NCBI GenBank assembly: GCA_017302255.1 | Contig: JAFLDV010000026.1 | Span: forward strand, 1-62,669 | DNA: 62,669 nt | Reading direction: 5' to 3' | Source of the DNA: Gammaproteobacteria bacterium | GTDB lineage: Bacteria > Pseudomonadota > Gammaproteobacteria > Enterobacterales > Alteromonadaceae | Part shown: positions 1-62,669 of the stretch, in pieces | Position numbering within the stretch: the stretch's first letter is position 1 | Layout of the letters: every line of letters starts with the position of its first letter | Made by a program: the position numbers and the translations under genes | Notes under the pieces: model-generated | Databases searched by the model: none | What the model saw: only the letters and a program-made list of their open reading frames with translations | Told to the model about the DNA's origin: nothing

Positions 1-114
1 GCCATGCGAGAACGAGTCAAACGATACATCCTCCCCGAAAAAAGAAAACGGCCCAAAGATAGGACCGTTCGTATTAGTAAAACCCGATATCCCGTTCGCT
101 CAAAACATTCTTAA
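1..114 (+). CDS. Transposase C-terminus, probably IS4 family (partial, no start in window)
   Basis: Frame 1 is open from the first base for 37 codons and stops with TAA at 112-114. The peptide is very basic, contains LPEKRKRPKDRTVRISKTRY and ends YPVRSKHS. Strongly basic tails with an R/K-x-x-Y-P pattern close to the stop are typical of IS4-type DDE transposases, and the short distance from stop to element edge fits. The catalytic DDE residues lie outside the window, so the family is a guess from the tail only. The same tail is present in reverse at the other end of the window. Confidence 0.55.
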   Translation, partial: AMRERVKRYILPEKRKRPKDRTVRISKTRYPVRSKHS

Positions 115-127
115 GTGAATGGTGTTA
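1..127. mobile_element. IS end, left copy (inverted match to 62543-62669)
   Basis: These 127 bases are the exact reverse complement of the last 127 bases of the window; the match stops at base 128. The repeat carries the last codons of a transposase-like frame and ends about 13 bases after its stop, as expected of one end of an insertion sequence. Sequence beyond base 128 belongs to an interrupted chemoreceptor gene. A shared length of exactly 127 equals a common maximum k-mer of short-read assemblers, so the window is probably a whole contig that broke at a multicopy IS; that part is inference. Confidence 0.8.
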
Positions 128-1248
128 GCTTCAATGGCGGCATTTAGCGCGAGTAAATTAGTTTGCTCGGCAATTTGTTCAATGATTTGAGCTGCTTGGC
201 TGATATGTTTAGTCTGCGCAGCAAGCTCAGTAACAGATTCACTAATGCCATTGACTGTTTGCTGTAATTTTAAGATTGCGCTGCGGGTGTCCCGAGCTAT
301 CGCCGCACCTTTTTGTGCGAGTTGATCGGCATCTTCAGCTTTGGTTGCGGTGTCTTGCACATGACCTGAAACTTCGGCAATAGTGGTGGTCATTTCATTC
401 ATGGCCGTTGCGACAAGTTCGGTTTGCACTTGCTGTTGTTGTAACTTACTGACTGAGCTTTGGCTAAGTTTCAGTGCATCTTGCGAGCGCGCGGCAACTT
501 GTAAAGCGGAATCTTCAATACGCGTTAGCATGGTATCTAAGTGCGAATTGCTGGCAATAAGTGCAACTTCGACGGCGCCCAATTGCCCACTGTTTTTTGC
601 GTAACTTTGTACCGCTAGCGGATCAGTAAAAGGCTGATGCAGATAACTTAGAATCAATTCCAAAGTCTGCTGTTGGCGTATACGACCCATCGCGACGGCT
701 ACAATGGCGGCGATGAGTGCCGCAACAAACCCGGCAATACCTAGGTCGAGATATTGCAAAATACCTGCAGCGACTATGATCAGCAGCGGTAATGCAGCAT
801 CTTTAATTTCGCTGAGAACCGGCGAATTTTTAGCAACACTGCCAGCATTAATTTGTTGATATAGCTTGGTAATATGTTCAATCTGTTGTTGATTTGGTGC
901 GACTCGAACTGATTCATAGCCAATGACTTTGCCATTTTCGCTGATTGGTGTGACGTAGGCGTGCACCCAATAATAATCACCGTTTTTACAACGATTTTTC
1001 ACCAGCCCCATCCAAGGCTTGCCGTTTTGCAGGTATTCCCACATGGTTTTAAAAGCAGCAACTGGCATTTCTGGATGACGTACAAGATTATGCGGCTGGC
1101 CAATGAGTTCCTCACGGGTAAACCCGCTAATTTGCACAAAAGCGTCGTTGCAATAGGTAATAATTCCGCGGGTATCTGTGGTCGAAATTAACTTCTGGCC
1201 TTTGGGAAATTTGCGTTCTTGGGTGGTAATTGGCAAGTTTTGACGCAT
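100..1248 (-). pseudogene. Aer-like PAS chemoreceptor, 3' end cut off by the IS
   Basis: Signal transducer of the Aer type, which senses redox or energy state through a PAS domain and signals to CheA/CheW. The PAS domain covers about residues 20-120 and has the Aer-like segments NLVRHPEMP, W-E-Y-L and KNRCKNGDYYWV. One or two membrane segments follow near residues 150-190 (LLIIVAAGILQYL, GFVAALIAAIVAVAMG), then the methyl-accepting coiled coil. The frame reaches the highly conserved hairpin tip [10 protein letters not shown] and then runs into IS sequence, giving NTIHLRMF and a stop. The whole return helix and the rest of the CheA/CheW-binding tip are lost, so no normal signalling is expected. 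The ATG at 1248 is preferred because AAGGA lies seven bases upstream; a TTG at 1269 is possible. Confidence 0.85.
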
Positions 1249-1351
1249 CACTAAATCCTTGTAAGTCAATAAGATCGAAAGCTCTGACTTAGCGTAGTTC
1301 AGTATTTAACCAATTACATTGTTCCTAAATAATAAAAATTAAATTTTTTTA

Positions 1352-1954
1352 TTAATCTTTACGAAACCAGCCGGCAATACTATGGCGCAGATCGCCAGCG
1401 GCTTTGACTTCATGTGGAAACCGTTCACTTTCAAACATTACCAAGGTGCCTTGAGTAGGCTGCACCTGTTGTAACCATTGGTCTTGCTCGTCATAAATCA
1501 CTAATTCTCCGCCTTGTTGCACACTATTGAGGTAGCACACTGTGGTTAGTACCCGATTCGAGCGGCCTTTAAATGCATCAAGATGTTTTTGATAAAAGTC
1601 GCCTTGTTGATAGCGAGCATAGTGACATTCATAATGGGTGAGGCCAAGAAAACACCGGCGATTGACTTGCTGCTGTAAAAGATCCAACCGGTATAAGTAT
1701 TGCTGTTGAGCTTTGGTGCTACCGTCTAACCACAGGGTGTGGTCGCGGCGAATATCATGGTTGAGTTGTAGCTGGTTTTGCCGACCAACGCCTGCAGGTT
1801 GTAGTGAATTGGATGCGCTCACTTCGGCAAGTAACGCTTGGCAAAGTTCAGCAGGGATAGCATCGGCAATCACCACTAAGCCATGTTGATAAAACTCATG
1901 CATGGCGTGTTCTAACCATGGCATTAGTTCGGCACTATCTTGCTGCTGAGTCAT
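1352..1954 (-). CDS. 2OG-Fe(II) oxygenase, prolyl-hydroxylase type
   Basis: A 200-residue protein of the 2-oxoglutarate and iron dependent dioxygenase superfamily, of the prolyl 4-hydroxylase/SM-20 type. The iron triad can be read directly: H124-L-D126 in the segment YQKHLDAF and H181 in RFPHEV, followed about ten residues later by the Arg of LRHSIAGW that binds the 2-oxoglutarate carboxylate. Length matches small bacterial members, some of which hydroxylate prolines on ribosomal or elongation proteins, but the substrate here cannot be told. AGGGG sits six bases before the ATG. It stands alone, between the broken chemoreceptor and the sigma-factor operon. Confidence 0.85.
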   Translation of the reverse strand: MTQQQDSAELMPWLEHAMHEFYQHGLVVIADAIPAELCQALLAEVSASNSLQPAGVGRQNQLQLNHDIRRDHTLWLDGSTKAQQQYLYRLDLLQQQVNRRCFLGLTHYECHYARYQQGDFYQKHLDAFKGRSNRVLTTVCYLNSVQQGGELVIYDEQDQWLQQVQPTQGTLVMFESERFPHEVKAAGDLRHSIAGWFRKD

Positions 1955-2082
1955 TATGAGCCCCTTTTGTTTTGCGCTTTTTACGCAGCTACACCAGATC
2001 TGTCAATATCAACTGCGGCTTTTATTCACCGCAATTGATATCGAACAAATTCTGCTGATAAACGAAGTGAGGCGGTATTTGC

Positions 2083-3048
2083 TTAGTACTGATAATAATT
2101 GGCTTTTTTCAGTAAAGCGCTAGCATTAATTTTGCCACTGACACATTGATTGATATCTGTTTTCTTAAAGACCCAATAGATGTCCTGGCTATCGCGGCCA
2201 TGCGTGCTCAATTGTAAGGAAACAAATTCACTATCTTTGAGCTCACGCAGACTTGCGCCATAGTCACACAAGGTGGACGCAAAATTGGTCCCAACGCGAG
2301 CCACCAACTCTTGCTGCTTCTGCTCCGCAATTTTTTGCTGCTCCGCCCGTTTCTTTTGCACTTCCTGTTCTTGGGCAGCATATTTCTTCTGCATTTCACT
2401 GACTTGTTTTTGCAAAGTCGCATGACGTTCATTCAGTGCTTTCAGTGACTTTTGTTGTTCAGCGTCTAGCTTCCCGACTTTTTGCGAAAATTCGATATCA
2501 CGTTTTTCGCGTTCGACATCACGAAGATCGCGCTCGAGATCGCGTTTTTGTTCGCGCAAGTCTCTTAATTGGTCGCGCATCTGTTCTTGTTGCTCGGAAA
2601 AAGCCTCTGCTGCGGCTTCGGCAGCGGCTTCTGCTTGTTCGGACATGTCGGCAAAAGCTTCTTCATCCCATTGCATGTTCATTTGCACATCGACCGCGAT
2701 ATCTTCTGCGTTTTGAGCCAATTCCGCCATTTCTGCTGCATTGACTCCAGCAATTGGCGCCATCGGAGCCAACGGTGCGAGTGGAGCTACTGGGAAAAAA
2801 TGGCCAAAACCACGGTTACTGCTGGTTTGGAACAACACGCCCTGACCTGCGACGTAACTATGTTCAATCCGACCAATCGCTGATCCACGGCCTTGCTCTA
2901 AAGATTTTTGCAAAATATCTTGCATGATTTCCAAATTCTGCCGAAGTTTTGGGCTCACAGCTTCTGCGGCGTCCGCTTGCTGCCAAGAGCTAAGCAAGCA
3001 AAGCGTTAATAAGGTTAAGTGTGGTTTTACTAAGGTTTTGATCGTCAT
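2083..3048 (-). CDS. Periplasmic coiled-coil protein of the ECF sigma operon
   Basis: No family recognised. The first 28 residues are a Sec signal peptide ending ADA-AEA, so the protein is exported. Then comes a Pro/Ala-rich stretch (APLAPLAPMAPIAG near residues 88-101), an Ala/Glu-rich segment, and a long charged coiled coil from about residue 125 to 245 rich in R-D-L-E-R-D heptads. The last 75 residues form a globular tail with two cysteines (TLCDYG, NQCVSG) that could form a disulfide. It is the third gene after sigma and anti-sigma genes, only 12 bases after the latter, so it is probably co-transcribed and may be the envelope sensor or effector of that switch; this role is inferred from position. 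GGAG lies six bases before the ATG. Confidence 0.7.
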   Translation of the reverse strand: MTIKTLVKPHLTLLTLCLLSSWQQADAAEAVSPKLRQNLEIMQDILQKSLEQGRGSAIGRIEHSYVAGQGVLFQTSSNRGFGHFFPVAPLAPLAPMAPIAGVNAAEMAELAQNAEDIAVDVQMNMQWDEEAFADMSEQAEAAAEAAAEAFSEQQEQMRDQLRDLREQKRDLERDLRDVEREKRDIEFSQKVGKLDAEQQKSLKALNERHATLQKQVSEMQKKYAAQEQEVQKKRAEQQKIAEQKQQELVARVGTNFASTLCDYGASLRELKDSEFVSLQLSTHGRDSQDIYWVFKKTDINQCVSGKINASALLKKANYYQY

Positions 3049-3060
3049 AATTCACTCCAA

Positions 3061-3693
3061 TTAATTTGTGCGTTTGCCGCGATAGTCCGGGCTGTAGTCC
3101 AAACTTGCTTGTTTGGGTTGGGCATTGTCTTGCCAATACTGCCAATCGGATTGCCGTTGTTGATTGAGGTATTCGACCAATTCCAGCATGTCGGTACGTC
3201 GGGCTTTTTGTTCGTTTTCAGTCAGATAGTCTTTTAACAGCACTAACTGAGCGCTTTGTTGTTGTTGCTGAAGCTGCAATGTTTGTTGCAGATACTCTTG
3301 TTGTTCGGTTTTATAAGAGGCCAGCATGCTGGTCACTTGTTGTTGAATTTGCTGTTCGTTATTGCCGCTCCAGCGTAGAGTCAAAGCACCATCATGGCTT
3401 TGCAACTGTAATGGCGATAAGCTGACTATTAACGCCAACGCGGACATGCCGACGCTGAGTTGTGGCCACCAAGTGAATGCAGTTTTTTTGCGCCCCCATT
3501 GCTGCTGAAACATCTGCGAAGTATTAATCTCAGGAACAGGATCAAACTGTGGCGCAGCAGCAAGCTGTTTGATAGTTAATGCCATATGCAGGCGTGACAG
3601 CCATTCCGCATCATTTTGCAAAGCAGCTCGACATTCGCTGTCACTTATTTTGCCAGCAAGCCAGGCATCAAAAATTTGCTGATTGTCGGACAT
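3061..3693 (-). CDS. Putative membrane anti-sigma factor
   Basis: A protein of about 210 residues encoded directly after an ECF sigma gene and overlapping its 3' end by some 26 bases. The cytoplasmic part (about residues 1-70) is followed by one membrane segment near residues 76-95 (WWPQLSVGMSALALIVSL) and then a Gln-rich periplasmic coiled coil. This topology and position are those of a transmembrane anti-sigma factor. It has no HxxxCxxC zinc motif, so it is not of the ZAS class. The second of two adjacent ATGs (3693) is chosen because GGAGG lies six bases upstream; the ATG at 3696 is only three bases from it. Confidence 0.65.
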   Translation of the reverse strand: MSDNQQIFDAWLAGKISDSECRAALQNDAEWLSRLHMALTIKQLAAAPQFDPVPEINTSQMFQQQWGRKKTAFTWWPQLSVGMSALALIVSLSPLQLQSHDGALTLRWSGNNEQQIQQQVTSMLASYKTEQQEYLQQTLQLQQQQQSAQLVLLKDYLTENEQKARRTDMLELVEYLNQQRQSDWQYWQDNAQPKQASLDYSPDYRGKRTN

Positions 3694-4231
3694 CATGGAC
3701 CTCCAGTTGCGTTTTTAACTTGTCTAGAGCGGCATAGAATCGAGATTTCACCGTGTTGCTAGACACTGCTAGCTGCACCGCAATCTCGTCAAAAGTAAAT
3801 TGTTGGTAGAAACGTAATTCCACCACCAGCCGCTGTTCCGGGGGCAATTTCGTTAAATGCTGTTTAACGAGCCGCTCTGTTTGTGCTTGTGATAACTGTT
3901 GTTCATGACTTTGTGTATCAAGATCAACAGCTTCAGGAATATCGTCAATATCGGTTACCGGTTTTCGTTTGCGCAGCATATCCATGGCTCGATAGTTAGC
4001 AATGCCAAACAACCAAGTTTTAAAACTACTATCGCCACGAAATTGCGCTAAATTACGACACAAAACCATCAAGACATCCTGCAATAGATCGCGGGCATCG
4101 TCCGGATCACCCATTAGGCGCAAACTGTAGTAATAGAGGACCGATTGATAACGGCTTACGAGCTGCTGCCATGCGCGCTCATCGCCGTCCAAGGCCTTAC
4201 TGATTAACGATTCATCACTGCGTTTAAACAC
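3668..4231 (-). CDS. ECF (group 4) RNA polymerase sigma factor
   Basis: A small sigma-70 family factor with region 2 (RYQSVLYYYSLRLMGDPDDARDLLQDVLM segment, ending in the usual F-R-G-D-S-S-F-K-T-W-L-F-x-I-A-x-N-x-x-x-D core-binding stretch) and region 4 (LPPEQRLVVELRFYQQFTFDEIA plus a helix-turn-helix SSNTVKSRFYAAL). Region 3 is absent, as in ECF factors. The 3' end overlaps the anti-sigma gene, which implies translational coupling. The frame is open back to a TTG at 4282, which has no ribosome site; GTG at 4231 has GGAG about eleven bases upstream and starts right where family members usually begin, so it is preferred. Target promoters are unknown. Confidence 0.85.
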   Translation of the reverse strand: MFKRSDESLISKALDGDERAWQQLVSRYQSVLYYYSLRLMGDPDDARDLLQDVLMVLCRNLAQFRGDSSFKTWLFGIANYRAMDMLRKRKPVTDIDDIPEAVDLDTQSHEQQLSQAQTERLVKQHLTKLPPEQRLVVELRFYQQFTFDEIAVQLAVSSNTVKSRFYAALDKLKTQLEVHDVRQSANF

Positions 4232-4479
4232 GTTGTTTGCGTCTCCGATATTTGATAGCAGTTGGTCGATGGCTCTTGGCAAAAAGTTTGACGATTGGAA
4301 GAAAAAATCAGATATTTTTTCTTCTCTATAAAAAGGTATTAATTTTCATATGGTTACTTCTATCGATACTTGGTGGATCGCGCTGAGGTACCACGGCAAA
4401 AACATACTTCAATCCAAAACGGTGATTCTTGCGTATTACCCAGCATAACCTAGTTTATTTATCATTTTGGGCTGCAATC

Positions 4480-5085
4480 ATGACTCTATTTCGTATATTT
4501 GGCGGTTTTGCACTATTAGCCACTCTAGTGGGTTGCAGTCAATCAGTTGATGACTATAAGCAAATGACGCCAGAATTTAAGCTTTCGAGCTTTTTCAGCG
4601 GTACTAGCAGTGCTTATGGTGTGATGCACAACTGGCAAGGTCAGCAGCAGTTGCACTTTAGTGCCGAACTGTGTGGGCAATGGCAGCAAAATCGCGGTGA
4701 TTTATATGAAATTTTCCAATTTAGTGATGGTCGCATTGATAAACGGCATTGGCAGCTGCAAGTGGAAGCTGACGGCAGCGTAAGCGGCATTGCGGAAGAC
4801 GTCGTTGGCAAGGCGACGGGTAAAACTGCCGGCAACACTTTGTTTTGGGAATATACTTTACGTATTCCGTCAGACGGTGATTATATTGATGTGAAGGTCG
4901 AGGATTGGTTGTATTTAGTCACGCCCACTCAGTTAGTTAATCGCTCGACCTTGCACAAATTCGGCTTAACCGTGGGGGAACTTACTTTGGGCATCAATCA
5001 GCTAGATGCAACTGCGGATTGTGCTGAATTTATTCAGAAATATCAGAACACGACAAGAACAGTGCCACTTGCTGAAAACAACTAA
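4480..5085 (+). CDS. DUF3833-type outer-membrane lipoprotein
   Basis: A 201-residue protein with a lipoprotein signal (MTLFRIFGGFALLATLVGC), lipobox LVGC and Cys about 19 residues from the ATG. Serine rather than aspartate at +2 predicts sorting to the outer membrane. The rest has the layout of DUF3833 proteins: DYKQMTPEFKL, SFFSGTSSAYGVM, then a beta-rich body with repeated W and G positions. Function is unknown; members are often near lipid or chalcone-isomerase-like genes, which are absent here. The frame is open back to a TTG at 4429, but that would place 17 residues before the signal peptide, so ATG 4480 is used. Confidence 0.7.
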   Translation: MTLFRIFGGFALLATLVGCSQSVDDYKQMTPEFKLSSFFSGTSSAYGVMHNWQGQQQLHFSAELCGQWQQNRGDLYEIFQFSDGRIDKRHWQLQVEADGSVSGIAEDVVGKATGKTAGNTLFWEYTLRIPSDGDYIDVKVEDWLYLVTPTQLVNRSTLHKFGLTVGELTLGINQLDATADCAEFIQKYQNTTRTVPLAENN

Positions 5086-5118
5086 AGCAAAAAGCACTGA
5101 AGAGAAAACAGCAAGTCG

Positions 5119-6681
5119 TTAATCGGTGTTGTCTGGATAGGCGTCGCGGATCGCCAAGAATTGGTCGATATTGCTCAGTAAAATATCGACCAATATCGGG
5201 TCAAATTGTTTTGCTTTCTCATCGGCAATATATTGAATAACCTTGGTCATCGGCCAAGCAGGTTTGTAACATCTCTCGCTGGCCAAAGCATCGAATACAT
5301 CGGCAAGGGCTGTGATGCGACCGGAAATATGAATATCCTCGCCGCGAAGCCCTCTTGGATAGCCAGCACCATCCCAACGCTCATGATGTTCATGCGCAAT
5401 AATCGCGCCTTGTTGGAGGATTTCGTTTTGGGAGTTTTGTAGGATTTCATAGCCAATTTTTGCATGACTTTTCATCACCGCCCACTCGGTGAGGTCATGT
5501 TTGCCTGGTTTATTTAAAATACTGTCAGGGATCGCAATTTTGCCAACATCATGCAAAGGTGATGCGAGTTTGATTTTCTCGGCATCGTAATTACTCAAAC
5601 CGTATTGAGTAGCAAGCAAATAACTGTAATTGGCGACCCGTTTGACATGACTCCCGGTTTCCTTTGAGCGCTTCTCGACCGCTTCCCCCAAAATATATGA
5701 GAGCTCTCGTTGGCTTTCTTTAATCAACTCCCGCAGGCGCACATTTTCATAGGCAACTGCAATGTTGCTGGCAAAATAGCTAAGTAAATGATGATCTACC
5801 GGACCTAGTTTGGAGCCTTTGCTGACGTAAAGTAGGTTCTCGAGGCCACGACTGGTAGTAAAATAACCAACAAAATAGTCTTCACCATGAAATGAGCGCT
5901 TGAGGTGGTGAACCTTGGTTAACTTTTCAACCACATCGGCGGGCAGCATATTACTGGGCGCAGTCAGATGGCCGCTGGCCGCAATCACTTCAAGGGATAA
6001 TTGATGTTGCCTAGGATCGCCGGTCGCCGCGCAACAATAGATTTGTTGATGTTCAAGGCCGAGTAGATTCGCGGCTTGGTTCAAAATATTGGATGCAAAT
6101 TCGGTGAGGCTTTCACATTCTAAAAATTGCACCGTGGAGGCGATGACTTTCTCTAAGCCTCGTTTATTGTTGTCGATAATACATAAATCACGGTAAGAAC
6201 GCAGAGCCGAGTACAACATGGTTTTTAGCTTAATCGCGGTTACTTCGGTTTTGTTTTTGTAGTCGTTGATATCGTAATCGCGAATCACATGCTCTTCGGG
6301 GGCTTCGCCAGGTTGACCGGTCCGTAAAATTAACCGGATCTGCGCCAGTTCCAACTGCTGGCGAATTGTTTTCACCAGATCAAGGCCGGCATGGTTGGAT
6401 TCCATCACCACATCGATAATGGCTAAGGCAATTTCGGGTTCGCCACTTGCGAGGATTTGCTCAGCTTGTTTCGCACTGTACGCGTGGATAAGTTGCACCG
6501 GTCGGGCTTCAAACTGAAAGCCTCTAAGCACAAGTGAAGTGATTTGATGGATACTTTCGTCATCGTCGACAATCAGCACCCACCAAGGGGGCGCTGATGA
6601 AAGCTCTTGGTCTTGAATTGCATCCGGTTTGGTGTTTTGCGTTGAGAAGTCCTGACTAAATAAAAAGTCTTGGTTGGTCAT
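5119..6681 (-). CDS. REC-DUF3369-HD-GYP response regulator (c-di-GMP phosphodiesterase)
   Basis: A 520-residue regulator. A receiver domain lies at about residues 33-160 with acidic pair VDDDES and phospho-acceptor in LAIIDVVM; a DUF3369-type GAF-like domain occupies about 170-320; and an HD-GYP domain fills about 330-515. The HD-GYP metal and substrate residues are present: H-D-V-G-K-I-A-I-P-D, then AHEHHERWDGAGYPRGL. Proteins of this type hydrolyse c-di-GMP to GMP, so activity is likely. No cognate histidine kinase is adjacent. Codon use and style match the neighbours. Confidence 0.9.
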   Translation of the reverse strand: MTNQDFLFSQDFSTQNTKPDAIQDQELSSAPPWWVLIVDDDESIHQITSLVLRGFQFEARPVQLIHAYSAKQAEQILASGEPEIALAIIDVVMESNHAGLDLVKTIRQQLELAQIRLILRTGQPGEAPEEHVIRDYDINDYKNKTEVTAIKLKTMLYSALRSYRDLCIIDNNKRGLEKVIASTVQFLECESLTEFASNILNQAANLLGLEHQQIYCCAATGDPRQHQLSLEVIAASGHLTAPSNMLPADVVEKLTKVHHLKRSFHGEDYFVGYFTTSRGLENLLYVSKGSKLGPVDHHLLSYFASNIAVAYENVRLRELIKESQRELSYILGEAVEKRSKETGSHVKRVANYSYLLATQYGLSNYDAEKIKLASPLHDVGKIAIPDSILNKPGKHDLTEWAVMKSHAKIGYEILQNSQNEILQQGAIIAHEHHERWDGAGYPRGLRGEDIHISGRITALADVFDALASERCYKPAWPMTKVIQYIADEKAKQFDPILVDILLSNIDQFLAIRDAYPDNTD

Positions 6682-6767
6682 AACACCATTCCGGTGGATA
6701 ATCGCTTCGTCAACTATGGCTCAATATTCGACGTGCCGTCAGTTTTCTCACGAATATTTCACCGAAA

Positions 6768-7160
6768 TTAGCTGCGATTCTCCATCGATTCCAGTTCGAT
6801 GTTGATAGCATTGCAGGAAATTTGTATTTCAAACAACGAAACTGCAAGACTCAACACTAAACTCGCCAAACTCGCACCAAAACACCATTTACCTGCAAGT
6901 TCCCATTCCATGAACAGACTGAACATAGAGAGAGTGCAAAGCAAGAAACTGATAACCCCCCAACGTTGCATCGACCGAATTAACACTATCCGTTGCCGCA
7001 GATTTTCTATTTGCCGCTTGGCTAAATCGCGGACCTGCGAGCCTTCGCGGTGGTTTAATTGTCGAATCAGTTGTGCCAAAACTAGGAACCTATTGGTATA
7101 GGCTAACAGCAACAAAGAGATTGCTGGGAATAACAAAGCGGGGGTAGTTAATGTCATCAT
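6768..7160 (-). CDS. DUF2721 family membrane protein
   Basis: A 130-residue protein with an N-terminal membrane segment (ALLFPAISLLLLAYTNRFLVLA), a basic amphipathic loop (QIENLRQRIVLIRSMQRW) and two more membrane segments (ISFLLCTLSMFSLFM, CFGASLASLVLSLAVSLFEI). This pattern and the ALLFP..S.L.LAYTNRF..LA..IR opening match DUF2721, a family of unknown function in proteobacteria. AGGA lies eight bases before the first of two ATGs. It is a single-gene unit divergent from yhgN. Confidence 0.75.
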   Translation of the reverse strand: MMTLTTPALLFPAISLLLLAYTNRFLVLAQLIRQLNHREGSQVRDLAKRQIENLRQRIVLIRSMQRWGVISFLLCTLSMFSLFMEWELAGKWCFGASLASLVLSLAVSLFEIQISCNAINIELESMENRS

Positions 7161-7346
7161 CGAAACAATCCTGCGTTAGAATGCAAAAATGCGTTGCACG
7201 GTTTTACTTCAGGTGCTACTAATTTCCAACAAAAAAGTAATAGGTCTGTGTATCACGATAATTCCGCCCCTTAATTCGGGACTCGGAGTCGAGCACACAG
7301 AGCATATTACACTCAAACCAACGAAAATTACCAAGAAGAGGTAAAC

Positions 7347-7943
7347 ATGGCAGTTGATCTGTGGAGTGCGATGCTCACGCTGTTCCTGATCATGGATCCG
7401 CTCGGTAATTTACCTATTGTGGTGGCGATACTAAAAGACCTCAAACCCGAGCGTCGCCGTCTGGTGTTGGTTCGAGAATTAGTGTTGTCGCTGGTTATAC
7501 TGTTGCTTTTTCTGTACGGCGGTCAGAGTTTCCTCAACTTGTTGGGGGTTAAAGAAGAAGCAGTTAGTATTGCAGGCGGGATTATTTTGTTTTTAATAGC
7601 TATCCGGATGATTTTTCCGCCCCCAGGTGGTGTGGTTGGTCTGAAGGAAGGTGAAGAGCCGTTTTTGTTCCCATTGGCAGTGCCGATGATTGCTGGTCCG
7701 TCTATTTTGGCGGCATTAATCTTATTGGCAAACCAACAGCCGGGACAAATGGTAGACTGGACCTTAGCGCTGGTAGGCGCTTGGCTGGTCAGCTCGGCCA
7801 TTTTGATGTTTGCGCCACTGTTGCATCGGGTGCTCGGTGAGCGCGGTTTGACCGCAATGGAACGCTTAATGGGGATGATCCTAGTGATTATCGCAGTCCA
7901 GATGTTTTTAAATGGCATAGGCCATTATTTTAAGTGGAATTAA
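7347..7943 (+). CDS. yhgN: MarC/YhgN family inner-membrane protein
   Basis: A 198-residue protein with six hydrophobic segments and the MarC family signature at the start (LFLIMDPLGNLPIVVAIL) and repeated in the second half (FPLAVPMIAGPSILAALI). The closest type is YhgN rather than MarC by my reading of the N-terminus. Annotated by homology as a small neutral amino-acid transporter family, but transport has not been firmly shown for the Escherichia members. AAGAGG lies six bases before the ATG. The next gene starts three bases after its stop, so they share a transcript. Confidence 0.85.
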   Translation: MAVDLWSAMLTLFLIMDPLGNLPIVVAILKDLKPERRRLVLVRELVLSLVILLLFLYGGQSFLNLLGVKEEAVSIAGGIILFLIAIRMIFPPPGGVVGLKEGEEPFLFPLAVPMIAGPSILAALILLANQQPGQMVDWTLALVGAWLVSSAILMFAPLLHRVLGERGLTAMERLMGMILVIIAVQMFLNGIGHYFKWN

Positions 7944-7946
7944 TCA

Positions 7947-9833
7947 ATGTACGCTGCCGACCCGGTGCTTAGCCAAGCCGCTGAGCAACTCATTCAACAA
8001 GCACAACACCAACTAGAAGTGGCGCTTGTTGATTTTTCCGCCCAACTGCTCCAGCAACAACAACAACAGTTGCAGTCGGGATTAATGCAAATTATTGAAG
8101 AGCAAATCGCCCAGGTTCGCCAACAAGCCGCTGCCGCCACTGCACAGGTGCAGTTGCTAAGCAAACAACTGGATGATAATGATTCGTCAGGTCAAGTCGT
8201 TGCTTTACTTGAGCAACAACTGCTAAAGGCTGCAGAAACCCAGCAAGCACTTGCGCAACAAGTCCAAGAACTAGAAAAAGCGCAAGTTCAAAATGCTAAA
8301 AAGCTGCAACCTTTGGAAAAGAAACTGCAACTAGCTCAAGAAGAAAAAGAAGAGGCACTAGCAGCCATGGAGCGTTTGGCGGTGCAACTTAAGCAAAGCC
8401 AAGATGAGTTCAGAGCTGAGAAGATGCAGACCTTGGAGTTGACGCAGCAACTGAGTAATAGTTCTGCTGACAACTCGGGGCAATTGCAAGCAGCCAATCA
8501 ACAGGTTGCGCAGTTAAGTGCGCAGCTGCAGCAAGCGTTAACGCAAAATACTTCGTTAAATGCCACTTTAGCCAGCTTAGAACAACAGCATCAAGGCAGC
8601 TTGAAGTCTGCGCAGGCGAGTCAAGCGGCCCTTGCCGAGCAATTACAGCAGCTCCAGCAAACCTTGGAAGGTTCTGATCAAGAACGTGCTGCTGAATTGG
8701 CAAAAGTTCAAGCGCAATTGCAACAAGTGCAAAGCGAGAAAGGTGACATCGAGCAGCAATTGGCGGCGGTCACTGCACAAAGTGCTGAATTAACTGAGCA
8801 AGCGGCGAAAAAAGAAGAGCAACTGCAAAGTGCACAACAAGCAGTAACTGCAGCGGCGCAAGAGGCCAACAATCACAACAAGCAGTTGCAGCGGATGAGC
8901 CAAGAATTTGCGTCATTGTCAACTGAGCATCAAACCTTGGTCAGCGCCTATCAAGATCAAGGCCGGCAATCACAAGCCACCCAAACTGAGCTTGCTAGCA
9001 GCAAACAGCAACTCGCTGCAGTACAGAAGCTGGTCGCTGAGCTTGAACAAAAGCTCCAAGATGTTCTGGAGTTAAAAGACAATCAGCTGTCGCAATTGAC
9101 TGCGTTGCAGCAGCAAATGCAGCAGAATTTGAAGTCATATCAACAACTGCAGCAGCAATTGCAAGATGTCGAGCAACAAGCTGCGCAACAGCAACGACAA
9201 GCGCAAGAAGACTACAACGCCGCGCAAGCACAGCAGCAACAGCAACAAGCATCAGCACAACAACGCCATGACGATGAATTGTCGCAGCTGCAGCAAGAAT
9301 TAGCTGAGACAAAACAGCAAGCCTCAGCTCAACATGCGGATAACCAAGCGCAACTTGCCCAGCTAGCGCAGCAGTTAAGTGAGATGACTCAGTTTGACCA
9401 ACAATTGCAAGTCGAGCTGAAAAAGCGGTTGTCGCAGTTGGAAAGTATTGAACAAGCCAATCGAGAACTGGCGGAGCAACTTGCTGCGCAAGACGATTTA
9501 AACCAAAAATTAAGCGAAGAGTTGGCAGGTAATGCTGCGGCCCTGCAAGAGCAGCAAGCGGCGCGTGAAAGCTTGGAAAAACAACAAGCTGAGCATGCGA
9601 CTGTGCTTCATAAATTGGAAAGTCAGTTATTCCGAGCGCAATCGCGCTGTCAGGCTGTGGAAGAGCGGCAACAAAGTGAAGCCGATCAATCACGGGAAAC
9701 CATTCGTGAATTGCGTATGCAGTTGCAAGCCCAGCAGGAAGAATCGCAGGCTGTTACTCAGCAATTGGAGCAGCAAGTCACGGAATACCGGTTGAAATTC
9801 GATTACGCGCAAAAGCAGCTGCAAAATCGTTGA
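7947..9833 (+). CDS. Large Gln-rich coiled-coil protein, unknown function
   Basis: A 628-residue protein that is coiled coil from end to end, dominated by Gln, Ala, Leu and Glu, with no signal peptide, membrane segment or recognised domain. The first 60 residues resemble an amphipathic helical cap; residues 60-620 are heptad repeats with many LQQQL and QLAAL blocks. Its start lies three bases after the yhgN stop, and yjaG follows 84 bases downstream. CAA/CAG codons make the DNA purine-rich and internally repetitive, which produces long false frames on the other strand. It could be a cytoplasmic scaffold or an SMC/TolA-like rod without heads; nothing in the sequence decides. Confidence 0.75.
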   Translation: MYAADPVLSQAAEQLIQQAQHQLEVALVDFSAQLLQQQQQQLQSGLMQIIEEQIAQVRQQAAAATAQVQLLSKQLDDNDSSGQVVALLEQQLLKAAETQQALAQQVQELEKAQVQNAKKLQPLEKKLQLAQEEKEEALAAMERLAVQLKQSQDEFRAEKMQTLELTQQLSNSSADNSGQLQAANQQVAQLSAQLQQALTQNTSLNATLASLEQQHQGSLKSAQASQAALAEQLQQLQQTLEGSDQERAAELAKVQAQLQQVQSEKGDIEQQLAAVTAQSAELTEQAAKKEEQLQSAQQAVTAAAQEANNHNKQLQRMSQEFASLSTEHQTLVSAYQDQGRQSQATQTELASSKQQLAAVQKLVAELEQKLQDVLELKDNQLSQLTALQQQMQQNLKSYQQLQQQLQDVEQQAAQQQRQAQEDYNAAQAQQQQQQASAQQRHDDELSQLQQELAETKQQASAQHADNQAQLAQLAQQLSEMTQFDQQLQVELKKRLSQLESIEQANRELAEQLAAQDDLNQKLSEELAGNAAALQEQQAARESLEKQQAEHATVLHKLESQLFRAQSRCQAVEERQQSEADQSRETIRELRMQLQAQQEESQAVTQQLEQQVTEYRLKFDYAQKQLQNR

Positions 9834-9846
9834 GGCTGGTCTCAGC

Positions 9847-9873
9847 ATGCCGCCTTGTGTATCATGGCGGCAT
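9847..9873. repeat. Inverted repeat without T-tract between coiled-coil gene and yjaG
   Basis: ATGCCGCC at 9847-9854 pairs perfectly with GGCGGCAT at 9866-9873 around an 11-base loop. No run of T follows, so it is not a standard intrinsic terminator; it may be an attenuating or stabilising hairpin between the two genes. Confidence 0.4.
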
Positions 9874-9917
9874 CTGTTGGTCCTCTGCAGGTATTGACCT
9901 GTTAAATCAGAGTATTC

Positions 9918-10541
9918 ATGAGCACAAAAGCCAATAACTTTCAGCAAATTCGCGAACTCGGTTTCTATCAACAGGCGGCTATTGCCGCCACATTGATGGA
10001 GCGGATGTTACCAAACTATCAACTGTTCAGTGAAGTCACCAGCTTTGGCGATGCAGCCTTGCCGCGTCATGTGTTGGATTTAGTCTGGGAATGGCTACAG
10101 GTTCGTCGGGCAAAAATTAATTTTGAGCGCCTACAAGATGAATTGGAGCTCATTACTCCAGAAGTCAGTCACTTTGATATGTTTGGGGTTTATCCGGCGG
10201 TAGATACGTTGATAGCGCTCGATTCATTACTCAATGGCATTAGCGGGCAAGACGGTGCTGAATTTGTCAATGTTGCTAAGATCTCACAAGCGTCAGTCGC
10301 GCGTTTAATCGAATACAGTTCAGAAGATTTGGATATCAGCACTGAAGCTGAATTAAAAAAGCATGTCCGAGATCACGAGCTGATGGCTTACGAAATGGAT
10401 TGCCTCGGTGAGATTATTGGTATTGTCAGTGAAATGCCAACTTTTGGTCGGGAAGAGATCCAACAATTAAAAGCGTGGGTGAAAGAACAAGGAGTTACTA
10501 ACCTTGGGATGGAACTAAATCCTGAGCCATCGGCTGAATAA
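9918..10541 (+). CDS. yjaG: YjaG family protein (DUF416)
   Basis: A 207-residue cytoplasmic protein matching the YjaG/DUF416 family along its whole length: the segment ERMLPNYQLFSEVTSFGD near residue 30, LDLVWEWL near 58, and FDMFGVYPAVDTLIALDSLL near 92 correspond to the conserved family blocks. The function is unknown; it is a common single-copy gene in gammaproteobacteria. It lies downstream of the coiled-coil gene on the same strand and converges with rsmD. Confidence 0.85.
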   Translation: MSTKANNFQQIRELGFYQQAAIAATLMERMLPNYQLFSEVTSFGDAALPRHVLDLVWEWLQVRRAKINFERLQDELELITPEVSHFDMFGVYPAVDTLIALDSLLNGISGQDGAEFVNVAKISQASVARLIEYSSEDLDISTEAELKKHVRDHELMAYEMDCLGEIIGIVSEMPTFGREEIQQLKAWVKEQGVTNLGMELNPEPSAE

Positions 10542-10561
10542 CTCCGCAAATGATCGGTCAG

Positions 10562-11167
10562 TTAGTCTTGGCGTTGTAAAAGGCGGTAGGCTAATTGACC
10601 AGCGATTTTCTCTTTGATGATGCGCCAATTGCTAGGTAAGTTGCTGATTGGTAACTCTTTCTCGCACTCTAAATAAATCAGCGCATCCGCAGTCAACCAG
10701 CCGTTTTCGAGCAAACTACAGCATTTGTCGACCAGACCTTGCCGAAATGGCGGATCGATGAAAACCAGATCAAATTGGCTGGTTGCCGGTTTAGCAAGAT
10801 ACTGCAGGCTATCGGCTTGCACAACCTGAGCATTCTCACATTGTAAAGTTTTTAGATGCTGATTGAGCTGACGAGCCGCTTTGGCATCCATTTCCAGTAA
10901 TAATGCGCTTTCAGCGTGACGGGATAAAGCTTCAAGCGCTAAGCTGCCGCTGCCGCTAAAACAGTCCAAAACTTTTTTGCCGTGAATGTCCTGCATTAAC
11001 CAGTTAAACAAGGTTTCTTTGACGCGATCTGTGGTTGGACGCAGCCCTTGTACGTCAAGTACTGGCAATTTACGACCCTTCCATTGGCCGCTAATAATAC
11101 GCACAACGCCTGGACCGCCGTGGTTTGGTTCTGCAGTCTTTTGCACTGATGGACGACGAGCTTTCAT
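10562..11167 (-). CDS. rsmD: 16S rRNA (guanine966-N2)-methyltransferase
   Basis: RsmD methylates N2 of G966 in 16S rRNA using S-adenosylmethionine. The 201-residue protein has the family N-terminus VRIISGQWKGRKLPV, the LRPTTDRVKETLFNWL block, the SAM site LDCFSGSGSLALEALSR, and the catalytic motif DPPF at about residue 138. Its position divergent from ftsY is the standard gammaproteobacterial arrangement, with 81 bases between the two starts. Confidence 0.95.
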   Translation of the reverse strand: MKARRPSVQKTAEPNHGGPGVVRIISGQWKGRKLPVLDVQGLRPTTDRVKETLFNWLMQDIHGKKVLDCFSGSGSLALEALSRHAESALLLEMDAKAARQLNQHLKTLQCENAQVVQADSLQYLAKPATSQFDLVFIDPPFRQGLVDKCCSLLENGWLTADALIYLECEKELPISNLPSNWRIIKEKIAGQLAYRLLQRQD

Positions 11168-11248
11168 TCGTTGTTTATGCCTGATTAATAAAGATGATAG
11201 TATAAGCGTCGATTTTACCTGAGTTTCGACAATCTGACAGCGAACCCT

Positions 11249-12463
11249 ATGACTAAACCTAATAAACTATTTTCTTGGCTCGGCCTTGGCAAAAAATCTG
11301 AACCTGAAGTTGTGACGCCAACCCAAGAGTCAACACCAGATCAAACCCCTGCGCAAACAATGCCAACCGAGGTCTCTGCCGAAGCACAACCGAGCTCAGC
11401 TGTGGCTGCTGAGCCGCAATCTGCGGTTGCTGCAAGCGAAGTTGAGTTAGCCGAGTCTACAGTTGCCGTGAGTCCTGAACCTGCTGCGCCTGCACAAGCA
11501 GCCATTGTGGCGACTAGCAATGAATCTGCGGCAGAGAAAAAGCCTGGATTCTTCGCCCGCCTAAAGCAGGGCTTAGCAAAAACCAGTCAAAACCTCGGTA
11601 ATGGACTGGCTAGTCTGTTTCTCGGTAAAAAAATTGACGATGATTTGTATGAAGAGTTAGAAACACAATTGTTGATGGCCGATGTCGGGGTTGATACCAC
11701 GCAAAAGCTCATTAAGCAGTTGGTGGCTCACGCCGATCGCAAACAACTTAAAGATGCCGATAGCCTGTATGAAAAGTTACAAGCTGAAATGGCGCTGTTA
11801 TTGGACAAAGTTGAGCAGCCATTACAAATCGACTCCACAAATGGCCCTTATGTCATTCTGATGGTTGGGGTGAACGGTGTTGGTAAAACTACCACCATTG
11901 GCAAAATGGCTCAGCAATTTAAACAACAAGGTAAATCAGTCATGCTGGCGGCTGGTGATACTTTCCGCGCCGCAGCTGTCGAGCAGTTGCAAGTCTGGGG
12001 TGAGCGTAATCAGATCCCAGTGATTGCTCAACATTCGGGTGCGGATAGTGCTTCCGTAATTTTTGATGCTTATCAGGCGGCAAAAGCTCGCAAAGTTGAT
12101 GTCTTGATTGCAGATACTGCAGGTCGTTTGCAAAATAAAGCGCACCTGATGGAAGAGCTGAAGAAAATTGTTCGGGTGATGAAGAAGATTGATGACGCTG
12201 CGCCGCACGAAGTTATGTTGACGCTGGATGCAGGCACAGGTCAAAACGCGCTTAGTCAGGCGAAATTGTTCCATGAAGCAGTACAATTGACTGGCATCAG
12301 TCTAACTAAACTCGACGGTACCGCAAAAGGCGGGGTGATTTTTGCAATTGCTGATCAATTTTCCCTACCAATCAGGTACATTGGGGTAGGTGAGGGTATT
12401 GATGATTTGCGAGTTTTCCATAGTCAGGATTTTATTCGCGCTCTGTTTAATAAGGAATTCTAA
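11249..12463 (+). CDS. ftsY: Signal recognition particle receptor FtsY
   Basis: GTPase that docks SRP-ribosome complexes at the SecYEG translocon. The 404-residue protein starts with an acidic, Ala/Pro-rich A domain (about residues 1-90), then the N domain, then the G domain with GVNGVGKTTTIGKMA (P-loop), DTFRAAAVEQL, DTAGRLQNK and TKLDGTAKGG. All GTPase motifs are intact. It is first in ftsY-ftsE-ftsX; ftsE begins two bases after its stop. Confidence 0.97.
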   Translation: MTKPNKLFSWLGLGKKSEPEVVTPTQESTPDQTPAQTMPTEVSAEAQPSSAVAAEPQSAVAASEVELAESTVAVSPEPAAPAQAAIVATSNESAAEKKPGFFARLKQGLAKTSQNLGNGLASLFLGKKIDDDLYEELETQLLMADVGVDTTQKLIKQLVAHADRKQLKDADSLYEKLQAEMALLLDKVEQPLQIDSTNGPYVILMVGVNGVGKTTTIGKMAQQFKQQGKSVMLAAGDTFRAAAVEQLQVWGERNQIPVIAQHSGADSASVIFDAYQAAKARKVDVLIADTAGRLQNKAHLMEELKKIVRVMKKIDDAAPHEVMLTLDAGTGQNALSQAKLFHEAVQLTGISLTKLDGTAKGGVIFAIADQFSLPIRYIGVGEGIDDLRVFHSQDFIRALFNKEF

Positions 12464-12465
12464 GC

Positions 12466-13149
12466 ATGCTGCGTTTTGATCAGGTCAGCAAAGGGTATCC
12501 AGGCGGTTTTGTTGCCTTGGATAAAGTCAGTTTTGAACTGCAAAAAGGCGAAATGGCTTTTTTAACCGGTCACTCTGGCGCGGGGAAAAGTACTTTGCTT
12601 CGCCTGATCAGTCTCATTGAACGGCCATCGACTGGCCAAGTGATTGTTAACGGTGTCGATTTAGCGGACGTTAAAGTAAAACAGATCCCGTACATGCGTC
12701 GTGACATAGGCATGATTTTCCAAGACCATCGCTTATTATCCAGTCATACCGTGTTTGACAATGTGGCACTGCCGTTAGTGATTGAAGGTTTTACTGGCCG
12801 TGAAATGGCGCGTCGTGTTCATGCAGCATTAGATCAAGTTGGATTGCTGGATAAAGCCCGTTGTTACCCTGCAACTTTATCCGGTGGCGAAGCCCAGCGG
12901 GTAGGGATCGCTCGGGCTGTGGTCAACAAACCGCCATTGCTACTTGCTGATGAGCCGACTGGTAATCTCGATCCGGATTTATCAAAAGATATCATGCGGG
13001 TGTTTGAAGCGTTTAACCAGGCTGGAGTTTCGGTACTGATTGCAAGTCACGATTTAAGCCTCATTGCGCGGATGCGCTATCGCACCATGACGTTGAAAAA
13101 CGGCCGAATGATTAACGATGGTTTATTGCATTCGGAGGCTCAAGCATGA
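12466..13149 (+). CDS. ftsE: Cell division ATP-binding protein FtsE
   Basis: ATPase of the FtsEX complex, which couples ATP hydrolysis at the septum to periplasmic activation of amidases through EnvC. The 227 residues include Walker A GHSGAGKST, Q-loop MIFQDH, signature LSGGEAQR, Walker B LLLADEPT and the switch His of ASHD. It overlaps ftsX by four bases (ATGA), so the two are translationally coupled. Its partner envC is also in this window at 19200-20330. Confidence 0.97.
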   Translation: MLRFDQVSKGYPGGFVALDKVSFELQKGEMAFLTGHSGAGKSTLLRLISLIERPSTGQVIVNGVDLADVKVKQIPYMRRDIGMIFQDHRLLSSHTVFDNVALPLVIEGFTGREMARRVHAALDQVGLLDKARCYPATLSGGEAQRVGIARAVVNKPPLLLADEPTGNLDPDLSKDIMRVFEAFNQAGVSVLIASHDLSLIARMRYRTMTLKNGRMINDGLLHSEAQA

Positions 13150-14117
13150 GTATGCTGTTATCTGGGCGCGCCGTTGGTGCCACAACCGTCAAATTAACGC
13201 GCAGAGAAAAGCTGTGGCGCGCTGTGGCAACGCATGCCCGTCAAGCCGTCAGTAGCCTCGGTGAACTGTGGAGAACGCCGGTGTGGGCGTTTGTTACTGT
13301 TGCCGTGCTGGGTGTTAGCATGACATTACCGGCCACCTTACATTTGCTGGTCAAGAACATCCAGCAAGTGAGTCGGAGTTACGATCAGTCTTTTGAAATT
13401 AGTTTATTTTTGAAAAACGAAGCAACTCCGACTGATATCGCATCCTTTGTGACTATTCTGCAAGGTGATCCGCAAGTTGCAAAAGTTCGATTGATCGATA
13501 AAGCGGCAGCAATGGCTGAGTTCAAGCAACAGTCAGGTTTTGGTGAAGCGATCCGGTTTTTAGATCAAAATCCATTACCCGATGTTTTAGTGGTTACGCC
13601 AAAGGAAAATTTACCATCTGCAGCAGAAGACTTGCTGCAAAAGCTTGAAAAGGAAAGGTTTGTTGATTTAGCCAAGTTAGATATTAGCTGGTTAGAACGA
13701 TTAGCGGCATTAATGGCTTTGATGCAACAAGCGGTTTATACCATCGCGGTATTGTTGTTATGCGCCGCTTTATTAGTGATCGGCAACACCATTCGCTTGC
13801 TCATCATGGATAAAAAAGCTGAGATTGAAGTAATGAAATTGGTTGGTGCCACCGACGCGTTTATTCAAAGGCCATTTTTATATACCGGTGTCTGGCTTGG
13901 GATCTTTGGCGGTTTCCTCGCGTTTTTAGTTATCGAATTTATGATCCTGTGGCTTAGAGCGGCGATTGCGAAAGTCACACAACTGTATCAAAGCGATTTT
14001 GTGATCAACTCATTGTCGCTGGCTGAGTTCGGTGTGCTGATGGCGATAGGTACCGGTTTAGGTTTGTTTGGCTCATATCTCGCAGTTCGTAGCCATATTA
14101 AAGCGATAGAGCCTTAA
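13146..14117 (+). CDS. ftsX: Cell division permease-like protein FtsX
   Basis: Membrane subunit of FtsEX. The 323-residue protein has a cytoplasmic basic N-terminus, a first membrane segment at about residues 48-70, a periplasmic domain (about 75-200) that in the family contacts EnvC, and three more membrane segments, with the conserved LVGATDAFIQRPFLYTGVWLG block between them. Length and topology are normal. A strong two-way terminator follows 20 bases after the stop, so the operon ends here and does not read into rpoH. Confidence 0.95.
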   Translation: MSMLLSGRAVGATTVKLTRREKLWRAVATHARQAVSSLGELWRTPVWAFVTVAVLGVSMTLPATLHLLVKNIQQVSRSYDQSFEISLFLKNEATPTDIASFVTILQGDPQVAKVRLIDKAAAMAEFKQQSGFGEAIRFLDQNPLPDVLVVTPKENLPSAAEDLLQKLEKERFVDLAKLDISWLERLAALMALMQQAVYTIAVLLLCAALLVIGNTIRLLIMDKKAEIEVMKLVGATDAFIQRPFLYTGVWLGIFGGFLAFLVIEFMILWLRAAIAKVTQLYQSDFVINSLSLAEFGVLMAIGTGLGLFGSYLAVRSHIKAIEP

Positions 14118-14137
14118 GCTTACTTGCAGCACCAAAT

Positions 14138-14171
14138 AAAAAAGCCAGTGGCATCACCCACTGGCTTTTTT
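14138..14171. terminator. Bidirectional terminator between ftsX and the EAL-HDOD gene
   Basis: A perfect nine-base stem, AGCCAGTGG at 14143-14151 and CCACTGGCT at 14158-14166, with a six-base loop. A run of A before and T after makes it work for both converging genes. Confidence 0.9.
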
Positions 14172-14194
14172 GTTTACGGTTTGTTCTTTGGTGT

Positions 14195-15412
14195 TTAACC
14201 GGCTTCTTTCATCAGGCCATGAGCCCAATCAATGCATAACAAGTACTCATTGCTCAAATCCATTTCTTTACCAAAGATTTGTTGGGTGAGCTCTTTTTGC
14301 AGTTCCCAATCGCCAAATTCATAGGCTTTAGCCAAACGTAAATAAATCCCAAGATGACCTTCACCTTCAAGTAAGGCTGTTTTGATCTCTGGTAAAATTG
14401 GCAAGTCATCTAACAAGTTAATCAACGGCTGTTCGAGTAAGGCGTCAACCAGCGAAAATAGCCCGGTTAAAAACGCGGCAGGTGGATTGTCCGGATCGCC
14501 TTTGATTGCCGCTAGGCGGTCACAAAAACGTCCACGCACAATCGACATGTTGAGTAATTCGTTTGGACCGTCCTCGCTTAAATTGGCGAGAGCTAACAAA
14601 GCGATGAATTTCTTCAGTTCAGCTTCGCCCATGTAAATCATCGCGTGTTTCAGCGAGCCAATGGCTTTTTCTCGGGCAAAACTGGCGCTGTTTACAAAGC
14701 GCAGTAATTTATACGAAAGGCCTAAATCGCGCTCAACGATGGCTGATAGCTGGTCGAAATCCAAATGGATTTTGCTCGATTCCGCAATCAACATCAGTAA
14801 ATTCAGTTTATTGCTGGCGATTTTTTTGTGTTTGAGCATTTCCGGCCGTGCAAAGAAATAGCCTTGAAATAAATGAAATCCGAGTTGTTTCAATTTTTCG
14901 AATTCGTCAGCAGTTTCGACCTTCTCCGCAAGTAACGTCACTTCATGATGACGGACTCTGGAGACGTATTTGCTAATTTGGAGAATATTGAACTGACGAA
15001 CATCGACTTTGATTACCGAGACGTAGGGTAAGAAAATATCCCATTTCGGGTCGAAATCGTGATCATCCAATGCCAGTTTGTAGCCCATCCGATGCAGTTC
15101 GCGGCAAGCGGCTAACAATTCAGTCGAAATTGGCACTGTTTCTAAGATCTCAATCACCATGCTGTTGGGATCTATGGATGTCGGAAAATGGTGGATTAGG
15201 GTATCAGCCGAGAAATTGATGAAGGCTTTCATGCCGCCAGTGATTTTCTCGACACCCATTAACAGATGGTGCTCAGTAATCAGTTTGGACGTCGCTTCAT
15301 CTGCATTGATGTTTGGAAAACAATTTGCGACCCCGTCGCGAAATAACAACTCGTATCCATACAGTTTTTTGTCCGGGTCCAAAATAGGCTGACGGGCCAA
15401 ATAACAGTACAT
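14195..15412 (-). CDS. EAL-HDOD signalling protein (YuxH/CdgJ type)
   Basis: A 405-residue protein with an N-terminal EAL-like domain (about residues 1-195) and a C-terminal HDOD domain (about 200-400). The family opening is clear: YLARQPILDPDKKLYGYELLFRDG. The EAL domain is altered, with YELLFRD in place of EALLRW, L-D-D-H-D-F instead of DDFGTG, and L-A-E-K-V-E-T near residue 160, so phosphodiesterase activity is doubtful; members of this class often act as regulators of motility. It lies between ftsX and rpoH, which are neighbours in Escherichia, and is transcribed away from rpoH. Confidence 0.88.
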   Translation of the reverse strand: MYCYLARQPILDPDKKLYGYELLFRDGVANCFPNINADEATSKLITEHHLLMGVEKITGGMKAFINFSADTLIHHFPTSIDPNSMVIEILETVPISTELLAACRELHRMGYKLALDDHDFDPKWDIFLPYVSVIKVDVRQFNILQISKYVSRVRHHEVTLLAEKVETADEFEKLKQLGFHLFQGYFFARPEMLKHKKIASNKLNLLMLIAESSKIHLDFDQLSAIVERDLGLSYKLLRFVNSASFAREKAIGSLKHAMIYMGEAELKKFIALLALANLSEDGPNELLNMSIVRGRFCDRLAAIKGDPDNPPAAFLTGLFSLVDALLEQPLINLLDDLPILPEIKTALLEGEGHLGIYLRLAKAYEFGDWELQKELTQQIFGKEMDLSNEYLLCIDWAHGLMKEAG

Positions 15413-15590
15413 ACTGACTCCTGTTGTACAACTGGTCGAAATGCCAGCAGACGAAAAAAGGAAAAACGTCTCTCAAAAGATGTAATTACCGTGAGAGTCT
15501 ATCTATTGAGCATAACGGATATTTCGCCATTGTCTTATGAAGATATATTCTCAAATTCTCATTTTAAGACTATTCAGTTCTTAAAACAGC

Positions 15591-15618
15591 GGAACTTCGA
15601 TTAGCACTCTCTGTCAAA
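15591..15618 (+). promoter_or_regulatory. Sigma-E-like promoter of rpoH
   Basis: GGAACTT at 15591-15597 and TCAAA at 15614-15618 are separated by 16 bases, matching the GAACTT-N16-TCnnA layout of RpoE promoters. Transcription would start near 15625, about 38 bases before the rpoH ATG. In Escherichia one rpoH promoter is also read by sigma-E. The predicted -10 lies inside the CIRCE operator. Confidence 0.6.
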
Positions 15619-15627
15619 GAGTGCTAA
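15601..15627. promoter_or_regulatory. CIRCE operator (predicted HrcA binding site) upstream of rpoH
   Basis: TTAGCACTC at 15601-15609 and GAGTGCTAA at 15619-15627 form a perfect 9-N9-9 inverted repeat, identical in both arms and spacing to the CIRCE consensus. CIRCE is bound by the heat-shock repressor HrcA. It covers the spacer, -10 and predicted start of the sigma-E-like rpoH promoter, a position well suited to repression. hrcA itself is not in the window, so the link is inferred from the site. Confidence 0.85.
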
Positions 15628-15662
15628 TATGAGGCTACTTTCATCCTTTACAGGAGTTATGT

Positions 15663-16523
15663 ATGACAAATCCAACGCAGTTAATGACGTTATCAGTGGC
15701 AGGCAGTGGCAGTTTAGAAGCCTATACTCATGCTGTGAGCACCATCCCGATGTTAAGCGCGGATGAAGAACGAGCATTAGCCGAACGGTTACAGCAAAAT
15801 GGCGATTTAGAGGCTGCGCGTCAGCTAATCATGTCGCACTTGCGGTTTGTCGTGCATATTGCACGGAGCTATTCAGGTTACGGATTGCCAATCAGTGATT
15901 TAGTTCAAGAAGGCAACATCGGTCTGATGAAAGCAGTAAAACGCTTTGACCCAGCCGTTGGTGTGCGCTTAGTGTCTTTTGCTGTGCACTGGATCAAAGC
16001 GGAAATCCACGAATTTGTTTTGAAAAACTGGCGCATCGTTAAAGTTGCGACAACCAAAGCACAGCGTAAATTATTCTTTAACTTAAGAAAGTCGAAGAAG
16101 AACTTGGGCTGGTTCAGCCAAGAAGAAGTGAAAAATGTTGCTGAGTCGCTGGGTGTTCCTGAATATGAAGTTCGGGAAATGGAAGCGAGAATGAGCAATC
16201 ACGATATGCCATTTGATGCCCCGGACGATGAAGAAGAAAACAACTTCACCGCGCCAGTGTATTTCTTACAAGATAAATCATCAGATTTGGCGAATAATTT
16301 TGAAGAAGATCAGTCTGAAGGTGCGGCCGTTGAGCGCTTACAAGCTGCAGTACGGACCTTAGACGAACGTAGCCAAGATATTATTCGCGCACGCTGGTTA
16401 GATAACCAAAAACTGACTTTGCAAGAACTTGCTGATCGTTATCAAGTTTCAGCCGAACGCGTTCGTCAGTTAGAAAAAAATGCGATGAAGAAGCTGCACG
16501 CAGCTATGGTTGATGCTGCTTAA
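15663..16523 (+). CDS. rpoH: RNA polymerase heat-shock sigma factor sigma-32
   Basis: Directs RNA polymerase to chaperone and protease genes during heat stress. The 286-residue protein has region 2 ([39 protein letters not shown]), the RpoH box [13 protein letters not shown] around residue 133 that marks sigma-32, and region 4 with the helix-turn-helix [28 protein letters not shown] is six bases before the ATG. Transcription appears controlled by a sigma-E-like promoter and a CIRCE site. A terminator follows the gene. Confidence 0.97.
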
Positions 16524-16543
16524 CCCGCTGACTAATAAATAAT

Positions 16544-16569
16544 AAAAAAGGCAGCTAGGCTGCCTTTTT
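16544..16569. terminator. Bidirectional terminator after rpoH
   Basis: GGCAGC at 16550-16555 pairs with GCTGCC at 16559-16564 over a three-base loop, extended by A-T pairs and flanked by A and T runs. It serves rpoH and the converging DUF2145 gene. Confidence 0.9.
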
Positions 16570-16601
16570 GCTTTCTTAGTGGTCAACAACTACGCCTTAG
16601 G

Positions 16602-17396
16602 TTAAGGCAAACTCAGTACTTGTTGCGTCAGATTTGGATATTTTTTCTGCAAAAACTGTTGCACAGATTCAACGGTGACAACCTGATACTCACCATTAAG
16701 TCGTTGTTTTAATGGATGATCAGTGAAAGTCACATTAGCACGAAACGCACTTGCCCCAATGCGAGACACCGGATCTACGCTAATGATGCCTGGTTGATAA
16801 TGCTCAGCTTCAAGCCAGTTTTGCAACTCAGCACGGTCAAGACTTTGCTGGTTATGCAATACATGAGCTATCAACTCAAGACCCCATTGGTTGGAGTTTT
16901 GGTAGTTATCCGAAAATGGGTACGCAAGCATGTTGTATTCAGGGAAATGAATTTTTAACGCGTTTTTATTGAGGATCGCAGTGTTTAAACCTTGCTGAAG
17001 TTCAGCAGGAGGCAGCATGACTAAAACCTCGAAAGCAAACACATCATCGAGGAAAAAATTACCCAGGCCTTCTTCGTACAATCCTGACCGGTCCGAGCCG
17101 CATTCGTTAAGTTCATGCAGTACTGTGTAATGACCGGGCTTATCCTGATAAACCAAACCAAGATGCGAATAACGAAGACCGTATTTTTTCAAGTCTTGGC
17201 CAACTCTGGCGATAATAGCCGTTTGCGCATTTTGGCTTATCAGGTACTGCCGAGTTTTTTCTGCGATCTCAAGTGCATTAGCAAGCTCTTGCGGATCAAG
17301 CTCGCTTTCGCCGCAAGATTGCCCCGCATCGCTAGCAGTGCTGCATAAGAGTAGAAAGCCGGCAGCGAGTGCCGACCATCTAATAGGACCCGGCAT
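16602..17396 (-). CDS. DUF2145 family exported protein
   Basis: A 264-residue protein with a signal peptide (SALAAGFLLLCSTASDAGQ). The mature part contains the DUF2145 blocks IIARVGQDLKKYGLRYSHLG, HELNECG, and LYEEGLGNFFLDDVFAFE. Its function is unknown; the conserved Cys, His and Arg residues suggest an enzyme-like fold but this is not established. The start codon overlaps the stop of the small exported protein upstream (TAATG), so they are translationally coupled and likely act together. Confidence 0.8.
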   Translation of the reverse strand: MPGPIRWSALAAGFLLLCSTASDAGQSCGESELDPQELANALEIAEKTRQYLISQNAQTAIIARVGQDLKKYGLRYSHLGLVYQDKPGHYTVLHELNECGSDRSGLYEEGLGNFFLDDVFAFEVLVMLPPAELQQGLNTAILNKNALKIHFPEYNMLAYPFSDNYQNSNQWGLELIAHVLHNQQSLDRAELQNWLEAEHYQPGIISVDPVSRIGASAFRANVTFTDHPLKQRLNGEYQVVTVESVQQFLQKKYPNLTQQVLSLP

Positions 17397-17830
17397 TAAT
17401 TACTGACCTTTTTGTGATCAATCAACGCTTGACCAACTTCGTTAGGAATAAAAGCGACAGCCTTACCGCTCAACACCAGGAAGTGACCCGTACTAATTGC
17501 TGTTAGTTCAATAGCTTGACCTGCAACAAAGCCGACCTTTTTAATGGCTTTGCCAGATAATTTAATAGTGGTACTTGCAGCTTTGCCGCTAGCTTTTACC
17601 ACGATGGTTACAGTTTCCGCGCCAGCTTCGACCGTTTCAATAACCAACTGACCAGAAGCCGCTACTGCTGAGACTGAGCCACTTAGTACAATTCCCACGC
17701 CTTCAGACATGACGGCTGAGGCATTTGATGCGTTACACGAACCACCGCAATCTAATGCCATGGCTGGTGCGCCGATGAATGACGCTGCGATAGTAACCGC
17801 TAATAGGGAAGTGCGAAGAGTGTTAGCCAT
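17396..17830 (-). CDS. Small exported protein paired with DUF2145 gene
   Basis: A 144-residue protein with a clear signal peptide cleaved after APAMA. Residues 28-35 hold a paired cysteine motif, LDCGGSCNAS. The rest is Val/Ser/Gly/Ala-rich, repeats VxxSGKA-like stretches (KASGKAAS, KLSGKAIKK, VLSGKAVAF) about 18-22 residues apart, and looks amphipathic beta. I recognise no family. Coupling to the DUF2145 gene by a one-base overlap suggests a shared envelope role. Confidence 0.65.
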   Translation of the reverse strand: MANTLRTSLLAVTIAASFIGAPAMALDCGGSCNASNASAVMSEGVGIVLSGSVSAVAASGQLVIETVEAGAETVTIVVKASGKAASTTIKLSGKAIKKVGFVAGQAIELTAISTGHFLVLSGKAVAFIPNEVGQALIDHKKVSN

Positions 17831-17916
17831 TTAAATTCATCCTTTTTAAAATCATCTGTTTATTAGTTACAGAGCCACAATAGGCAGCCGAAACTGAACC
17901 ATTCCTGAAGCCAATT

Positions 17917-19020
17917 TTAGTATTGTAGCACGCCAATCCCAGGCAATGGCTCGCTAGGTACCGCAGTCTGATGCTCACTAGGGAACAGGTCTGGGATGTC
18001 CTGTGTTAGCGAGTTAGCTGAACTAGGTGCTGAGAACCCAGGGAGTTCGAGCCGCAGCGGCAATCGCCAAGGCAATAATTCCAACGGTTGTACTTCGGTC
18101 TCAGCACTCAACAGTTGTACCGCAGTTTCTTGCGTGACCACTTGCTCAGGCTCTAATTTCTCCGGTTGTTTAGTGTCGGCAGTCACCACAGGTTTATTCA
18201 CTTTAGCAGGAGCCACTGTTGATTTGACCGGTGCTTTGGCCGGCGTTGGCTGTTGGTTTGATGCAAGGTGCGGCGCGCCTGGCAAGCCAAGCAATTGGGA
18301 CGCTGGTACTAATTGCACGCCTTCGCGTTGTAACCGTTGTAGATTTTTACGTAAGTATTGATAGGTTTCTGGATATGGATGACCAATAGCAATAGCACTG
18401 CCGTGCTGTTTTGCAATGGAAATCAATTGCTTAAACTGTTTATCAATGGCCTTGTAGGATTTGTCGTTATCTAAAAATACGTCGCGGCTTCTGCTCTTTA
18501 CATGGTGCAGCTTACTGTATTTTTCCACCTGACTATGACCGGTGGTTTTGCTATCGATAAAATACAAACCGCGTGCTGCCATGACTTGCATAGTCCAGTC
18601 CATAGGTTCGGCTAGCGATGTATATAAACTACCCATGTGGTTATTAACACCGACCGCTTGCGGGACTTGCGTTAGAGCCTGATTGAGCGCTTGTTCGACC
18701 TGCGGCCTTGACATTGATTGCCGTAACGCGCCTTTACCTAGCAAATGATTCAGAGCTACGGCTTCCATAGGCATGTGCAACATCACTTCTTTGCCGCGCT
18801 GTTTAGCAAGTTCAGCCATCTCAGCACCGTTTGGGGTGAATGGCATTACCGCGAACGTCAGCGCATACGGAAGTTTAATCAAATGAGGGTCGGCTTTTTG
18901 GTAACCGATATCGTCAATAATAATGGCAACTTTAACTGGCGCCGATTGTGCAAAAACCGGCATTAAAACCATTGAGAAACAACAAATAAGCAAACGCATC
19001 AACACAGAATTATTCTTCAC
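17917..19020 (-). CDS. yibQ: Divergent polysaccharide deacetylase, YibQ type
   Basis: An exported protein of 367 residues. After the signal peptide comes VAIIIDDIGYQKADPHLI, the opening of the divergent polysaccharide deacetylase family, then LHMPMEA, GVNNHMGSLYT and AIAIGHPYPETYQYL, which carry the metal-binding Asp and His residues. The catalytic domain ends near residue 245; a Pro/Ala/Thr-rich tail of about 120 residues follows and looks unstructured. It lies downstream of envC in the usual gpmI-envC-yibQ order, which ties it to peptidoglycan remodelling. The start is uncertain: GTG at 19020 or ATG at 18999. Confidence 0.88.
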   Translation of the reverse strand: MKNNSVLMRLLICCFSMVLMPVFAQSAPVKVAIIIDDIGYQKADPHLIKLPYALTFAVMPFTPNGAEMAELAKQRGKEVMLHMPMEAVALNHLLGKGALRQSMSRPQVEQALNQALTQVPQAVGVNNHMGSLYTSLAEPMDWTMQVMAARGLYFIDSKTTGHSQVEKYSKLHHVKSRSRDVFLDNDKSYKAIDKQFKQLISIAKQHGSAIAIGHPYPETYQYLRKNLQRLQREGVQLVPASQLLGLPGAPHLASNQQPTPAKAPVKSTVAPAKVNKPVVTADTKQPEKLEPEQVVTQETAVQLLSAETEVQPLELLPWRLPLRLELPGFSAPSSANSLTQDIPDLFPSEHQTAVPSEPLPGIGVLQY

Positions 19021-19199
19021 TACAAAGTTATGGGTTGCCCCAGAAATGGTGTATGCCCTTATTCTTGCAAGAGTCGGGGGCTACTCTGTCGCACATTCTT
19101 TAGCGTGCCTGCGTCGACAATCCCACAGTTTTAATAACTTAGGCCGATTGTCGGGCCTTGGTTCAACAAAGCGATTTTGCGAGGTATTCGCGTCAGCTG

Positions 19200-20330
19200 C
19201 TAAGGTGAACGTAACCAAGCCATTGGATCAACGGCACTACCTTTTTGCCGAATTTCAAAATAGAGACCAGGCCGGCCTAAACCACCACTTTGACCGACTA
19301 AAGCCACCGAATCCCCAGCTTTTACTTCATCGCCGGGAGCTTTCAACAGACTTTGGTTGTGGCCATATAAGCTCATCAAGCCATTGCCGTGATCGATCAC
19401 AATCACCCAGCCATATCCTTTTAGCCAATCCGCATAAATCACCTGCCCGGCGTTGACTGCTTTCACAAATTGACCTGCTTGCGCTTGAATAATGATGCCG
19501 CTCGCACTGGTTTCGCCGCCATGACTTGCCCCAAATTTCTGAACAATTTGGCCTTTTACTGGCCAAGGCAGTTGGCCTTGCTTTTTACCTTTATACTCTT
19601 GACGCCGCAGTGCCGCTTTTTCTTTCAATTTATCAATAGTGGCTTGTAGGCTTTTTTCATTACTTTTCAGATAAGCCAGCTGTTGTTTCTGCTCAGCTAA
19701 CAGGTCTTGTAAAGTTTTAACCGCTACTTTTTGTTCGGTTCGAGCATTAGCCAAGTCGTTCTTTTGCTGTTGCAGTTGATCAACACGCTGTTGTTGTTCG
19801 GCAACTGCACTTTGATGGGTGGCTGCAATATTTTCAAGTTCACTCACAGTTTGTTTTAATTCTGTAAGCTGCTTCATGCGGGCGTTGTTGAAGTATTGGT
19901 AGTAAGTCAGCAATCGTTCTAGCTGCAGCGCATTTTGCTGATTAAGGAGCATTTGTGTGTAATCGTGCCCACCCACTTGGTAGGCTGCTTTCACTTGTTC
20001 TGCAAGCAATACTTGTTGCGCTTGCCGCTGTACTTCGAGTTTCTGCTTTTGTTGATCAATACCGGTAAGTTGCTCTGCTAAGCGGCTCAGCGCCTTTTGC
20101 TGTTCGTTCACGGCTCGACTGGCATCCGCTAGCTTTTCGTCTGAAGCCTTAAGTTGCTCCTCGGCTTCAGCCAACTTTTGCAGATGCGCTTTACGCTGCT
20201 CTTCACTTTGCGCAATTTCTTCGCGAACGCCGGCGAGCTCCTTGCGAGCTTTCGCGGTGTCAGACTGCTGCGCTGCTAATGGCAAAGTCACCATTAGCAG
20301 GCAGAACATGCAAATCCGTTGCTTTAGCAT
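19200..20330 (-). CDS. envC: Murein hydrolase activator EnvC
   Basis: Periplasmic activator of septal amidases, controlled by FtsEX. A signal peptide (ICMFCLLMVTLPLAAQ) is followed by a long coiled coil (about residues 25-240) that in the family binds FtsX, then a C-terminal LytM domain (about 255-375). The LytM domain is degenerate as expected of an activator: SASGIIIQ replaces the usual H-x-x-x-D metal pair and YGHNQ lacks the second His of HxH. ATG 20330 lies two bases after the gpmI stop; an in-frame TTG at 20336 would overlap it. Confidence 0.93.
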   Translation of the reverse strand: MLKQRICMFCLLMVTLPLAAQQSDTAKARKELAGVREEIAQSEEQRKAHLQKLAEAEEQLKASDEKLADASRAVNEQQKALSRLAEQLTGIDQQKQKLEVQRQAQQVLLAEQVKAAYQVGGHDYTQMLLNQQNALQLERLLTYYQYFNNARMKQLTELKQTVSELENIAATHQSAVAEQQQRVDQLQQQKNDLANARTEQKVAVKTLQDLLAEQKQQLAYLKSNEKSLQATIDKLKEKAALRRQEYKGKKQGQLPWPVKGQIVQKFGASHGGETSASGIIIQAQAGQFVKAVNAGQVIYADWLKGYGWVIVIDHGNGLMSLYGHNQSLLKAPGDEVKAGDSVALVGQSGGLGRPGLYFEIRQKGSAVDPMAWLRSP

Positions 20331-20332
20331 AT

Positions 20333-21877
20333 TCAAGACAACTTAAACAAAGGTTTACCGGTCATTTCTGGCGGGATAGGCATGTTAGCCAAAGTTAATA
20401 AGGTTGGAGCAATATCACTCAATATGCCGCCATCAACTGCTTGAGCTTGACGACCCACATAAATTAACGGCACCGGATCTGACGTGTGCGCGGTGTGGGC
20501 TTGACCAGACTCGTGGTCAACCATTTGTTCTGCATTGCCATGGTCGGCGGTAATTAAACACTCACCACCAACGGCAGCAAGGGCTTCAACAACCCGGCCG
20601 ATACAATGATCGACAGCTTCAACTGCTTTAATTGCGGCAGATAAAATGCCTGTATGTCCGACCATATCACCATTAGGGTAATTACAAATGATCATATCGA
20701 ATTTATTGCTATGAATGGCTTCGACTAACTTGTCGGTTAACAGGGTTGAGTTCATTTCTGGCTGTAAATCGTAAGTCGCGACATTTGGTGATGGCACCAG
20801 AATACGTTCTTCACCAGCAAATAACTCTTCACGACCGCCGCTGAAAAAGAAGGTCACGTGGGCGTATTTTTCTGTTTCGGAAATACGCAGTTGTGTTTTA
20901 TGGTGTTTTGCCAGCCATTCACCAAGCACATTATTTAGGCTGGTTGGTGGATAAGCCACAGGCGCTTTAATGTCGGCAGCATATTCAGTGAGCATCACAA
21001 ACTGGCTAAGTGCCACTTGGCGCTGCCGAGCAAATCCCGAAAACTCTGGGTTGGTAAAGGTATGCGTGAATTGCCGTGCGCGGTCAGCACGGAAGTTCAT
21101 GAAAATCAACGCATCGCCATCTTCTAAGCGAATCGCATGACCTGCTTGGTTAACGATAGCTGAGGCTTTAACAAATTCATCGTTTTCATCGCGCTGGTAG
21201 GCGGCATGTAAGGCACTGATGGCATCTGCATATTGATACTGAGCTTGGCCATCGACAATCAGGTTGTAAGCTTGTTCGACCCGGTCCCAACGTTTGTCAC
21301 GATCCATTGCATAATAACGGCCGATAACTGAGGCGATTTGTCCTTTACCAAGTTCGGCGAATTTAGCAGAAATTAGTTTAAGCGATGCTTCGGCGCTGCG
21401 TGGTGGAGTGTCGCGACCATCTAAAAAGGCGTGCAGGTAAATTTGTTCAGCGCCTTGTTGTGCCGCAAGCTCAATCATTGCGACTAAATGCTCTTCATGA
21501 CTATGCACACCACCTGGCGATAACAAACCCATAATATGCACAGCTTTTTTCGCTGAAACTGCCGCTTGAACCGCTTGGGTTAACACTGGATTCTGAAAGA
21601 AATCGCCATCTTTGATAGCTTTGGTGATCCGGGTAAAGTCTTGATAAACCACACGGCCTGAACCCAAATTAACGTGACCGACTTCTGAGTTGCCCATTTG
21701 ACCATCTGGCAGACCAACATCCATTCCTGAACCTGAAATCAGACTGTGCGGATATTCGCGCCACAGGCGATCCATCACTGGGGTGTTAGCTTGAGCAATT
21801 GCATTGTCTGTAGGGTCTTCGCGATAGCCCCAACCATCCAAAATAAGAAGAACTAGTGGTTTGACCGACTGTGCCAT
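20333..21877 (-). CDS. gpmI: 2,3-bisphosphoglycerate-independent phosphoglycerate mutase
   Basis: Interconverts 3- and 2-phosphoglycerate in glycolysis using two Mn ions. The 514-residue length equals that of the Escherichia enzyme. Seen motifs: [12 protein letters not shown] with the first metal Asp, the phospho-acceptor Ser in [38 protein letters not shown], and the C-terminal metal sites [12 protein letters not shown] and [10 protein letters not shown]. The frame is open 39 codons further upstream, but ATG 21877 starts at the family N-terminus and has GGAG five bases before it. Confidence 0.97.
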
Positions 21878-22088
21878 GACTACTCCGCTGCTTGTTGCTT
21901 GATCATCATTTTTTATTCGCTTCATCTTACCGAAATTTAGCCATGACTCCAATCTTTGCTGTTCATAAACTGCGCAAGCAGATGATAAAAGCATAGATTG
22001 CAGCGGGCTAGAGGTCAGAGCAGGGCTGTTTTTAGCATAGAAAGTAGTTATACTCGGCCTTCAACTGGTTTTAAGGCTAGACAATTTT

Positions 22089-22514
22089 ATGCAGCAATAT
22101 ATCGAATTCGCCGGTAATCACCCGGTACTCAGCCTGATTTGGGCGGCGTTATTTTTCGCACTCGTGTTCAGCTGGATCCAATCTTTATTATCAAAAATTC
22201 AATTTGTGTCTCCGACCGAACTTACCTTAAAAGTAAATCGTGAAGATGCAGTGGTCTTAGATATTCGCGGTGCTGATGATTTTAAAAAGGGTCATATCGC
22301 TGGTGCTCGCAGCTTGCCGTTGGCACAGTTGCCAACGCAAATTGAAAGCCTTGAAAAATCAAAAGACGCACCCATTATTGTTGTATGTTTTGCCGGTATG
22401 TCAGCACAAGGCGCAGCAAAGCAGTTATTAGCTGCTGGCTTCACCAAAGTGTTCGTCTTAACAGGTGGCATGCAAAAATGGGTTGGCGACAGTTTGCCAG
22501 TCGTAAAAAAGTAA
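22089..22514 (+). CDS. yibN: Membrane-anchored rhodanese-like protein
   Basis: A 141-residue protein with an N-terminal membrane helix (LSLIWAALFFALVFSWI) and one rhodanese domain (about residues 40-138). The active-site loop reads VVCFAGMSAQGAAKQL, with the catalytic Cys present, and the domain ends with GGMQKWVGDSLPV as usual. It heads yibN-grxC-secB-gpsA and is divergent from gpmI, as in Escherichia. The substrate is unknown; a sulfur transfer or redox role fits the neighbouring glutaredoxin. Confidence 0.9.
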   Translation: MQQYIEFAGNHPVLSLIWAALFFALVFSWIQSLLSKIQFVSPTELTLKVNREDAVVLDIRGADDFKKGHIAGARSLPLAQLPTQIESLEKSKDAPIIVVCFAGMSAQGAAKQLLAAGFTKVFVLTGGMQKWVGDSLPVVKK

Positions 22515-22527
22515 GCGGAGTTCTGCG

Positions 22528-22791
22528 ATGAGCACAAACACAGTCACTATTTACACTAAAGTTTATTGTCCGTATTGTGTTCGCGCTAAAGCGTTGCTTA
22601 GTCAGAAAGGCGTCGAATTTCTCGAACACAAAATCGATGAACAGCCTGAACTGCGACCACAAATGATCGAACTTGCGGGTGGGCGTACCACAGTGCCGCA
22701 AATTTTTATAAATGGACAGCATGTTGGTGGCTGTGACGACCTTTACGCACTTGAAGCGAAAGGTCAGTTAGACCAGCTACTACAACGATAA
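22528..22791 (+). CDS. grxC: Glutaredoxin 3
   Basis: A dithiol glutaredoxin of 87 residues that reduces disulfides with glutathione. The active site CPYC is at residues 14-17 and the cis-Pro loop [18 protein letters not shown] is intact. It starts 13 bases after yibN and precedes secB in one operon. Confidence 0.96.
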
Positions 22792-22816
22792 CAATAATTC
22801 TGGGTTAGGATTTAAC

Positions 22817-23296
22817 ATGACCGACGCAATCAATAACGTAAACGCTGAAGAGCAAGCTCAATTCGCTATCCAACGTATTTATATGAAAGATGTTTCTTTC
22901 GAAACTCCAAATTCTCCAGGCATTTTCCGTAAAGAGTGGCAGCCAGAAATCAAATTAGATTTGGACACTCGTAGCGATCGCTTAGACGACAACATGTTCG
23001 AAATCGTGTTGTCACTGACAGTTCACGCAACAATTGGCGAAGAAACAGCTTTCCTGTGTGAAGTTCAACAAGCTGGTATTTTCTCAGTACCAACTTTACC
23101 AGAAGCACAAATGGCGCACATGCTGGCTTCATTCTGCCCGAACATTTTGTTCCCATACGCTCGTGAAGCAGTATCAAACTTAGTGAACCGTGGCACCTTC
23201 CCACAACTGAATTTAGCGCCAGTGAATTTTGACGCTTTATTCGCGCAATATATGCAACAACGCCAAGCTGAAGCGCAAGCTCAGCTAGCGAACTAA
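22817..23296 (+). CDS. secB: Protein-export chaperone SecB
   Basis: Cytosolic tetrameric chaperone that keeps preproteins unfolded and passes them to SecA. The 159-residue protein has the family core [14 protein letters not shown], the acidic stretch and the [31 protein letters not shown] block. Codon use is visibly more biased than in the neighbours, consistent with high expression. It lies between grxC and gpsA. Confidence 0.97.
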
Positions 23297-23301
23297 CGAT
23301 C

Positions 23302-24306
23302 ATGACGATGACTGCGGCTATCACCGTGCTTGGCGCGGGCTCTTATGGCACTGCACTGGCGATTTGTTTGGCTCGAAATGGCCATCAGACGCTGTTGTGG
23401 GGTCGTAATCGCGAAGATATGGCGTTGATGGCAAGCTCGCGCATTAATCAGCGATATTTACCGGATGTGGTACTTCCTGCACCGCTATCGCTGACAGATG
23501 ATCTAGTGGCTGCAGTCCAAGCTAGTCAAAATGTGTTAGTCGTAGTCCCTAGTCATGCGTTTGCCGACACCTTGCGGCAAATTAAGCCTTATTTGTTGCC
23601 ACATGCTCGTGTAGCTTGGGCAACTAAAGGCTTAGAGCCGGACACTGGCCGGCTGCTGCAAGATGTCGCTCGTGACATCTTAGGCGATGATGTATCGCTG
23701 GCCGTATTATCTGGGCCAACCTTTGCGAAAGAATTAGCCAAAGGATTGCCAACGGCGATCTCTTTATCGTCGACCGATCCTGAATTTATCAAAGTGCTTT
23801 CTGATCTGCTGCACTGTGGTAAAACTTTCCGCGTCTATACCAATCCTGATTTCATTGGGGTGCAATTGGGCGGAGCAGTAAAAAACGTAATCGCCATTGG
23901 CGCTGGCATGGCTGATGGCATCGGTTTTGGTGCTAATGCTCGGACCGCCCTAATTACCCGTGGTTTAACCGAAATGTGCCGTTTAGGTTGTGCGCTTGGC
24001 GCTAAGACTGAGACCTTCATGGGCATGGCAGGTCTTGGCGATTTGGTACTGACCTGTACGGACAATCAATCCCGCAATCGCCGTTTTGGCTTATTACTGG
24101 GTGAAGGTAAAGGGGTTGAGGAAGCGATGGCTGCTATTGGCCAAGTCGTGGAAGGCTACCGTAATGCCAAAGAAGTGTATAACCTCGCGACTCGAGTTGG
24201 TGTGGAAATGCCAATAACTGAGCAGATTTACCAAGTACTCTATATGGGGAAAGACGCCAGAGCTGCAGCTGTTGACCTGTTAAGTCGCGAACGCCGCGAC
24301 GAGTAA
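23302..24306 (+). CDS. gpsA: Glycerol-3-phosphate dehydrogenase (NAD(P)+)
   Basis: Makes sn-glycerol 3-phosphate for phospholipid synthesis. The 334-residue protein has the Rossmann loop [12 protein letters not shown], the catalytic Lys region in [31 protein letters not shown] and the C-terminal EQIYQVLY. It begins five bases after secB. Its stop abuts the stop of the convergent gene with no spacer (TAATTA), so no separate terminator fits between them. Confidence 0.96.
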
Positions 24307-26037
24307 TTAGCGCTCTGCGACCAGCAAGTTTTCTGTCTTTAATAAATCCAAGAGTTGGTTGGCCGGTACTCTTAGCCCTTGTACCGGTCCAGAGCCATTT
24401 TTCACTCCCATCACATGTAGTAAATACGCCTGCATTTCTGTTGTTAGTGCAGTTGCTGTGATTTCAATATGTTGATTGGCGAAGATCCGAATTATGCTTG
24501 CGCATAAATTGCGTTTTTGATCATATTGTTCAATCTCTGCCACTAAATTGGCTGCTAGCGATACTTCATGTCATAACGGCAATTGAAAGACCGTCATAGA
24601 ACAAAGCCCATCACCAACATCGGTCAGTATTAGCTTGAAGCCGAGCTTGCGCAACAATTCACATTTTTGCAGAAATTCAGTAGGTTGTTGTAACCAGCCG
24701 GATTCGTCAAAGCCCAACACCAGCTGTTGTGGCAGTGCCGGATAGTCGTTACATAAGCTGCTGATAAACTCCAGTAAACTTTGTTGCAGTAGATGCTCGG
24801 CACTAATTTTCAAATGACAGCTTGGGATATGGGCGGAGGATTGCCACATCTGCAACAACTCAGCGAGATGAGTCAAGGTCCAGCGCTCTAATGCAATATG
24901 CTGTGCAGCATGCTCCAAGGTGCTGGCATATTGCTGGTAACTGAGCACGCCGTGCGGCGAGCGCCAGCGCGGTTCGACTCTTAGAGCTTGTAAATGTTGA
25001 TCTTGTAACTGGAATACCGGCTCAAACCACAGTTCGAATTGATATTGGGCGATAGCTTCGTGCAACTGTTGCTGGGATTGCAACAACCAAGGCTGCTCGT
25101 CTTGTGGGTGAAACAAGCCGATTTGGATAAGTCGTGCGGACTTGCGTGCTCGCCATAACGCTTGGCCGGCTGCGTGCAGCAGGGCATCGGCATTTTCGGC
25201 GGAATCAGGGTAAATAACTCCGCCAACACAGGCTTCAAGCAAAATGTTGCAGTCGTCGTTGCTATGAAATTGCCGACATTGCAGTTGCAATTGTTCTGCT
25301 AACTGATAGCACTCGAACCATGCGGCGCGCCCCGAGTTTTTTAACGGTGAAATGATCAGTAATTGGTCCGGTTGTGGCTGCAGCAATAAGCAGTTGGTCG
25401 GCAGTACTTTCTCTAGTTGCTGTGAGCTTTGCCGCAACAACAGCGCTAAGGTGTCATCGCCAAAACTTTGCGCTAACCTCGATTTTTCAGGCCAATCAAT
25501 AAGTAATAAGGCAACTTGATATTGCATGCCATGTGCTTGGCGCAATGATTGTTCAATTTGATAAAAAGTCAGTGATCGATTGGGTAATCCAGTTGCTGGA
25601 TTGAGCAATAGTTGCTGCTGCCATTGTTTCTGCAGAGTCAAAACCGGGCGTCGATCATGGGCTTGCAATAAATAGTTGCCACGACCGAGATGGAGCACGT
25701 CGAGCTGATACAACTGCCGGCTGCCGCTATGGTCATGCAACCAGGCATCAACTTGGTGAAAACCTTGAACTGCATCAGCGAGGATTTGCGGGCAAATATC
25801 AAGATTTGAAGTCGCAGTTTCAAAGAGTGGTAGTTGAGAGGGGGCGGCACATAAACTAGCGCTATGATTTTGTTCGATGATTTCGCCTTCAGCGGTCAAC
25901 AACCAGCAAGGCAATGGCGAAGTAGCATACATCCGTTTAAATTCGGCACGAGGGATCCCAAAGAAGCGTTGGTAGCCGAAAAACGCCAATATAGAGAGCA
26001 ACACCAGAATTAAGCCAGCAAGCAGCCACCAATCCAT
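24307..26037 (-). pseudogene. Membrane PAS-GGDEF-EAL gene broken by an in-frame TGA
   Basis: The frame runs for 577 codons with one internal stop, TGA at 24571-24573. Before it come an N-terminal membrane helix (LLAGLILVLLSILAFFGYQ), a PAS-like segment (CWLLTAEGEIIEQN), a GGDEF domain (LNPATGLPNRSLTFYQIEQSL at about 145) and most of an EAL domain. After the stop the same frame continues with HEVSLAANLVAEIEQYDQ and IEITATALTTEMQAYLLHVMG, which align with the last third of an EAL domain (normally AEGVET-x-x-Q-x-x-x-L-x-x-x-G). So this is one gene with a nonsense codon, not two. Both enzymatic motifs are already degenerate: Q-P-D-Q-L at GGDEF, and V-E-P for EAL, so a non-catalytic receptor role is likely even when intact. 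Confidence 0.82.
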
Positions 26038-26203
26038 CCTGCAAAATCCTTCTGCAATTTAAGTGTTAAGACTATAGCCAAATCTAAACCAAATACCAAA
26101 GTTCCGAACAAAATCCGATAGTGCTGACACTCGTGTTATATCGCCCATCGTTGCGGGCTAGGGTATACTGACACCATCTCGTCGCATTCTTAGATAGTAG
26201 GTT

Positions 26204-26668
26204 ATGTTTCATATCGCTTTGTTTGAACCTAAAATTGCACCAAATTGTGGCAATATCATTCGTTTAGCCGCGAACACCGGCTGTCATTTGCATTTAATTG
26301 AGCCCTTAGGTTTTGATTTTGAAGAGAAAAAACTTCGAAGAGCAGGTCTTGATTATCATGATTTGGCAAATGTGACTCGCCATGCAAATTATGCAGCAAT
26401 GATTGAGAGTTTAGCGCCAAGCCGAGTCATAGCGCTGACCACCAAAGGCAGTCGTCCGCATAGCGAAGTGCAATTTGCCAAGGGCGATTTGTTGTTATTT
26501 GGCTCAGAAACCAGTGGGTTGCCTGATGAGATCCGCAATGCAATTCCGGCAGAACTGCGCATTCGCATCCCAATGATGCCAGACGCACGAAGCTTAAATT
26601 TATCCAATTCGGTAGCCATTGTTTGTTATGAAGCGTGGCGGCAGCTTGGTTTTAATGGCGCGAGTTAA
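26204..26668 (+). CDS. trmL: tRNA (cytidine/uridine34-2'-O)-methyltransferase
   Basis: A SPOUT methyltransferase of 154 residues that modifies the wobble base of certain leucine tRNAs. The knot motifs are visible: [26 protein letters not shown] and [21 protein letters not shown]. Length and motifs match the TrmL (YibK) family, and YibK belongs with the yib genes that precede it here. It starts 166 bases from the broken gene's start and is followed closely by fieF. Confidence 0.95.
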
Positions 26669-26681
26669 TTAAGGGACGATA

Positions 26682-27593
26682 ATGACGTCAACTGACTATG
26701 TGGTATGGGTGCGAAGGTCTGGTTACCTGACAATTGGTATGGCGTTAGCTATTGTTTTTATTAAGCTTTACGCATCAATTGAGACCAATGCCGCATCAAT
26801 GTTGGCGTCTTTCATGGATGCATTATTAGATGTTTTAGTGTCTTTGTTAAATTTTATGGCGATCCGCTATGCCACTAAACCCGCGGATGATGACCACAGA
26901 TTTGGCCATGGCAAAGCCGAAGCTGTGATGGCGCTGTTTCAGTCGGCGTTTCTGGTCGGTGCGGCAGCAATGTTGCTGTACCAAGGGATCAGTCGTTTCT
27001 TTGCGCCTGAGCCGGTCGGATCTTTGCAGATTGGTATTGTCAGCACTGTCGTGTGTAGTGTTTTGACGCTGATATTAGTGATGATGCAACGCTGGATTAT
27101 TCGCAAAACAGGGTCGCTTGCCGTGCAAGCGGATCAGGCTCATTATCGCGGTGATTTATTGATGAACGCTGCTGTGCTATTGGCGATGGTGTTGGTTGCA
27201 AATAGCCTGTTGTGGGCAGATGCAGCAATGGCAGTATTAATTGCACTTTATCTGTTTTGGAACGCCGGTCAATTATCTCGAGAAAGTTTTAAGCATTTGC
27301 TTGATGAAGAACTTCCCGAAGTGCTGCGTCAGCAAATTTTGCATACATTGACAGATTTACCTGCCGTCAAGGGCGTTGATCAATTGCGAACCCGTCAGGC
27401 TGGACCGCGGGTGTTCATTCAATTGCGCTTGGTTTTGGCCGATGAACTGTCCTTGCATGATGCGCATGATATTGTCGATGCCGCTGAGCAGCAAGTGGCC
27501 GCCTTGTTCCAAGATGCTGAAGTAATTATTCATGCCGATCCGTTGTCTGCAGTTCCGCAAATGGAATACCCGTTTTCATCGACAGCAGTTTAA
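26682..27593 (+). CDS. fieF: Cation efflux transporter, FieF type (CDF family)
   Basis: A proton-driven exporter of Fe(II)/Zn(II) from the cytoplasm. The 303-residue protein has six membrane segments and the FieF metal site D-x-x-x-D in SFMDALLDVLVS (helix 2) and H-x-x-x-D in AHYRGDLLMN (helix 5). DDDHRFGHGKAEAVMAL between helices 2 and 3 and a cytoplasmic C-terminal domain with HDAHDI and IHADP are also typical. It starts 13 bases after trmL and is likely co-transcribed. Confidence 0.92.
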   Translation: MTSTDYVVWVRRSGYLTIGMALAIVFIKLYASIETNAASMLASFMDALLDVLVSLLNFMAIRYATKPADDDHRFGHGKAEAVMALFQSAFLVGAAAMLLYQGISRFFAPEPVGSLQIGIVSTVVCSVLTLILVMMQRWIIRKTGSLAVQADQAHYRGDLLMNAAVLLAMVLVANSLLWADAAMAVLIALYLFWNAGQLSRESFKHLLDEELPEVLRQQILHTLTDLPAVKGVDQLRTRQAGPRVFIQLRLVLADELSLHDAHDIVDAAEQQVAALFQDAEVIIHADPLSAVPQMEYPFSSTAV

Positions 27594-27649
27594 ATCTGAT
27601 ATTGCGAATTCACCGCTCTTAGCTTTTCATGCGCTGACTTCGCTCAACC

Positions 27650-28657
27650 TCACACCAACGTTTGCTCAGCAGTTAACGCGGGTAAAGTAGCCAAAAACTG
27701 GTTAATAGCCGTGTAGAGCAATTGACGTTGCCAATCTTCGCCACATAACAGTTCGTGCTGGGCTTTAGCGATGACAATCGGACTACCCAGTTGCCACTGC
27801 TGCCAAAGTCTATTTTGTGCAGCATTATCGACCACGCGTTCCTGTTCTGCTTGGACTAGTAGCATTGGAATTTCTGGAGTTTTACCTTGGAATAACTGCT
27901 CGCAGGCCTGCAGTGCACAAGCAAGCCAAGTCCAGCTGGCACCGCCAACTTGGTATTCTGGGTATTGTTGGTAAAGTTGACGAAACCATTGGTAGCGTTC
28001 TGGGCAAGTAGTTAAATCATTGTCTAAAAATGGTTTTTCTTGATAAGGGCGCTGTCCCGGGCCATACCAAAAAGTGCGAGAAACGCTTTTATTGAGCTGA
28101 CTAATCCGCAACGCCAACCACTGAGCAAAGCTATTGCTCATTGGGGCGGTCGGCAGTCCCCACATTGGCGAACAGAAGATTGCTGCGATGGGGTGCACCG
28201 GTGCCGCCTGTTGCAGATATCCTGCTAGAATTGCGCCGCCCATTGAGTGAGCCATTGCAATCAACGGCAGCTGGGTTAGTTGACGGATTTGACTGAACCA
28301 AACCCCTAGGTCGGAAATGTAATCATTAAAATCCAGCACCAAGCCAATTTGTCGATCTGAGGTTAAACGCTCTGATGCCCCCTGACCTCGGTGATCAAGC
28401 ACAAACACCTGATAACCAGCGGCAACGGCGTCAGCACAGACTTCTAAGTATTTATGGGCTGCTTCAATCCGGCCCGGCACTATGACCAGTGCTGCTGTAG
28501 CTTCTGCAGTTAACCAATAACGGTAATGTAAACGACACTGCGCTTCACCTTCAAACCAAGCGCTAGTCCCAGTTTGCCAAAAGCTATCGAGGTGTCGTAG
28601 ACCTTTTACCGTCAACAAATCACTAGCTGCAAATTCTGGGGCTAACTTTGCAATCAT
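27650..28657 (-). CDS. Alpha/beta hydrolase, lysophospholipase L2 (PldB) type
   Basis: A 335-residue serine hydrolase. The family markers are LDHRGQGASERLT around residue 90 and the nucleophile elbow MAHSMGGAIL around residue 140; the acid and His of the triad are likely in the LLVQAEQERVVDNAAQ and KAQHELLCG segments. PldB-type enzymes hydrolyse lysophospholipids. The start overlaps the stop of the CpxA-like kinase by four bases (ATGA), making it the third gene of a cpxR-cpxA-hydrolase operon and suggesting that its expression follows envelope stress. Confidence 0.85.
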   Translation of the reverse strand: MIAKLAPEFAASDLLTVKGLRHLDSFWQTGTSAWFEGEAQCRLHYRYWLTAEATAALVIVPGRIEAAHKYLEVCADAVAAGYQVFVLDHRGQGASERLTSDRQIGLVLDFNDYISDLGVWFSQIRQLTQLPLIAMAHSMGGAILAGYLQQAAPVHPIAAIFCSPMWGLPTAPMSNSFAQWLALRISQLNKSVSRTFWYGPGQRPYQEKPFLDNDLTTCPERYQWFRQLYQQYPEYQVGGASWTWLACALQACEQLFQGKTPEIPMLLVQAEQERVVDNAAQNRLWQQWQLGSPIVIAKAQHELLCGEDWQRQLLYTAINQFLATLPALTAEQTLV

Positions 28658-30036
28658 TCGCTTCTCATCGCATTAGGTTGTTGTGGCCATTGTAGCAGAA
28701 CAGCGAGGCCGCCGGCGGCAGGCAAACTAGCGCTAATTTGCCCTTGGTGCTGACGTAATGCCTGCGCAGCAATGGCCAAGCCAAGACCTGTGCCGCCAGT
28801 TTGACTATTACGACTATCTGAAACCCGATAAAAGGGCTCAAATACCGCCTGTAGCGCATTGACCGGCACCCCAGGACCTTGGTCAGTGATACTCAGTAAT
28901 AATTGCCCCTGAGTTAACTGCAGCGCCAAAGTAATGGTCGTATCATGCGGGCTGTATTTAATTGCGTTTCGCAGCACATTCTCAATGGCTCGAGCAATTA
29001 AACGGCTATCACAAAATGCCAAAGCTTGGGTTGGTCCTTGGTAAATCAGTTGTTGTTGCCGATTATCGGCTTCAAGCTGATTCACGCTTATGACTTCTTC
29101 GATCAGTTCGACGACATCAAGTTCTTGTGCTTGTAGCTGGTATTGCCCAGCATCCAAGCGACTAAAGGTCAGTAGTTCATCCAACATCTGATCAATGCGT
29201 TCGAGTTCTTGCTGCAGTCTGGGTAACTGCAATCCGCCGCCTTGGCGTTGCTCTAAAGCAATTGCTAATTGTGCCCGAGTGAGCGGAGAACGAAGCTCGT
29301 GGGAAATATCTCGGAGCAATCGTTGTTGATTTTGCACTAAAGCGCCGATTTGGCTGGCCATTAGGTTAAAGCCACGAGCGAGTTCACCAATTTCGTCACT
29401 GCGACGGTCTGGTCCATCAACCCGAATGGCTAAATCGCCTGAGGCAAATTGCAGGTTCTTTTGTTGTAAAAGCCGAAGTGGTTTGGTCATAGTCAACGCG
29501 AGGCCAATACTGGCAAGCGCGGAAAACAGTAACAGCAGCAAGGGCAGGGTAAACTGCGGAAGCATTTCAAGATCAAAACCTTGGCGATCAGGTCGTTCAC
29601 GTTGCTGGTACAGTGCTAGTTGGCGACCATGGAAATCGACTAAAAATGGCCCAGCGAGCACGGTTTTTTTGTGCAGAAGCAGTCGTGGTCGATTGAGCTG
29701 CGACAGTTCAGTTAGCCAATGTTGGTCAAAGCTTTTGGGTAAAATTGAACTATTCAGCACGGTATTGGTATCAGCATCAACCACTAACCAACGATTTCGG
29801 TCGCGACGATTGATTTTACGACTTAGCTCTTCAACTGAGTCAAATCGTTGCAGCGAATGCAACATAGGCCGAACTTCTTCGGCAATACCTGGTGGCAATC
29901 GGCGGATTTCAGTGTCATCAACCAAACTTTTCGCGGCAACAGCGGCGACTAGTAAGGTAATGAGGAGCACCAGCCAAAACCAGCTAAACAGCCGGAACGC
30001 TAGGAATCGCCATGGGTTTAATTGCTTTAGATTCAT
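28654..30036 (-). CDS. cpxA: Envelope-stress sensor histidine kinase, CpxA type
   Basis: A 460-residue membrane kinase: membrane segment at about 15-35, periplasmic sensor domain to about 160, second membrane segment (FTLPLLLLLFSALASIGLAL), HAMP domain with P-L-R-L-L and DEIGELARGFN, phospho-acceptor ISHELRSPLTRAQLA, and ATPase domain with NVLRNAIKYSP, DQGPGVP and GGTGLGLAIA. The H-box, N-terminal residues and the neighbouring CpxR- and CpxP-like genes indicate CpxA. It overlaps both neighbours by four bases. Confidence 0.88.
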   Translation of the reverse strand: MNLKQLNPWRFLAFRLFSWFWLVLLITLLVAAVAAKSLVDDTEIRRLPPGIAEEVRPMLHSLQRFDSVEELSRKINRRDRNRWLVVDADTNTVLNSSILPKSFDQHWLTELSQLNRPRLLLHKKTVLAGPFLVDFHGRQLALYQQRERPDRQGFDLEMLPQFTLPLLLLLFSALASIGLALTMTKPLRLLQQKNLQFASGDLAIRVDGPDRRSDEIGELARGFNLMASQIGALVQNQQRLLRDISHELRSPLTRAQLAIALEQRQGGGLQLPRLQQELERIDQMLDELLTFSRLDAGQYQLQAQELDVVELIEEVISVNQLEADNRQQQLIYQGPTQALAFCDSRLIARAIENVLRNAIKYSPHDTTITLALQLTQGQLLLSITDQGPGVPVNALQAVFEPFYRVSDSRNSQTGGTGLGLAIAAQALRQHQGQISASLPAAGGLAVLLQWPQQPNAMRSE

Positions 30037-30731
30037 GCGTTTGCCATAAATAAATAACCACTACCACGTAAGGTTTGAATTTTTTCATTTGGATCAAATT
30101 GGCCGATTTTCTTCCTGATATTGCTAACGTGCATATCAAGGCTGCGATCATATTGCTGTAAATTGCGCCCTAGTACTTGTTTACTCAGGTCTTCTTTGGA
30201 TACCACAGTGCCGACATGTGACATCAGATAATCCAGCAGCTGAAATTCGGTGGCCGTTAATACCACAGCATTACCCTGACACAATACTTGGCGGTTTTGC
30301 CGATTTAACAGCACGCCGTTGATTTCGAGGTGAGAATGTTGCGCTTGCACAGGTAGTTGCGCCAATTCAACACGGCGCAAGATTGCCCGCGCACGTGCAC
30401 TTAATTCCCGTGGGTTAAATGGTTTCGCGAGATAGTCGTCTGCGCCTAATTCTAAGCCAATGATCCGGTCGATATCATCACCACGTGCAGTAAGCATCAA
30501 CACCGGGCAATAACTAGTTTGGCGAAGTTGTCGTAACAAAGATAAGCCATCAAGGCCAGGGAGCATAATATCCAGCAGAATGAGCTGATAGGCGCCGGAT
30601 TGGGCCTTAGCCAAGCCAGTCAAGCCATCTGCAGCGTGATCCACGCTAAAGCCGTCTAGGGTCAAATAATCAATAACTAGCTGACTTAGTTCCGCATCAT
30701 CATCAATTAACAGCATTTGGCCATTTTGCAT
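30033..30731 (-). CDS. cpxR: OmpR-family response regulator, CpxR type
   Basis: A 232-residue regulator with receiver domain (LLIDDDAELSQLVIDYL, phospho-acceptor Asp in LILLDIMLPGLDG, switch Lys in DDYLAKPFNPREL) and winged-helix DNA-binding domain (LTATEFQLLDYLMSHVG ... RSLDMHVSNIRKKIG). ATG 30731 is chosen because AGGAG lies seven bases upstream and the protein then begins as the family does; the frame is open 18 codons further. A CpxR-type direct repeat lies 60 bases upstream, so autoregulation is expected. Confidence 0.9.
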   Translation of the reverse strand: MQNGQMLLIDDDAELSQLVIDYLTLDGFSVDHAADGLTGLAKAQSGAYQLILLDIMLPGLDGLSLLRQLRQTSYCPVLMLTARGDDIDRIIGLELGADDYLAKPFNPRELSARARAILRRVELAQLPVQAQHSHLEINGVLLNRQNRQVLCQGNAVVLTATEFQLLDYLMSHVGTVVSKEDLSKQVLGRNLQQYDRSLDMHVSNIRKKIGQFDPNEKIQTLRGSGYLFMANA

Positions 30732-30790
30732 CACGCATCTCCTCAGGTTTTGTCGACAGTGTAAGTCGCTGACACGGCTCGACAAGTCTC

Positions 30791-30806
30791 TTTACATAAC
30801 CTTTAC
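30791..30806 (-). promoter_or_regulatory. Predicted CpxR box between cpxR and cpxP-like gene
   Basis: On the minus strand the site reads GTAAA-N6-GTAAA, the CpxR direct-repeat consensus with an 11-base period. It lies between the divergent cpxRA operon and the cpxP-like gene, so it could control both, as in enterobacteria. Confidence 0.75.
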
Positions 30807-30916
30807 CGGCCACTTGCGTTACTTTGCGTCTGGTTCGTTAAGATATATCCAACGCTGAAGCACTGGCTAAGCAGCGACGTCTAAATGCAGTATATGCCAC
30901 AATTGGAGAGACATTT

Positions 30917-31384
30917 ATGAAAAAATTCAATGTATTAACCGCAGTTTTAGTTGCCGGTTTAAGCTTAGTAACTGCGCAAGTTGTTTCGGCGCAACCAATG
31001 GAGCAAGAGCGCGGTGGCTCGATGGAACATCGGCATGGTGGTCCTGAGGGAATGGGGCGGATGTTAAAGGGCCTAGACCTGACTGATGCACAACGTCAAC
31101 AAATCGACAAGTTGACTAGTGCTTTTGCTGCGCAGAAGCCAAATCCTGCTGAGCACAAAGCATTAGCAGACAAGGTGGTGAGTTTAGTTCGTGCAGACGT
31201 CTTTGATGAAGTAGCAGCGCGGCAATTGCTCGAGCAGCAACAAGGTCAAATGTTGGAACACGGCTTGGCGCGTTTGAAACTGCAGCACGATATTCGCAGT
31301 ATTCTGACTCCTGAGCAAAAGGAAAAATTGGATGCGCGGATGGAGCGGATGCGTGACAAAATGGTCGAGCGGAAAAAGTCGTAA
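30917..31384 (+). CDS. CpxP/Spy family periplasmic stress protein
   Basis: A 155-residue periplasmic protein with a signal peptide ending VVSAQ. The mature part is helical, His/Met-rich near the N-terminus (MEHRHGGPEGMGRM) and carries the two family motifs LTDAQRQQI (about residue 52) and LTPEQKEKL (about 131). CpxP inhibits CpxA and guides misfolded proteins; Spy is a related chaperone. Its position divergent from cpxRA with a CpxR box between favours CpxP; the sequence alone does not separate the two. Confidence 0.85.
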   Translation: MKKFNVLTAVLVAGLSLVTAQVVSAQPMEQERGGSMEHRHGGPEGMGRMLKGLDLTDAQRQQIDKLTSAFAAQKPNPAEHKALADKVVSLVRADVFDEVAARQLLEQQQGQMLEHGLARLKLQHDIRSILTPEQKEKLDARMERMRDKMVERKKS

Positions 31385-31430
31385 CGACGGCTCTTTATCC
31401 ATCAAAGTTGTGACGTAAATCTGCGCACAA

Positions 31431-31465
31431 AAAAAGAAAACCAGCGCAATGCTGGTTTTCTTTTT
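31431..31465. terminator. Bidirectional terminator between cpxP-like gene and glnG
   Basis: A perfect 15-base stem (31431-31445 with 31451-31465) around GCAAT, with A runs in the left arm and T runs in the right arm. It serves both convergent genes. Confidence 0.92.
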
Positions 31466-31469
31466 ACTG

Positions 31470-32879
31470 CTATTCCATGTCCAGCTCTTTAAGTTTCCGA
31501 GTGAGGGTATTTCGTCCCCACCCTAGACGTTTCGCCGCATCTTGTTTATGGCCATGGGTGAATTGCAGCGCCTGACGCAACACAATTCGTTCAAACTCCG
31601 GACCTGCTTCAGCCAATATATCTTCAGCACCGGTATTGAGCTTTTGCATCACCCACACGGCTAATAATTCCTGCCAGCTTTGATTAGCATCCGCGGCAGC
31701 AGCGGTGTAAACCTTCGGTGCACTGGTTAATTCTGGCGGCAAATCAGACAGTAATACTTGTTTGCCGGATGCCATGACAGTCAACCAACGGCAAGTGTTT
31801 TCTAATTGACGGACATTGCCTGGCCAATCCAGTTGCGCTAAGAATTTTTCGGTGTCGGCAGCCAGATCTTTGGCTTCGACATTCAATTCTTTTGCGGCTA
31901 ATTGCAAAAAATGCTGTGCGAGTTTGGGAATATCTTGTTTGCGATCTTTCAATGCCGGGATCTGGATCCGGATGACGTTTAAGCGATGGAACAAATCTTC
32001 GCGGAATTTACCTTCGGCTACTAACTGCTCGAGGTTTTGGTGTGTTGCCGCGATGATGCGCACGTCGACATTAACTTCTTGATGACCGCCCACCCGATAA
32101 AACTGACCATCCGCCAAGACCCGAAGTAACCGAGTTTGCACATCCAGTGGCATATCACCGATTTCATCGAGGAACAAAGTGCCCCCATCAGCTTGTTCAA
32201 ACCGACCTTTACGTAAAGTGGCTGCACCAGTAAATGCGCCTTTTTCATGGCCAAACAATTCGGATTCAATTAAATCTTTTGGAATTGCCGCCATATTCAG
32301 TGCAATAAATGGATGGTCGGCGCGCGGGCTGTGTTTATGAAGGGCATGCGCAACCAGCTCTTTACCGGTACCGCTTTGACCGTTGATCAGTACGCTGATA
32401 CTTGAGCGCGATAAGCGACCAATGGCCCGGAATACCTCCTGCATTGCCGGAGCTTCACCAATAATTTCAGGCACGTTTGAAAGTACGGCGGTCGATGGCT
32501 TAGGTTTCTTAACATTGGCATGTTCAAGGGCGCGGCTAATAAGGCTAACAGCTTCGTTGACATCAAAAGGTTTTGGCAAATATTCGAAGGCACCGCGCTT
32601 AAACGCATTTACTGCGCTATCGAGGTCGGAGTGGGCCGTCATAATAATCACCGGAAGTTCCGGCGCTAAATCTTTGAGGCGACTCAGTAAAGTCATGCCG
32701 TCAGTTCCGGGCATGCGAATATCGGAGACAACCACTGCCGGCTGGTCATATTCTAAGCGTTGCAACATTAAGTCTGCAGAGGCGTAACTTTCACAGACAA
32801 TACCGGCGCGAGATAAGGCTTTTTCTAACACCCAACGGATCGAATTGTCGTCATCAATAATCCAGACATTTTGCTGCAT
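31470..32879 (-). CDS. glnG: Nitrogen regulator NtrC (NR-I)
   Basis: Sigma-54 enhancer-binding activator of nitrogen genes. The 469 residues hold a receiver domain (WIIDDDNSIRWVLEKAL, phospho-acceptor in VVSDIRMPGTDG), an AAA+ domain with Walker A GQSGTGKELVA, the sigma-54 contact loop GAFTGA, and Walker B LFLDEIGDMP, and a Fis-type helix-turn-helix at the end (KQDAAKRLGWGRNTLTRKLKEL). It begins four bases after the glnL stop. Confidence 0.97.
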   Translation of the reverse strand: MQQNVWIIDDDNSIRWVLEKALSRAGIVCESYASADLMLQRLEYDQPAVVVSDIRMPGTDGMTLLSRLKDLAPELPVIIMTAHSDLDSAVNAFKRGAFEYLPKPFDVNEAVSLISRALEHANVKKPKPSTAVLSNVPEIIGEAPAMQEVFRAIGRLSRSSISVLINGQSGTGKELVAHALHKHSPRADHPFIALNMAAIPKDLIESELFGHEKGAFTGAATLRKGRFEQADGGTLFLDEIGDMPLDVQTRLLRVLADGQFYRVGGHQEVNVDVRIIAATHQNLEQLVAEGKFREDLFHRLNVIRIQIPALKDRKQDIPKLAQHFLQLAAKELNVEAKDLAADTEKFLAQLDWPGNVRQLENTCRWLTVMASGKQVLLSDLPPELTSAPKVYTAAAADANQSWQELLAVWVMQKLNTGAEDILAEAGPEFERIVLRQALQFTHGHKQDAAKRLGWGRNTLTRKLKELDME

Positions 32880-32883
32880 GGGG

Positions 32884-33954
32884 TTAATCTCCTTTCGTAC
32901 TTATCGGTAAATACAGGGTGAATTCGGTGCGTCCTGGCCAGCTTTCGCAATCGATCCAGCCGCCATGTTGGTGGATCAGGGTCTGTGAAATTGATAATCC
33001 TAGGCCAGTACCACCAGGCTTACCGCTGACCATTGGATAAAAGAGCGTATCCTTAATTTCAGCTGGGATACCTGGGCCATTGTCGATGACTTTCACTGTC
33101 GCGACCAAACGGTGGCGCCTGCCATGAATGGTGTGTTGATGCAAAATCCGGCTTTGCAACACAATGTCGCCGCCGGTTACTAGCACTTGTTGCGCATTTC
33201 TCACGATATTGAGCAGAGCCTGCTCAATCAACTCAGGATCAAGCAAGAAGTCTGGGATACTTGGATCGTAATCACGGCTAAATGACACTTCATTTGGATT
33301 ATCGATTTGCGCAAGTTGGCTGACACGTTCGATGATTTGGTGCAAATTGCACAACTGACGTTGTGGTGGTTTGTAAGGGCCGAGTAAGCGGTCAACCAAA
33401 TTACGGAGACGATCGGCTTGGGCAATGATTAACGATGTGTATTCTCGCTGCTCCTCAGTCAAGGATTCTTCCAGTAACTGTGCCGCGCCACGCAGGCCAC
33501 CCAAAGGGTTTTTTATCTCGTGGGCTAAACCCCGGATCAGTTCGCGTGCAGCTAAGTGTTGATGTTGCTGCAGGCTTTCCATACTGATTTTACGTTGTTG
33601 GTCGACCTGGCGTAGTTCAATTAACAAGCTAGGCTCGTCGGTTTCTAACCAAGTAGCCGTCACATCAACGAGCACATGCCGGCCATCGGGCATTACACAA
33701 TGCACATCACTAACACCAAAACCTTGTTTGGTTTTTAGAGTGCTGAGCAGGTGGCTCACATTCAAATCGCTAAATTGGAACAATGCCGGAAAATATTGGT
33801 TTACCAAGCGTTTTTCGCCAATGCTCAACAATGCGCAGCTCGCCGTATTAAAATAGCGGACGTGTAACTGCGCATCCAAAACAAGGATGGCTGTTGTCAG
33901 TTGCTCAGCATAATCAATACCAAGCAAATTTAGGGAAGTTTGGTTTTGCGTCAC
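32884..33954 (-). CDS. glnL: Nitrogen sensor kinase/phosphatase NtrB (NR-II)
   Basis: Soluble kinase that phosphorylates or dephosphorylates NtrC under control of PII. The 356-residue protein has an N-terminal PAS domain, the H-box GLAHEIKNPLGGLRGAAQLL, N-box LLNIVRNAQQ and G-boxes DNGPGIP and GGTGLGLSIS. It begins with GTG, with AGG nine bases upstream. It lies between the DUF4124 gene and glnG. Confidence 0.96.
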   Translation of the reverse strand: MTQNQTSLNLLGIDYAEQLTTAILVLDAQLHVRYFNTASCALLSIGEKRLVNQYFPALFQFSDLNVSHLLSTLKTKQGFGVSDVHCVMPDGRHVLVDVTATWLETDEPSLLIELRQVDQQRKISMESLQQHQHLAARELIRGLAHEIKNPLGGLRGAAQLLEESLTEEQREYTSLIIAQADRLRNLVDRLLGPYKPPQRQLCNLHQIIERVSQLAQIDNPNEVSFSRDYDPSIPDFLLDPELIEQALLNIVRNAQQVLVTGGDIVLQSRILHQHTIHGRRHRLVATVKVIDNGPGIPAEIKDTLFYPMVSGKPGGTGLGLSISQTLIHQHGGWIDCESWPGRTEFTLYLPISTKGD

Positions 33955-34036
33955 GGCTTAAATCCTCATGCACCATTTTAGTGCGGATTGATGTTTCAGT
34001 ATTGCTTAAATTGCTGCTGAAACTAGCCGATTCGCA

Positions 34037-34552
34037 CTATTTTGGTGATATTACGGAAGCTCTATGCATATAGAACGTCGTAGCTGGACTTGTAGCAATA
34101 ACCTTGCCGGAATGATTAAGAAGTTCTAAAGATAATTGATGTTCGCCACGATCAACGTCATGCAGGATAAAATTTGCATTGCCAGTGGGGCCTGCAACCT
34201 GTTTACCATCCAAATAGAGGACGACGCGTAAACCTTGGGAAAATAATGGGCTCACTGAACCAGAAACGTACACTGTACCGTTGTTATCCCGGATCGTGCC
34301 TTGTTGTTCAGGTTTGGCAATAGTAACTTGGAACTCAGGTTCTTTGGTTGGGGTGGGCTCGTTCAGAATATTTGATGTCACCGGAGCCATAGCGGTACCA
34401 GTGTCTTTAATATTAACCTGTGATGCTCCTGGACTTGGACTGTCTGAGAAAACAAGATTGTTGTTTTTATCGACCGTGACAAAAACTTTTTTTTCTTCAG
34501 CGGATCCGGCCGCAGCAAACAACATCAGAAACAACCAGCCTGTATATTTCAT
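34037..34552 (-). CDS. DUF4124 exported protein in the gln cluster
   Basis: A 171-residue secreted protein with a signal peptide (YTGWLFLMLFAAAGSAEE) and the DUF4124 opening VFVTVDKNNNLVFSDSPSPGA, the family form of a Y/F-x-W-x-D-x-x-G-x-x-x-Y-S-D pattern. The second half is a beta-sandwich-like domain (VYVSGSVSPLFSQGLRVVLYLDG, DRGEHQLSLELL). Its function is unknown. It lies between glnA and glnL on the same strand. ATG 34552 is preferred, with an AGG just upstream; a TTG-type start at 34570 would add six residues before the signal. Confidence 0.8.
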   Translation of the reverse strand: MKYTGWLFLMLFAAAGSAEEKKVFVTVDKNNNLVFSDSPSPGASQVNIKDTGTAMAPVTSNILNEPTPTKEPEFQVTIAKPEQQGTIRDNNGTVYVSGSVSPLFSQGLRVVLYLDGKQVAGPTGNANFILHDVDRGEHQLSLELLNHSGKVIATSPATTFYMHRASVISPK

Positions 34553-34630
34553 AACCTGCCTTCGCAACAAAAGTTGAGTCCATGACTAATTCTTTACTCT
34601 ATCGCGGATTTTGATTTTTGACCAGAACAA

Positions 34631-34658
34631 AAAAGCCTGCAAGTGCAGGCTTTTTTTT
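34631..34658. terminator. Intrinsic terminator after glnA
   Basis: AGCCTGC and GCAGGCT arms around a short loop, with A runs on one side and eight T on the other. It lies between glnA and the DUF4124 gene, so glnLG transcription is only partly continuous with glnA. Confidence 0.85.
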
Positions 34659-34702
34659 AAACAAAATGTACTTTGTTTATCAGACGCTTAAATTAAGCGC
34701 GA

Positions 34703-36112
34703 TTATACGCTGTAGTACAGTTCGTATTCTAATGGATGTACAGCCATTGAAACGCGTTTAGCTTCAGCGCGTTTTAACGAAATGTAAGCATCGATCATAG
34801 CATCTGACATTACGCCGCCTTTAGTGTAGATAGCGCGGTTTGCATCCAGAGCATCTAAAGCTTCATCTAATGAACCACAAACTTGTGGGATCAGTGCTTC
34901 TTCTTCTGGTGGTAAGTCATACAAATCTTTATCCATCGCATCGCCTGGGTGGATTTTGTTTTGGATACCATCCAAACCAGCCATTAATTGCGCAACGAAC
35001 GCTAAGTACGGGTTAGCTGCTGGATCTGGGAAGCGAACTTCGATGCGGCGAGCTTTTGCACTTGGTACTAATGGAATACGGATTGACGCAGAGCGGTTAC
35101 GCGCTGAGTAAGCCAGCATTACAGGAGCTTCGAAGTGTGGAACTAAACGTTTGTACGAGTTAGTTGATGGGTTAGTGAATGCATTGATTGATTTAGCATG
35201 TTTGATGATACCGCCGATGTAGTACAACGCAGTTTCTGACAAACCAGCATATTTATCACCAGCAAACAGGTTTACACCACCTTTTGCTAATGATTGGTGA
35301 CAGTGCATACCTGAACCGTTGTCACCAACGATTGGTTTTGGCATGAAAGTCACAGTTTTGCCGTACATGTTGGCAACGTTGTGCACAACATATTTTAATT
35401 GCTGAATTTCATCAGCTTTTTTGGTCAGAGTGTTAAAGCGAGTCGCGATTTCGTTTTGACCTGCAGTAGCAACTTCATGGTGGTGAGCTTCAACCACTTG
35501 ACCCATTTCTTCCAGAACCATACACATGGCGCTACGGATATCATGATGTTGGTCAACTGGTGGTACTGGGAAGTAACCGCCTTTAACACCTGGACGGTGA
35601 GCTTTGTTGCCGTCTTCATATTCTGCATCAGAGTTCCAAGCAGCTTCTGAAGAGTCAACTTTAAAGAATGAACCTGACATATCATTTTTGAAACGAACGT
35701 CATCGAACATGAACCATTCTGGTTCTGGTCCAAACAATACGGTGTCAGCAATGCCAGTTGATTTTAAATATTCTTCAGCGCGTTTTGCGATAGAACGTGG
35801 GCAACGCTCGTAACCTTGCATAGTGCTTGGTTCAATAACGTCGCAGCTGATGATTACAGTTGTTTCTTCGAAGAATGGGTCTAATACCATTGACGCTGGT
35901 TCTGGCATCAGAATCATGTCGGAATCGTTAATACCTTTCCAACCGGCGATTGAAGAGCCGTCAAACATTTTGCCGTTTTCAAAGAAATCTTCGTCGATTT
36001 GGCTGGCAGGAATAGTAACGTGTTGTTCTTTACCTTTAGTATCAGTAAAACGTAAATCAACAAATTTCACGTCGTTTTCTTTCATAAAACTCAGAACGTT
36101 CGATGCAGACAT
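34703..36112 (-). CDS. glnA: Glutamine synthetase, type I
   Basis: Makes glutamine from glutamate, ammonia and ATP; a dodecamer. The 469-residue length equals that of the Escherichia enzyme. Seen motifs: [22 protein letters not shown]-type catalytic region [43 protein letters not shown], and the adenylylation loop [10 protein letters not shown] with its Tyr, so control by GlnE is expected. Codon use is highly biased. Upstream lie a sigma-54 promoter and two NtrC sites. Confidence 0.98.
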
Positions 36113-36180
36113 GCATTCCTCCGGATTAAACTCAAACGATGGTTCAGGTTTGCGGGGTTACCGCGAATTTGCGCTACAAA

Positions 36181-36197
36181 TGCGATTCTTGTGCCAA
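36181..36197 (-). promoter_or_regulatory. Sigma-54 promoter of glnA
   Basis: On the minus strand TTGGCAC-N5-TCGCA, one base from the -24/-12 consensus TGGCAC-N5-TTGCA. It lies 69-85 bases upstream of the glnA start. Confidence 0.8.
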
Positions 36198-36259
36198 CAA
36201 AATAAGTCATTGATCTTATTTGTTATTTGGCTAAGTGCTTGCATTGTTCATTGCAAATT

Positions 36260-36297
36260 TGCACCATTATTGTGCGTTGCTGCATTGATTTGGTGCA
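36260..36297 (-). promoter_or_regulatory. Two predicted NtrC enhancer sites upstream of glnA
   Basis: TGCACCATTATTGTGCG (36260-36276) and TGCATTGATTTGGTGCA (36281-36297) both fit the NtrC dyad TGCAC-N7-GTGCA. Their centres are 21 bases apart, two helical turns, and they lie about 75-100 bases upstream of the sigma-54 promoter. A TATAAT on the minus strand at 36298-36303 borders the second site, so NtrC may also block a sigma-70 promoter there, as at Escherichia glnAp1. Confidence 0.75.
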
Positions 36298-36483
36298 TTA
36301 TAATTTAGCTCGCCCCATCAAAGTGCAGCATAAAGATAGCAAGTTTATCCTGCTTGTCAGCCACTTTATGCTGTTTTTATCACAGTGGAAATAAATCTCG
36401 CGCTAGAATATGGAATCGCCGATTGATTTGCTCGATAAATCAGCACGCAATAGGATGTTAGCGCTAATTGCGCTAAGGTTTAT

Positions 36484-39441
36484 ATGACGTTTCTTGGGAG
36501 AATTAGCGCATTGATTAGAATGTTCCAGCTGTGCTGTCTGCTGCTTTGTGCTTTTGCTGAGTTTGCCGTGGCGGCCAATGTGCCACTCCAGGACTTTTAT
36601 CGAGAGGTTTGGACAACGCGGGATGGGCTATCTCACAACACGGTAAATAGTATTCAACAAGCTGATGATGGTTATTTATGGTTCGCTGGCTGGGAAGGTG
36701 CCGCTCGTTTTGATGGTCGCCAGTTTGACTTGTTCCATAGAAACCAACTTAATCAATTGGCCGATTCTGGCATTTTGGTATTGGCTAAACGCGCCAATGG
36801 TGCTTTGCTGCTCGGAGGTTCGCGCGGTGGTTTAGTGCAGTTGCAAAATGACACCGCGAGGCAACTGCCCGCCGTCAATAGCCAAGTAAATGATATTTTG
36901 GAAGATCAATTTGGCCAACTCTGGGTGACCACGGAAGGGAGTGGTTTATTTCGGTTGAATGCGGAAGGGCAAATTGCCCAATTTTCGGTGGAGAGCCAGC
37001 TACGCACCAATATTGCGCATCAAATGACTCAGACTGAAGATGGCAAAATCTGGCTGGCAACGGCCAATGGTCTATTTTGGTACGATCCTGCACTAGCTAC
37101 CCCTCGATTTAATGCCGTCAGCTTTTTTGCAGGGATGAACGTCTACGCCATAGCTGGACGCAAAAGTAGTGAGTTACTGGTAGGCACTGATCAAGGTGCT
37201 TTTATTAATAAAAAGCAACAATTTCAGCTGTTGCATCCGGATTTAAGCAAGCTAAGCATTTCCAAGTTTCTGTTGGATAAAGATGGCTCCATTTGGGTGG
37301 GGACTTTTGATAAGGGCCTTTTTCGTTTAGGTGATTTCGGTCTGGAAAATTTAAATGTCAGCAAAGGGTTACCTAATAACCGCATTCTTAGTTTATTCCA
37401 AGACCGTGAACAAAGCATTTGGGTTGGTACCAACGGCGGTTTATTTCGGCTCCGTAGCACGCCATTTCGGACATTAACCACCAGCAATGGTCTTGCAGAT
37501 GACTATGTCCGCGCGGTTTTTCAGCACGAGGACGGTAGTGTTTGGATTGGTAGTAGTTCAGGTATTGATCGTTACGTAGACGGCGTGGTAGCGCCAATTC
37601 AATTAAAAACGCCGATCAAAATAAATTCTTTCCGATCCATTGCCCAAGCCGCAGATGGTGATGTTTGGGTGGGAACCTATGCCGATGGTGTGATTTTGCT
37701 CCATGAACAACAAGAGCTAATGCGCCTGAACCGTCAAACTGGCCTGGGTTCGGATATGGTGTTAGCCATTCATCAAACTCCTGCAGGTCAGGTCTTTTTT
37801 GGTACTTCTGCTGGTTTAAGTGTACTAACCGATGGACAAATACGTAATTACCATATCAAAGACGGGCTTCCGGGTGAGTTTGTCAGTGCAATCCGAGCAG
37901 ATTTACAGGGACGGTTATGGATCGGAACTGGCCATGGCGCGGTGATTTGGCAAGATAACACCATGCAAACCATAGATTTGTCGCCATTGGATGGGCCCCA
38001 ACAAGTCTTCGATTTTTTCTTAGATGACAGCAATCAACAAAGTTGGATGGCAACGGACCGTGGGATAGTTCGGTATGATTGGCGTACCAAAAGTTTACAG
38101 CTACTTGGCCCGGCTCAGGGGTTGCCAGTAGAAAAAATCTTTAGCATTCAGTCGGAAGATGGAAATTATTTTTGGATCAGCAGTAACCACGGTATTACTC
38201 GAATTCTGCGCACTGAGATTGATAAAGTTCTCGCAGGGAATCAACCAAGGCTAACCCGCTTCGAGCACTTTGGCGCACGTGAAGGCATGCAAGATGCGCA
38301 ATGTAACGGTGGCTCGATGCCATCTGCTATTCGCAAGAGCGACGGCAGTTTTTGGTTTGCAACGGCTAAGGGGGTAGCGCGCATCCATCCTGATGATTTA
38401 ACAACAAATCATCAAGATACTCCACCTGCTGTTATTCAAAAAGTAACTGTTGATGGTCAGACTGTGGCGCTGACGCCTCAGCAATTTCCTGCCCATACTC
38501 GGCGTTTAAATTTTGACTATGCAGGGCTTAGTTACTTAATGCCGACCCGCTTACAATATCGCACCAAACTAGAAGGCTTTGATCCGGATTGGGTCGACCG
38601 AGGCACGCTCTTTAGCGCTGAATATACTAATTTACCGGCGGGTGATTACCAATTTATGGTGAGTGCAAGTTACCCAGACGGAGCCTGGTCCATCCAACCA
38701 GCGGTGTTTAGCTTTAGCATAGAGCAGCCATTTTGGCGGCGTTTTGAACTATTGCTTGGTGCAGTGGTGCTAGTTGTGCTTTTGATGACAGTGCTTTACC
38801 AATGGCGGGTTCGACATTTACACAAAAATACCCAGCAACTGCAGCAACAAGTTGTGGTGAAAGACAGTGCCTTGGCAATGCAAGAAGTTCAGCTTGCGAA
38901 GCTTGAGCAAAGCCACCATTTATTAGAACAACAGATAAAAATGCAATCCGACACTTTGCTAAAAGTGGATGATTTGACGGCTTTACCCACTCACACCGCA
39001 ATGATCGAACATCTTACTTTGGAATCAATTCAAGCTAAAACCTTGCAACAAGTGTTGAGTCTGATTTTGCTGGATATCGACGATTTCGCGATTGTGAATG
39101 CACGATGGAATAAGCGGGTGGGTGATCAGGTCATCATCCGTGTCGCAGACGCATTACGATTATTTTTGCGTGATATGGATTTTCTTGCCCGGATCGGTCC
39201 ACAAAAGTTTGCGATTTTGCTGCCAGATACCACACTTGAGCCTGCCCTAGAATTAGCGGAACAACTTCGGCTGATCGTCGCGCGAATTCATTGTGAGGAT
39301 GTGGCGGAGGGATTGACGCTTAGCGCTAGTCTCGGCGTAGCAAGCCAGCTGGGTTGTGGCAAAGCTGAACCCTTGTTTTTGCAGGCAGAAGCGATGCTTT
39401 CGCAAGCAAAAGCGCTTGGTCGCAACCAAGTTTGTCCTTAA
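36484..39441 (+). CDS. Periplasmic beta-propeller sensor with Y_Y_Y and degenerate GGDEF domain
   Basis: A 985-residue membrane sensor. After the signal peptide (about residues 1-30) come two seven-bladed propellers built of Reg_prop repeats such as DGYLWFAGWEGAARFDG, DGSIWVGTFDKGLFRL and QSIWVGTNGGLFRL, then a Y_Y_Y domain near 680-745 (YRTKLEGFDPDWVDRG), a membrane helix near 750-775, a coiled coil, and a C-terminal GGDEF domain from about 825. The domain has DDLTALPT and LLDIDDFAIVN but the catalytic motif reads I-G-P-Q-K-F, so cyclase activity is unlikely and it may act as a receptor or dimeriser. The ligand is unknown; in hybrid systems such propellers often sense polysaccharides. It is divergent from glnA. 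Confidence 0.88.
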   Translation: MTFLGRISALIRMFQLCCLLLCAFAEFAVAANVPLQDFYREVWTTRDGLSHNTVNSIQQADDGYLWFAGWEGAARFDGRQFDLFHRNQLNQLADSGILVLAKRANGALLLGGSRGGLVQLQNDTARQLPAVNSQVNDILEDQFGQLWVTTEGSGLFRLNAEGQIAQFSVESQLRTNIAHQMTQTEDGKIWLATANGLFWYDPALATPRFNAVSFFAGMNVYAIAGRKSSELLVGTDQGAFINKKQQFQLLHPDLSKLSISKFLLDKDGSIWVGTFDKGLFRLGDFGLENLNVSKGLPNNRILSLFQDREQSIWVGTNGGLFRLRSTPFRTLTTSNGLADDYVRAVFQHEDGSVWIGSSSGIDRYVDGVVAPIQLKTPIKINSFRSIAQAADGDVWVGTYADGVILLHEQQELMRLNRQTGLGSDMVLAIHQTPAGQVFFGTSAGLSVLTDGQIRNYHIKDGLPGEFVSAIRADLQGRLWIGTGHGAVIWQDNTMQTIDLSPLDGPQQVFDFFLDDSNQQSWMATDRGIVRYDWRTKSLQLLGPAQGLPVEKIFSIQSEDGNYFWISSNHGITRILRTEIDKVLAGNQPRLTRFEHFGAREGMQDAQCNGGSMPSAIRKSDGSFWFATAKGVARIHPDDLTTNHQDTPPAVIQKVTVDGQTVALTPQQFPAHTRRLNFDYAGLSYLMPTRLQYRTKLEGFDPDWVDRGTLFSAEYTNLPAGDYQFMVSASYPDGAWSIQPAVFSFSIEQPFWRRFELLLGAVVLVVLLMTVLYQWRVRHLHKNTQQLQQQVVVKDSALAMQEVQLAKLEQSHHLLEQQIKMQSDTLLKVDDLTALPTHTAMIEHLTLESIQAKTLQQVLSLILLDIDDFAIVNARWNKRVGDQVIIRVADALRLFLRDMDFLARIGPQKFAILLPDTTLEPALELAEQLRLIVARIHCEDVAEGLTLSASLGVASQLGCGKAEPLFLQAEAMLSQAKALGRNQVCP

Positions 39442-39611
39442 ATATTCATAATTTTATGTGAGTGTTGACCACGGTCTGAAAAATAAACAATCAGATTAAT
39501 TTCCCAAGCACCGGTAAAGCAGGTAAAATACGCGCACCATTTTTCGGGTACCCGCTGTACGTTAAAGTCAGCGAGTAAACATTTACACTACACTAAGCGA
39601 GCACCAAATAA

Positions 39612-41432
39612 ATGTCTTATGATATCAGCAAGTTGCGTAATATCGCCATTATCGCGCACGTTGACCACGGTAAAACTACACTTGTTGACAAATTACTGCA
39701 ACAGTCTGGCACTTTCGACGCACGCGCAAAGTTGCAAGAGCGGATGATGGATTCAAACGCGCAAGAGTCTGAGCGCGGTATTACCATCCTTGCTAAAAAC
39801 ACCTCAGTACGCTGGAATGGCTATCAAATCAACATCCTGGACACACCAGGCCACGCCGATTTTGGTGGTGAAGTTGAGCGCGTATTGTCTATGGCTGACT
39901 CAGTATTATTGTTAGTTGATGCGGTTGAAGGCCCAATGCCACAAACGCGTTTCGTGACACAAAAAGCATTCGCACACGGTTTAAAGCCAATTGTTGTTGT
40001 GAACAAAATTGACCGTCCAGGCGCACGTCCAGATTGGGTTATCGATCAAGTTTTCGATCTGTTTGACAACTTAGGCGCTACTGACGAGCAATTAGATTTC
40101 CCAATCGTTTACGCATCAGCAATCAACGGCTGGGCGACTCTTGATTACAACGAGCCAAAAACTGATATCAACGACCTGTTCGCTGCTATCGTTGAACACG
40201 TTGCACCACCAAAAGTTGAACTGGATGGCGACACTCAAATCCAAGTTTCTCAATTAGATTACTCTAGCTACCTTGGCATCATCGGTATCGGCCGTATTAA
40301 ACGCGGTACGTTAAAAGTGAACCAACAAGTCACTGTATTAGGTGCTGACGGTTCAAAACGTAACGGTAAAGTAGGTCAAGTATTTACCTATTTAGGCTTA
40401 GAGCGTATTGATACCCAAGAAGCTAACGCTGGTGACATCATTGCATTTACAGGCTTAGGCGAGCTGAAAATCTCTGACACTATTTGTGCACCAAACAACC
40501 TTGAAGCGCTGCCGCCATTACAAGTTGATGAGCCGACAGTGACCATGACTTTCCAAGTAAATACTTCGCCATTCGCGGGTAAAGAAGGTAAGTTCGTGAC
40601 TTCACGTCAAATTTTAGAGCGTTTAACTCACGAGTTAAAACACAACGTGGCATTGCGCGTTGAAGAAACTGAAGACGGTGACAAATTCAAAGTCTCTGGT
40701 CGCGGTGAATTACACTTAGGTGTTTTAATCGAAAACATGCGTCGCGAAGGTTTCGAATTGGCAGTTTCTCGTCCAGAAGTAATCATGAAAGTGGTTGATG
40801 GTCAGAAAATGGAACCAATCGAGAACGTTACCATTGACGTGGAAGAGCAACACCAAGGCTCTATCATGGAAAAAATGGGTGAGCGTAAAGCTGAAATGAC
40901 CAACATGCAGCCAGATGGTAAAGGCCGTATCCGTATGGATTTCCAAATGCCAAGCCGTGGTTTAATTGGTTTCCGTACTGAGTTCATGACGCTGACTTCA
41001 GGTACAGGTTTAATGTACAACAGCTTCGATCATTACGGTCCATTCAAAGGCGGTTCAATCGGCCTGCGTATGAACGGCGTATTGATTTCTAACGCAATGG
41101 GTAAAGCCGCTGGTTATGCGATTTTCTCTCTGCAAGAACGTGGTCGTATGTTCATCGGTCACGCAGAAGAAGTATATGAAGGTCAAATCATCGGTATTCA
41201 CAGCCGTAGCAACGACTTAACTGTAAACTGCTTAAAAGGCAAACAGTTAACTAACGTCCGTGCTTCTGGTACTGATGAAGCGATTAACTTAGTGCCGCCA
41301 ATCCGTTACACACTGGAACAAGCACTTGAGTTTATCGATGACGACGAATTGGTTGAAGTAACACCTCAGTCAATCCGTATTCGTAAACGTCACCTGACAG
41401 AAAACGATCGTAAACGCGCAAGCCGCGGTTAA
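39612..41432 (+). CDS. typA: Ribosome-binding GTPase TypA/BipA
   Basis: A translational GTPase of the EF-G family needed for ribosome assembly and growth at low temperature. The 606 residues hold the P-loop [15 protein letters not shown], switch [34 protein letters not shown], then domains II, III and V and the TypA-specific C-terminus with [21 protein letters not shown]. Codon bias is strong. It is near glnA, as in Escherichia, though separated by the propeller gene. A terminator follows. Confidence 0.97.
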
Positions 41433-41449
41433 TAACCCGCGATTTGTCG

Positions 41450-41477
41450 AAAAGGCCAGCAGTGATGCTGGCCTTTT
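41450..41477 (+). terminator. Intrinsic terminator after typA
   Basis: AAAAGGCCAGC pairs with GCTGGCCTTTT around AGTGAT, ending in four T. It lies 18 bases after the typA stop. Confidence 0.9.
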
Positions 41478-41518
41478 GCATTTGAAAATGGCAGATTGAG
41501 CGCAGTCCTCGCAGTAGG

Positions 41519-41561
41519 TCGACTTCGGACCTTCACCACAACAGGTGCAACTTGAAGTCGA
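41519..41561 (+). promoter_or_regulatory. Leader hairpin before the REC-TPR gene
   Basis: TCGACTTC (41519-41526) pairs perfectly with GAAGTCGA (41554-41561), and inside it CACC can pair with GGTG. The structure ends seven bases before the AGGAG of the next gene, so it may affect translation. No T run follows, so it is not a terminator. Confidence 0.4.
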
Positions 41562-41581
41562 TATGACAGGAGAGTCTCGCT

Positions 41582-43204
41582 TTGACCTCACGGCGCGCGT
41601 TTTATAAAAAGAAAACTGTGTTAGTGGTCGATGACTCGGACCAAATCCGTAGTTATTTGAAAAGCATGTTGATCTTAATCGGTTTTGACGACGTGGTCCT
41701 TGCGCGTGATGCTGAGATGGCCATGACATTATGCCGTCGTCACTCTTTTGATTTTGTGCTTAGCGATTTTCATTTGGGCCGCGGCCGTGATGGCTATCAG
41801 CTATTCGAAGTGCTGCGCTCAGAGCGTCTACTTAAAGCCAATTGTTGTTTTCTAGTGGTAAGCGCTGAACGCCAGCGCGCTTCCGTCTACGGCATGATCG
41901 AGTTTCAACCCGATGATTATTTGCTTAAGCCGTTTAGTTATGCTGAGCTGGAGCGACGGATCGGGCGATCGTTTCATTTGCGGCAAGCACTCCTCAGCGT
42001 CTACCAAGCAATCTTTAACAATAATTATGCCGAGGCCGTAGTAGCCTGCGATGAAGTTATTGCGCATAAAAGCAAGTACGCTTTACATGCCAGTCGACTG
42101 AAAGCGGAGTTATTAATCAAACTCGAGCGCCCATCTGAAGCGCAAGCGATTTATCAGTGGGCATTATCAATCCGAGAATTTCCATGGGCGCAATTGGGAC
42201 TTGCCATCGCGCTGGGTTATCAAGGCCAACATGACGCAGCTGAAGCCATGTTGCATGAACTAACCGCTCGTGCCGAGACTAAAGTTGAAGCACTGGATTG
42301 GCTGACACGGCTATACATTAGCCAGCAAAAGCCGACCGAAGCTCTAACGGCGGTGGAGCAGGTCGCCAAAGTGTCGCCGCGCAATTATCTCCGCCAACAT
42401 GTTCTGGCAACCCTTGCGGTTATCGATAATCAAAAAGACTTAGCGGTGCAGGTTTATTACAAATTGCTCGCCGCCGCCAAGTATTCGATGTATGACACCC
42501 CAGATAATATGCTGAATTATGCTAGGGCTCTCGTAGAACAAGCGCAAACCTTGCCAGAATCGGAAAAAGCCCAGCAAATCAGTAAGGTAGAATCTTTCAT
42601 TCATGGGATTAAAAAACGGTTCCACCCTTCGAGTTATGAGCACGATCGAGCTGTGGTGGAAGCGAGACTTTTATTGCTACAGGGCAAAAAAGCCAAAGCC
42701 TTGCAACTGTTGCAACAAAGCGAAGAGTTAAGTCACGACAAACCTGTTTCCGCGATGGGCATGTTGGACAGAGCGAGGGCCTATTTTGAAAGTGGCAATC
42801 TGGCTATGTGCGACCATTACATCACTGCACTTTCGACCGTTACCCAAGATGACAATCTATATTGCAGTGCTTTGCAGCTGATGATGCAGCACGAGCAGAA
42901 GAAGTATCAACAATTGCGCGAGCAACTGATGCAACAAAATGCTGAAGGTATGCAGGCGTTTGGTGGTGGCGATTATGCGATGGCAATCGATTATTTCCAT
43001 AGCGCGCTGCTGAGCATGCCGGCCAATGGTAACGTTGCCTTAAACTTACTGCAGGCAATTGCCATGAGTGCAAAACTAAAACCAGAATGGCGATCTATGG
43101 CGGAGGATTGTATAGATTTGCTTAATCAGGCTCCACTTTCGTTAGAGCAACAAAAACGATTTAGCCTGCTTCGGCAGCAAATGCAACGACTTACTGGTAA
43201 TTAG
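41582..43204 (+). CDS. Response regulator with TPR-rich output domain
   Basis: A 540-residue protein: a receiver domain (VLVVDDSDQIRSYLKSML, phospho-acceptor Asp in FVLSDFHLGRGRDG, switch Lys in DDYLLKPFSYAEL) followed by about 400 residues of helical TPR-like repeats (for example NNYAEAVVACDEVI, PSEAQAIYQWALSI, QKPTEALTAVEQVAKV). There is no DNA-binding or enzymatic domain, so output is probably by protein contact. TTG is used as start, with AGGAG nine bases before it; no ATG is available in frame. No kinase gene is adjacent. Confidence 0.85.
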   Translation: MTSRRAFYKKKTVLVVDDSDQIRSYLKSMLILIGFDDVVLARDAEMAMTLCRRHSFDFVLSDFHLGRGRDGYQLFEVLRSERLLKANCCFLVVSAERQRASVYGMIEFQPDDYLLKPFSYAELERRIGRSFHLRQALLSVYQAIFNNNYAEAVVACDEVIAHKSKYALHASRLKAELLIKLERPSEAQAIYQWALSIREFPWAQLGLAIALGYQGQHDAAEAMLHELTARAETKVEALDWLTRLYISQQKPTEALTAVEQVAKVSPRNYLRQHVLATLAVIDNQKDLAVQVYYKLLAAAKYSMYDTPDNMLNYARALVEQAQTLPESEKAQQISKVESFIHGIKKRFHPSSYEHDRAVVEARLLLLQGKKAKALQLLQQSEELSHDKPVSAMGMLDRARAYFESGNLAMCDHYITALSTVTQDDNLYCSALQLMMQHEQKKYQQLREQLMQQNAEGMQAFGGGDYAMAIDYFHSALLSMPANGNVALNLLQAIAMSAKLKPEWRSMAEDCIDLLNQAPLSLEQQKRFSLLRQQMQRLTGN

Positions 43205-43250
43205 TGCCTGCTTTGATTACACTGCGGCGGTCAAAAATGAGGGCCAAAGC

Positions 43251-44270
43251 ATGCAATTCCGCTTGTTTACTTTCGTAGTCTGTTTCACAGGGTTGGTCGC
43301 GTGCGCGCCACAAGATCCTATTCAAAAATTCTCTGGACCAGCGCAAGGCTCAACCTACAACATTAGTTATTGGTCAGAACAAGCTGTAAATGCTGAAAGC
43401 TTGCAGCAACAAGTAGATGCCGAGCTCAGCCGCATTGACAAAGTCATGTCAAACTATCGCAAAGATTCAGTGATTGAGGCCTTTAATGCGCAAACGACCA
43501 CTGATTCTTTTGAGGTAGGCTCAGAATTAGTTGAATTGGTGCGGATCGCCCGCGAGATTTCTTCGCAAAGCCAGGGTTGTTATGACCTAACGGTGAAACC
43601 GCTGTTTGATTTATGGGGCTTTAAAGCCGATAAGTTTAATCAGCCGACATCTGAACAGATCTCTGAGACTCTGGCACAAGTTGGTATGGCGAAAATCAGC
43701 GAAGAAGGCCCTTCAATGTTGTCAAAAAAACTGCCGACAATGCGGATTGACGTTAGCTCTATCGCGCAAGGTTACACAGTGCGTCGTTTGACAGCAATTT
43801 TGGAACAAGCTGGAGTCCAAAATTATTTGGTTGAAGTTGGCGGCGAACTGCAGGTCCGCGGCAAAAAGCCTGAACAAAAACCATGGAAAGTGGCAATCGA
43901 AAAACCACTGCCGGGTGAACAAACCTTACAAAAAATTATTACAATTCAGCAAGATGAACCTTTGGCTGTGATGACTTCCGGTACTTATCGGCATTACTTT
44001 GATGCCAATGGTAAACGCTTCAGCCATGTGCTTGATGCTCGTTCTGGATCGCCGGTACAGCACCAAACGGTATCCACCACAGTGTTTATTGAGAATCCAA
44101 CCTATGCAGACGCTTGGTCAACAGCGTTTTTATGTTTAGGTAGCCAAGATGGTAAAGCGGTTGCTGACCGCTTGGGTCTAAAAGTGTTGTTTATCGACCA
44201 ACATGGCGATGAATTACAAGAACTCGCTAGCGATGCGCTAAGGCAAACGAAAGCAGTCACTTTGCAATAA
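43251..44270 (+). CDS. apbE: FAD:protein FMN transferase
   Basis: Periplasmic lipoprotein that attaches FMN to threonine residues of redox proteins such as NqrB/C. The 339-residue protein has a lipobox (GLVAC at about residue 18) and the family blocks FSGPAQGSTYNI, SNYRKDSVI, YDLTVKPLFDLWGF, IDVSSIAQGYTVRRL, VEVGGEL and FSHVLDARSG. All flavin and Mg-binding segments are present. Its usual partners nqr or rnf are not in the window. Confidence 0.95.
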   Translation: MQFRLFTFVVCFTGLVACAPQDPIQKFSGPAQGSTYNISYWSEQAVNAESLQQQVDAELSRIDKVMSNYRKDSVIEAFNAQTTTDSFEVGSELVELVRIAREISSQSQGCYDLTVKPLFDLWGFKADKFNQPTSEQISETLAQVGMAKISEEGPSMLSKKLPTMRIDVSSIAQGYTVRRLTAILEQAGVQNYLVEVGGELQVRGKKPEQKPWKVAIEKPLPGEQTLQKIITIQQDEPLAVMTSGTYRHYFDANGKRFSHVLDARSGSPVQHQTVSTTVFIENPTYADAWSTAFLCLGSQDGKAVADRLGLKVLFIDQHGDELQELASDALRQTKAVTLQ

Positions 44271-44338
44271 GTGACTGACTTTTGTCAGTTTCGGAAAATA
44301 TGCTAGGCTGGCGTTTTTGTCGCTAGTGCTGAGATTTT

Positions 44339-45226
44339 ATGTTGCACCCATACATACAACAGGGATTTGCCCATATTCGGAATATGGCAAGGTTCATTCG
44401 CCTTTATATTTTGCGCTGCCAACACGACCAAGTAGGAATGATTGGTGGTTATCTTGCTTATATTTCATTGTTGTCATTGGTGCCGCTGGTCGCTGTGGCC
44501 TTTTCAGTACTGAATGCCTTTCCAATGTTTTCGGGGTTTCGCACCCAGATCGAATCCTTTGTCTACGCCAACATCGTGCCATCACGGGGTGAAGAGCTGC
44601 AGAGTTATATCAACGGCTTTGTTGGCAACATTGCACAGATGACCACCGTAGGGGTTGGTTTTCTGGTGGTCGTCGCTTTAATGCTTATCCATAACATTGA
44701 TAAAACCTTGAATAAAATCTGGCGAGTACAAAAAAGGCCGCGCTTGATTATCTCCTTGTCGATCTATTGGATGATTTTAACACTTGGGCCTATTTTGTTA
44801 GGGAGTTCGATTGCCTTTACTTCTTATCTCGCTTCCTTGACGCACTTGGCTGATAACTACACACCTGGGTTGTCGAGTTTACTACTGACGTTAGCGCCAT
44901 ATTTGTTCTCTTTACTGGCATTTTTCATGCTGTACCAGTTGGTGCCAAACGTCAAAGTGCGCTACAGCCATGCCTTTTGTGGGGCATTGTTCAGTAGTAT
45001 TTTATTTGAAATGCTGAAAAAGGGCTTTGCGCTCTATATTCAGCATTTTCCATCATATCAAGCAATTTATGGCGCGCTTGCGTTAGTGCCAATCCTGTTT
45101 GTTTGGGTCTACCTGTCTTGGCTCGTGGTGTTATTAGGGGCAGAGTTAACTGCATTATTGCAGGAACAAAATGCCAGATTTCGTAAAAGTATCCAGCCGA
45201 TGGAGTCGCCAAATGTACCAAGCTGA
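44339..45226 (+). CDS. yihY: BrkB/YihY family inner-membrane protein (UPF0761)
   Basis: A 295-residue protein with about six membrane segments and the family blocks GGYLAYISLLSLVPLVAVAFS, DKTLNKIWRVQKRP and LSWLVVLLGAELTALLQE. Once called RNase BN by mistake; its role is unknown. As in Escherichia it precedes dtd and yiiD, here with pip inserted. The pip start codon overlaps its 3' end by 14 bases. Confidence 0.92.
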   Translation: MLHPYIQQGFAHIRNMARFIRLYILRCQHDQVGMIGGYLAYISLLSLVPLVAVAFSVLNAFPMFSGFRTQIESFVYANIVPSRGEELQSYINGFVGNIAQMTTVGVGFLVVVALMLIHNIDKTLNKIWRVQKRPRLIISLSIYWMILTLGPILLGSSIAFTSYLASLTHLADNYTPGLSSLLLTLAPYLFSLLAFFMLYQLVPNVKVRYSHAFCGALFSSILFEMLKKGFALYIQHFPSYQAIYGALALVPILFVWVYLSWLVVLLGAELTALLQEQNARFRKSIQPMESPNVPS

Positions 45227-46172
45227 AGCAATCGATTGTTATAAATCGGAGTTTCTGGTTACCGCTGATGGTCATCGGATTTATCTTGAACAAAGCGGGA
45301 ATCCCGATGGCATCCCGGTAGTTATGTGCCACGGCGGTCCTGGTGGCGGTTGTTCGCCGTTTCAGCGGACCCTGTTTGATAGTCAGCGTTATCGAATAGT
45401 ATTATTCGATCAACGCGGTTGCGGTCAATCAACCCCTTTTGCCAGTTTGGAAAACAATACCACCGCGGATTTAATCAAAGACATCGAATTGATCCGCGAG
45501 CATTTAGGTATTACTCGTTGGTTAGTCGCCGGCGGCAGTTGGGGTAGCACCTTGGCTTTGGCTTATGGCGAACAGCATCCGGAGCGTTGTCTAGGCTTTA
45601 TCCTGCGGGGCATTTTTCTAGGTCGCGCCGAAGATATTGATTGGTTGTATCGGCCCGGCGGCGGCGCAAGCCAACTGTTCCCTGATTATTTTGGCGATTT
45701 TATGCAACCAATCTCGGCTTTTAATGGTCTGGATGTACTAGTTGCATATCGTCAGTTGCTGCAAGGTGATGACGCAGCTAAGCAATTGGCCGCAGCACAA
45801 GCTTGGAGCCTTTGGGAGTCGCGAGTCGCAACCTTAATGCCGAATGCCGCAATGCGTGCAGGCGCTGTGGATGCCGAGTACGCGTTGCCTTTGGCTCGAA
45901 TTGAAAATTATTATTTCCTGCATCATTGTTTTTTCGCACCAAACCAGCTTTTAGATCAGCTGCACAAAATCAGCCATTTACCCTGTTGGATCGTACATGG
46001 TCGTTATGATGCTGTATGTAAAATGGAGAATGCTTGGACCTTGGCGCAAGCGTGGCCTGATGCGAAATTGCGGATCATTCATAATGCCGGGCACTCAGCG
46101 AGCGAAGTCGGCATAACCCGGGCATTGTTTGATGCTGCAGCTGAATTTGCAGATTGGTGGCAACGTCAATGA
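45213..46172 (+). CDS. pip: Proline iminopeptidase
   Basis: Releases N-terminal proline from peptides; an alpha/beta hydrolase of family S33. The 319-residue protein has the oxyanion motif [10 protein letters not shown], the [11 protein letters not shown] segment, the nucleophile elbow [10 protein letters not shown], and likely triad Asp and His in GRYDAVCK and AGHSASE. ATG 45213 is preferred, with GGAG eight bases upstream. It is coupled on both sides: it overlaps yihY by 14 bases and dtd by four. Confidence 0.95.
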
Positions 46173-46609
46173 TTGCATTAATTCAACGGGTTCGTCGTGC
46201 CAGCGTTACAGTTGCAGATCAAGAAGTTGGCAGTATCGGCGCTGGCATGCTGGTGTTACTCGGTGTTGAAGCGACTGATGGCCCAGTTCAGCTTAGAAAA
46301 CTTGCAGATAAAGTATTGAAATATCGTCTGTTTAGCGACGAACAAGGCAAGATGAATTTAAACCTTGGTCAGGTTAACGGTCAGATGTTGGTGGTGTCGC
46401 AATTTACTTTAGCCGCCGACACGCAGTCTGGTTTACGGCCGAGCTTCACCCCCGCGGCATTGCCACAATTGGCTGAGCCGCTGTATCAGCAATTTGTCGA
46501 GTATTGCCAGAGCCAAGGGGTTGTCGTGGCGACCGGATGTTTTGGCGCTGATATGCAAGTGAGTTTGGTCAATGATGGGCCAGTGACTTTTTGGTTGCAA
46601 TGTCAGTAA
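46169..46609 (+). CDS. dtd: D-aminoacyl-tRNA deacylase
   Basis: Removes D-amino acids from mischarged tRNA. The 146-residue protein has [15 protein letters not shown] at its start, the [18 protein letters not shown] block with the SQxTL motif, and the C-terminal NDGPVTF, the GP-motif with cross-subunit role. The ATG overlaps the pip stop (ATGA). Confidence 0.97.
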
Positions 46610-46663
46610 GCTAGCGTTGTTAGAGTAACCAGTTGCAAAGTTGCGCGAGTATGTTTAGTGCGG

Positions 46664-47332
46664 TTAGCAACAGCAAAAGAGTTGATTTTGGTACCCGGGA
46701 TTTTGGAATATGTCTACGTGTTGAAAACTTCGCTGACACCATGCTTGAACTTCTTCACAAAGTTCTGGATGGGGCAAATTAAGTAGCAGCATGCCGTCGG
46801 TTTTCAACAGTGGTAGAAGGCTGTTAAGTATTGCTGTTATAGGCTGCGGCCATGGATAGATATCCACAATGACAGAGTCGAAACACGCAAAGGTAAAGTC
46901 GTTAATAGTGCCGATAAGCAGCTGTTCTCTGGCTTTGGTTTCGGGCAATTGAAAGAACTCTTGATAAATGTCTACAATCGCTGGCTCTCGTTCAACAGTG
47001 GTTAGATTTGCTTCACTGAATTTTGATAAAATACAACGATTTAACTCTCCAGCACCTAAGCCAAATTGTAGAATGTCGTGGCTGGTGAGTTTGCTCAGCG
47101 ACTGAAGAAACTGTTGCACATAAGGATAAATTGCCCTGCTAGGTGCAGTTAAATCCATCTGGCTTTGCCGTTGGCCATTAATCAGCAGCCAGCGAATATG
47201 TTCTGTTTGTTCCACTCGAATGTCGAGTCCGTTGCTGCGCCGACAGTAGATTAACTCTTGAGTTTGCGCTGTTAATTGTTCCACAATGCCCTCCCAGCAT
47301 GCCGCCGGTTTATAAAGGAGAATGCAATCCAT
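46664..47332 (-). CDS. Spermidine-synthase-like SAM-binding protein
   Basis: A 222-residue protein of the class I methyltransferase fold, closest in layout to spermidine synthases: MDLTAPSRAIYPYVQQFLQSL, then the nucleotide-binding ILQFGLGAGELNRCIL, the acidic strand end TTVEREPAIVDIYQEFF, and DSVIVDIYPWP. The typical polyamine-site motif GGGDG is replaced by FGLGAG, so polyamine synthesis is unlikely; the substrate is unknown. Its ATG (47332-47330) overlaps the ATG of the divergent yiiD gene by two bases. Confidence 0.7.
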   Translation of the reverse strand: MDCILLYKPAACWEGIVEQLTAQTQELIYCRRSNGLDIRVEQTEHIRWLLINGQRQSQMDLTAPSRAIYPYVQQFLQSLSKLTSHDILQFGLGAGELNRCILSKFSEANLTTVEREPAIVDIYQEFFQLPETKAREQLLIGTINDFTFACFDSVIVDIYPWPQPITAILNSLLPLLKTDGMLLLNLPHPELCEEVQAWCQRSFQHVDIFQNPGYQNQLFCCC

Positions 47333-48230
47333 GACATGGCAGCTTAGCGCGCCGCAGAGCGAGGCTCAATGGCAAGCTTATTACAATTTACGCTATCAAG
47401 TGCTGCGTGCTCCTTGGGGGCAGGCGCCAGGCAGCGAGCGTGATGAGTTAGAAGCAGGATCTTTCCACCAAATGGTGACCTCAGCAGATGGAGAAGTCTT
47501 GGCTGTCGGGCGTCTGCATCGCCTTGACGATGGCCGAGCTCAAGTCCGTTATATGGCGGTAAGCCCAGCAGCTCAAGGCAAAGGCCTCGGGGCAATGCTG
47601 TTGATGGCATTGGAGCGACAAGCCGAAGCTTGGGGTTCATCAGCGATAGTGCTAAATGCTCGGGAAAATGCTTTTGGTTTTTACCGAAAGCTAGGCTATA
47701 GCTTTGGCGAAGAATTAGCTCCGCTCTATGGCATCGCACATCAGCAGATGTGGCGGCCTTTATCTTTAGTCGCCACAGCGCAACAACGCGAACATTTGAG
47801 CCTGCAGTTACAACAGACTTGGCATCAAACCATTCCGCTGTCCGCTTATATGCAGCTGCATATTGAAGCATTTGATGGTCGCAGTCTGGTGTGCAGTGCG
47901 CCATTAGCGCCGAATAAAAATTTGCACCAAAGCATGTTTGCAGGGGCAATTTATAGTCTGTTGACGCTCACCGGCTGGGGAATGGTATGGCTGCAGTTGC
48001 AAGCTAACAATCTTGATGGCGATATCGTTTTGGCCAATGCCAATGTACGCTATCTTGCGCCGGTGCGCGCGGATGCAGTGGCTAGAGTTGAACTGCTCAA
48101 TTGTCGGGGAAGTTTAGATGCGCTCGCGACTGGCAAAAGAGTGCGCCAGCAAGTGCTTGTGCAATTGTGGCATGAAGATCAATTGCTTGCCGAGTTTGAT
48201 GGCCGATTCGCGGTATTACCTCATGCGTAA
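47331..48230 (+). CDS. yiiD: GNAT acetyltransferase fused to YiiD-type thioesterase-fold domain
   Basis: A 299-residue two-domain protein. The N-terminal GNAT domain has YMAVSPAAQGKGLGAMLLMALE (acetyl-CoA site) and NARENAFGFYRKLGY; the C-terminal hot-dog domain, from about residue 150, has NKNLHQSMFAGAIYSLLTL and NVRYLAPVRADAVARV. This is the architecture of Escherichia YiiD, also called FabY, linked in recent work to fatty acid synthesis priming; I recall this and cannot check it. It follows dtd as in Escherichia. ATG 47331 has GGAG ten bases upstream; the ATG at 47322 is too close to that site. Confidence 0.88.
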   Translation: MTWQLSAPQSEAQWQAYYNLRYQVLRAPWGQAPGSERDELEAGSFHQMVTSADGEVLAVGRLHRLDDGRAQVRYMAVSPAAQGKGLGAMLLMALERQAEAWGSSAIVLNARENAFGFYRKLGYSFGEELAPLYGIAHQQMWRPLSLVATAQQREHLSLQLQQTWHQTIPLSAYMQLHIEAFDGRSLVCSAPLAPNKNLHQSMFAGAIYSLLTLTGWGMVWLQLQANNLDGDIVLANANVRYLAPVRADAVARVELLNCRGSLDALATGKRVRQQVLVQLWHEDQLLAEFDGRFAVLPHA

Positions 48231-49119
48231 AGTTGTCATCTTCGGTTGCGGTTGGTTAGGGCAGCAACTTGGTGTTGCCTTGGCTGCTGCTGGCTATCAA
48301 GTTTTTGGTACTCGGCAATCAGCGCAAAGTTGTGCGTTACTGCCAGAGTCAATCCACCCTGTGGTATTGCAATTACCCGTGGTTGAGTTTCCGTTCGCTT
48401 TAGTCGCAGATGCTATTGTGATTGTGGCATTACCCGCTAGCACCCCGAACTATTTAGCGGCACTTCGGCAAATTAGTGATTCCTGTGCCAAGGCGAGCCA
48501 GATTTTCTTTTGTTCAAGTACTGGCATTTATGCGGGTCTCACTGGTCATTTAACGGAAGCTGCATTGCCGTTACCGACGGCGCTATTGGAATTAGCCGCT
48601 GGTAGTTTGGCGACCGATTATGCTCAAGCAATAATGGCTGCAAAAAATCCCGCTGCACTAGTTCAGCTCAGTCGTGTGCAGCGTCTACTAGCCGCTGAAA
48701 TCATCATGTGCCAATTGGAGAACGTCGTGATACTGCGGCTGGCGGGGTTAATTGGTCCTGGTCGACATCCTGCAAATTTCACTCGCCATGGTGCTTTAGC
48801 GGGCGCAGATTTACCGGTCAATATGCTGCATAGTTACGATATTCAGCGGTTCCTGATCACTTGGCTGCGACAACCAGAGTCGTCGCTAGTAGTGAACGGA
48901 GTTGTGAATCTTTGTTCTCCAGAACATCCCACTAAACAGCAGTTTTATCAGCAAGCTTGTATGGATGCGGGTTTCAAGGCGCCGGTATTTGCGATCGAGA
49001 ATCAAGCGGCTGCTGGCGAAATGTCGCGTACTATTGATGTCAGTCGCAGTCTTACTTTACCGGGATTTGGTTATCGGTTTGTTTCACCAATTTCAGCAAT
49101 TGCTCATTGTTTCAGCTAA
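48223..49119 (+). CDS. NAD-dependent epimerase/dehydratase-like protein (YeeZ type)
   Basis: A 298-residue Rossmann-fold protein. It opens with KVVIFGCGWLGQQLGVALAAAGY, the YeeZ form of the NAD site, and continues with FFCSSTGIYAG in the place of the SDR Ser-Tyr pair, and LRLAGLIGPGRHP. There is no clear Y-x-x-x-K, so catalysis is uncertain. ATG 48223 overlaps the yiiD stop by eight bases; a longer open frame to 48118 is a shadow in yiiD. Confidence 0.82.
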   Translation: MRKVVIFGCGWLGQQLGVALAAAGYQVFGTRQSAQSCALLPESIHPVVLQLPVVEFPFALVADAIVIVALPASTPNYLAALRQISDSCAKASQIFFCSSTGIYAGLTGHLTEAALPLPTALLELAAGSLATDYAQAIMAAKNPAALVQLSRVQRLLAAEIIMCQLENVVILRLAGLIGPGRHPANFTRHGALAGADLPVNMLHSYDIQRFLITWLRQPESSLVVNGVVNLCSPEHPTKQQFYQQACMDAGFKAPVFAIENQAAAGEMSRTIDVSRSLTLPGFGYRFVSPISAIAHCFS

Positions 49120-49226
49120 AAATGGCTGAAAACAAGGAATATCAAAACTTTATCAAATATTGATACAGCAGAAAGAGTGCAGGCACCGCAGTATTAGCTC
49201 GTTGGCATTATCTTCGAGCTATATCA

Positions 49227-49811
49227 ATGAAAAACAAATGGTTATTTGCAGCAATATTGTGCACTTTGTTAGGGATCCTTGCAGGGATCGGCTATCTAAC
49301 TTATGTTGGCTCATTTGCAAATACTAATCTCATCCTTGAACACACGAATGACCCGTCAGGCCGCTTCATGCTGCAATTTTTTGGAATTATGCTTGGCCTG
49401 TCACTGTTATTGAATTTATTCGCTTTGTTTGAACTTGAACATCACCTAGGCCGTTTTTTCCGCTGGCTAAACGCTGGACGCTCATCGCAAGTGAAGCAGC
49501 AGTTTTTATCCGATTTGCAGATGTTTTTACACCATCAACAACTGCAAGCTTTACCACAACATCCACAGCGTTACCTGCAACTTGATGAAAAAAATCATCA
49601 ACGCAAATTAGTCTGTGTTGATGAAAGCAGTGATCAGCCGCTTAGCATTTATGAGCTGCGTTCTATCTTCCAACAAATGTTGAGATATCAATGTCGTAGT
49701 GGTGTTTTGCTGTGTTTAGCTGGTGTGGATTCCCAAGCCGATATCTTTGCTCGAGAAGCTGGTATTGAGGTTTTTAACTATAAGCAGCTAAAAAAGCAGC
49801 TATTGCGCTGA
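49227..49811 (+). CDS. Two-helix membrane protein with possible Mrr/PDDEXK-like tail
   Basis: A 194-residue protein. Two membrane helices lie at about residues 5-27 and 47-68, followed by a cytoplasmic domain. The tail, SIYELRSIFQQMLRYQCRSGVLLCLAGVDSQ and IFAREAGIEVFNYKQL, resembles the end of restriction-endonuclease-like (Mrr_cat) domains, where a strand leads to A-x-x-x-G-I-x-L-x-x-x-x-x-L. I do not see the D/E-x-K catalytic motif clearly, so nuclease function is only a possibility. Confidence 0.65.
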   Translation: MKNKWLFAAILCTLLGILAGIGYLTYVGSFANTNLILEHTNDPSGRFMLQFFGIMLGLSLLLNLFALFELEHHLGRFFRWLNAGRSSQVKQQFLSDLQMFLHHQQLQALPQHPQRYLQLDEKNHQRKLVCVDESSDQPLSIYELRSIFQQMLRYQCRSGVLLCLAGVDSQADIFAREAGIEVFNYKQLKKQLLR

Positions 49812-49815
49812 AAAA

Positions 49816-49980
49816 TTAACCAAAAAACCTTTTTTGGATACAATATCAAATTTTCGTAAGGTTTTTCTTGTCTCTATTTTGGCAATATGTCTGGCGTTTT
49901 GCGCAAAAAGGGACAAAAAAATAATTCTAAGGAAAGAGCAACACATCCTGCCTGGCTGGACGATGGTCCAGCCTTTTTTT
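49816..49980 (+). ncRNA. Candidate small RNA between membrane-protein gene and heptamer array
   Basis: TTAACC and TACAAT, 17 bases apart at about 49818-49846, form a plausible sigma-70 promoter just after the upstream stop codon. The transcript would be about 130 bases and end at the strong terminator at 49954-49980. A 31-codon frame at 49887-49982 runs into the terminator and has no ribosome site, so a non-coding product is more likely. It could also be simply the 3' untranslated end of the upstream gene. Confidence 0.3.
49954..49980 (+). terminator. Strong intrinsic terminator
   Basis: GGCTGGAC (49954-49961) pairs perfectly with GTCCAGCC (49966-49973) around GATG, followed by seven T. It ends the transcript of the upstream gene or of a small RNA. 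Confidence 0.92.
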
Positions 49981-50032
49981 AACTATAACAATGAGTTGCT
50001 GGATTTTTAGTCAACACTTAGTCAGTTTGGTA

Positions 50033-50106
50033 CCGCTAACCGCTAACCGCTAACCGCTAACCGCTAACCGCTAACCGCTAACCGCTAACCGCTAACCGCT
50101 AACCGC
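50033..50106. repeat. Tandem heptamer array, ten copies of CCGCTAA
   Basis: Ten perfect head-to-tail copies of CCGCTAA run from 50033 to 50102, followed by a partial CCGC. There are no spacers, so it is a microsatellite and not a CRISPR array. It lies in a 597-base non-coding stretch (49812-50408) between a terminator and the 3' side of the frameshifted chemoreceptor gene. From 50107 to 50360 I see no gene or site. Perfect identity of the units suggests recent slippage. Confidence 0.97.
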
Positions 50107-50360
50107 GCACAATCTTAGACTCGGAATGACTTTCTCTATTCCTAACGCTAGTTGGAAAAGTGCTGTGGAACTATGCCTGCGACAATCGTCATAAGACGGG
50201 TATCAGCGAGTCCATCAATCAAAGCTATCGATTGCAGCTAAGAAATGTACTGTCAACTCACCTAGTGCAGACTAATCAAGTGGAACGAATTTTGGGAGTT
50301 ATGCAGTCAACATATCGAGTCAACACAATCAACTGCCGTTGTGTATTGCCCAATCTAACG

Positions 50361-50393
50361 AAAAAAAAGCCCCCGATGGCGTCGGGGGCTTTA
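50361..50393 (-). terminator. Terminator of the chemoreceptor gene
   Basis: AGCCCCCGA (50368-50376) pairs perfectly with TCGGGGGCT (50382-50390) around five bases. Read on the minus strand it is followed by eight T, placing it 16 bases after the end of the receptor gene. Confidence 0.92.
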
Positions 50394-50408
50394 TCGAACA
50401 GGGCAAAG

Positions 50409-52443
50409 TTAGACTTTGAAGGTACAAATTGAATCTTGTAACTGCTCAGCGCTAATAGCCACAGCTTGGCTATGTTCCAAGGTTTTGGTCGCTTTGCCGG
50501 CACTTTGATCAGACAATTCAACCATGAGCTGCATATTTTGCTGGATCACTTCACCCATCGCTAACTGCTGCTGGGTAGAACCCGCGATCGTGGTGCTAAT
50601 GTCGTGCATGTGGGTGATTGCTCTAGTCACCTGACTTAATGAGGCAACCAGTTCTTCGGTATGACCAACACAATATTCAGCATCAGTGCGACCACGGGTG
50701 ATGGCTGTTACCGCTGCAGTACTTTGCTGTTGCAGGTTTTGAATCATATTGCGGATTTCATCAACCGCCGTTTGACTGCGGACAGCAAGGCTTCGCACCT
50801 CATCAGCAACTACCGCAAAGCCACGGCCTTGTTCACCGGCCCGTGCAGCTTCAATTGCAGCATTAAGTGCTAATAAGTTAGTTTGTTCAGCAATCCCACG
50901 AATGGTAGCCAAAATGCCGCCGATATTTTTGGACTGGTCGTTTACTTTAAGCATAATGTCGGCAGTACCAGTAAGCTGCACCGCCAAACCACTGATCAGC
51001 TTGTTGTTCTCTGAAGAAATATGGTCGATTTGTTGGCTCTGTTGCAACGCGCCTTGCATTTCTGAAACAGCCAAAGCCGCTTGATCCGCAATGTCATGAG
51101 TACTGTTAGCCAGCAATTGCGTGGTTTCATTTACCGTATTGATTTGCAATTGTTGTTGTGACAAGGCTTCACTGATTTCAAGCACTTCCTCACGCGAACG
51201 AGTTGAGCTCTGACCGAGTTCAAGTGCGTTGTCGGAAATTTGTCGAATTAATTGGCTCAGCGCATCGATCAGACTATTCACTTTCCCCGATAAGGCACCA
51301 AATTCGTCATCATTCACAATTTTCAACCGATGTGACAGGTCGCCGGCGGCAACTTCACCCAATACTTTGTTGATGCTACCAAGAGGGCGGAGCATGGAGG
51401 TAATTGTCTTGAATGCGATACCAATCGCTAACCCGATCAGGACAATCATCAATACCACAGTGCGCACTACCGCAAAGCTTACTGATGAAGAAACTTCGGA
51501 TTGTAAGGTGTTAAATTGTTTGCCTGCACCATCTAACAACAAATCCAATGAGGCGACTGCTTGACCAATTTCTTGCTCTGATTTTGCTAACTGCAGTTTG
51601 GCTTGCTGTAAAGCGTTCAATTGTGTGGTTTTAAGTGCGACCAGACCATTAGCTGCAGCGCTTTGAGTTTTAACCGCGGCCAGTTGTTCGTTAAAAGTTT
51701 GCCACAAATCCTCAGCGCCAACTTTAGCCACCAAATTGCCAATGTAATCGAGGTTGCCTTGCATATCATTGAGAGCGAACTCAATGTTTTGTTGGCTTTC
51801 TTTCAACTGATCAGGTTCGGTATAACCCGCAGTTTCTTTAACCGTTTGCATTAAAGACAATAATTGACCATCAACACGACCAGCTGCACCACCAATTAAT
51901 TCTAAAGTCGCTTTTTGCGAAGGCTCTTCGATGTAGGTAATATCAAGCAGTGTTGCACCTGCCTCATCAATCATCTTAATTAATTTATCGAGTTCTGCCG
52001 CAGTTGCTTGTGCGCCATCAACGACTTGCATTTTTGCCGCAAACATTGCATTTACCGATTGCGAATAACTATCAGCATGAGCCAAAGCTTCTTTCAATGG
52101 CTTGTTTAACGACGGATCATCTTTAAGCAGCGCAGATAATTTCTTGGCATTTTGATTAAAGTTGTCAGCTGCAACTTTAAAATCGGCTTGATATCTATTG
52201 ATATCTATTGATATCGGCGGTCTGTTCTGCCGTAAAACCCAATGCAGACAGTTTTGCCAATTTTAGCAGTTGGATTTGAGCGAAATTACTTTGCTGTTGC
52301 GCGGGAACTGCGATGTCGTTCACTCGACTGCTTGAATTCGAAATGGTGTTAAAGCTCCATAACGAAGACAAGCTGGCGATAAGCAGTAACAGCGCGATAA
52401 TGCCAAAGCCAAGAATGACCTTATTTGCAACGGTGAGTTTCAT
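50409..52443 (-). pseudogene. Methyl-accepting chemotaxis gene frameshifted by a 10-bp duplication
   Basis: Two frames make one receptor. The first (52195-52443) has the N-terminal membrane helix VILGFGIIALLLLIASLSSL and the start of the sensor domain and stops at TAG 52195. The second carries the rest: sensor helices, second membrane segment ([17 protein letters not shown]), HAMP and a complete signalling tip [32 protein letters not shown]. At the break the sequence TTGATATCTA is present in 2.8 tandem copies (52188-52215). Taking out one ten-base unit restores a continuous frame reading [17 protein letters not shown], so a single slippage event explains the defect. The receptor would be about 674 residues. 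Ligand unknown. Confidence 0.9.
52188..52215. repeat. 10-bp tandem duplication that breaks the chemoreceptor frame
   Basis: TTGATATCTA occurs as two full copies and eight bases of a third. One copy fewer, or two more, puts the receptor back in frame, so the site could act as a slow on/off switch or mark a single loss-of-function event. Confidence 0.9.
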
Positions 52444-52822
52444 GTCTAGTCCTGTTGTCCTATCTGTCTCTTAAGAGATTATAATTGCTTTTGTCTCATT
52501 TGTCTTCAACATGATTATAATTAGTATTGTTGAAGTTTTTGTGGCGTCAAATGAACACACGAAATTAACAGAGAATCATTAGCTGGTCTAGCCAGTTCGA
52601 GTTGTATTAAATATCGACAAAAACCAATATTTGCTAGAAATTTAGTAGATAGATCAGGAATTAGAAAGGTCAGAGTCGAAAATTCCCTGAGGATTTTTAC
52701 TCGTGCTTATACGATTAAGCCACATGTATTTTGACTCTGCGCCGTAACAGCAAGTTAAAATGTCCTCTAGCAAAATTCGTCGGGGCTCGGCGAGTTATTG
52801 CAGCACCTTTTATATCAAGGCT
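52444..52822. other. Intergenic stretch between chemoreceptor and hutC
   Basis: These 379 AT-rich bases hold the upstream region of the receptor gene, with a TATAAT on the minus strand near 52480-52490 that may be its -10, and the 3' side of hutC. I see no frame, strong hairpin or known operator in it. Confidence 0.5.
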
Positions 52823-53560
52823 TTATTTTTTGTTCGGTGCGGCAAAATTAAGGTGGCCACCTAAGCGATATCGACTTCCTGCCGACGTTAAATAAGCAAA
52901 ACTAACTGCGCCGCCGCGGCTGAAAGTCCGCCGAGTTAAGCGTAAGCATGGCTCATGTTGCGAGATGCGCAGGTATTTACTGGTGAATGCATCAGGGAGA
53001 ATTGCTTCGACCACGTGGTCTGCTTCGGTTAATGGTGCGACCGCACTTAAATACTCGTGGGGAGTTAATTGGGTAAAGTCTTGTTGTAAGTAATCGGGGA
53101 CTTGTGCTGGATTGACAAATCGAGCTTCAAGTTGCAGTGGCAGCTGGTTGTCATAATGTACGATTAGACTGAAGAACACCGGATCATTGGGCTGCAATCC
53201 CAAGGCACTCGCAACTATATTTGGACAGGGAATTTGGCTCAATTGCACCAGCTCTGCGCTATGGAAGTGACCGCGAGATTGAATTTCATCGGCAATATTG
53301 CGGATCTCCAGCAGCGCCGATTGTGATTTTGCACTGGCAACAAAACTGCCGACGCCCTGAGTTCGATATAAAACTCCTTGCTTGGTGAGTTCTTGTAATG
53401 CCCGTCGAGCTGTCATTCGGCTTACGCTAAACTGGCTAGCCAGTTCGTTTTCCGAAGGGATGCGGCTATGTTCAGGCCAATTACCAGTTTCAATTTGGCT
53501 GAAGATAAATTCTTTGATAGCGGCAAATTTCGGCGTGCTGCTGTCTGTCGTCTGATTCAT
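52823..53560 (-). CDS. hutC: Histidine utilisation repressor HutC
   Basis: A GntR-family repressor with urocanate as inducer. The 245-residue protein has an N-terminal winged helix (RIPSENELASQFSVSRMTARRALQEL, TQGVGSFVA) and a C-terminal UTRA effector domain ending with YRLGGHLNFA. It is divergent from hutI, with a palindromic operator between. ATG 53560 is preferred; the frame is open to a TTG at 53581. Confidence 0.92.
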   Translation of the reverse strand: MNQTTDSSTPKFAAIKEFIFSQIETGNWPEHSRIPSENELASQFSVSRMTARRALQELTKQGVLYRTQGVGSFVASAKSQSALLEIRNIADEIQSRGHFHSAELVQLSQIPCPNIVASALGLQPNDPVFFSLIVHYDNQLPLQLEARFVNPAQVPDYLQQDFTQLTPHEYLSAVAPLTEADHVVEAILPDAFTSKYLRISQHEPCLRLTRRTFSRGGAVSFAYLTSAGSRYRLGGHLNFAAPNKK

Positions 53561-53607
53561 GATTTCATTTATTGAAGACAATTCTGCGAAAAACTAGCTG
53601 ACTTTGG

Positions 53608-53619
53608 TTGTATATACAA
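53608..53619. promoter_or_regulatory. Predicted HutC operator
   Basis: TTGTATATACAA is a perfect 12-base palindrome of the TTGTATATACAA type bound by HutC-like GntR regulators. It lies between hutC and hutI, 90 bases before the hutI ATG, so it may control both. Confidence 0.8.
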
Positions 53620-53709
53620 TAGGATCCGTTAGAATTCTCAAAGTAACGGTGGTAATTGATGCTGCCTATTTAGTAAATCTCTTAGCCAAATCAGAAGGAT
53701 CTTCTAAAG

Positions 53710-54939
53710 ATGCAACAATTTGATGCTCTTTGGTACAACGTCAATTTAGCCACTATGACCGATAACGGCCAGCCTTATGGCGCGATCATCGACGGCGCTA
53801 TCGCGATTAAAGATGGCTATATTACTTGGCTAGGGGCGAAAGCAGAACTTCCTGCTTTTGATAATTTGGCGACGCCCATGTTTGACGGACAAGGCAAGTG
53901 GCTGCTGCCTGGCTTTATCGACTGCCATACCCATTTGGTGTACGCGGGAAGTCGGGCGAATGAATTTGAAATGCGCTTAAACGGTGCCAGTTATCAGGAT
54001 ATCGCAGCGGCCGGTGGCGGCATCAAGTCGACTGTGGCAGCAACAAGAGCTGCCTCGGTGGAAGATTTATTTGTGCTTGGCAAAGACCGGCTTAATGCTT
54101 TGCTGCGCCAAGGCGTCACCACTGTCGAGATTAAATCAGGGTATGGCTTGGATTTGGACAATGAGCGCAAAATTCTCGAAGTTGCGCAATTATTGGCAGA
54201 TCATCATCCTGTGCAAATTGAAAAGACCTTTTTAGGCGCACATGCCTTGCCATTGGAATATGCCAACGACAGCGATGGCTACATGGATTTGGTCGTCGAT
54301 ACCATGCTGCCAACTTTAGCCGAAGCTGGATTGGTTGATGCTGTTGATGTGTTTTGCGAAGGGATAGGTTTTTCGGTAGCGCAAAGTCGTCGATTATTTA
54401 ACAAAGCACAAAGTTTAGGGATACCGGTCAAAGCTCATGCTGAGCAATTGTCAGCATTGGGTGGTTCAGCGTTAGTTGCCGAATTTGGCGGTCTCTCAGC
54501 TGATCATATTGAGTACTTAACCGAAGAAGATGTCCAAAAGATGGCGCAAGCAGGGACGGTGGCGGTGCTGTTGCCCGGCGCATATTACTTTTTGCGCGAA
54601 ACTCGGATGCCACCGATTGATTTGCTGCGGCAATATCAAGTGCCGATGGCAGTGTCTACGGATTTGAATCCAGGTACTTCGCCGCTTTGCCACTTGCCGT
54701 TGATGCTTAATTTTGCCTGCACCTTGTTCCGTTTAACTCCAGAGGAAGCATTGCGTGGGGTAACAGTTAACGCCGCCAAGGCTCTTGGGAAAAACGATCG
54801 TGGCCTGCTGCAGGTAGGTCTTCGTGCCGATTTTGGTTTATACCAAATCAGTCAACCCGCTGAGCTTTGTTATCAATTAGGGGTAACAACGTTGCGCCAA
54901 TTAGTTATCGGCGGACAAGTGACGCAAATAAATAGTTAG
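53710..54939 (+). CDS. hutI: Imidazolonepropionase
   Basis: Third enzyme of histidine breakdown; opens the ring of 4-imidazolone-5-propanoate to formiminoglutamate. The 409-residue amidohydrolase has the metal motif [29 protein letters not shown], the metal His in [20 protein letters not shown] and the last Asp in [11 protein letters not shown]. hutU and hutH are not in the window, and hutG lies 1.8 kb away in another operon. Confidence 0.96.
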
Positions 54940-55113
54940 CCGAGAGATGTTGCTATCGAACTGACATTCCTGCTCTCACCCTGCCGGTTGCAGAGAAATG
55001 CACCGAATTGCAGTCTTTACAGGCAATTTTGCCAAACTTTACTAAGGTCGCATTTACAAAAAGCGGAAATGAATTAAGCTCAATTTAATTAGGGTTATTT
55101 GGACATTTTTGTC

Positions 55114-56565
55114 ATGGACTTGGTCATCGCGCTTTATTTACTGCTGCTGGTGATACTTGGTTTGATGCTGCGGCAAAATCGCAACTTGCAGCGAGCTTTG
55201 GCTGATGCGACTAGACCCTTCGATGATTACTCTTATCTACACGATTTAATTACTGGTTTTCCCAACAGACACCAACTTCAACACCGAGTTAGCCCGCTGT
55301 TATCGCAAGGGCAGGGTCAATATTCGTTGTTAGTGTTAAAAATTAAAAACTTTGATGAAGTCAACCGCATGCTTGGGCACAGTCACGCCAATGTGGTACT
55401 CACCCAGATTGCCTCTCGAATTAACTCCAGCTTGAGTCAGTGTAAAGAAGTGCTGATCCTAGAAAACCAGAACCTCCCAATCCGGGTTTGTCACTTAAGT
55501 GGCGTTGATTTTGCCGTTTGGATGCAAGCAGGAGATCGCGCTTACACCGCTGAAATTTTGGCGCAACAAATTGAAAAGACCGTGCCAGAGCCATTGTTGT
55601 TGCATGGTGCTGCCGTGGAATATCAAATCATTAGCGGTATTGTACATGCGCCTGAGCATGGTGATCAGTTAGCTGAACTGCTCGATAAAGCCTATGAAGC
55701 GCTACAACAACACGAATGGCAACATAGTGCTAGTGCGGTGTTTAATCCAACCATGATGCATTTTAACAGTGAAAAGCTTCGAATGATGGCGCAGTTACAA
55801 ACGGCTATCGGCACTGATCAGTTGCAATTGGATGTGCAGCCGCAAGTTGATTTAGTCACTAAACAGGTGCTTAGTGTTGAAGTTTTATTGCGTTGGCAGC
55901 ATCCGGAGAAAGGATTGTTGGCGCCAAAAATGTTTTTGCCTTTGGCGGAAGAAATGGGGGTGATTTACCCTTTAACCGCTTGGGTTTTGCGCCAAGCTAT
56001 TACCGTGCTTGCTGTACTGCAAAAGCAGGGGCAATCGGTGCAAATTGCGGTCAATATTTCGAGCAGAGACATCATTCAAATTGAGTTCGTTGAGCAGCTG
56101 CAACAACTTTTAGAGCAAGCAGAGGTCGACCCCGCTGGGCTGATGCTGGAACTAAAGGAAGATGCATTAATGGCAGACGCAGAAACGGCAAGGCCAGTGA
56201 TGCAACGTTTGCGCTCACTCGGCGTTGAGTTAGCGCTTGATGATTTCGGTACGGGATATTCTTCGTTAGCGGTGCTGCGCGAGTTACCAATTCAGCAAGT
56301 CAAAGTGGACTGCCAATTTATTTCTGGTTTGCACCGCTCTGAATCTCAAGCCGCAGTGACCGGAGCCATTATTGATATGGCGAAAAACCTACAGTTGCAG
56401 GTCGTTGCAGAGGGTATAGAAGAGGAACAAGTCGCAGAAAAGCTTCTGCGCTTAGGATGTACCCGAGGGCAAGGTTTTTTATACAGCAAACCATTCGCTT
56501 TGGCAGGGTTAACCTATTGGCTGGCGCAGTGGCAATCTTCTCACCCGTCGGCTCCAGATTCATAA
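55114..56565 (+). CDS. Membrane GGDEF-EAL protein, likely c-di-GMP phosphodiesterase
   Basis: A 483-residue protein with one N-terminal membrane helix (LVIALYLLLLVILGLML), a GGDEF domain (about residues 40-220) and an EAL domain (about 230-480). The GGDEF motif is lost (L-S-G-V-D-F). The EAL domain keeps its key residues: E in VEVLLRWQHP, N in [19 protein letters not shown] in QVKVDCQFI and E in VVAEGIEEEQ, so hydrolysis is plausible. The start is either ATG 55114, right before the helix, or TTG 55099. It follows hutI by 174 bases with no obvious link. Confidence 0.88.
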   Translation: MDLVIALYLLLLVILGLMLRQNRNLQRALADATRPFDDYSYLHDLITGFPNRHQLQHRVSPLLSQGQGQYSLLVLKIKNFDEVNRMLGHSHANVVLTQIASRINSSLSQCKEVLILENQNLPIRVCHLSGVDFAVWMQAGDRAYTAEILAQQIEKTVPEPLLLHGAAVEYQIISGIVHAPEHGDQLAELLDKAYEALQQHEWQHSASAVFNPTMMHFNSEKLRMMAQLQTAIGTDQLQLDVQPQVDLVTKQVLSVEVLLRWQHPEKGLLAPKMFLPLAEEMGVIYPLTAWVLRQAITVLAVLQKQGQSVQIAVNISSRDIIQIEFVEQLQQLLEQAEVDPAGLMLELKEDALMADAETARPVMQRLRSLGVELALDDFGTGYSSLAVLRELPIQQVKVDCQFISGLHRSESQAAVTGAIIDMAKNLQLQVVAEGIEEEQVAEKLLRLGCTRGQGFLYSKPFALAGLTYWLAQWQSSHPSAPDS

Positions 56566-56756
56566 CAGCAGCTTACACTCCGATATCGCTTAGATATGTG
56601 CTCTGTTAAAGGGCGGATGGGCAGTCTGTACTTTCTCATGCGGTCGTCATCTTGTGCGTCTTAAAGGCGCACAACATAAGGTCGGCTAATTGATTAACTC
56701 AAGGTTTGGAAAGACCTAAGGTTGCTTAACAATTGTCCAAAGCGCTAGTCAGCATA

Positions 56757-57815
56757 TCAACGCGGATGTCGCGCAGTTCGACCTTGAATAAAGGCAACAA
56801 CCAAGGCGGCAAGGACTTGTCCTGCCTCGCTTAGACCAGCAGCTAATCCTGCCGGATGTTGACTTGGAGCTGCTTCAGCCAAGTGCAAATAACGAGCACG
56901 ATCTTGCATCGCCAGTTTCCAAACATAGTGTTCGGCATCCGCCACTGAAATACCACAGTTGGTCATCGCGCTCACTGGCATCTGACTAATACTGTCAGTA
57001 TCGACTTCGACCCCTAGAGGGGTAGTTTGGTGAAGTCCGAGTTGCGCAATGGCTTGATCACAAGCTTCACTAAAACTATATCGCCGTCTGACAAAGATAT
57101 CCTGATAACTAAAGAAACAGGCATCTTGTTGTGTCATTTGGGCCAGAGCCTTTTCCGAATTTTTTAACTCATGCAAGCCAACGACCGCATACTGGCGCAA
57201 ATAACCCGCAGCTTTTGCATAACTAAAACCATTTCCGCTGTGCCTTCCCTCTAAGAGTCGGAAATCACCATGGGGATCAAGATTTATGGCATCGACTGCT
57301 TGGCCGCTTGATAACGACAGGGCTTGCAACAGTGGGTACGCGTTGTTATGGCCACCACCAATGACGATAGGGGTAATTCCCGCGTCAAAAATCGGCTTTA
57401 ATACAGCACAAACCCGCTGGTCTAGCGCGGCACAGAGCTGGCGCAACTGCTCTAAATCCGCATCCTTTTGGGCAACTAAACCTTGGCTTTGTAATTGAAG
57501 ATCACTGCAATCAACGGTACCGACTAATAGGATCTCGCTGGCGGGCAAATGGCTATTTGCTTGCAAATTGATAAAGCGACTTAAAAAGGCCTGGAAGCCT
57601 AGATCGGCGCCGCCCTGTCCAAAATTCGCCCTAGGGCCAATATCTTCAGGAATACCAACAAGTGCATAACGAGCGCCGCGGCTTTGAGCACTGACGAGCG
57701 CATCAGCGAGTGGTAGAAGTGGATTGAGGTATTGCAGTACTTGGCCGAGCCGAGTTTCCCCGGCACGGCTCTGTTGCAAAGCGGCGATATCCGCCGGCTG
57801 AAACTGTTTAAGCAT
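56757..57815 (-). CDS. hutG: Formimidoylglutamase
   Basis: Ureohydrolase-family enzyme that splits N-formimidoylglutamate to glutamate and formamide, the last step of the short histidine pathway. The 352-residue protein shows the Mn-binding motifs IGGGHNNAYPLL, INLDPHGDFR and VEVDTDSISQMP. It begins one base after the rraA stop, so the two are co-transcribed, away from hutC and hutI. Assignment to HutG over agmatinase rests on the PHGDFR form and the nearby hut genes. Confidence 0.88.
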   Translation of the reverse strand: MLKQFQPADIAALQQSRAGETRLGQVLQYLNPLLPLADALVSAQSRGARYALVGIPEDIGPRANFGQGGADLGFQAFLSRFINLQANSHLPASEILLVGTVDCSDLQLQSQGLVAQKDADLEQLRQLCAALDQRVCAVLKPIFDAGITPIVIGGGHNNAYPLLQALSLSSGQAVDAINLDPHGDFRLLEGRHSGNGFSYAKAAGYLRQYAVVGLHELKNSEKALAQMTQQDACFFSYQDIFVRRRYSFSEACDQAIAQLGLHQTTPLGVEVDTDSISQMPVSAMTNCGISVADAEHYVWKLAMQDRARYLHLAEAAPSQHPAGLAAGLSEAGQVLAALVVAFIQGRTARHPR

Positions 57816-57816
57816 A

Positions 57817-58302
57817 TTATTCGATATCTAGTGGATCTGCTGACAGGATAATTCCTGTGCTATCTGCGTACAGGTGGTCGCCTGGTAGGAATGTCACGCC
57901 AGCAAAACACACTGGAGCGTCGACTTCACCAAAGCCTTGGTCATCAGCGCGAACAGGAATTGCATTCACCGCTTGGATGCCGATATCGAAATCTTCGAGC
58001 GTATCAACATCGCGCACGCTGCCATAACAAACAATGCCTTCCCAGCCATTCTCAGCAGCCATTGCTGCAAGTTCGGCATCAATTAACGCTCGGCGTGCAG
58101 AGCCACCGCCATCAATGAGCAATACTTTGCCCACACCTGGTTCACTCAGCATTTGTCGAACCAAACCATTGTCTTCGAAACATTTAAGGGTGCTTATCAC
58201 ACCGCCAAAAGAACGACGACCGCCATAATTGGCAAAAATAGGTTCGACAACATCGATCATATCGGCGTACAGGTCACAGAGTTCGGAAGTATTGTATTGC
58301 AT
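57817..58302 (-). CDS. rraA: Ribonuclease E activity regulator A
   Basis: Trimeric inhibitor of RNase E. The 161-residue length equals that of the Escherichia protein, and the sequence matches throughout: [68 protein letters not shown] and [17 protein letters not shown] 58302 gives the family N-terminus MQYNTSEL; the longer frame to 58422 is not needed. hutG follows one base after its stop. Confidence 0.96.
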
Positions 58303-58435
58303 TTGATTGCCCACCTGATAAGTCATTGATCCAGAGCACAGTATAAACCGATCGAGGCTAACCTCAAGCTGCATGTCTTGATTCAGCGCAACAAGCACCG
58401 AATTTTCGCAGCAAGAGTGCAAATACAGGGATGAT

Positions 58436-60481
58436 GTGATAATTTTCTTAAATAGAGAAATAGTTCAGGTATTTACATTGAGCTTTGAGCTGACATTAGC
58501 CCGCATTGCCCTGTTGGTGATCCAGTCTGGACTAGCATTTACGCTGTGCCTAGTGCTTTGGCATTTCTACAAAATTTATCACCGCCACTATCTTAAGTCA
58601 TGGGCTATCGCTTTTGCGCTCTTTGCCGGCTATATGATGCTGTTGATGAGCTACAGCGCCTTTGTGGTCAATCAAGATGTTGACCCAATCATTCGCACCT
58701 TAAATGAGCTTGCTTATATCTTCTGTGGTTATTCCTTTGCCATTATGATTCTAGTCGGTGTGCGCGAAGCCGTTGTCTCTGAGCGAGTATCCAGTCGCCT
58801 CACCAATCAACTGTTATTGCTGGTCGCCCTAATTACCTTGTGTTCTGTGCTCTTTTTCATTTCAGAAAACACCATGTCGATTTGGAAATATGCCGTGCAA
58901 GTGAATTTACGGCTGCTGTTTATCGGGTCAACGCTGTTAGTGTCCGGTTTTTGGTTATTTTCCATGACTAACCGTCTGTTTGTAACCCGTTCTGTTGCAG
59001 CGGTATTGCTGTTGTGGGGCTTACAAATGGTGATCTTAGCGCTGCTGTCGAGCTGGCTTGGCCAAAGCGATACTTTTAGTAGGATCTCAATCGTCACTCG
59101 GCATATTGAAACGCTGTGGGTCAGCTTGCTTGGGATGGGGCTTATTGTTTGGCTGCAAGAAGACGAGCGCAGTGCAAATCAGCAATTGACCGCAAAAACC
59201 CAATACCTCGACAGTCATGATCAACTTACTGGCGCGCTTAACCGTGATGCCCTGTTGCACGAACTCAACCTGTTGCTGAGCAAGCAACCAGCATCGGTTC
59301 TGTTAGTCATGGTTGGTCTTGATCGGTTTAAAAACGTGAACGAAAGTGTCGGGATAAAGCAGGGCGATCGAATTTTGCGTGAGGTCAATCGACGCTTCGA
59401 AGCAAGTGTGCTGAAACCAAGTTTAATTGCACGCTCTGGCGGCGACATTTTTGTGCTGGTGTTGGAGGATATCGAAACTGAAAAGCAACGACAGTATTGT
59501 TTGCAGCACATCGAGCATTTGATTGAAAAGCCATTCAATTTTGATTCTGGCTTATTAAAACTCACTGCAACTCTGGGGGTTGCGCAGTTTCCTGAGCATG
59601 CTAAGGCTGCGGAAACGTTATTGCAAAAGGCCAATATTGCCTTCCATCAAGCAAAACGGTTGCAGCATCGTTGGGTGCAATATTCGCAGGGCATGGAAGA
59701 GGAATCTGCCCGGTTGTTATCGATGGAAAAAGAACTACTGCAGGCGATGAGTCAACAGCAGTTTGTGTTGTATTTCCAGCCACAGTTTAATTTTCGTGAA
59801 CAGCGCATTGATGGCTTTGAAGCGCTCGTGCGTTGGCAGCACCCAGAGAAAGGGCTGATGATGCCTGGGCACTTTCTACCGCAGATGCAGCAGCTTGGCT
59901 TGATGCGCGATTTGGACTTACAGTTGCTCGAGATAGCAGTCGCAACACTTGGCCGTTGGCGTCAGCAAGGGATCAATCAGTCAATCGCGGTGAATATGAC
60001 GCCAATCCATTTTGAGCAACCTGGGTTAAAAGGTCGCATTCAGGCGTTACTTGAACAATACCAAGTGCCAACTTCATTGTTAGAGCTCGAAATCACCGAA
60101 AATACCGCGATGGGTGATATGGAGCAGGGCCGTAACTTTGTCGCAGAGTTACAGCAAATGGGTATTCGCGTGTCTATCGATGATTTTGGTACTGGTTACT
60201 CATCGCTGGGCTACCTTCGTCGGATGCCGATCGATAAGATTAAAATTGATCGCAGCTTTATCATGGATATGGCAGGGAGTGATTCCGACATGATGATCGT
60301 TAAAACCATGATTACCCTCGCGCATGGCCTCGGTAAAAGGATCCTGGCTGAAGGGGTTGAAGATGAGAATCAGCTAGGGTTGTTAAAGCGGATGTCATGT
60401 GATGCGGTACAAGGCTATTTGATTGCAAAACCCTTGCCTGAGGCTGACGCATTAGAATTCTTGCGGACATTTTCTCCATAG
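58436..60481 (+). CDS. Multi-membrane-helix GGDEF-EAL phosphodiesterase
   Basis: A 681-residue protein. About seven membrane helices (residues 15-245) form a sensor-like N-terminus, followed by GGDEF (about 260-425) and EAL (about 435-680) domains. The GGDEF motif is S-G-G-D-I-F, with the catalytic Glu replaced by Ile, so no cyclase activity is expected, though the GG-D may bind GTP. The EAL domain is complete: [55 protein letters not shown] and [10 protein letters not shown]. It starts with GTG after AGGG and is divergent from rraA. Confidence 0.92.
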
Positions 60482-60620
60482 TATTGATTTCACTTAATTA
60501 GCTTCTTTTAATCAAGCGAAAAAATACTGAAGTTTTTATCAAATCAAACGCATACACGTCATTTCTTGACTATGCTTTGACTCAAAGTCAGTCTGGGGGT
60601 CAGGCATAGGAGTCTGTTTT

Positions 60621-62477
60621 ATGTTGCGTAATTTATCGATAAAGCACCGCTTGTTGGTGAACAGTGCCGTAGTTGGTGCAGCCATGTTGGTGATGCTGAT
60701 GCTGCTAATTTTTCAAAGCCACCAACTCAAAGACATTGCGCACTTACAAGTTGAAATCGCGCAATTAGATACCGACGTGTTGACGTTAAGACGGCATGAA
60801 AAAGATTTTCTAATGCGCTCGGATATGGCGTACGTCGAAAAATACAGCCAGTCGATGCAAAAGCTGCAGCAAGATATCAAGCAACTCAGTGAATCGATGA
60901 AAGATCAGGATATCGATACTCAAGCTTTGCAGACTTTTGCCACACAGACATCCGCCTATCAACAACGTTTTGAAGAATTAGTTGCCAAGGCGAATGCAGT
61001 GGGCCTGGATCATCAATCTGGCTATTATGGCGCATTACGCAAAGCTGCCCATGAATTGGAAAATAAATTCAAGCAAGTGCAAAACGACAAAGCAATGGTT
61101 AGCTTGTTACAACTTCGTCGCGCCGAAAAAGATTTTATGCTGCGTTCCGATCTGAAGTATGTCGCTACTTTTGAACAAGAAATGCTGACCTTCAAGTCAT
61201 TATTAAGCGCCGACGGACATGATTTAGCACAAGCTGCAGATAGTTATGCGCAGGCGTTTCTTGCGTTAGTGGCTGGTAAGAAAGAAATTGGCTTGCAACA
61301 AGATCAGGGTATTACTGCCCAGATGCGTGCGGCTATTCATGAAACCGAGGAAAGCTTAAAGGCTATGTCGAGCGCAGCAAAAATTGCGGTTGATGATGCT
61401 GCCGCCAAATCGCAGCTGCTGGCGTTCACGTTGTTTGCTGTTGTGCTGGTGATAGTGTTGGCCTTGGTATTGATGACCAGCCGCAGTATTTTAACCCCGA
61501 TCCAAAATATCTGTAAAACCATTGGCTTAATTCGAGAAGATAACGATTTCCGTCAACGAGTGGTGCCTGAAGGCAACGATGAAATGACCCGCCTTGCTCA
61601 TGATTTCAATGGCATGTTGTCAGACTTCCAAGACTTAGTGAAAAGTGTAGCGCAAGCATTGACCATGTTAGACAAAGCAACCGCTGAGCTTGCCCAGTCC
61701 ACTGCCGACACTAGTCGAGGTATGGGACAACAACAAATGGAAAGTGACATGGTGGCAACCGCTGTTACTGAGATGGGCGCTACCATTGATGAAATCGCAA
61801 ATAATACCGAGAACACTGCAGATAAAGCGCAAGCAACTAATGTGAATGCCTTACACGGCATGAAAGAAGTTGAGCAGACAGTATTAAGAATTTCCGCATT
61901 ATCCACTGATCTACAAAAAGCTGCAGTGGTTATGGGCGAACTGGAAAAAGACAGTAGCACCATAGGTTCGGTGTTGGACGTAATTAGAGCCATAGCCGAA
62001 CAGACCAACCTGTTGGCACTCAATGCTGCGATTGAGGCTGCGCGCGCTGGCGAACAAGGCCGTGGTTTTGCGGTGGTGGCGGAAGAGGTTCGCAACCTGG
62101 CACAGCGGACAGCTGACTCAACGCGGCAAATTGAAGTTATCATTGTTGGTCTGCAAAATCGCACCAAAGAGATCGTCAGTTCAATGCAAAGTTGTCGCCA
62201 GCAAGGTGAAGCCAGCGTGCAACAAGCTGGAGTCGCCAATAACCTCTTGGCTGCAATCACTAGTGATGTCAGCGGTATCATGGATATGACTACGCAAATA
62301 GCCACTGCGATTGAAGAGCAAAGCCATGTGGCCGCTGAAGTGAATAAAAATGTGGTGAAAATTCGGGATATCTCAGAACAGTCGTTAATGATTGCCCGTC
62401 ACAACGCACAGATCAGCGAAGAGGTTGCCGAACAAGCTGCACAATTACATCAATCGATCGATCGCTTTAAGGCCTAG
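60621..62477 (+). CDS. Methyl-accepting chemotaxis protein with HBM sensor domain
   Basis: A complete 618-residue receptor. Membrane helix at about 10-35, then a helical bimodular (HBM) periplasmic domain with its two hallmark repeats [16 protein letters not shown] and [16 protein letters not shown] (about residues 58 and 170), second membrane helix ([18 protein letters not shown]), HAMP, and the signalling coiled coil with [41 protein letters not shown] receptors often sense organic acids such as malate or citrate. AGGAG lies seven bases before the ATG. The IS copy starts 66 bases after its stop. Confidence 0.95.
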
Positions 62478-62542
62478 TGTGGCAGTTTGTTACTGACCAA
62501 TAAGAGAGCTAGTGACTCAGCAAGAAAAAGCCAGCTAATGCT

Positions 62543-62669
62543 TAACACCATTCACTTAAGAATGTTTTGAGCGAACGGGATATCGGGTTTTACTAATACG
62601 AACGGTCCTATCTTTGGGCCGTTTTCTTTTTTCGGGGAGGATGTATCGTTTGACTCGTTCTCGCATGGC
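62543..62669. mobile_element. IS end, right copy (inverted match to 1-127)
   Basis: Exact reverse complement of bases 1-127. It begins 66 bases after the HBM receptor gene, so here the insertion is intergenic. The two copies point their transposase 3' ends toward each other across 62.4 kb. The other end of the element and target duplications lie outside the window. Confidence 0.8.
62556..62669 (-). CDS. Transposase C-terminus, probably IS4 family (partial)
   Basis: The same 37-codon basic tail as at 1-114, on the opposite strand, ending in TAA at 62558-62556. Its start lies beyond the window. Confidence 0.55.
   Translation of the reverse strand, partial: AMRERVKRYILPEKRKRPKDRTVRISKTRYPVRSKHS

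Follow-up and report, generated by a model that had tools for sequence, protein, structure and literature searches.

The repressor-based and sigma-32-based strategies of the bacterial heat-shock response usually act side by side. In B. subtilis, heat relieves repression, and GroE helps HrcA. In the sigma-32 model of E. coli, rpoH is treated as a gene controlled mainly after its transcription. It has several promoters, one of which, P3, is sigma-E dependent.

The HrcA/CIRCE regulon of the Bacillus type, also present in many proteobacteria, comprises groESL and hrcA-grpE-dnaK-dnaJ, and the locus described here resembles it in both operator sequence and repressor family. For delta-proteobacteria, groESL has been called the only constant member of the HrcA regulon, in a source that also states the CIRCE consensus (PMC545781). 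The same source predicted in 2004 a perfect CIRCE shortly before rpoH, at -51, in Geobacter sulfurreducens (PMC545781, Table 8), the arrangement to which our locus bears a likeness. In Geobacter, however, groESL and hrcA-grpE-dnaK-dnaJ also carry CIRCEs, making rpoH one of three targets, and the accessible part of that paper does not mention the overlap with sigma-E or extended -10 elements that we note here (PMC545781). HrcA of Campylobacter jejuni is described as a heat sensor stimulated by GroE; there HrcA and HspR act on chaperone genes, whereas here HrcA is predicted to act on the gene of the heat-shock sigma factor (PMC8533110). In Salmonella, rpoH appears among the sigma-E-bound genes (PMC4577112), and the enteric promoter is thus like ours in having rpoH as a sigma-E target. 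In contrast with the enteric situation, the sigma-E promoter at our locus lies under a predicted HrcA operator, and E. coli has no HrcA.

A CIRCE operator upstream of rpoH

The window, i.e., the whole 62,669-nucleotide stretch of DNA analyzed, contains rpoH and the following features around its start.

14195-15412, minus strand: EAL-HDOD domain gene, divergent, at the far edge of the rpoH regulatory region
15591-15597, plus strand: sigma-E-type -35 GGAACTT (intact in 7/22 loci of the genus; GGAAC in 10/22)
15601-15627, plus strand: perfect CIRCE, the predicted HrcA operator (18/18 arm positions; same arms in 22/22 same-genus genomes), with left arm 15601-15609, spacer 15610-15618 and right arm 15619-15627
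15614-15618, plus strand: sigma-E-type -10 TCAAA within the CIRCE spacer (TCNAA in 14/22 loci of the genus)
15622-15630, plus strand: putative extended -10 TGCTAATAT, hexamer at 15625-15630, with TGCTAA in common with the CIRCE right arm
15652-15656, plus strand: likely ribosome-binding site AGGAG, assigned by eye
15663-16523, plus strand: rpoH, encoding sigma-32 (286 aa)

The product of rpoH was identified as RpoH by the NCBIfam equivalog TIGR02392 (408.8 bits versus a cut-off of 323.1), and it is 82 to 84% identical to RpoH of Rheinheimera pleomorphica and Alishewanella agri. The EAL-HDOD gene marks the boundary of the rpoH regulatory region and is not known to be controlled by it. As had been noted, a perfect CIRCE precedes rpoH: the sequence TTAGCACTC-TCTGTCAAA-GAGTGCTAA agrees with the consensus TTAGCACTC-N9-GAGTGCTAA at all 18 arm positions. 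It lies in the promoter region, with a gap to the rpoH ATG (15663) that we count as 35 bases. It is the only CIRCE match in the window at up to three mismatches, for which dinucleotide shuffles gave a mean of 0.02. In the genome that carries the window (4.03 Mb in 77 contigs, 99.89% complete), it is the sole match at up to two mismatches; two matches with three mismatches were found, both within open frames, and a backward control pattern gave one.

The chaperone genes of this genome were searched for other CIRCEs, as the original prediction had proposed. Upstream of groES, dnaK, grpE and hrcA, the best matches agreed with the consensus at 12, 9, 10 and 11 of 18 positions, against shuffled 95% levels of 12, 12, 11 and 11. 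None exceeded its level and those of groES and hrcA equaled theirs, so that neither the CIRCE at groESL nor the autoregulation of hrcA by its own CIRCE that characterize the classical regulon was found. The locus thus differs from that regulon, as the sole CIRCE detected is at rpoH, and groESL, dnaK, grpE and hrcA have none. Sigma-32-like promoters without a CIRCE are present at the chaperone genes, which were read for such promoters in this genome only: CTTGGTT-N14-CCCCATAT at groES, CTTGAAT-N14-CCCCATTA at dnaK and CTTGAAT-N13-CCCCATAA in the 3′ end of hrcA (L004) ahead of grpE, each above the shuffled level. None above that level was seen at hrcA. Given the element inside hrcA, grpE might be induced independently of hrcA. 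At rpoH itself the best sigma-32 promoter score was 9/14, below the shuffled 95% level of 11, and therefore no autoregulation of rpoH by sigma-32 was seen. For sigma-E (including the form GGAACTT-N16-TCNAA), sigma-32 and extended -10 promoters, we used the general consensus sequences.

The genome also encodes the putative cognate repressor, whose presence had been named as a check of the prediction. There is one hrcA, which adjoins grpE and is divergent from nadK. Its product matches the HrcA equivalog TIGR00331 (222 bits versus a cut-off of 197.2), passes the wHTH model PF03444 narrowly (22.1 versus 21) and the C-terminal model PF01628 with 116.4 bits (cut-off, 22.2), and matches the structure of Thermotoga maritima HrcA (1STZ) with an E value of 1.1e-20. 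In the controls of this search, 7/14 genomes were positive and Escherichia coli was negative, consistent with the initial statement that Escherichia lacks HrcA.

Promoter elements across the operator

For a wider comparison, public genomes were scanned for a CIRCE core before an RpoH motif; neither the flanking sequence nor the three outermost bases of either arm entered into the selection. At least 118 stretches were found. Most bear the names of beta- and gamma-proteobacteria, two are Desulfuromonadales and a few have other names; they include at least seven members of the window's family by name (five Pseudoalteromonas, one Rheinheimera and one Alishewanella). Two contigs, labeled Verrucomicrobia (L036) and Chitinophaga pinensis (L053), carry the proteobacterial CIRCE-rpoH arrangement and are possibly mis-binned. 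The logo and the promoter counts were made on 116 of the 118 named loci, two at contig ends having been dropped, and where two CIRCE copies were present the logo used the one nearest rpoH. From the family outside the genus, 47 of 50 rpoH loci were counted (L199, L203 and L227 were left out).

The overlap of CIRCE with a sigma-E-type promoter was borne out: GGAACTT-N16-TCAAA at 15591-15618 fits the pattern GGAACTT, 15-17 bases, TCNAA without mismatch, and its -10 lies in the CIRCE spacer. Taken alone this match is weak, as the expected count of GGAACTT-N16-TCNAA at up to one mismatch is 1.1 per window and the observed count is two, and it gains weight only from the comparison with relatives. 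Sigma-E scores of at least 9/11 were obtained for 16/22 loci of the genus versus 0/22 after shuffling of flanks and spacers. Among the matches listed, the same score was reached by 82/116 named rpoH loci (3/116 when shuffled) and by 0/25 groES and 0/6 hrcA CIRCEs. The named loci among the matches listed have GGAACTT at -16 to -10 from CIRCE and a 16-base spacer to TCNAA. In the window's genus, the pair has equal spacing and sits 6 bases nearer to CIRCE. This shift of the pair as one unit argues for a real promoter.

The proposal that sigma-E activates rpoH stood in part. An rpoE gene is present in the genome (321.6 bits versus a cut-off of 236.15) and the promoter is seen across the class, but many loci of the genus have a decayed -35 element. 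Because GGAACTT is intact at 7 and GGAAC at 10 of the 22 loci, and 19/47 other rpoH loci of the family score at least 9, sigma-E input to rpoH appears not to be universal.

Three further observations concern this region and its sigma factors. A CTTAAAA run shortly before the sigma-E -35, at 15580-15586 of the window, is conserved in the 22 loci of the genus and is perhaps an UP element. The window also encodes, at 3704-4222 on the minus strand, a second ECF-type sigma factor, which scores 82 bits with the RpoE model and so stays under its cut-off. In genus g43, which is very probably Pseudoalteromonas, judging from loci up to 90.6% identical to named Pseudoalteromonas loci over 4 kb, a sigma-70-like promoter (TTGCAT or TTGATT followed by an AT-rich, -10-like stretch) was seen by eye in L205, L206, L215 and others. 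It appears to occupy the place of the sigma-E element close upstream of CIRCE, perhaps because the promoter has turned over while the operator was kept.

The earlier reading of the promoter had missed a second element on the CIRCE right arm. The right-arm bases and the TAT directly 3′ of CIRCE together form TGCTAATAT, a candidate extended -10 of the sigma-70 type. In the window it reads TGC-TAATAT, and the hexamer TAATAT agrees with the sigma-70 hexamer (TATAAT) at 4/6 positions. The pattern TGCTA[AG]N[AC]T occurs in 22/22 rpoH loci of the genus and 41/47 others of the family, as well as, among the matches listed, in 104/116 named and 9/9 further class rpoH loci; it occurs in 0/25 groES and 0/6 hrcA CIRCEs among the matches listed. 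By these counts the putative extended -10 is more conserved than the sigma-E element. Of the promoter elements that overlap the operator in sequence, TGCTAANAT was seen at none of the 31 groES and hrcA CIRCEs among the matches listed. In the classical arrangement at groES, the -10 (TATNAT) ends on the first CIRCE base (23/25 among the matches listed), whereas here promoter elements run across the operator.

Base changes within the arms are consistent with such a double use. Among the matches listed, 31/116 rpoH loci have G in place of A at the third left-arm base, and the right-arm partner of this base is changed in 4/116, a pattern to be expected of a right arm that also serves as a promoter -10. 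All six outer arm bases are present in 73/116 loci among the matches listed. As a -35 for the extended -10, TTAGCA in the left arm (18-base spacer, 4/6 to TTGACA) was considered and not pressed.

Distribution of the operator and its repressor

We compared 60 genomes, namely, that of the window and 59 relatives, of which 22 belong to the window's genus. Each of these 22 has exactly one CIRCE at up to two mismatches, at rpoH and 34 to 37 nt from its start. The inverted repeat is therefore kept in close relatives, another point on which the original prediction could have failed. HrcA was found in 16/16 of the same-genus genomes searched for it. Among the 38 genomes outside the genus, three have CIRCE matches. 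In G023, the single match has two mismatches and lies within an open frame; G041 has two CIRCEs at rpoH and one further, and G048 has one at groES and one further, both genomes representing other families of the same order.

In the family, 295 genomes were scored for CIRCE at up to one mismatch (67 positive) and for HrcA above the cut-off (65 positive). Both were present in 65 and neither in 228; no genome had HrcA without CIRCE, and two had CIRCE without HrcA (Fisher p 1e-63, with the reservation that the genomes are related and are not independent events). In 66 of the 67 CIRCE-bearing genomes the operator lies directly upstream of rpoH and nowhere else at up to one mismatch, and none was found at groESL, dnaK or hrcA in the 295 genomes at that limit. 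One of these genomes is Rheinheimera pleomorphica, with an rpoH locus identical to the named record over 3,027 bases (G206). Of the two genomes in which no hrcA was detected, G153 (95% complete) has its CIRCE at rpoH. The other, G165, has a perfect match away from rpoH, at 1501-1527 of L197, whose self-complementary spacer makes it a full hairpin shortly beyond the end of an open frame; it is probably a terminator, and it serves as a warning against CIRCE scans by pattern alone. In genus g74, HrcA and CIRCE are both present in four genomes and both absent from four. Tandem CIRCEs, with starts 31 to 34 bp apart and the second copy counted at up to two mismatches, precede rpoH at L198, L199 and L200 (g74), L203 (G080) and L227 (G093). 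As uniqueness was tested to one mismatch in the family outside the genus, two in the genus and three in the window's genome, weaker sites beyond these limits are possible.

CIRCE at rpoH had been regarded as an unusual placement, a view that we abandon: it is present in at least 100 of 369 genomes of the class, and the Geobacter prediction cited above dates from 2004. The figure is a lower bound, because 9 of 40 further class CIRCE flanks that we fetched were rpoH sites missed by the pattern (the others being 25 groES and 6 hrcA sites, among the matches listed). Of the 369 genomes, 269 have a CIRCE at up to one mismatch and 268 have HrcA; among the 100 with CIRCE at rpoH, two or three CIRCEs were counted in 82, a single one in 14 and none in 4 at that limit. 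Since the placement is common, what appears to distinguish the window's family is the absence of any other CIRCE found, suggesting that other HrcA targets were lost in it.

The repressor itself has diverged unevenly. HrcA of the window's genus (6 loci) and that of g43 (6 loci) share, with eight other-family loci, identities of 0.48 and 0.43, respectively, in the wHTH (residues 1-75) and of 0.23 and 0.18 in the core (residues 111-340). Among the eight loci themselves, the values are 0.68 and 0.53. In a tree of 30 HrcA sequences, in which 11/27 inner branches are open, the Rheinheimera-like clade and g43 have long stems (1.69 and 4). We read this pattern as a DNA-reading head that was kept and a sensing and dimerization part that is drifting. 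With a core so strongly diverged, the input signal may have changed: sensing may be relaxed or altered, and a new signal is possible. In L280-L285 of g43, the C-terminal domain of HrcA scores only about 31 to 50 bits, yet the CIRCE at rpoH is perfect; for L280, the one g43 protein scanned, the wHTH model fell below the reporting limit.

Such a divergent HrcA could tolerate other sequences, and hence might have direct targets with degenerate CIRCEs that we did not see, in an ordinary regulon of which rpoH is merely the best site. Our search of the window's genome covered three mismatches at most, and the groES and hrcA matches do reach the shuffled 95% level. Nothing upstream of groES, dnaK, grpE or hrcA exceeds it, however, and the wHTH is conserved. 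Moreover, the site that was kept has the exact consensus in 22/22 loci of the genus and 44/47 others of the family. We keep this explanation, which is compatible with repression of rpoH, as a minor and unlikely one.

Slightly less likely still, the CIRCE could be a leftover, to which HrcA still binds with little effect because most rpoH transcription comes from promoters located further upstream. The several rpoH promoters of E. coli would fit this idea, as would the sigma-E -35, which many loci of the genus no longer have intact. A useless site would drift, though, and the arms are 100% identical in 22/22 loci of the genus while most flanking bases vary; in addition, hrcA and CIRCE are present or absent together.

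The repeat could also act as RNA, as a 5′ hairpin or thermosensor affecting the stability or translation of rpoH mRNA; on its own it folds at -12.4 kcal/mol (z, -4.91). What is fixed in the genus is nevertheless the arm sequence itself and not pairing alone, its occurrence tracks hrcA, and the unequal variation of the paired third-base positions described above speaks against selection for pairing. Furthermore, the predicted transcription starts lie inside or shortly after the right arm, which would give transcripts without the left arm. On account of the fixed arm sequence and the coupling to hrcA, we rejected this as the main function and consider it very improbable. Finally, although the G165 hairpin indicates that accidents occur, a chance repeat or a terminator is next to impossible at rpoH and both were rejected, as the spacer is non-complementary, the site precedes the gene, and conservation refutes them (recurrence at rpoH in 66/295 genomes of the family, hrcA being present in 65 of the 66).

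A predicted circuit from HrcA to sigma-32

We thus favor, with a probability of roughly 0.82, the reading that an HrcA operator lies over the rpoH promoters and that HrcA represses rpoH, is released by heat or by a shortage of GroE, and leaves the expression of chaperones to sigma-32. At normal temperature, HrcA bound to 15601-15627 would lie over both the sigma-E -10 and the extended -10, and would block the two promoters together. Upon heat, or when GroE is taken up by unfolded protein, HrcA would become inactive and rpoH would be transcribed, with envelope stress providing additional input through sigma-E. Sigma-32 would then drive the transcription of groESL, dnaK and grpE, and newly made GroE would restore HrcA and close the loop. 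Binding, repression, the GroE feedback and the two transcription starts are deduced from the arrangement of the sites, and the relief of repression by heat, along with the help that GroE gives HrcA, is carried over by analogy from C. jejuni (PMC8533110) and B. subtilis. As rpoH seems to be the sole direct target of HrcA in the family, HrcA would act on the chaperones through sigma-32, in a presumptive series circuit leading from HrcA to rpoH, sigma-32, GroESL and back to HrcA.

The features that appear distinctive are the regulon of HrcA in the family, seemingly limited to rpoH, and the promoter elements with bases in common with the operator. We found no description of either in the literature searched, where the Geobacter study was the one paper seen to place a CIRCE before rpoH (PMC545781). 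Permina and Gelfand (2003) and Ueki and Lovley (2007) may already describe rpoH CIRCEs of beta- or gamma-proteobacteria, and we therefore state the novelty with caution.

On balance, we lean toward the view that HrcA now serves Rheinheimera, Pseudoalteromonas and the genera allied with them as a repressor devoted to the heat-shock sigma factor, such that the two strategies act in series and not side by side, with a core that may sense a new signal. A GroE-sensitive repressor would set the transcription of rpoH, sigma-E would add envelope stress in part of the genus, and the signals would converge within about 40 bp, where some bases belong to operator and promoter alike. If the rpoH CIRCEs found across the class are functional, chaperone-sensing repression of rpoH would be common, and E. 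coli would be among the lineages without it. The window's family offers a clean natural case, a repressor whose target is apparently single, for measuring the benefit of placing HrcA above sigma-32, and sister species without hrcA, such as those in genus g74, would provide natural controls.
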